Shown: piece by piece, positions 1 through 23,605 of the stretch
Numbering within the stretch: position 1 is the stretch's first letter
Layout of the letters: each line of letters opens with the position of its first letter
Assembly: GCA_022704885.1 (NCBI GenBank)
Contig: JAKJFO010000042.1
Location: 299 to 23,903, forward strand
DNA length: 23,605 bases
Source: Candidatus Rifleibacteriota bacterium
Lineage (GTDB): Bacteria > Riflebacteria > Ozemobacteria > Ozemobacterales > Ozemobacteraceae
Direction: 5' to 3'
The notes under the pieces: model-generated
The model's input: only the letters and a program-made list of their open reading frames with translations
Database searches by the model: none
Told to the model about the DNA's origin: nothing
Made by a program: the position numbers and the translations under genes

Positions 1-878
1 CCACAGCGCCCGCGCCAACAGCTTCTCTGCCACTGCCACCGGTTACTCAGAGTGACGATGCCGTTCTATACTCTGACGCCGGACTCCCGCAGATCATTCT
101 GCCCGGCGAAGTTAAACAGCGCAAAAATGATGACTATCACGTCTCTTTCAGTGGCCTGACCGGTCTGGTCAACACCTTCGCTGCCTATCCGCTCGGTGAC
201 AACCTGTTTTCGACCGCATTCGGCATGGTCTGGAACAAAATCACCAGACGCGATGGCCAGCGCCTCGAAAACGGCGAAGATGGCGATTTCTGGGAATTCC
301 CGATTCTGATGACCTATGCTGGTGAGAATTTTGAAGTAGCTTTCAAACTGCCCTTCGAATCTTATGATGTCTTTGCGCCAATTACCTACAATTTCCGCGA
401 CGGCACCGATTCAGGCATGGGCGATGCGCAGCTGCGCCTCAAATTCACCTCTCAGAACGACGAGATGGCTTCATGTCTCGGCCTTGGCGCTATCTTTCCA
501 ACCAGCGACATTACCATCGGCAACACCGAAAACGACAACGCCTGGGAAGTATTTGCCGGTCTCTCAAGCAAACGCAAAGAAGGCGGCAATTTCCATGTCA
601 ATGGCGGCTATCAGGCTGGCGATGGCAATACCACTCACGAAGGCGTTTTTGTTAACGCCGGTTTCGAATATGACCCCAACGATTCGTTCACCTTCATGGG
701 CGAAATCAACTTTTATAACCGGGTTAACAACGGCCGCAGCACCGATCTGGTTCTGGGCATGCGCTATCACGTAAAACCGGGCATGTCTCTGACTCTCGCT
801 TCACCAATCGCTCTGAGTAATGACATGTTCTTCGGTTACGACTATCGCCTGCAAGGTTTGCTGCAGTATCACTACTGA
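1..878 (+). CDS. C-terminal part of a probable outer-membrane beta-barrel protein (5' truncated)
   Basis: The reading frame is open from base 3 of the window to the TGA at 876-878, so the start lies upstream; the first in-frame ATG (225) is internal. The visible N-terminal part is a Pro/Ala/Ser-rich linker, followed from about base 150 by alternating polar and hydrophobic segments rich in Gly, Asn, Asp and aromatic residues (for example FEVAFKLPF, AQLRLKFTS, GMRYHVKPGMSLTLAS). The chain ends in an aromatic residue (LLQYHY), as is usual for barrel proteins inserted by the BAM machinery. The pattern resembles transporter-like or MetA-type barrel proteins, but I cannot name a family. A strong terminator follows. 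The real length and any signal peptide cannot be seen. Alternative: a periplasmic beta-rich protein. Confidence 0.65.
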   Translation, partial: TAPAPTASLPLPPVTQSDDAVLYSDAGLPQIILPGEVKQRKNDDYHVSFSGLTGLVNTFAAYPLGDNLFSTAFGMVWNKITRRDGQRLENGEDGDFWEFPILMTYAGENFEVAFKLPFESYDVFAPITYNFRDGTDSGMGDAQLRLKFTSQNDEMASCLGLGAIFPTSDITIGNTENDNAWEVFAGLSSKRKEGGNFHVNGGYQAGDGNTTHEGVFVNAGFEYDPNDSFTFMGEINFYNRVNNGRSTDLVLGMRYHVKPGMSLTLASPIALSNDMFFGYDYRLQGLLQYHY

Positions 879-906
879 TCAAAAACGAAATTCCCCCCGT
901 TCTCGT

Positions 907-942
907 ACCGGCATCGTCAGAAACGATGCCGGTGCCGTTTTA
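907..942 (+). terminator. Rho-independent terminator of the beta-barrel gene
   Basis: A perfect 11-bp stem (907-917 with 923-933) with a 5-nt loop is followed by GCCGTTTTAG. It lies 29 bases after the stop codon of the upstream plus-strand gene and overlaps the 3' end of the convergent minus-strand gene. Confidence 0.8.
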
Positions 943-1464
943 GAATAGATCTGGAGTAGCGGGTCTTTTAGGCGGCCAGCAGATAACAGTTTCGCTGTCA
1001 GCACAAATGAGATTGGTCAGCACCTCATCTGCCACTGCCGAAGCGCGGTCACTCTCGCCAGCCCGCGGGCCGGCAACATTGAGAATCTGCGGCCGCACCC
1101 GCCGCAGCCACTTTAAAATCTTTCTGCAGTCATAATTGTCGATATCTACCGCCAGATATGGTTTTTGCATCCCCTCGGCACATTTGATTGTGAGAGCGGT
1201 GCCACGCGAACGCCTGGTTGAATCGTAAAATATCAGCGTAGCCTGCGCATCACGCACGTTGAGACGGGTGCGCTGCTGGTATAGCTGCGTATCAGCCTCG
1301 ATCAGACAATATTTTTGCGGTATTTCGCCATCTTCGGCCCGGCGCCCGCGCGGGCACCAGCCACCATGCACGATGCCATTGCGCATAGCAAAATCGAGAG
1401 CAACCCGGTCGACCCCGGTCTGCCCACCCGAAATCAGCATAGCCAATGCGTATTTGTCAGCCAT
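940..1464 (-). CDS. cpYpsA-related SLOG family protein (putative molybdenum carrier annotation)
   Basis: The 174-residue protein carries the family's Rossmann-like signatures: SGGQTGVDR at residues 12-20, GGWCPRGRRAEDG at 34-46, RTRLNVRD at 65-72, and NVAGPRAGE further on. These match the circularly permuted YpsA/SLOG family, which databases often label putative molybdenum carrier. SLOG proteins are thought to bind nucleotides or nucleotide-derived ligands; the physiological role here is unknown. The start is uncertain: ATG at 1464 lies only three bases from a TATAAT box, while the ATG at 1440 (MLISGGQTG) would suit a normal promoter-to-start distance and the usual family N-terminus. Neither ATG has a clear ribosome binding site. 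The gene lies 72 bases downstream of the Cys-protein pair and is convergent with the beta-barrel gene. Confidence 0.8.
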   Translation of the reverse strand: MADKYALAMLISGGQTGVDRVALDFAMRNGIVHGGWCPRGRRAEDGEIPQKYCLIEADTQLYQQRTRLNVRDAQATLIFYDSTRRSRGTALTIKCAEGMQKPYLAVDIDNYDCRKILKWLRRVRPQILNVAGPRAGESDRASAVADEVLTNLICADSETVICWPPKRPATPDLF

Positions 1465-1467
1465 ATA

Positions 1468-1473
1468 ATTATA
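1468..1473 (-). promoter_or_regulatory. TATAAT -10 box for the cpYpsA-like gene
   Basis: The minus strand reads TATAAT here, with a weak TTAAAC -35 candidate 17 bases upstream (1491-1496). Transcription would start near 1461, just inside the longest version of the gene, which favours the internal ATG at 1440 as the true start. Confidence 0.4.
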
Positions 1474-1536
1474 CTCGTGCTTTTAAAAAAGTTTAACTCA
1501 CCCCGGGAGCACAGCGCAACGCCAGACAGCCCCGGT

Positions 1537-2022
1537 TCAGATATCTTTCAAGAAAGCGTTGGCCTGACCACGCCCGTAAAGCAGACTGTGCCGGTATATA
1601 TGCAGATTTTCTGACATTTCGACAGTATCTGCCGGCGGCAGGCACTCTCTTTCGAAGAGCTGATCGAACATGTACAGACGTTGTGGATGATATCTGACCA
1701 TAAGCGCCCAAAGATCGCGGCGTGTCTCATAGCCGGCATTTTCAAAAAGATGACAGAGCAGTTCAGAATGGCCAGCGGCAACCAGGCGTTCGAGGGTGGC
1801 GCCAGCACTGGCGACGGCAAAGCTGTCGTTGCCACCGATAAATGTCAGAACCCACACATCACGCGCACAGAGCCGTCTGGCACTGAACAGATCTTCACCT
1901 TCATATTGTGATCTGCCTTTTTTGCAGACGAACAAGGCTCGTGCATGCAAGGGTATTTTTTCATACATCTTCGCAGCAAAACTTTCAGAGTCAATGTTTA
2001 ACGGGCAGGTGCTACAGTTCAT
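1537..2022 (-). CDS. Unrecognised Cys-containing protein, second of two adjacent paralogs
   Basis: 161 residues, no family recognised. It begins with a CSTCPLN motif and has two further Cys in the first third (VCKKG, RRLCARD). The C-terminal half contains RRDLWALMVRYHPQRLYMF, then LPPADTVE and YRHSLLYGRG. These line up in order with the upstream neighbour (IRLQLWHWLEIYEPRSLWLL, IPLDTMTG, YRHVSMIATEG), so the two are probably diverged duplicates. There is no signal peptide or membrane segment. The start follows the neighbour's TGA by one base and has a GGAAGG ribosome binding site inside the neighbour's end, so the pair should be translationally coupled. The N-terminal Cys pairs could bind a metal or Fe-S cluster; that is inference. 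Confidence 0.7.
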   Translation of the reverse strand: MNCSTCPLNIDSESFAAKMYEKIPLHARALFVCKKGRSQYEGEDLFSARRLCARDVWVLTFIGGNDSFAVASAGATLERLVAAGHSELLCHLFENAGYETRRDLWALMVRYHPQRLYMFDQLFERECLPPADTVEMSENLHIYRHSLLYGRGQANAFLKDI

Positions 2023-2023
2023 A

Positions 2024-2512
2024 TCAGTTTCCTTCCGTTGCGATCATCGAAACATGGCGATAACGACTGCCACTGTATGGGTTGGCCATGATGGCGCCAA
2101 TGTATTGAGCTCGCCGACTGCCAACACCTGTCATCGTGTCGAGCGGAATCAGACCCACCGCCGCAAAAATCGGGTTGAGCAGCCAGAGACTGCGCGGTTC
2201 GTAGATTTCGAGCCAGTGCCATAACTGCAGCCTGATGCGTTCGCTGGCCGCCTGAAACAGCGAGAGCAGCAGCGCACGATCACGACCAGTTAAAGCCGTT
2301 TTAAGGCTGTGTTGTACCAGCTCTTCAGCCAGCGTATCCTGCTGGTAAAGACGTTCGATCACATAATAGTCCTGAAAGCAGCGGCTGCCGATATTGGCCG
2401 CACAAAAACCTGTGTCACAATCATGACGCTGACTGCTGCACAGTGGCCTGTGACAGCGTTGTTCAGCTGATCCGGAGACTGGATTGAAAGGACACTTTCT
2501 GCAACACATCAT
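2024..2512 (-). CDS. Unrecognised Cys-rich protein, first of two adjacent paralogs
   Basis: 162 residues, no family recognised. The N-terminal 50 residues are rich in Cys: CCRKCPFNP, then CHRPLC, HDCDTGFCAANIGSRC, giving several paired Cys that could bind a metal or Fe-S cluster. The rest is predicted helical and shares spaced motifs with the next gene, including R-x-x-LW, Y-x-P, a Leu-Trp stretch and a C-terminal YRH. A GAGGTG ribosome binding site lies five bases before the ATG at 2512 (a second ATG follows directly). It is divergent from the sigma-like gene across a 148-base AT-rich spacer. The paralog lacks most of the middle Cys, so the two copies may have different jobs. Confidence 0.7.
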   Translation of the reverse strand: MMCCRKCPFNPVSGSAEQRCHRPLCSSQRHDCDTGFCAANIGSRCFQDYYVIERLYQQDTLAEELVQHSLKTALTGRDRALLLSLFQAASERIRLQLWHWLEIYEPRSLWLLNPIFAAVGLIPLDTMTGVGSRRAQYIGAIMANPYSGSRYRHVSMIATEGN

Positions 2513-2601
2513 AAATTCACCTCGTTTTTTGGTCTCACTTGTTAATCAGCCGAAAAACGATTTGGGGAAAAAATATTTCGTGAAATTTTCAGACGACTGC
2601 T

Positions 2602-2609
2602 GCTATGCT
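2602..2609 (+). promoter_or_regulatory. Extended -10 promoter candidate for the sigma-like gene
   Basis: TGC-TATGCT spans 2601-2609 and gives a predicted start near 2616 and a leader of about 45 bases. No good -35 is present at the usual spacing. The same TGC-TATNNT pattern precedes three other genes in this window. Confidence 0.35.
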
Positions 2610-2660
2610 GTAGACAACGCTGACTGCAAATGTTTCGCATGACCGTGAAAGGATTCTCTG

Positions 2661-3740
2661 ATGACTGATGACATATTCGCGGCATCACTGACTGCATTTA
2701 CCCGCAAGCCTTCGGCTGATACAGCATTCAGGCTGATAACCAGCTGCCGCGACTTTATCTGTCGCCAGGCCATGCGCTGGCGCGAACCGGCGCTGTCACT
2801 TTCCGACAAGATGCGCGAAGTCATGAGCGAAATGCTGCTGATTCTGCTCGAAGACTTCGACCCGGCCAGAATCACACATCCCAACTCGGTTCTGGCCTAT
2901 CTGCAGGCAAAAATCATGCGCCTGACCCGGCCGGATTATAAGCGTCGCCTGGTATTGCTTGATAACTGCGACGAAATCGTCAGCGGCCGCTGCAATTTTT
3001 CGCCCGAACGACTGCGCCTGGCCGAAGAAATTTTTATGATTCTGCGTCGAACACTGCTCGGCTGGCATGACTACGAAACCGCCCGTCTCGAATTTCTGTT
3101 CATTCATGTTTACCCCGAAATTCGCTGGATCAGCCGATTAGTCGCCAGTCACAGCGGCGAAGACGAAAATGCCCGCATCGAATATGACAAAAAGAGACAT
3201 CAGAGCTTCAATCGCAGCCTGCGCAATGAGTTATCACGAATGCAGAATGGCGATTTCAAAGAGATTCTGAGCTGGAGCAGCGGCGAGCGCAGCCATCTGG
3301 CCTGGCGCCTCATCAATATCGCACCAGCCGAAATTGCCAGTGAACACGAAAGTGAACGGCAGAAACTGGCTGAGTGGCGTGAAACTGTCGACCGGCGTCA
3401 ACCTCAGCCAATTCAGCTGCTGGTTGTAGCCGAGAAACTTCTTGCCAGCATGAAAAGCACCTGTAAAAAGCTTCTGCCAACAGCCGGCGTTGCTGAAGAA
3501 ACAGCATCATATGGCGACGAGCCTGACACCGTTCTACAGCTTCTCGGTGTGCCAGCTGAAGAATACGCAGTCGCAGAAGATGCTGCAGAATGGAACGAAC
3601 CGACTGTCACCATCAACGACAGCGCGACCGCAGAGCTTTTTGAAAAAGTCGCCGGTGAAGTCAGCAACTGGCTCGACAGTCTGACATTCAGCAAAAATAC
3701 AGCTGAAATGAAAAGTAAAAACACTTATAATTCATATTGA
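2661..3740 (+). CDS. Hypothetical protein, possibly a remote sigma-factor-like protein
   Basis: 359 residues, soluble, no confident family. Residues about 35-95 resemble sigma region 2: a helix with CRQAMRWRE, then MREVMSEMLLILLEDFDP and a LAYLQAKIMRL segment, in the position where ECF-like sigma factors have the DxxQE...LAYLY helices. A second helical block (EFLFIHVYPEIRWISRLVA, then DKKRHQSFNRSLRNEL) sits where region 4 would be, although its helix-turn-helix is not clear. The C-terminal third is acidic and low in motifs. An AAAGGA ribosome binding site lies eight bases before the ATG. The exoribonuclease gene follows 50 bases later on the same strand. The sigma-like reading is an inference from pattern; the protein could instead be an unrelated helical protein. 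Confidence 0.65.
   Translation: MTDDIFAASLTAFTRKPSADTAFRLITSCRDFICRQAMRWREPALSLSDKMREVMSEMLLILLEDFDPARITHPNSVLAYLQAKIMRLTRPDYKRRLVLLDNCDEIVSGRCNFSPERLRLAEEIFMILRRTLLGWHDYETARLEFLFIHVYPEIRWISRLVASHSGEDENARIEYDKKRHQSFNRSLRNELSRMQNGDFKEILSWSSGERSHLAWRLINIAPAEIASEHESERQKLAEWRETVDRRQPQPIQLLVVAEKLLASMKSTCKKLLPTAGVAEETASYGDEPDTVLQLLGVPAEEYAVAEDAAEWNEPTVTINDSATAELFEKVAGEVSNWLDSLTFSKNTAEMKSKNTYNSY
3703..3731 (+). promoter_or_regulatory. Promoter candidate for the RNase II/R-family gene
   Basis: CTGAAA (3703-3708) and TATAAT (3726-3731) are separated by 17 bases, inside the 3' end of the upstream gene. Transcription would begin near 3738, giving a leader of about 53 bases to the ATG at 3791. Confidence 0.4.
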
Positions 3741-3790
3741 ATATCGCATTGTCTGGCCACAGGCCAGCAGCCAAAGCACTGGAGAACACA

Positions 3791-5785
3791 ATGAACCTGA
3801 CCGCCGGTTGTATCGTCGAATTTTATGCTAAAGGCAGCCAGCTTGAAATCGCAGTAGTACTGAGCGCTGCCGGTGGCAGCGTCAGGCTTCTGCTTCTCAA
3901 CGGCAAAGAAACCACCGTCACCGAAAAAAAGATATTACTCACGACCAGCCGGCCGGCAACCGGCGTTGCCGATCGCGAAACCTGCCGGCAGAATCTGATC
4001 AAAGCTAATGAGCGCCGCAAAGGCATAGCCGAAACGATCAATCTCGAAGAGCTGCACGGACTCTTATACGAAGAGCAACGCGTCTACCCGATCAAAGAAC
4101 TCGCCGGCTTTCTCTTTGAACCCGATGACGATGACTCGGCAGCCGCACTGTTCAGAACTCTCTGCAACGACAAACTGTATTTTAAAGACAAAAACGACGG
4201 CTATCAGCCAGTTTCAATCGAAGACCTTGCTGCCGCGCGAGAACAGTTAGCCCGAAAACAGGCTCAGGAAGACGAAGAAAACAACCTCGCCGAAGCTCTG
4301 AAACAGATGGAAAGGGCTGGCACAGCTGCAGATATTCTTGTGCCACACATTATTGATCTTAAGAATCTGGCCGCCTGCGGTGAGGAGGCTAAAATATCAA
4401 AACGCCTCGGTAACGCTCTCGACCGCGCTGACCTCAACAACCCACGCAAGCTTTTTCAGGCGCTGGTGAAGGCTGGCATTTTCTCTGCCGACGAAAATCT
4501 TGATATTATCAGGTTCAAGCTGCCGGTTGAATTTGGATCTGAAGTTCTGGCAGAAGCTTCGGCAATAGCGGCCATTACACCTGCTGTCAATGGTCGCCGC
4601 GATTTGACCGCGCAACGCACCTGGGCCATCGACACCCCAGAAACACGTGACCGTGACGACGCCTTCTCGTTCGAACTGTTGCCGGATGGCGGCTACAGGC
4701 TGCAGGTACACGTTGCCGACCCGGCCGAGCTGATCAAGCCAGGCTCAGGTCTTGATAAAGAAGCGGCACGGCGCGGCAGCTCGGTTTACATGCCTGACCA
4801 GCGCATTCATATGCTGCCGGCAGGCATATCAGAAGAGCTGTTCAGTCTCAATCACGAAGAAAACCGCATGGCGCTTACATTTTCGCTGCTTTTTTCACCA
4901 GACTGCAAGCTGACAGCAGTCGAAATCTTCGAATCGATGATACATATCGAGCATGCAATTGACTACGACACGGCCGACAGCATGATTGCCGAAAATCAGT
5001 GGCTGCAACAGGCTGTCGACTTTGCTGAGAGTCTTAAAAAGAGACGCGCCGAGATGGGCGCTGTCATGTTTCCGCGTCAGCCCGAGCTTTCGATCAAGGT
5101 TAAAGATGGCGAAATAATTATCGAACGGCGCGACCGTGACGATCTGACTCAGGGCATGATAGCAGAATTCATGATCTGGGCAAATCATGCGGCAGCCGAA
5201 TACTGCCGCAAAAACTCGATTCCCTGCCTGTATCGCGTTCAGGAAGGCGACGACAACCGCCCCGAATTCGGCGACAGTTTTGACCCGGTGCAGTTCTTTG
5301 CCGCGATTAAAACCTTTCGCAAAACCACGGTCAGCCAGACCGCCGGTCGCCACTATTCATTGGGTCTGAGCGCATACACTCAGGCAACATCGCCGTTACG
5401 TCGCTATTCAGACCTTTTGATACATCGCCAGATCAAGGCTGCCATCAACGGGCGACTGCCTGAATACAGCGTCAGTGATCTGGCACAGGCCGTTCTGATA
5501 TCAGATTCAGCGGTAAGCAGGGCCGAAGAGATCATGCGCAATCGCGAACGCTACTTTCTGCATAAGCATCTCAAACAGCTGCAGAAAAGCGGCGAAGTCG
5601 TTTTTGACGGCACCATTGTCGAAGCTGGCATCAACGAAGCGGTCTTCTACGTCGACTTTTTCTGCTCATTCAAACACTGCCGACGGCCATCTTTCGACAT
5701 TGCAGTCGGTCAGCAGGTGCTGGTCAAAGTCACTCAGATCGACCTTTTCGACGGCACCATACGCTTCGACCTGCGCCAGAAATAA
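3791..5785 (+). CDS. RNase II/RNase R family 3'-5' exoribonuclease
   Basis: 664 residues; degrades RNA hydrolytically from the 3' end. The start is the ATG at 3791, six bases after GGAG; the frame stays open upstream to a TTG at 3737. An SH3-like N-terminal segment (about residues 5-45) and a helical region with a charged coiled stretch precede the RNB catalytic domain. The four metal-binding Asp of the family are all present in DTPETRDRDD (D281, D287, D289, D290). The late family signature YTQATSPLRRYSDLLIHRQ is intact, and an S1-like OB fold ends the protein. The N-terminal layout recalls the cyanobacterial/plastid type rather than E. coli RNase R, which has cold-shock domains. I therefore give no symbol. 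The stop is one base from that of a convergent gene. Confidence 0.93.
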   Translation: MNLTAGCIVEFYAKGSQLEIAVVLSAAGGSVRLLLLNGKETTVTEKKILLTTSRPATGVADRETCRQNLIKANERRKGIAETINLEELHGLLYEEQRVYPIKELAGFLFEPDDDDSAAALFRTLCNDKLYFKDKNDGYQPVSIEDLAAAREQLARKQAQEDEENNLAEALKQMERAGTAADILVPHIIDLKNLAACGEEAKISKRLGNALDRADLNNPRKLFQALVKAGIFSADENLDIIRFKLPVEFGSEVLAEASAIAAITPAVNGRRDLTAQRTWAIDTPETRDRDDAFSFELLPDGGYRLQVHVADPAELIKPGSGLDKEAARRGSSVYMPDQRIHMLPAGISEELFSLNHEENRMALTFSLLFSPDCKLTAVEIFESMIHIEHAIDYDTADSMIAENQWLQQAVDFAESLKKRRAEMGAVMFPRQPELSIKVKDGEIIIERRDRDDLTQGMIAEFMIWANHAAAEYCRKNSIPCLYRVQEGDDNRPEFGDSFDPVQFFAAIKTFRKTTVSQTAGRHYSLGLSAYTQATSPLRRYSDLLIHRQIKAAINGRLPEYSVSDLAQAVLISDSAVSRAEEIMRNRERYFLHKHLKQLQKSGEVVFDGTIVEAGINEAVFYVDFFCSFKHCRRPSFDIAVGQQVLVKVTQIDLFDGTIRFDLRQK

Positions 5786-5786
5786 T

Positions 5787-6401
5787 TCAGTTTTTCACCT
5801 TGATCGAGGTCGAATCTGGCAGCTGCAGAAGCTCGTCATGTACCTTGCGCTTAAAATCTTCGGGCAGACGTGCTTCGTATTCTGAAATGATTTCGATTCC
5901 GTCCTGATGAAGCTTTTCAGCATCGCTGAACAGACCCTTTATCTTTTCGAGAGTCAGGTTAAGTTCACGGCTCAGATTCTCTTCGACCGCATGCCACTTG
6001 GCGTTGAGCGCGCGGTTGAGCTTCTGATTATGTTCGAAAAGCTTGAAGAGAATGCGTTCATTGCCGTGACTGGCGCCTTCGAACTTGGCCAGCATCAGGC
6101 CCATTTCTTCCTTCCAGGCTTTGAGACCTTCGATCTCGCCGACGAGATCTTCGATCTGCTGATCTTTTTCGTTAAGCTTGCGCTGATAATTATCTTCGGT
6201 CATGCGCAGCACTTTGTTGCCGCTCTCGGCAATCTTGGCGCGATCGAGTTCGATTTCTTTTTTGAGCTCGACAATCTGCTGTTCATAACGCGCTATAGTC
6301 TGCTCCAGCTCACGTTTCTTGAGATAGAGAACGATCTTGCCACCCAGTGCGAACAATGCTGTGATAATTAGAATGAGACCGATAACTTGTATTGCATCCA
6401 T
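5787..6401 (-). CDS. Membrane-anchored coiled-coil protein
   Basis: 204 residues. One N-terminal membrane helix (about residues 5-27, IGLILIITALFALGGKIVLY) is followed by a long charged coiled coil (about 30-130) with heptad spacing, then a helical tail. The short N-terminus followed by Lys/Arg suggests the coiled coil is cytoplasmic. No enzyme motif is visible. A GGAG site lies nine bases before the ATG. The gene follows the DUF4097 gene by 56 bases and probably shares its transcript. Architecture alone is like RmuC N-termini or ZapG-like division proteins, but sequence identity to these is not evident, so function stays open. It converges on the exoribonuclease gene. Confidence 0.75.
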   Translation of the reverse strand: MDAIQVIGLILIITALFALGGKIVLYLKKRELEQTIARYEQQIVELKKEIELDRAKIAESGNKVLRMTEDNYQRKLNEKDQQIEDLVGEIEGLKAWKEEMGLMLAKFEGASHGNERILFKLFEHNQKLNRALNAKWHAVEENLSRELNLTLEKIKGLFSDAEKLHQDGIEIISEYEARLPEDFKRKVHDELLQLPDSTSIKVKN

Positions 6402-6457
6402 AGAATGTTTCTCCGTGGCGCACGGACCCGGTTTGCAGGCCCGTGCTCACCAGTGTC

Positions 6458-7666
6458 TCAGGTAAATTGAATATCGCCGCTGACCGATTCGGCCTTGAAC
6501 TGTGCGCCATCACTGCCTGAACGCAGACAGGTTCCCTGATTGTTGAGCGGAGTCAGGTCGCCTTTCCAGTCGAGAACGACATCGCCGCTGCGGGTAGTTG
6601 CTTCGACGAATTTCCAGGGGCCGCTCATCTTTTCGACGATTATGTCGCCCGAAGTCGTAACCAGCTTGACATCGGTCGCTTCGGTGATGCTGGCTTCGGT
6701 GAGCATTATGTCGCCAGAAACCGAGTTGATCTTGAGTTCTTCGATTTTAGAGTCACGTACCAGGAAATCACCTGAAGTCGACTTGATCTGCATGGCGACT
6801 TCGCCGCCTTCGACCTGCACGGCACCGCTGACTGTCTCGATCAGAGATTGTCTGAGAATGGCGCCCTGAATTCTGACGTTGCCGCTGACAGTCTTGAGTT
6901 CAGCAACCTTGTAATTACCGCGAATACGTATGCCACCCGATACGGTTCGACAGTTCACCGTCATATCGGCCGGCAGAGTTATTTCCATGTCGATAATTGC
7001 TTTTACCGGCTGATTGCGATCAAAGCCGACATAAAGTGTATGCCCATCGACACGCATGCCAGACTTTGCAAACCACTGCGCCGGCTGATATTCACCAAGC
7101 GTAGCCCGGCTGACCCTACCGCTGACATGCAGCTTGAACTCGTCGCCCTCATGAATGCGTACTTCGCCAAAAACGTTTTCGAACACGAAGGTGTCGCATT
7201 CGTTGATGTAGTCAGGCGGGGTAGCGACAAAATCAACCGGAACACCGTCGACAAGATCGCTGCGGTTGCTTACCAGCTCGGTCGCCATGGTGCTGGCCAG
7301 ATCCTGCATCCAGTTACCAAACTCCTTCATTTTGTCTTTGAATTCGCGGCGGCGCGGCTCAGCCTTCTTCATCGCCTGCTGCACAGTGTTCTGAATGTTC
7401 TGCGCCAGGTTCTTGAGATCAAAACCAAGTTTGCCGGCACCACCAAAAGGATTGAAAAAATCGTCATCTTCACGGCCGCGCTGGCGATCGTCATGGTCGG
7501 ATTCCCGTTCTCTTTCGCGTTCTCTCTCGTTTTCGCGACTGCGCGAGACTTCTTCACGGGCCTGCTCTTTTTCTTCGTTAAGTGCTGCCAGCAGCTTTTC
7601 CGATTCTTCTACGGTTATTTTCCCCTCTGCGAGCATATTCAAGATCATTTTTCGGGCGTCAGACAT
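6458..7666 (-). CDS. SHOCT-like plus DUF4097 beta-repeat protein (LiaX/YvlB-like)
   Basis: 402 residues. The N-terminal ~35 residues (MILNMLAEGKITVEESEKLL) match the short SHOCT-like helical pair seen at the start of Bacillus YvlB and Enterococcus LiaX. A very acidic/basic low-complexity stretch (many RE repeats, about residues 38-65) and an amphipathic linker follow. The C-terminal half is a DUF4097 right-handed beta array with at least eight SG-containing turns (VSGGIRIRG, VSGNVRIQG, VSGAVQVEG, TSGDFLVRD and so on). In Firmicutes this family takes part in envelope-stress sensing; the role here is inferred only. No signal peptide is seen. The ATG at 7666 was chosen because GGAGGT lies just upstream; an ATG at 7684 lacks such a site. 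The membrane coiled-coil gene follows. Confidence 0.85.
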   Translation of the reverse strand: MSDARKMILNMLAEGKITVEESEKLLAALNEEKEQAREEVSRSRENERERERERESDHDDRQRGREDDDFFNPFGGAGKLGFDLKNLAQNIQNTVQQAMKKAEPRRREFKDKMKEFGNWMQDLASTMATELVSNRSDLVDGVPVDFVATPPDYINECDTFVFENVFGEVRIHEGDEFKLHVSGRVSRATLGEYQPAQWFAKSGMRVDGHTLYVGFDRNQPVKAIIDMEITLPADMTVNCRTVSGGIRIRGNYKVAELKTVSGNVRIQGAILRQSLIETVSGAVQVEGGEVAMQIKSTSGDFLVRDSKIEELKINSVSGDIMLTEASITEATDVKLVTTSGDIIVEKMSGPWKFVEATTRSGDVVLDWKGDLTPLNNQGTCLRSGSDGAQFKAESVSGDIQFT

Positions 7667-7708
7667 GCTTACCTCCATAATCAACCGGTTATCTCATACC
7701 CGTACATG

Positions 7709-7717
7709 ATAATAGCA
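7709..7717 (-). promoter_or_regulatory. Extended -10 promoter candidate for the DUF4097 gene
   Basis: The minus strand reads TGC-TATTAT here, placing the transcript start near 7702 and giving a leader of about 36 bases before the ATG at 7666. No convincing -35 is present. This suggests separate transcription from the methyltransferase gene upstream. Confidence 0.4.
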
Positions 7718-7745
7718 GCGCAACAAAACTGCAATAGCGCAAGGT

Positions 7746-8582
7746 TTATCTGCTGCCGCCGACTTCTGTCACACTGACTTCGGCAAAACCGCACTCATTC
7801 CGCAATCGGGAAGCCGCACAGGCGATAGCCGCTTCTGAAACATCGCAGCCAATCCAGCTGCGCCCAAGTTTTTGCGCAGCGACCAGAGTGGTACCGCTGC
7901 CGCAGCAAAAATCACCGACCAGCTCGCCCGGGTCGCTCAGGGCGACAATCAGCCTCTGCAGCAGTGCCAGCGGCTTCTGGGTCGGGTAGCCAACTCGCTC
8001 GTTGGCCAGGGGGTTGATAATGGGAATATCCCAGACGTCATCAACCGGCGTACCTCTCGGGTCGGGCTGGTAGTGCCGGCCGCTGGCCGCCACGATACCG
8101 CCTTTGGCATAGCCTGAGGTCTTTTTATAGGGAACCCGCACCGCATCGAGATTGAACCGCGGGCGCGAACTGCGGCTGTACCAGAGCAATGTATCGTGTT
8201 TGCACGAAAATCTCGTCTTCGACCGGCCACCGCCGGTGTAATGCCAGATTATCTCGTTGATAAAACCCTGCCGACCAAAGATTTCGTCAAGCATGACCCG
8301 CGCATAATGCGAGGCCCGCCAGTCGAGATGCAGAACCAGACTGCCATCAGCAACAAGCAATGATTTCATGACCAGCAGGCGCTCTCTGAGCCATGGCAGA
8401 TAGCTGTCAAGACTGCCGCTCCAGCGGTCGTCATAGACTAAACCTTCTTTTGTTCCCTGCTGTTCACGGCCGGTTGCAAAAGGCGGGTCGAGATAGATCA
8501 GTCGAAAGCTTTCGGGCGCAAGCAAAGGGGCGACATCGAGCATGTCGCCCCTGAACAGTCTGTTTGTGGTTTCAGAAACCAA
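7746..8582 (-). CDS. Orphan site-specific DNA methyltransferase, beta class (N6-adenine or N4-cytosine)
   Basis: 278 residues. Catalytic motif IV, DPPF (residues 32-35), comes before the AdoMet-binding motif FCCGSGTTL (from residue 225), which is the beta-class order seen in type III Mod and CcrM-like enzymes. GYPTQKPLALLQRLI before motif I is also typical. DPPF fits adenine-N6 methylation slightly better, but the target base cannot be decided. No restriction gene or target-recognition partner is in the window. The start is a TTG at 8582 with GAGG six bases upstream; that GAGG overlaps the stop codon of glyS, so translation is likely coupled. Pairing with a tRNA synthetase suggests a housekeeping, epigenetic or passenger methylase rather than a restriction system. 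Confidence 0.88.
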   Translation of the reverse strand: MVSETTNRLFRGDMLDVAPLLAPESFRLIYLDPPFATGREQQGTKEGLVYDDRWSGSLDSYLPWLRERLLVMKSLLVADGSLVLHLDWRASHYARVMLDEIFGRQGFINEIIWHYTGGGRSKTRFSCKHDTLLWYSRSSRPRFNLDAVRVPYKKTSGYAKGGIVAASGRHYQPDPRGTPVDDVWDIPIINPLANERVGYPTQKPLALLQRLIVALSDPGELVGDFCCGSGTTLVAAQKLGRSWIGCDVSEAAIACAASRLRNECGFAEVSVTEVGGSR

Positions 8583-8590
8583 TACTTGCC

Positions 8591-9970
8591 TCAGCAGTTG
8601 CCGAGTTTTGCTGCGAGATATTCCTGCAGCGCGTCAATTTTGACGCGTTCCTGTGCCATAGTGTCGCGGTCGCGCACCGTTACCGCCTGATCTTCGAGCG
8701 TATCAAAATCGACGGTAACGCAGAATGGCGTGCCGATTTCGTCCTGGCGGCGATACAGTTTGCCGATTCCGGCGGTATCATCATAAACGGTGCGCCAGCC
8801 GCTCTTCTTCATCAGGGTATTCTTGATCTGCATGGCAGTGTTGCGAATCGCTTCGTTGTTTTTCTTGAGCGGCAGCACAGCCACCTTGATCGGCGCCAGT
8901 TCGGGGTGCAGGCGCAATACGATACGCTGCTCGTCCTTAACGGTTTCTTCAAAATAAGAATCCATCAAAAAGGCGAGCGTAGCGCGGTCGACACCGGCTG
9001 AGGGCTCGACTACGTATGGCAGCAGATGCTGGTTAGTCTCGTGATCAAAGTAAGTCAGCTTGTTGACTGCGTGCGCATTGGGAATCTCACGGCCGTCAGC
9101 AAGAACCAGCTTGCCACCTTTGGTGTGACACTGTAGATCAAAATCGGTGCGATTGGCGATGCCTTCGACTTCGTCGAACTGTTTGTTTTCATCTTCGCGC
9201 TCAGGGAAGAAGCGATAGAGCAGATCGACGGTCGCTTTGGCATAATGCGCGAGTTCTTCGGGCTTCTGCTCGTATTTGCGAAGATTTTCGGGTTTGATAC
9301 CGAGTTCGACATACCAGTTGTAACGGTCTTCGACCCACTTTTTGTGCCAATCGACATCAGTACCGGGTTTAACGAAAAATTCGATTTCCATCTGTTCGAA
9401 TTCTCTTACCCTGAAAATGAAATTGCGCGGGGTGATTTCATTGCGATACGACTTGCCGATCTGGGCAATACCGAACGGCAGCTTACGATTGGTCGAATCG
9501 AGCACATTCTTGAAGTTGATAAAAATGCCCTGCGCGGTTTCTGGGCGCAGATAAGCGATGTTGTTTTCGTCAGCGACCGGGCCGACCGTGGTTTTGAACA
9601 TCAGATTGAACGGGCGCGGGTCGGTCAGATCGTGCTTGTCACCTTCGGGGCACTTTTCGTTGGGGTCGACCTGGTCGGCACGAAAGCGCTTTTTGCACTT
9701 GCGGCAGTCAACCATCGGGTCTGAAAAGGTTTCTTCGTGACCTGAATATTTGAGAACCAGGCGGTTCATCATGATGGCGCAGTCGAGGCCTTCCATATCG
9801 TCGCGCTCATAAACGACGCGACGCCACCAGGCGCGCTTGACGTTGTTCTTGAGTTCGACGCCGAGCGGGCCGTAGTCCCAGGTGCCCTGCAGGCCACCAT
9901 ACTGGTCACTGCCCTGAAAAATAAAGCCGCGGCGCTTGCACAACGAAATGATTTTATCGAGATCTACCAT
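8591..9970 (-). CDS. glyS: Glycine--tRNA ligase, single-chain (alpha2) type
   Basis: 459 residues; charges tRNA-Gly with glycine in the cytoplasm. This is the eukaryote/archaeal-like dimeric class II form, not the alpha2-beta2 enzyme of E. coli. Clear features are the N-terminal [36 protein letters not shown], the class II motif 2 region with [20 protein letters not shown], and an anticodon-binding C-terminal domain. A CRKCKKRF...CPEGDKH insertion could bind zinc. The ATG at 9970 was chosen because GGAG lies seven bases upstream and the family starts at this point ([15 protein letters not shown]); the frame is open further 5' to 10027. A strong promoter lies upstream, and the DNA methyltransferase is coupled downstream. 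Confidence 0.96.
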
Positions 9971-10009
9971 CTGCTTCTCCCGTCGGTGAATAGTTGCTGT
10001 TGCGTCGCA

Positions 10010-10038
10010 ATTATAATCTGCCGCCACTGTAATTGCAA
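10010..10038 (-). promoter_or_regulatory. glyS promoter
   Basis: On the minus strand TTGCAA (10038-10033) and TATAAT (10015-10010) are separated by 17 bases, a near-consensus sigma-70 promoter. The transcript would begin near 10003, with a leader of about 33 bases. No T-box-like leader fits in this space. Confidence 0.7.
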
Positions 10039-10049
10039 TAAACGTCAGA

Positions 10050-10083
10050 AGCGAAGTTCTCGAGAACGTTTACCCGCTTCGCT
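10050..10083. promoter_or_regulatory. Nested palindrome between divergent glyS and LOG genes
   Basis: A perfect 12-base palindrome GTTCTCGAGAAC (10056-10067) lies within a wider 7-bp inverted repeat AGCGAAG (10050-10056) / CTTCGCT (10077-10083). It sits between the two divergent promoters and is not followed by a T run, so it looks like a protein-binding site (operator) rather than a terminator. Confidence 0.4.
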
Positions 10084-10115
10084 GAGCAGATTTTGAGGCA
10101 GGTGCGCTGCAAAAG

Positions 10116-10124
10116 TGCTATAAT
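10116..10124 (+). promoter_or_regulatory. Extended -10 promoter of the LOG gene, probably leaderless
   Basis: TGC-TATAAT (10116-10124) is a consensus extended -10. The start codon begins at 10133, eight bases after the box, so transcription should start at or within a few bases of the ATG. No ribosome binding site precedes the ATG. Confidence 0.6.
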
Positions 10125-10132
10125 CTGGCATT

Positions 10133-10714
10133 ATGAATAAATCTGATAACAACAAACCGGTTGTCTGTGTTTTTTGTTCTTCGAGCACCGAGGTAAGCGA
10201 CTCGATCAAAGTTGCCGGCGCTGAATTTGGGCGTCTGCTCGCCGAAAGTGGCTTTGCTCTGCTTTATGGCGGCACCACCTGCGGGCTGATGAAAATCGTC
10301 GCCGATGCCCATAAACAGGCGGGTGGACGACTTATTGGTGTTATTCCAAGTTATATGATCGAGCGCGGCATAAATCACCCCGACCTCGATGAACTGCACA
10401 CAGTAGAAGATCTGCGCCCGCGTAAGCAGGCCATGCTCGAAAAGTCAGACTACATTGTCGCGTTGCCCGGCGGCATTGGCACCTACGATGAATTTTTCGA
10501 TCTGCTTACGCTCAAACAGCTCAAACGTCACAATAAGCCGATGTTTCTGCTCGATATCGACGGTTACTTCACTCCGCTTCTGGCTTTATTCAGGCACGGA
10601 ATCGAGCAGAAAACCATCAAGGCCGAACATCTCGATCTGTTCAAATCCTGTGCTACTGCAGATGACCTGTTGAAGAGCATCAGAAATCTGGCACTGGCCA
10701 GAACTCTTTCTTAG
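10133..10714 (+). CDS. LOG family protein (TIGR00730 type phosphoribohydrolase)
   Basis: 193 residues. LOG proteins hydrolyse nucleoside 5'-monophosphates (cytokinin riboside monophosphate in plants; AMP or similar in bacteria) to the free base and ribose 5-phosphate. The catalytic signature is intact: RPRKQAM at residues 95-101 and PGGIGTYDE at 112-120. The Rossmann-like start (VCVFCSSS) and YGGTTCGLM loop also match. Such proteins are often misnamed lysine decarboxylases. The gene is divergent from glyS and is read from what looks like a leaderless transcript. A bidirectional terminator separates it from the convergent secreted protein. Its natural substrate cannot be told from sequence. 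Confidence 0.92.
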   Translation: MNKSDNNKPVVCVFCSSSTEVSDSIKVAGAEFGRLLAESGFALLYGGTTCGLMKIVADAHKQAGGRLIGVIPSYMIERGINHPDLDELHTVEDLRPRKQAMLEKSDYIVALPGGIGTYDEFFDLLTLKQLKRHNKPMFLLDIDGYFTPLLALFRHGIEQKTIKAEHLDLFKSCATADDLLKSIRNLALARTLS

Positions 10715-10730
10715 ACCCTCACAATAAAAG

Positions 10731-10769
10731 AACCGGGGTGACCGCAATAACTGCGATCACCCCGGTTTT
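10731..10769. terminator. Bidirectional terminator
   Basis: A 16-bp stem with one mismatch (10731-10746 with 10752-10767) ends in TTTT on the plus strand and reads into CTTTTATT on the minus strand. It serves the convergent LOG gene and the minus-strand secreted-protein gene. Confidence 0.85.
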
Positions 10770-10780
10770 GTCGCTAGAGG

Positions 10781-12079
10781 TTACTTTTTGAGAGTGTCGA
10801 CCAGTTCGTCAATGCGCTGCTGGTTTTCGCGCAAAGATTTGTAGAAAGACCGAGGGTTCAACACCAGATTTTTAACGAGTTTGCTGGTATTGTTCTCGAT
10901 GCGCTCTGCCAGTTTACCGGCTTTTGCATCACCTTCAGGCGTATAAGGATCGATCTGCAGCATTTCGGCAAATATTTCAGCAAGCTCTTTCTTATCGCTC
11001 ACATAAGCGTCTGACTTGAGATAATCGTTGACTTTTTTGATCACTTCAGGCGAGAACTCAGGCTCTTTGGCTTCCTGAGCCTGAGTCGACACGGTATCAG
11101 GAGAAACGCCACAACTGCACGAAACATCGTAGTATCCCTCCTCTTCAGATGGCGATATGTTGTATTGACCTTTGTTGCCGCATACTGGTGCCGATTTGAG
11201 ATATTGCTGATCGACCAGTATCTTGATGAATTCCTGCGAATCCTTCACTTCTGCTGCGTCTTCGTGATCCATCAGATACATTTCAATAGCTCCCAGCAAT
11301 ACTCTCTGATTGGCAGCACAGGCTTTGTCAGGTGAGCTTTGAACAGGCAATGGTTTTGTCGATTCATCAGTAAAAATATCCATGTGCGCAAAGATTTCCG
11401 GCGTCTTTTCTGCTTTAACCAGAGAGTTGTCAATAAACCGCTTTTCATTGTTTATATAGACTTTGTTGTCGAACACAGGTTTTTTCAGATCGGCAAAGTA
11501 ATCGTTCAGAATTTTTTTGACCTCTGCGTTGTTGTTAAGTTTGAGCAGATTGTTGATCGATTCGACTGCCATACGTTGAATGCCGACGCCGACCATTGAA
11601 TTGATGACCGGACCATCATTGCCAAGGTTCACTCCCAGCCTGAAAACATGCACAAATTTCTTTGCCGCAGCAACATGATCACCCTTTTCCGCGTCAAGCC
11701 AGCCGCGCGCATTGACGAATCTGGCAAACAGCCTGATAGTGCGATAAGGCGGAATTATCGAGTTGTAATCATAGTCCTGGTCGACGATAAAGGTAGACTG
11801 AGTGCAATCAGCCGCCAAATCGAGAAGACGAAGAATTGTCAGCATAAAACCATTATCAGAAGTCAGTTCCTTGCGAGCCTCCGGCTTCAGCTCTTTCAGT
11901 GCTTCAAGACTGTTCAAATCCATAAGCCGATCTGCGGTTTTGTCTGAAAGCTTAGGCATAAAGCCAATAGCCATGAGATAGCGCAGGGCGGCGTTGTTAT
12001 CGACAAAGGTTGCCGGTTCGGCCATGAGCTGCGAAGCAAACATCATTACGAGCAAAATACTAATCATGATTCTCTTCAT
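10781..12079 (-). CDS. Secreted protein of unknown function with a pilin-like globular block
   Basis: 432 residues. A signal peptide (MKRIMISILLVMMFASQLMA, cut near residue 20) indicates export. The first ~230 residues are mostly helical with no family I recognise. Residues about 254-324 (CAANQRVLLGAIEMYLMDH ... QQYLKSAPVCGNKGQY ... CSCG) look like the soluble part of class III-type prepilins/pseudopilins, but the hydrophobic N-terminal pilin helix and its FTLIE cleavage site are absent. The C-terminal 100 residues are helical and charged. AGAGGAG lies eight bases before the ATG. The gene is third after the ECF sigma factor and the probable anti-sigma factor, so it is a likely member of, or sensor for, that regulon. 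The homology statement rests on memory of the family pattern. Confidence 0.8.
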   Translation of the reverse strand: MKRIMISILLVMMFASQLMAEPATFVDNNAALRYLMAIGFMPKLSDKTADRLMDLNSLEALKELKPEARKELTSDNGFMLTILRLLDLAADCTQSTFIVDQDYDYNSIIPPYRTIRLFARFVNARGWLDAEKGDHVAAAKKFVHVFRLGVNLGNDGPVINSMVGVGIQRMAVESINNLLKLNNNAEVKKILNDYFADLKKPVFDNKVYINNEKRFIDNSLVKAEKTPEIFAHMDIFTDESTKPLPVQSSPDKACAANQRVLLGAIEMYLMDHEDAAEVKDSQEFIKILVDQQYLKSAPVCGNKGQYNISPSEEEGYYDVSCSCGVSPDTVSTQAQEAKEPEFSPEVIKKVNDYLKSDAYVSDKKELAEIFAEMLQIDPYTPEGDAKAGKLAERIENNTSKLVKNLVLNPRSFYKSLRENQQRIDELVDTLKK

Positions 12080-12101
12080 AAAATTTTCTCCTCTTATTGA
12101 T

Positions 12102-12527
12102 TTAGATCAAGTCAGAATACTCACGTCGCGCCTGCATAAAATTGACCGGCCGGTCAATGAAAGACAAATTGAATTCTGGCCCAGCATCTTCGAGATGACG
12201 CTGGAAAGGCGAAAGCGGGCTGTTTTTGCCATTCTGTGCAATAACCTGTGGTGGTGCTGTCAGCGGTTCTTCAAAAACCGGCATCTGTTCAGCGACAGGA
12301 ACAACTGCCGGTTTAATCTGAGATCTGGCAACAATCAGCAGCAGAAATGAGACGACCACAATCAGACAGGCGGCCATAAAGGCTAAAGTTGTCGGGTTTT
12401 TCCACCAGGGGCGGTTCCAGCTTGCACTTTTTTCGAGCCGGCTGCGCAGCGAGTCAGATGCTTTTTCGCTGAAGCTTTGCTTTTCAAGAAAGCTTTCGAA
12501 CGGGTCTTTATTGTTCATGGATTCCAT
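12102..12527 (-). CDS. Single-pass membrane protein, probable anti-sigma factor
   Basis: 141 residues: about 45 cytoplasmic residues, one membrane helix (about 47-68, TLAFMAACLIVVVSFLLLIV) and about 70 periplasmic residues rich in Pro and Gln. Size, topology and position directly after an ECF sigma gene fit an anti-sigma factor. No HxxxCxxC zinc motif is present, so it is not a ZAS-type. The start at 12527 is favoured by AAGGAG eight bases upstream and overlaps the sigma gene by 13 bases; an internal ATG at 12518 makes an ATGA overlap but is badly placed for that site. The overlap implies translational coupling, as is usual for sigma/anti-sigma pairs. The role is inferred from context. Confidence 0.75.
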   Translation of the reverse strand: MESMNNKDPFESFLEKQSFSEKASDSLRSRLEKSASWNRPWWKNPTTLAFMAACLIVVVSFLLLIVARSQIKPAVVPVAEQMPVFEEPLTAPPQVIAQNGKNSPLSPFQRHLEDAGPEFNLSFIDRPVNFMQARREYSDLI

Positions 12528-13033
12528 TGCAGAATCTCCTTAAGCTTGGCCAGAGCATAACGATAACGAGATGCCACCGTTTGCAAATTCACCTTCTGGA
12601 GCTCAGCTATCTCGGCGAAGGTCATATCGCCCCAGATCTTCAGATAAACAGTTTCACGCTGGTCTTCCGGCAGCCTGGCCAGCGCACTCGCGATATCTGC
12701 CTGCAAATGTATGTCGGGCCTTTCCCCCGCCGCCATATCTTCGGGCATTACTCCGCTGCGGGTCTGGCCAGCTCTTTTCAGACAGGCATTTCGTAATGAC
12801 GCGTAAAGGTAAGCCTGCAAATTCTTCACTTCACGCATCTTAGCCGGGTTCTGCACCCAGGGCAGCAGGGCTTCATGCACTGCATCTTCGCCTTCTTCAG
12901 CGCTCATCCTGAATGAATGAACCGCATACTGCACGAGGCGATCGGCAAAGGTGCGATATATCTCCTCGAACCCGCGTTTCGGGTCTTTGGCATATTCGCT
13001 GATCAGATTTTCGTTGGTATTTTCGGTTTTCAT
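12515..13033 (-). CDS. ECF-type RNA polymerase sigma factor
   Basis: 172 residues, the usual size. Region 2 (about residues 22-88) contains FEEIYRTFADRLVQYA, a DAVHEALLPW helix and LQAYLYASLRNACLKR. Region 4 (about 118-168) contains LARLPEDQRETVYLKIWGDM and a helix-turn-helix (FAEIAELQKVNLQTVASR). It directs RNA polymerase to a small set of promoters and is normally held by the membrane protein encoded next. The ribosome binding site is weak (GAAAG). The upstream 121 bases are AT-rich, but no single promoter stands out; ECF operons are usually autoregulated from such a spacer. The gene begins a three-gene unit ending with a secreted protein. Confidence 0.92.
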   Translation of the reverse strand: MKTENTNENLISEYAKDPKRGFEEIYRTFADRLVQYAVHSFRMSAEEGEDAVHEALLPWVQNPAKMREVKNLQAYLYASLRNACLKRAGQTRSGVMPEDMAAGERPDIHLQADIASALARLPEDQRETVYLKIWGDMTFAEIAELQKVNLQTVASRYRYALAKLKEILQWNP

Positions 13034-13154
13034 TGGCTTTCAATAAATAAGAGCCAAAATAACCCGGTTTTTATTTAAGCAGTTAAAATATTTTTTATTT
13101 ATATTCAAATCGGCGGCAATCAGCGGAATCTGCGGATTTATCGGTCTGCCAATT

Positions 13155-14426
13155 TCAGGGCAGGGCAGCGAGTTGAGAGGCGTCGAGATCAGAAAGTCGG
13201 GCGAGCGTATAGCCGCGGCCGGTGATGATGTCGAGAATGCTGTCAAGCGCTCTGGCGCCATTTTTGCTGCCAAGATGCATAAGAATTACCGCGTTGCGGC
13301 GCAGTTTGCTGTCGACCCGGTCAATTATTGTATTTACCGGATCTTCGCGCCAGTCGATGGTATCTATGTGCCAGTATACCGGGTGATAGCCGAGTTCTTC
13401 GACGATCTGCTCGACCTTTTTATTCTGGGCACCAAACGGAAACCTGAAAAATGGCGCACCGCGCCGGCCAAAAACCCTGACAAAAGCCTGCTCGGCCGCT
13501 TCGATTTCGCCTGCGATCTTCTCTTTCGTAAAGTTTTTCATATTCGGGTGATTCATGCTGTGATTGGCTATTTCATGGCCTTCAGCCAACAGGCGAAGGC
13601 ACTTTTGCGGATATTTTTCAGCAAATTTTCCGGTCAGAAAAAATGTGCATCTGACGCCATAACGCCGTAGTGAGTCAACGATAGAATCGAAACCGGCATC
13701 GGTGGCACCACCGTCAAAAGTCAGAAAAACCTGGCCGCCGGCATCGGTCGGCAAAGGCGAAATATCTGCCGTCGGCCGCTTTTTTTGCATCAGCGGCTTC
13801 TGAGCTGTCACCAACGGGCGGACTGGCGCCAGTTCAGCCGTCTCAGGCTTGACTGACGGCACCATCGCGGCTCTTTCCTGCTCCTTCTGGCTGATAAGAG
13901 CCGAAGCCGGAAAGCTCTCGGGTATCTTGACCGTCGATTGTGCCGTCGACTGTGCCGCCATCTGCGGCGTCAGGCCGATACGTTCACGCATTTCGATCGC
14001 CTGGGTGAACTGCGGATTCAAACGAAGTGACTGTTCGAGGGCCCAGCCTGCCTCTTTTAGCTGGCCGCGGTCGCGATAAAGAATGGCCAGATTGTAGTAT
14101 GTCCAGTATACCGGCTTTATCTGAAGTGCCGCAGCATACCAGGCATAGGCATGCTCATCGTGGCCAAGGCGCTTGAGTGCGCTGCCGATGTTGTTGTAGA
14201 GATGAACGTTTTTGCGGTCGAAATCAAGCGCCCGACGCCAGACCGAGATGGCCCCCATCAGATCACCACGGTTTGCCAGCTCGATGCCGTATGAATTGAG
14301 AACTTCGGGATTGTGCGGATGCGCTCTGGCCAGCGCTTCAATGCTGGTCTGTGCCGAAAGTGAAACCGCCAGAAAACAGAAAATAGCCAGCAGTATCAGT
14401 AAACTGGCTGTTCTGCCTGAAATCAT
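13155..14426 (-). CDS. Secreted TPR-polysaccharide deacetylase (NodB/CE4-like) fusion
   Basis: 423 residues. A signal peptide (about 1-25, ending SLSAQ) is followed by three TPR repeats (about 30-135), a Pro/Gln linker and a NodB-homology domain (about 230-415). Motifs seen are TFDGG (D238), NHSMNHPN carrying the two metal His, RFPFG, a TIDW segment and LMHLG. In most CE4 enzymes the first motif is TFDD, the second Asp binding the metal; here it is Gly239. The substrate is likely an N-acetylated cell-wall or exopolysaccharide, but this is inferred. The ATG follows typA's TAA by two bases without a clear ribosome binding site, so translation may be coupled to typA. Confidence 0.88.
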   Translation of the reverse strand: MISGRTASLLILLAIFCFLAVSLSAQTSIEALARAHPHNPEVLNSYGIELANRGDLMGAISVWRRALDFDRKNVHLYNNIGSALKRLGHDEHAYAWYAAALQIKPVYWTYYNLAILYRDRGQLKEAGWALEQSLRLNPQFTQAIEMRERIGLTPQMAAQSTAQSTVKIPESFPASALISQKEQERAAMVPSVKPETAELAPVRPLVTAQKPLMQKKRPTADISPLPTDAGGQVFLTFDGGATDAGFDSIVDSLRRYGVRCTFFLTGKFAEKYPQKCLRLLAEGHEIANHSMNHPNMKNFTKEKIAGEIEAAEQAFVRVFGRRGAPFFRFPFGAQNKKVEQIVEELGYHPVYWHIDTIDWREDPVNTIIDRVDSKLRRNAVILMHLGSKNGARALDSILDIITGRGYTLARLSDLDASQLAALP

Positions 14427-14428
14427 AA

Positions 14429-16255
14429 TTACACGCTTTTGCGACCGAGTTTCACTTCACCCTTCTTGCGCAATCTTACGGCATCAGGCGTGACCTCGAC
14501 CCATTCGTCGTCAGCTACATATTCGAGCGCCTGGTCAAGAGTCATCCGCCGCGGTGACGGCAGCTTTTCGAGCTCTTCAGAAGTGGCGCTGCGATGGTTG
14601 GTGACATGGCGCTTCTTAACGATGTTCACCTTAAGATCGCCGCTGAGCGGGCGTTCGCCCACGACCAGACCTTCATAAATCTCTTCACCGGGTCCGTAAA
14701 ACAGGGTGCCGCGTTCAGAAAGGTTCTTGATAGCATAAGCCGTTGCCACACCCGGGTCGGTGGCGACCATGACGCCGTTACGGCTCTCGGGAATATCGCC
14801 ACGATAGGGCTCATAAGCCCTGAAACACTGGTTCATGATACCGGTGCCATTGGTCATGTTCAGGAACATCGATCTGAAGCCAAGCAGGCCACGGGCCGGC
14901 ACCGAAAAAATCAGACGCAGGTAGTTGTCGAGCAGACGTTTGGAAGATTCGAGCAAAGCCCGGCGCGGACCAAGGACTTCCATGACGATGCCCATATAGC
15001 TGTCTGGAATATCGACCGCCAGTTCTTCTACCGGTTCGAGCAACTCACCATTTTCGTCTCTTTTGAAGATGGCGACAGGCTTGCTGACCTGCAGCTCATA
15101 GCCTTCGCGCCGCATGGTCTCGATGAGAATGCCAAGATGCAGCTCGCCGCGACCGGAAACCAGAAAAGCATCACGCTCGTCACCGGCGGTCTCTACCCGC
15201 ATGGCAACGTTGGTTTCAAGTTCACGATCGAGACGTGTGCGAATCTGACGTGAAGTCAGAAACTTGCCTGATCGACCGGAAAAGGGGCTGGTATTGGCAG
15301 CAAAAGTCATCGAGATTACCGGCTGATCGACTTCGATTACTGGCTCTGGGTCACAGAGTTCGCTACTTATTGTATCGCCTATCGAAATGTTCTCGATGCC
15401 ACAGATCGCAACTACATCACCGGCGCCGGCTTCTTCGACCTCGACACGCTGAATACCGCGAAACGAATAGAGCCGTAAAATCTTGTTCTTTTCTGGCACT
15501 TCGCCTGGATGAATTCGAAAAACATCCGACCGGCCAGTGAGAACACCATCAAGAATGCGACCGACACCGATACGGCCAACATAATCATTATAATCGAGGC
15601 TCGTGATCAGAAGCTTAGCAGGCTTGTCGAGATCACCTGGGGGGGGCGGCACCTGCTTGACGATTTCTTCGAGCAGAGGCCTGATATCGACTCTTTCGTC
15701 ATCCATACTGCGCACGGCATAACCGCCACGACCGGAAGCATAAAGAATCGGGTAGTCGAGCGAACCTTCTTCGGCGCCGACATCGATAAACAGGTCGAGA
15801 ATCTCGTCTTCGACATCTGATACCCTGGCATCGGGGCGATCAATCTTGTTGATAACCACCACCGGCCTTAAACCAGCCGCCAGCGCCTTTTTTAGTACAA
15901 AACGGGTCTGCGGCATCGGCCCTTCAAACGAATCTACCAGCAGCAGACAACCGTTAGCCATCTGCAGCACACGCTCTACCTCACCGGCAAAATCGACGTG
16001 GCCTGGGGTGTCTACGAGGTTAATGCGGTAATCCATGAACTGCAGCGAAAGATTTTTCGAGAGAATGGTAATACCACGTTCGCGCTCGAGGGCGTTGCTG
16101 TCCATAAAACATTCTTCAACGCGCTGGTTTTCGCGAAAAAGCCCTGATTGCTTGATCAGCGCATCGACAAGGGTCGTTTTTCCATGGTCGACATGGGCTA
16201 TAATCGCGACATTACGAATCATTTCGGGTCGGGTGATGTGTCTGTGTGCTTTCAC
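14429..16255 (-). CDS. typA: Ribosome-associated translational GTPase TypA/BipA
   Basis: 608 residues, the normal length. G motifs are intact: AHVDHGKTT (G1), DTPGH (G3) and NKIDRPDA (G4). EF-G-like domains III and V and the BipA C-terminal domain (ending [10 protein letters not shown]) follow. It binds ribosomes and helps 50S assembly and stress adaptation. The GTG at 16255 was chosen because GGAG lies eight bases upstream; an ATG at 16222 (MIRNVAII) is closer to the E. coli start but lacks a site. The coding strand has an eight-C run (15639-15646) encoding four Pro in the stretch [11 protein letters not shown]. The deacetylase gene follows two bases after the stop. Confidence 0.96.
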
Positions 16256-16335
16256 TTAAAATACTCCGGCAAAAAAGTCAGCCTGAATCTGCAGGCAAGT
16301 ATTGTACCCCAAACCCGCTGTACCTGCAAGAGTTT

Positions 16336-16361
16336 TTAAAAACAGGCGCGGCCGCGCCTTG
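16336..16361 (-). terminator. Terminator after pilT
   Basis: A perfect 16-base GC-rich palindrome (16344-16359) is followed on the minus strand by GTTTTTAAAAA. It lies a few bases after the pilT stop codon and before typA's leader, so it ends the pilB-like/pilT transcript. Confidence 0.75.
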
Positions 16362-16366
16362 TTTGG

Positions 16367-17806
16367 TCAGTAGTCGCGCGGCTTGTACTGCTCGAATGAT
16401 TTTTTATCGAAGGCCCGACGGTAGGCTTCCTGCGGCGAAATCTTGCGTTGTTTGACGAGATCGAGCAGCGACTGGTCCATGGTCTGCATACCAGCCTGTT
16501 TGCTGGTCTGCATGATCGAGGGAAGCTGGAAGGTTTTGTTGTCGCGGATCAGATTGGCGACAGCCGGCGTGTTGATCAAAATTTCGAGCGCCACAGCACG
16601 ACTCATGCCATCGACAGTCGGAATCAGCTGCTGTGCGATGATTCCCTGCAGGGCATCGGCCAGCTGGGTGCGAATCTGATCCTGCTGGTGAGCAGGAAAG
16701 ACGTCGACGATACGATCGACCGACTGTGCCGCCGACGGAGTATGCAACGTGGCAAAAACCAGGTGGCCGGTTTCGGCTGCGGTAACGGCCAGCGAAATAG
16801 TTTCGTAATCGCGCATTTCGCCAACCAGAATGATGTCGGGGTCTTCGCGCAGTGCCGAACGCAACGCATTGGCGAAAGACTTGGTATTCGGCCCGATTTC
16901 GCGCTGATTAACAATACATGACTTGTGCCGGTGAACGAACTCGATCGGATCTTCGATGGTCAGAATGTGATCCTGACGCTCGTTGTTGACCTGGTCGACC
17001 ATAGCGGCGAGAGTAGTCGATTTACCTGAGCCGGTCGGCCCGGTAACCAGAATAAGACCTTTGTTGCGACGCGCCAGATCGCCGAGAACCGGCGGCAGCT
17101 TGAGGTCCTGCAAGGTTTTGATTTCGGTCGGAATGACCCTGAAAACAGCACCAATTCCAAGTCTCGATAAAAAGATATTGCAGCGGTAACGCGCCACTCT
17201 CTCGAGTTCATAAGAAATGTCGAGCTCGAGGTCGCGCTCGAAACGCTCGCGCTGATCGTTGTTGAGAAACTGATAGACCAGACGCCGGGTTTCTTTGGCA
17301 GTGAGCACCGGCAGGTCGGTAGGCCAGAGTTTACCCTGCAGACGCAGCATCGGCGGCGAACCAACAGTAAGATGAAGGTCTGACCCCTGTTTGTCGACAA
17401 TCAGCCTGAGAAGATCATCGATGATAACTTCATCTTCGCCTTCCTGGCCAGAAGCCGCTGCTGACTGGGCGGGACGATTGACCGTACCGCCGGCGGGCGA
17501 CATCGGAATACCGGTTGAACGCGCCGGCTGAGCAGGTTGTGCTGGACGCGCCGGCGACACCGGCCCAGGTTGTGGCGGTCGGGCTGCCGGAGCTCCGGGG
17601 GCTGCTGGCGCTGCTGGCCGCGGTGGCTGAGCGGCAGCTGGAGGTGCAGCAGGTCGCACCGGAGCTTGACCGGGAGCGACCGGTCTTGGAGGCGGAGCTG
17701 CCGGGCGGGCCGGTGCATCGGCGCCCTGGGGCGAACGGGGCTTGTTTTCATCGTCAGGCGTATCTGAATTGCCGCCGAAAAGCTTACCAAAAAAGTTGTC
17801 ACTCAT
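16367..17806 (-). CDS. pilT: Type IV pilus retraction ATPase PilT with long Pro/Ala-rich N-terminal tail
   Basis: 479 residues against the usual ~350. The PilT core (from about residue 128) is intact: Walker A GPTGSGKST (256-264, K262), TIEDPIEFVH, ALREDPDIILVGEMRD (Walker B with catalytic Glu), the His-box TGHLVFATLHT, and the C-terminal retraction motif region INTPAVANLIRD. It should hydrolyse ATP to disassemble the pilus at the inner membrane. The first ~125 residues are a short helix (FFGKLFGG) and a disordered Pro/Ala/Arg-rich stretch that PilT normally lacks. The ATG follows the upstream gene's TAA by two bases, so translation is coupled. Confidence 0.93.
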   Translation of the reverse strand: MSDNFFGKLFGGNSDTPDDENKPRSPQGADAPARPAAPPPRPVAPGQAPVRPAAPPAAAQPPRPAAPAAPGAPAARPPQPGPVSPARPAQPAQPARSTGIPMSPAGGTVNRPAQSAAASGQEGEDEVIIDDLLRLIVDKQGSDLHLTVGSPPMLRLQGKLWPTDLPVLTAKETRRLVYQFLNNDQRERFERDLELDISYELERVARYRCNIFLSRLGIGAVFRVIPTEIKTLQDLKLPPVLGDLARRNKGLILVTGPTGSGKSTTLAAMVDQVNNERQDHILTIEDPIEFVHRHKSCIVNQREIGPNTKSFANALRSALREDPDIILVGEMRDYETISLAVTAAETGHLVFATLHTPSAAQSVDRIVDVFPAHQQDQIRTQLADALQGIIAQQLIPTVDGMSRAVALEILINTPAVANLIRDNKTFQLPSIMQTSKQAGMQTMDQSLLDLVKQRKISPQEAYRRAFDKKSFEQYKPRDY

Positions 17807-17808
17807 TA

Positions 17809-19467
17809 TTAAAACAGCCTCATGAATTCATCGGCGCTGGTTTCACCCTTCAACACCATTGCCAGAGCTTTTTCTTCAAGACTGGCAATGCCCTGCTTGC
17901 GGGCAAAGCTGTTGAAATCCTGGTAATTCTGGCGATTGATTATCATCTGGCGCAAAGTCGGGCTGGCCGGGAGATATTCGGTAATCAGAGTCCGGCCGAT
18001 GTATCCGGTATTATTGCAGCCTTCACAGCCTTTCGCAGCAAAAATTCTGCTGCCTTTGCTTTCGTCAGGTATAAGCTCAGCCATTGCCTCGGGAATTTCC
18101 GCTTCTTTTCTGCATTTCGGACAAAGCAGACGAACCAGTCTCTGACAGACAAATCCGCATAGTGATGAAGCAAGTACAACCGGGTCAGCGCCAGTTTCAA
18201 GGAGCTTGACAATGCTGCTCGGCGCATCATGTGCAAGATATGACGTAAGCACGGTTTTGCCACCAAGTCCAGCAAAAGCGACTTCTTCGGCCAGCTCTTT
18301 AGAGCCGAGATGATCGAGATAAATAACATCGGCATCGAGCAGCAGCGCCAGCTTCAAGCCAGCCAGTGAGCTGCTGATTCCACCGCTGCCGACCTGAATC
18401 TGAGTTACCTGCGGCAGAGTAGCGACGACCGGATCTTCGATTGTTATCAGCTTGCGGGTTTCGGCATCATAACTGCTCATTATGCAATATTGTGTGGTAG
18501 TGCGGCCTGATTCACGGGGACCGCTGACGTATAAAACGCCATAAGTCGTTTTGACTGAAGAGACAAGCTCATCGATCGCTGCCTTGCCACTTTTTCCAAG
18601 CTGTTCGAATATGCTGGTGAAGTCACTGAGTTTCAAAATGACCATCTCGCCATTGACTGTCGGGAAAAAGATTGACTGTATGTTTATCTGCCGGCTCGAA
18701 ACGGTTACGCGAAAATGCCCGACGACAACGCCTTCACGTTGCATATCCTTCTCGGGAACCTGCGACAGTTTTTTGAGGCGGCTGATGATCTCATGGTGAA
18801 GCTTGACCGGCACTTCGACTTTACGCGAAAGCACGTGGTTGGCTCGAAACCTGATTATCACGCCCTTATCTGAGGGTTCGAAATGAATGCGGTTGACTTT
18901 GTTGATGATTGCCTGGCCAAGAATGTAGTTGATAACTTTCTCCGGGCCTTCCATGCCTTTGGGAATGCCGCGTTCGATGCTCTGTTTCTCGGTCGAATCG
19001 ATATCACCGGTCGACACTTTCTGCTGTACATCGACCGGGCCATAAACAGCCGAGAATGTCTGCTCAAAATCAAAAGCAGTACAGATTGAAGCCGAAACCT
19101 CAACGCCGAATTTTCCCTCAAGATACTCTATCGGGCGCGAATCGAGCGGATCGACCATGCATACGCTGAGCTGATTTCCCGCCTTATAAAGCGGCATCAG
19201 TTTGTGATCGCGGGCAAATTCAGGGGCAACCATTTTGACGACTTCGTTATCGACTATATCGGGATTGAGATGAATGAACGAAATATTCAACTGGTTGCCC
19301 AGCGCCCAGATAATGTCGTCTTCAGTCACCAGACCCATCTCTGACAGAGCTTCGCCAAGCTTGATCCCCTTGTCGCGCTGAAAAGTGAGAGCCTGCTTGA
19401 GCTGCTCATCTGTTATAAGGTTACAATCTATAAGTATGTCGCCCAGACGTTTTTTCTGCGTATTCAT
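17809..19467 (-). CDS. PilB/GspE-family protein with degenerate ATPase site
   Basis: 552 residues. An MshEN/GspE_N domain (about residues 5-145; RLGDILIDCNLITDEQL) precedes a secretion-ATPase fold. The overall fold markers are kept (TIEDPV, QIQV, LASSLCGFVCQRLVRLLC, and a CPKC...CEGC zinc finger with NNTGYIGR), but the catalytic residues are changed. The Walker A reads GPRESGRTT with Arg322 in place of Lys. Walker B reads DADVIYLDHLGS with His386 where the catalytic Glu should be. The His-box reads TVLTSYLAHD rather than GHLVLSTLHTND. It is therefore likely unable to hydrolyse ATP and may be a structural or regulatory partner. It is directly upstream of pilT. No clear ribosome binding site precedes the ATG. 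Confidence 0.9.
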   Translation of the reverse strand: MNTQKKRLGDILIDCNLITDEQLKQALTFQRDKGIKLGEALSEMGLVTEDDIIWALGNQLNISFIHLNPDIVDNEVVKMVAPEFARDHKLMPLYKAGNQLSVCMVDPLDSRPIEYLEGKFGVEVSASICTAFDFEQTFSAVYGPVDVQQKVSTGDIDSTEKQSIERGIPKGMEGPEKVINYILGQAIINKVNRIHFEPSDKGVIIRFRANHVLSRKVEVPVKLHHEIISRLKKLSQVPEKDMQREGVVVGHFRVTVSSRQINIQSIFFPTVNGEMVILKLSDFTSIFEQLGKSGKAAIDELVSSVKTTYGVLYVSGPRESGRTTTQYCIMSSYDAETRKLITIEDPVVATLPQVTQIQVGSGGISSSLAGLKLALLLDADVIYLDHLGSKELAEEVAFAGLGGKTVLTSYLAHDAPSSIVKLLETGADPVVLASSLCGFVCQRLVRLLCPKCRKEAEIPEAMAELIPDESKGSRIFAAKGCEGCNNTGYIGRTLITEYLPASPTLRQMIINRQNYQDFNSFARKQGIASLEEKALAMVLKGETSADEFMRLF

Positions 19468-19574
19468 AGTAGTGACAATTTACCCGAAAGCACGCCGGCA
19501 AGGCAAGCTATATCTTAATTCTGTGAAAAAGCAGCTGCCCTGACATTCACAATCTAAACGCTGGCAACTTATGC

Positions 19575-19604
19575 CTGGCATGAAATGGTAAACTGCAATA
19601 TAAT
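19575..19604 (+). promoter_or_regulatory. Promoter candidate for the GT-C-like membrane protein gene
   Basis: CTGGCA (19575-19580) and TATAAT (19599-19604) are 18 bases apart. The transcript would start near 19611, giving a leader of about 27 bases. The -10 is consensus and the -35 matches four of six positions. Confidence 0.4.
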
Positions 19605-19637
19605 CAGCTCGAAACAAAAGAATCGGCAGAATTCAAC

Positions 19638-21065
19638 ATGAGCGCACAACCGAGACAAGACTCCGGCACCGGCATTATGAGCAGGCTTTTGCTCTGGTCG
19701 GCATTTTCTCTTCTTATCGTTGCGGCAGCACGTGGAGACCTGTGGCTGGAAGAAGTCTGGAGCCTCGGATTTGCGCTGGATTCGGCCTCGGCTTCCGACA
19801 TTTTCTGCCGTTTCAAGCACGACAACAACCATGTGCTCAATACCCTTTATCTTTATCTGGTAAGCCATAGCGAAGATTTTCTGGTTTTTCGAACCATGTC
19901 GATTCTATCAGGATTGGCGAGCCTCTGGCTGCTGACCTGGATTGCCGGGCGCGAACATAGAAGCACCGAAGCGACACTGGTACTGATAATGGCCGGCAGC
20001 TCTTACCCTCTGTTGCTCTACTTCTCTGAAGCCCGCGGCTACGCGCCGGCAATTTTTTTGAGCCTGACAGCTTATGCAGCAAATCAGAAATTTCAGGCAA
20101 GCCTTTCGAAAGCCGCCATGTTCATATTCTGGCTCGCTTCTTTCGCCGGCATCATGATGCATGCAGCCTTCAGCATCATTTCTCTTGGCCTTATCATCAG
20201 CGATACTCTGCCAACCCGGGCCAATGCCGGCAGATCACAAAAGTCTCGACTTTTCGCGCTGTTGCCGCATCTGCCGATAATAGCCTTCTTTGCCTGGTGG
20301 TATAACTTCTATCTCGCCAACATGGACGCCGGCGGCGGGCAGCTCTTTTCTACCAGTCTGGTTCTCGGGCAAATCAGCACTTACCTGCTCGGACTGCCTG
20401 ATTCAGAACACAGCTACATCATGTCTTCGATCATATTTTTATTACTGCTTGCAGCTGGCCTTCGCCGACTCTATCTGAACTCTCAAAACTGGCTGACCTA
20501 TGCAGGAATACTTCTCATTGCCCCGCTGACAATGCTGATTATCAGCCGACCACATTTTCTACATTTTCGTTATTTTTTGATACTTTTTCCGTTCTTCTAT
20601 CTGCTGCTGGCCTGTCTGATCGCTGATTCCTGGCGACGCCGGCCCGAGCTGAGATTTATGCTGGTTCTGATGATGGCTGCCATGTTGATCGGCCACTGGC
20701 AGCGCAACTTTTCACTGCTCATTTACGGCCGCGGCAATTATTCAGCTGCAATATCACATATTATGGCGAACTGCCGGGAGTTTCCGGTTTTTGTCGGCAG
20801 CGACCACGATTTCAGAAATCCCGCGCTGATCGAGTATTATACCCGCCGCGGAAAAGCGCATGGCGCGCTGCAATACGTAATGGCCAGAGACTGGTCACAA
20901 ACCCCGCCCGATTATTTTATCGGACACAGCCGCACCCCAGTCGCAAACCCGGTTTTATTGCACAATCTTGCTGGCATCGGCGAGTTCGAGCTTGCGGCAT
21001 ACTGGCCTTCAGCACCGGTTTCCGGCTTCAGCTGGTATCTCTACCGCCGCAAGCCGCAAAAATAG
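19638..21065 (+). CDS. Multi-pass membrane protein, probable GT-C-type glycosyltransferase
   Basis: 475 residues with about ten hydrophobic membrane helices. The first outer loop has acidic residues right after helix 1 (GDLWLEEVWS), then HDNNHVLNTLYLYL and a YFSEARGYAPAIF motif after helix 3-4. This order of loop Asp/Glu, a His-rich loop and an EARxY motif is typical of GT-C lipid-linked sugar transferases (PMT/ArnT-like), which transfer sugars from polyprenyl-phosphate donors outside the inner membrane. The C-terminal ~110 residues form a soluble domain. No strong ribosome binding site is seen; ATG 19638 is used, with 19677 as an alternative. It stands alone between a divergent pilB-like gene and a shared terminator. 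Acceptor and donor are unknown. Confidence 0.75.
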   Translation: MSAQPRQDSGTGIMSRLLLWSAFSLLIVAAARGDLWLEEVWSLGFALDSASASDIFCRFKHDNNHVLNTLYLYLVSHSEDFLVFRTMSILSGLASLWLLTWIAGREHRSTEATLVLIMAGSSYPLLLYFSEARGYAPAIFLSLTAYAANQKFQASLSKAAMFIFWLASFAGIMMHAAFSIISLGLIISDTLPTRANAGRSQKSRLFALLPHLPIIAFFAWWYNFYLANMDAGGGQLFSTSLVLGQISTYLLGLPDSEHSYIMSSIIFLLLLAAGLRRLYLNSQNWLTYAGILLIAPLTMLIISRPHFLHFRYFLILFPFFYLLLACLIADSWRRRPELRFMLVLMMAAMLIGHWQRNFSLLIYGRGNYSAAISHIMANCREFPVFVGSDHDFRNPALIEYYTRRGKAHGALQYVMARDWSQTPPDYFIGHSRTPVANPVLLHNLAGIGEFELAAYWPSAPVSGFSWYLYRRKPQK

Positions 21066-21105
21066 CCTGCCAGTTAGCAGGGCCGCACTCGCACCGTGCG
21101 CGTGC

Positions 21106-21123
21106 TCGTAATCGTAATCGTAA
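21106..21123. repeat. Three tandem copies of the hexamer TCGTAA
   Basis: TCGTAA occurs three times in a row and is followed by TCGAT. It lies in the spacer between the membrane-protein stop and the shared terminator. Confidence 0.8.
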
Positions 21124-21147
21124 TCGATCTCTCAATTCCGGCTAAAA

Positions 21148-21186
21148 CAAACAGGGAGCTACCAGCAGGCAGCTCCCTGTTTGTGT
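21148..21186. terminator. Bidirectional terminator
   Basis: A perfect 13-bp stem (21148-21160 with 21171-21183) and a 10-nt loop. The stem ends T-rich on both strands (TTTGTGTT on plus, TTTGTTTTAG on minus). It serves the convergent membrane-protein and HU genes. Confidence 0.85.
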
Positions 21187-21196
21187 TCGAAATCTC

Positions 21197-21481
21197 TTAC
21201 TTTTTCTTGTTGTTGATCATTTCGCGCAGTTCTTTGCCTGGCACGAATTTGGCTACGTTACAAGCCGGAATTTTGATCGGCTTTTTGGTCTGGGGGTTGA
21301 TGCCGGTTCTGGCTTTTCTGGCGTTAACCTTGAAAGAGCCGAAGCCTACAAGACGTACGTCGTCTTTTTTGCGGAGCGCCTTCTTGATGATAGAAAGCGT
21401 GGCATCAAGAGCCTGAGTAGCCTGGGTCTGGGTCATGTTGGTGGTTTTTGCGATTTCGCGAACGAGTTCGATCTTTTTCAC
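21197..21481 (-). CDS. hup: DNA-binding protein HU
   Basis: 94 residues, the normal size; a histone-like protein that bends and compacts DNA as a dimer. The N-terminal dimerisation helices (MKKIELVREIAKTTNMTQ) and the family signature GFGSFKVNARKARTGINPQT are clear, followed by the DNA-binding arm with KIPACNVAKFVPGK. The start is a GTG at 21481, nine bases after a full AGGAGG; no ATG lies in the right place. A near-consensus promoter precedes it. HU and IHF subunits are close in sequence; the single copy in the window and RKARTGINPQT fit HU best. Confidence 0.95.
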   Translation of the reverse strand: MKKIELVREIAKTTNMTQTQATQALDATLSIIKKALRKKDDVRLVGFGSFKVNARKARTGINPQTKKPIKIPACNVAKFVPGKELREMINNKKK

Positions 21482-21526
21482 TTGCGTGATCCTCCTGGAA
21501 ACTTATTAAGAACTCAACACAGACTA

Positions 21527-21555
21527 ATCGTACCAACTGTTTTTACCATTGTCAA
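21527..21555 (-). promoter_or_regulatory. HU gene promoter with overlapping palindrome
   Basis: On the minus strand TTGACA (21555-21550) and TACGAT (21532-21527) are 17 bases apart. The -35 hexamer sits within a palindrome ACCATTG-A-CAATGGT (21545-21559) that could be a repressor site or just the end of the upstream FecR transcript. Confidence 0.6.
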
Positions 21556-21572
21556 TGGTTTTTGAAAAATAA

Positions 21573-22814
21573 TTATCTTTTTTTTGTCTGCAAATCACGA
21601 AGTCGGGAGGTGAGTACCCTCTGCTCTGTTTGCAGATCAACCAACACACTCTGCAGCGATGAGACTTTCCGCCGCTGTGCCGATGTACCGACACCCTGAT
21701 TTATCAAGGTGCTGATATCTAACTCAGTCTGACGTATCTGACTCTGAACCCTCAGTATTCTATTGCGAAGACTATAATACTCACGATCGAGAGACTCATT
21801 ATCAGTAACAGTAGAAACTGGCCGGTGATACTGTCCCAGTTCTGATGCGTGCTGATCGCGGCGCATCTCTTCCTCTTCCTCAAAACGGCCGCCAATTACC
21901 GAATCACGCTCAAGCTGCTGTTTTCTGAGCATATCGAGAAACGCCGAACGCTGCCGTGCGATTATACCTGTTCTGCTGCCCTTTTCCGGTTCGAGCCCTT
22001 CAACGACTTCATATACTGGCGGCAGATCGGTCTGACCACCCTCGATCTCTGGTCTTATCGGTGGCAGACCGGTAGTGGGTGCATGACCCGGCCCGGGCGG
22101 CGGCGGTTCGATGTTGATTGTCGGCGCCTGTGGGCGTGCAGGCGCCTCGATTGCTGAAGGAGCAATTATCGCGGTTGGCAGAGCAGCAGCGGACTGAGGC
22201 GCGAAAGCGCGCGAACTCCATTCACTGATCAGAGCGGGTTCGATCGTTGAATGCGAAAATTTGTCAGGATGATCGGCCACCTTCGTCTTTTCGGTGACAG
22301 TAGTGCGCATGCCGGGCTGCAGAACCAGCTGACGATTTCGCGTGTCAGCTTCAGCACGAACGGCGACTATGCCCGAGAACACCCGCACATGCGTCTTGCC
22401 GAAGCGGTCGACATCGACGTCAAAAGACGTGCCGAGAACACTGCAGGACCCGAGTGGCGTAACCACCTTGAAAATATCACTGCTGCGTCGAACCGTCAGC
22501 CAGATATAGCCATGCCTCATGTTCAGCCCATAACGTAACAGAGTCACCATTGCGTTGTTCTTGAGGCGCGCGACCGTGCCATCAGGAAAAAGCAACTCAC
22601 CACGCCCGTTCCCTTCGACATTTACCATGTCGCCGGGCTTGATTTCTACCGGCTGAACCTGAGAGAGTGCCAGCCAGGTCGAACCACCGGTGCGCGACAG
22701 CACTGCCCGTCCTTCGAGAGTTCTGAAAAAATATTTGTCATGCTGCGCCTGCGCGCTTCCGCATGTAATCAGCGTTAGAACAGTAATCAGCAGTATGCCG
22801 CTATGCCTTTTCAT
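21573..22814 (-). CDS. Secreted FecR-domain protein with C-terminal coiled coil
   Basis: 413 residues. The ATG at 22814 was chosen because GGAG lies seven bases upstream and it begins a clean signal peptide (to about residue 24, CGSAQAQ). A FecR domain follows (about 30-175): PGDMVNVEGNGRGELLFPDG, then VVTPLGSCSVLGTSFDVDV and VRVFSGIVAVR. A Pro/Ala-rich linker (about 190-270) leads to a charged, helical C-terminus with a predicted coiled coil (about 340-413) that ends in KKR. It has no cytoplasmic anti-sigma domain and no TonB partner nearby, so it is not a classical iron-dicitrate sensor. It is more likely a periplasmic or surface structural protein; the coiled coil may drive oligomerisation. 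Confidence 0.85.
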   Translation of the reverse strand: MKRHSGILLITVLTLITCGSAQAQHDKYFFRTLEGRAVLSRTGGSTWLALSQVQPVEIKPGDMVNVEGNGRGELLFPDGTVARLKNNAMVTLLRYGLNMRHGYIWLTVRRSSDIFKVVTPLGSCSVLGTSFDVDVDRFGKTHVRVFSGIVAVRAEADTRNRQLVLQPGMRTTVTEKTKVADHPDKFSHSTIEPALISEWSSRAFAPQSAAALPTAIIAPSAIEAPARPQAPTINIEPPPPGPGHAPTTGLPPIRPEIEGGQTDLPPVYEVVEGLEPEKGSRTGIIARQRSAFLDMLRKQQLERDSVIGGRFEEEEEMRRDQHASELGQYHRPVSTVTDNESLDREYYSLRNRILRVQSQIRQTELDISTLINQGVGTSAQRRKVSSLQSVLVDLQTEQRVLTSRLRDLQTKKR

Positions 22815-22914
22815 CTGGTTGCTCCGCATAATATACAATCTGGCAAGAGTTTACCGCATCTTGTCAGATATTTCCAAGAAACAAGAACTTTACTTTTTAT
22901 CGGTACAGAATACC

Positions 22915-22943
22915 TTTACAGCGAGGGGTAAAAAAATTATATA
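22915..22943 (+). promoter_or_regulatory. Promoter candidate for the small zinc-ribbon gene
   Basis: TTTACA (22915-22920) and TATATA (22938-22943) are 17 bases apart. The predicted start near 22950 would overlap the ribosome binding site, so the real start may differ by several bases. Confidence 0.35.
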
Positions 22944-22960
22944 ACCCGGGAGGCAACACC

Positions 22961-23110
22961 ATGCAGATCGATAATGGCTTCGCAGTCCAGATCGAGTGTT
23001 CGTGTGGCGCCGTATTTGAGCCCGTTACAATCGTCATTGACGAGTTCGGAGAACGCTGGGCCGTCTGCCCTGAATGCCACAACCGCATCAGACTCCTGGC
23101 CAAAGACTGA
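22961..23110 (+). CDS. Small zinc-ribbon protein (49 residues)
   Basis: ATG at 22961, seven bases after GGGAGG (22948-22953), runs to the TGA at 23108-23110. The 49 residues contain CSC (Cys13, Cys15) and CPEC followed by His (Cys36, Cys39), spaced about 20 residues apart by beta-like segments (FEPVTIVIDEFGERWAVC). This is the layout of a rubredoxin-like or zinc-ribbon knuckle pair, although the first pair is CxC rather than CxxC. The protein has no membrane segment or other domain. It could bind a metal and contact nucleic acid or another protein; function is unknown. It stands alone between the divergent FecR gene and the tRNA. The strong ribosome binding site and Cys pairs make it a likely real gene. 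Confidence 0.75.
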   Translation: MQIDNGFAVQIECSCGAVFEPVTIVIDEFGERWAVCPECHNRIRLLAKD

Positions 23111-23124
23111 CCCAAGCAAAATTC

Positions 23125-23154
23125 TTGCGAATTGCTCTGCCAATATGCTATACT
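23125..23154 (+). promoter_or_regulatory. tRNA-Leu promoter
   Basis: TTGCGA (23125-23130) and extended -10 TGC-TATACT (23146-23154) are 18 bases apart; the transcript would start near 23161, four bases before the mature tRNA end. Confidence 0.65.
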
Positions 23155-23164
23155 GGCCCCATCA

Positions 23165-23249
23165 GCCGGAATGGCGGAATTGGCAGACGCACGGGACTCA
23201 AAATCCCGCGCCCCTTAAAGGCGTGTCGGTTCGACCCCGACTTCCGGCA
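23165..23249 (+). tRNA. tRNA-Leu (anticodon CAA)
   Basis: An 85-nt type II tRNA. The acceptor stem GCCGGAA (23165-23171) pairs with TTCCGGC (23242-23248), with discriminator A at 23249. The anticodon stem CGGGA/TCCCG encloses loop CTCAAAA with anticodon CAA at 23199-23201, which reads UUG. A long variable arm follows, and the T-arm is GTCGG-TTCGACC-CCGAC (23225-23241). CCA is not encoded. It is followed by an integrase gene. Confidence 0.96.
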
Positions 23250-23289
23250 CTGAACAGGAGTTCAACAGGATAAAATAAACTCCACAAAG

Positions 23290-23311
23290 CCCGCAGAAAT
23301 GCGGGTTTTTT
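23290..23311 (+). terminator. Rho-independent terminator after tRNA-Leu
   Basis: Stem CCCGCA/TGCGGG with a GAAA tetraloop, followed by six T. Confidence 0.9.
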
Positions 23312-23352
23312 GTTTGTCCGAATTACATAGAACCTAGTTGAATCTCCTTGAT

Positions 23353-23415
23353 TTATACCACGAAATAGTATAACTTTATGGTATAGCCAGCTTATACCAG
23401 AGAGGTGTTATACCA
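23353..23415 (+). repeat. Octamer repeats TTATACCA before the integrase gene
   Basis: TTATACCA occurs at 23353-23360, 23392-23399 and 23408-23415, with an inverted near-copy (TGGTATAG) at 23379-23386. The last copy overlaps the integrase start codon. They look like binding sites for the integrase or an element-encoded regulator. Confidence 0.65.
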
Positions 23416-23605
23416 TGTCATTAAACGCCGCGCAGGTAAAGAGTCTCAAGCACAAACCCGGTAAAAAAGAAACCCGCATACATGACGGGTCAGGGTTATA
23501 CCTGTTCATTACCGACAAGGACGCAAAATATTGGCGGTTCAAGAGTCGCTTTCAGGGAAAGGGCATATTGCTTTCGCTTGGCACTTACCCGACTGTCAGT
23601 CTGGC
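23415..23605 (+). CDS. P4-type tyrosine integrase, N-terminal part (runs off the window)
   Basis: The ATG at 23415 follows GAGGTG by seven bases. The 63 visible residues match the N-terminal arm-binding domain of P4-type integrases (DUF4102): MSLNAAQVKSLKHKPGKKET, then DGSGLYLFI, YWRFKSRF, and LSLGTYPTVSL. The catalytic domain lies beyond the window, so activity cannot be judged. Such enzymes insert elements at the 3' end of tRNA genes; the tRNA-Leu lies 165 bases upstream on the same strand, so an integrated element probably begins between them. Confidence 0.92.
   Translation, partial: MSLNAAQVKSLKHKPGKKETRIHDGSGLYLFITDKDAKYWRFKSRFQGKGILLSLGTYPTVSL

Follow-up and report, generated by a model that had tools for sequence, protein, structure and literature searches.

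A PilB-type protein with a degenerate ATPase site encoded next to PilT in Candidatus Riflebacteria, a possible c-di-GMP-sensing adaptor

How bacteria choose between pilus extension and retraction is an open question, and the influence of c-di-GMP is best known via the extension side. For Vibrio cholerae, the accessible sections of one report describe that c-di-GMP binding to MshE sets extension versus retraction of MSHA pili (PMC7096442). In MshEN receptors of this type, such as V. cholerae MshE and Thermus PilF GSPII-B, the domain belongs to a working motor. For the PilT/PilU pair, PilU-driven retraction was still supported by ATPase-dead PilT Walker variants, according to the available part of the publication (PMC6762196). 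In such a pair, a motor needs a second, possibly inactive motor as its platform. The PilB of Myxococcus carries an MshEN motif, and its function is separable from ATP hydrolysis in the accessible text (PMC5544727). A natural PilB pseudo-ATPase was found neither in the searched literature, which was partly available as excerpts and did not cover most subscription journals, nor in the accessible part of a review of PilB and its cofactors (PMC11656802). No MshEN adaptor of PilT was found in the retrieved portions of the literature on MshEN, PilT, retraction and c-di-GMP, and no precedent in those on archaeal type IV pili, cyanobacteria and Leptospira. The pilus systems of Riflebacteria appear to be little described.

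In a window of 23,605 nucleotides, the whole stretch of Candidatus Rifleibacteriota DNA that was analysed, a PilB-like protein, here called pseudo-PilB, is encoded with a PilT. Compared with the extension ATPases PilB, GspE and MshE, it lacks the Walker A Lys, the Walker B Glu, the His box, the Asp-box Glu and the N2D arginines, and it differs from them in its pairing with a PilT. The MshEN domain is joined to an apparently dead motor, in contrast to the working motors of the described receptors. With the PilT/PilU pair the locus shares that two T2SSE-fold proteins are encoded together, but pseudo-PilB derives from PilB, has a c-di-GMP motif and would owe its inactivity to evolution, not to mutagenesis. 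Whereas one protein does both in Myxococcus, Riflebacteria have a separate, apparently dead copy beside canonical motors.

The pseudo-PilB gene (17809..19467, minus strand, as are all features of pseudo-PilB and its partner given below) starts with ATG and encodes 552 aa with an MshEN domain (aa 5-144, 19036..19455), an N2D, a degenerate T2SSE ATPase domain and a zinc finger. Pfam matches were obtained for T2SSE (aa 176-550, 192.9 bits) and MshEN (aa 61-144). The tetracysteine zinc finger (aa 449-484, 18016..18123) is kept with all of its cysteines, C449, C452, C481 and C484. With the T2SSE fold, the N-terminal MshEN domain and the zinc finger, pseudo-PilB has the PilB/GspE fold, and it belongs to Candidatus Riflebacteria. 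Its nearest named homologs are proteins of this group (P0002, 93% identity), and the homolog in Candidatus Rifleibacterium amylolyticum (L001) is 92% identical. The scores for the NCBIfam equivalogs TIGR02538 (259.6, cut-off 675.65) and TIGR02533 (265.7, cut-off 630.25) lie under the cut-offs, both comparisons being made without a canonical Riflebacteria PilB as control.

The first-pass annotation of this DNA had described a PilB/GspE-like protein with kept MshEN domain, zinc finger and overall fold, with lost Walker A Lys and Walker B Glu, and with an altered His box. All of this was borne out. The altered Walker A motif reads GPRESGRT (aa 316-323, 18499..18522), in which Arg322 replaces the Lys; Arg is present in 87 of 93 clade sequences. 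In the altered Walker B motif DADVIYLDH (aa 378-386, 18310..18336) the catalytic Glu is replaced by His386, and a single one of 92 aligned clade sequences has Glu here. The His box (aa 402-414 with K404, L411 and A412, 18226..18264) reads KTVLTSYLA versus the canonical HLVLSTLHT, and its His is absent from every clade sequence. Further losses beyond those annotated before concern the Asp-box Glu348 and the N2D arginines (18715..18735) at position 245, with Glu here and variable in the clade, and at position 251, which is His in 91 sequences and thus nearly fixed. We take these arginines to be 'Arg fingers' that would serve the site of the neighbouring subunit.

The sequences compared were the best 120 of 286 found in a protein search and consisted of 93 clade members, 46-100% identical to pseudo-PilB, and 27 canonical PilB/GspE proteins (29-35% identity). 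Ten catalytic positions were counted for 92 of the 93 clade sequences (P0093 was dropped). Between seven and ten of them are changed in all 92 (7 in two sequences, 8 in eight, 9 in 41 and 10 in 41), versus none in any of the 27 canonical proteins. The Walker A Lys is listed for six of the 93, one of which, P0093, is a fragment without alignment at this site; the other five lack 7-9 of the ten catalytic residues. P0083, the sole sequence with Glu at the Walker B position, carries Arg at the Walker A site. Intact Walker motifs in close homologs, which according to the first-pass annotation would speak for a recent mutation or a sequencing error, were not detected: no clade sequence has an intact catalytic set. 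The tree and alignment suggested there showed the related proteins to share the catalytic loss in one monophyletic clade (100/100, stem length 2.69; 60 proteins including 37 of the 93 clade members). Walker A Lys was considered as ancestral state of the clade and rejected. Four Lys-bearing sequences of this tree, P0056, P0072, P0077 and P0091, are nested within the clade, at three separate positions or more (P0072 and P0077 adjoin; P0070, also with Lys, is absent from the tree). Hence, Arg looks ancestral and Lys secondary. From these sequences we infer that pseudo-PilB does not hydrolyze ATP.

Conservation was analysed with 86 of the 93 clade sequences after dropping seven short or fragmentary ones. 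Twelve positions are fixed or nearly so in each of the two groups, clade members and canonical proteins, with residues differing between them. In the clade these are H251, N262, Q264, Y313, E319, R322, K339, L377, D385, G402, K404 and A412, most of them in or beside the former nucleotide site as judged by motif position. Positions E386, R376, R388 and R245 vary freely. The site of pseudo-PilB is rebuilt rather than decayed, and the residue pattern may point to a network of salt bridges, or to another ligand, in the former ATP site. The P-loop stays conserved in the clade with 0.38 bits (0.23 bits in the canonical sequences); thus, the old site may still bind a nucleotide. GPRESGRT resembles the P-loop GxGESGKS of Galpha, and therefore nucleotide binding without hydrolysis is possible. 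The least variable part of the protein is aa 1-60 with 0.62 bits, versus 1.29 bits for the ATPase domain.

For ten close pairs, dN/dS was 0.036-0.066 for pseudo-PilB and 0.035-0.067 for the partner PilT, lower values of 0.013-0.038 were obtained for the neighbouring BipA, and pairs with the more distant L003 reached up to 0.095 and 0.097; many of the underlying dS values exceed 1, and two whole-gene L003 pairs were saturated and gave no dS. None of the 21 genome copies of pseudo-PilB contains an internal stop. The protein thus combines loss of catalytic residues across orthologs with purifying selection, two marks of a pseudoenzyme.

Two 24-residue motifs of c-di-GMP type (aa 7-30 and 36-59, 19291..19449) are located in the MshEN domain. 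Their arrangement with a 5-residue spacer matches the one published for MshEN in the part of the paper available (PMC5013675), and a consensus with extended first position is given in the accessible text of PMC11731258. Pseudo-PilB passes the NCBIfam model NF053729 (aa 7-59) with 61.4 bits at a cut-off of 38. The c-di-GMP contact positions are retained in 87-91 of 90-91 aligned clade sequences. Deviations were found at other positions. In motif I, 85 of 90 aligned clade sequences have Asn in place of the turn glycine; among the 27 canonical ones, 12 have Gly and 11 have Asn here. In motif II, Leu17 is replaced by Ile, position 7 is frequently non-hydrophobic in the clade and Ser in pseudo-PilB, and only 60 of 91 clade sequences retain the turn glycine. 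GGDEF proteins are encoded in all 39 genomes of the phylum. Judged by its motifs, pseudo-PilB probably binds c-di-GMP through MshEN.

An intact pilT directly behind the gene had been annotated before, and this holds: its ATG lies at 17806, two bases past the pseudo-pilB stop. The partner PilT (16367..17806) has 479 aa with intact motifs and scores 492.2 bits for TIGR01420 (cut-off 319.1). Its motor core (aa 129-473, 16388..17422) matches Geobacter PilT 5zfq over aa 131-473 with 401.9 bits. Walker A, Walker B and His box are intact in all 113 related sequences counted, P0222 and P0224 with other architectures being left out. The core is preceded by the N-terminal motif DNFFGKLFGG (aa 3-12, 17771..17800), a candidate docking peptide, and by a Pro/Ala-rich tether (aa 13-128, 17423..17770); residues 16-100 consist of 32% Pro and 17% Ala in 83 sequences. 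FFGxL[FL] occurs at the N terminus of 74 of 82 sequences with at least 440 aa, and close variants in seven of the other eight. As called, 31 of the 113 are shorter than 440 aa, mostly with later starts, and P0197 is the only one of them with the motif; late start calls are the likely explanation, as viewed in the upstream frame of 11 genome loci. The natural reading of FFGKLFGG and tether is a docking peptide on a flexible tether with a putative docking partner. A 915-aa PilT of G029 (L108:7864-10611, plus strand), also present in G030 and G031, is 58% identical to the core of the window PilT, and its long N-terminal region resembles HEAT-type repeats by eye.

Orthologs of pseudo-PilB were found in 21 of the 39 genomes (533-1150 bits; next best 290), and orthologs of the long PilT in 19 (586-932 bits; next best 454), all of them within the 21. 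A 20th genome, G012, has a PilT cut at the contig end. The two genes are direct neighbours in 19 of the 21 genomes, G012 with its cut PilT included; in G024 and G025 pseudo-pilB is at a contig end, with the PilT of G024 at the end of another contig. This joint inheritance with the retraction motor suggests that pseudo-PilB regulates PilT instead of doing work itself, and the gene adjacency may fit any shared function, direct contact being one.

Window genes were traced in 19 loci. The region of a gene for an HU-family DNA-binding protein (21197-21481, minus strand, named by eye from its translation) is found upstream of pseudo-pilB in 17 loci, a FecR-type gene recurs in 14, and BipA directly downstream in six. 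In three loci a membrane protein gene (19638-21065, plus strand) is placed between the HU gene and pseudo-pilB. The candidate for a conserved small upstream protein, 'g21096', was rejected as the wrong strand of the HU gene. With Rfam at gathering scores, no conserved RNA was detected upstream of pseudo-pilB; a tRNA gene (23165-23249, plus strand, 54.1 bits) was the only match in the window.

The genome G008 has no pseudo-PilB ortholog. Its contig C101 encodes a 200-aa protein of MshEN and a short C-terminal part, and this gene shares one base with the start of the gene for a 462-aa PilT, which has an N-terminal extension of its own. The MshEN-only protein also passes NF053729. Outside G008 its best 21 matches are the 21 pseudo-PilBs with 98-114 bits, versus at most 82 bits for other MshEN proteins. 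In a tree of MshEN domains it forms one clade with the pseudo-PilBs at 100/98 (one sequence marked 'others' is this G008 protein again, read from an overlapping locus). Another three proteins resemble it, and in 17 genomes beyond the 39 no additional case came near its score (best 77 bits). The MshEN-only proteins (L107:815-1417, plus strand, and P0241-P0243) have a conserved short C-terminal part, aa 150-200 in the L107 protein, without Pfam match. A model of the G008 protein from four sequences was poor (pLDDT 50.5). For the G008 PilT as a possible sister to the long PilT clade, p-AU was 0.49; FFGKLFGG was not evident in it by eye.

We hold with about even confidence that pseudo-PilB lacks ATPase activity and serves its own PilT as a c-di-GMP-sensing adaptor. 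Among the functions proposed in the first-pass annotation, a c-di-GMP-sensing scaffold or PilT motor adaptor fits best, because the N-terminal MshEN bundle is best conserved and G008 keeps only MshEN before PilT. A PilB-type extension ATPase would have become a catalytically dead regulator dedicated to the PilT encoded behind it. Its MshEN domain probably binds c-di-GMP, the PilB-like body would relay this state to PilT, and pseudo-PilB could gate when the partner engages the pilus base and retracts. PilT would probably be held via the conserved N-terminal FFGKLFGG peptide on its long flexible tether. By analogy with the MSHA pili of V. cholerae, low c-di-GMP would favour retraction. We further infer ring formation by pseudo-PilB, contact between it and PilT, and the direction of this control.

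A more specific form of this adaptor is possible, though we regard it as rather doubtful: the dead PilB ring would be a c-di-GMP-controlled clutch, which docks at the pilus base as a motor does, cannot turn, tethers PilT and releases or engages retraction, and some lineages would have, or would have reduced the module to, a free MshEN sensor and PilT. If so, the type IV pilus machine contains a natural pseudo-motor with c-di-GMP input on retraction, not extension, and retraction would have a control point of its own in a dedicated, catalytically dead relative of the motors that is tied to PilT. Pseudo-PilB would make the role of a non-turning motor ring testable with natural proteins. If the reduced form is read correctly, the module always comprises the sensor and PilT, and it can do without the body of the dead motor.

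As the main rival, pseudo-PilB could mimic nucleotide-free PilB and report the pilus or c-di-GMP state elsewhere, e.g. to exopolysaccharide production, with PilT merely co-regulated. In the accessible text on Myxococcus, an ATPase-dead Walker A variant of PilB signals EPS production in the absence of pili, and the authors propose that the apo form is active (PMC5544727); Walker A is changed in nearly all clade members. We consider it unlikely, given the strict linkage to one PilT and the MshEN-only gene of G008 in the equivalent place before PilT; among the window genes traced, the other recurring neighbours are the HU, FecR-type and BipA genes. Somewhat less probable is a c-di-GMP-independent scaffold, which would dock PilT at the pilus base and use MshEN for protein contacts only, comparable to PilB-PilZ of Xanthomonas. 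MshEN-type domains also bind PilZ (PDB 7lkm, which is among the matches of the MshEN domain), and the turn glycines of the motifs are changed, but the c-di-GMP contact positions are nearly invariant and NF053729 is passed by pseudo-PilB and the MshEN-only protein alike.

Three other explanations address the ATPase body. A poison or tuning subunit, co-assembling with canonical PilB in mixed hexamers, seems improbable, since the N2D arginines are lost along with the cis residues, the gene is tied to a PilT rather than to pilB, and an ATPase body is missing from the G008 protein. Some Walker motifs tolerate Arg, and the P-loop is well conserved; even so, an active ATPase with unusual chemistry is very improbable with changed Asp box, Walker B Glu, His box and N2D arginines, and with 12 residue types at the freely varying Glu position. 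A decaying relic or sequencing artefact could be derived from the motif losses alone, yet its probability is negligible: recent mutation, pseudogene and sequencing error are ruled out by 93 clade sequences, 21 copies without internal stop and an omega of 0.036-0.066.

That a normal PilB should exist elsewhere in such genomes, as the first-pass annotation expected, was found for the reference genome G001, where intact PilB and PilT are present and paired in L114. Among the matches listed, a canonical PilB-PilT pair was identified by position in 19 of the 21 genomes, motifs being read in G001 only, and was not visible in G005 and G014. For G001, 23 of 27 T2SSE matches were read, and 21 of them have both Lys and Glu. 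The two exceptions are pseudo-PilB and a protein with Lys and altered Walker B on contig C10 (L122:2621-4153, minus strand). This fusion protein joins a PilC/GspF-like half (T2SSF, aa 10-96) to an ATPase of PilB type that has an intact Walker A but changes in the Asp box, Walker B and His box. By score, fusions of this type are perhaps also encoded in G002:C42, G004:C125 and G007:C260. The two genes that follow the L122 fusion resemble by eye those of a sigma and an anti-sigma factor. In general, the genomes G001-G007 contain 18-30 T2SSE ATPase matches each, above the apparent need of one pilus system.
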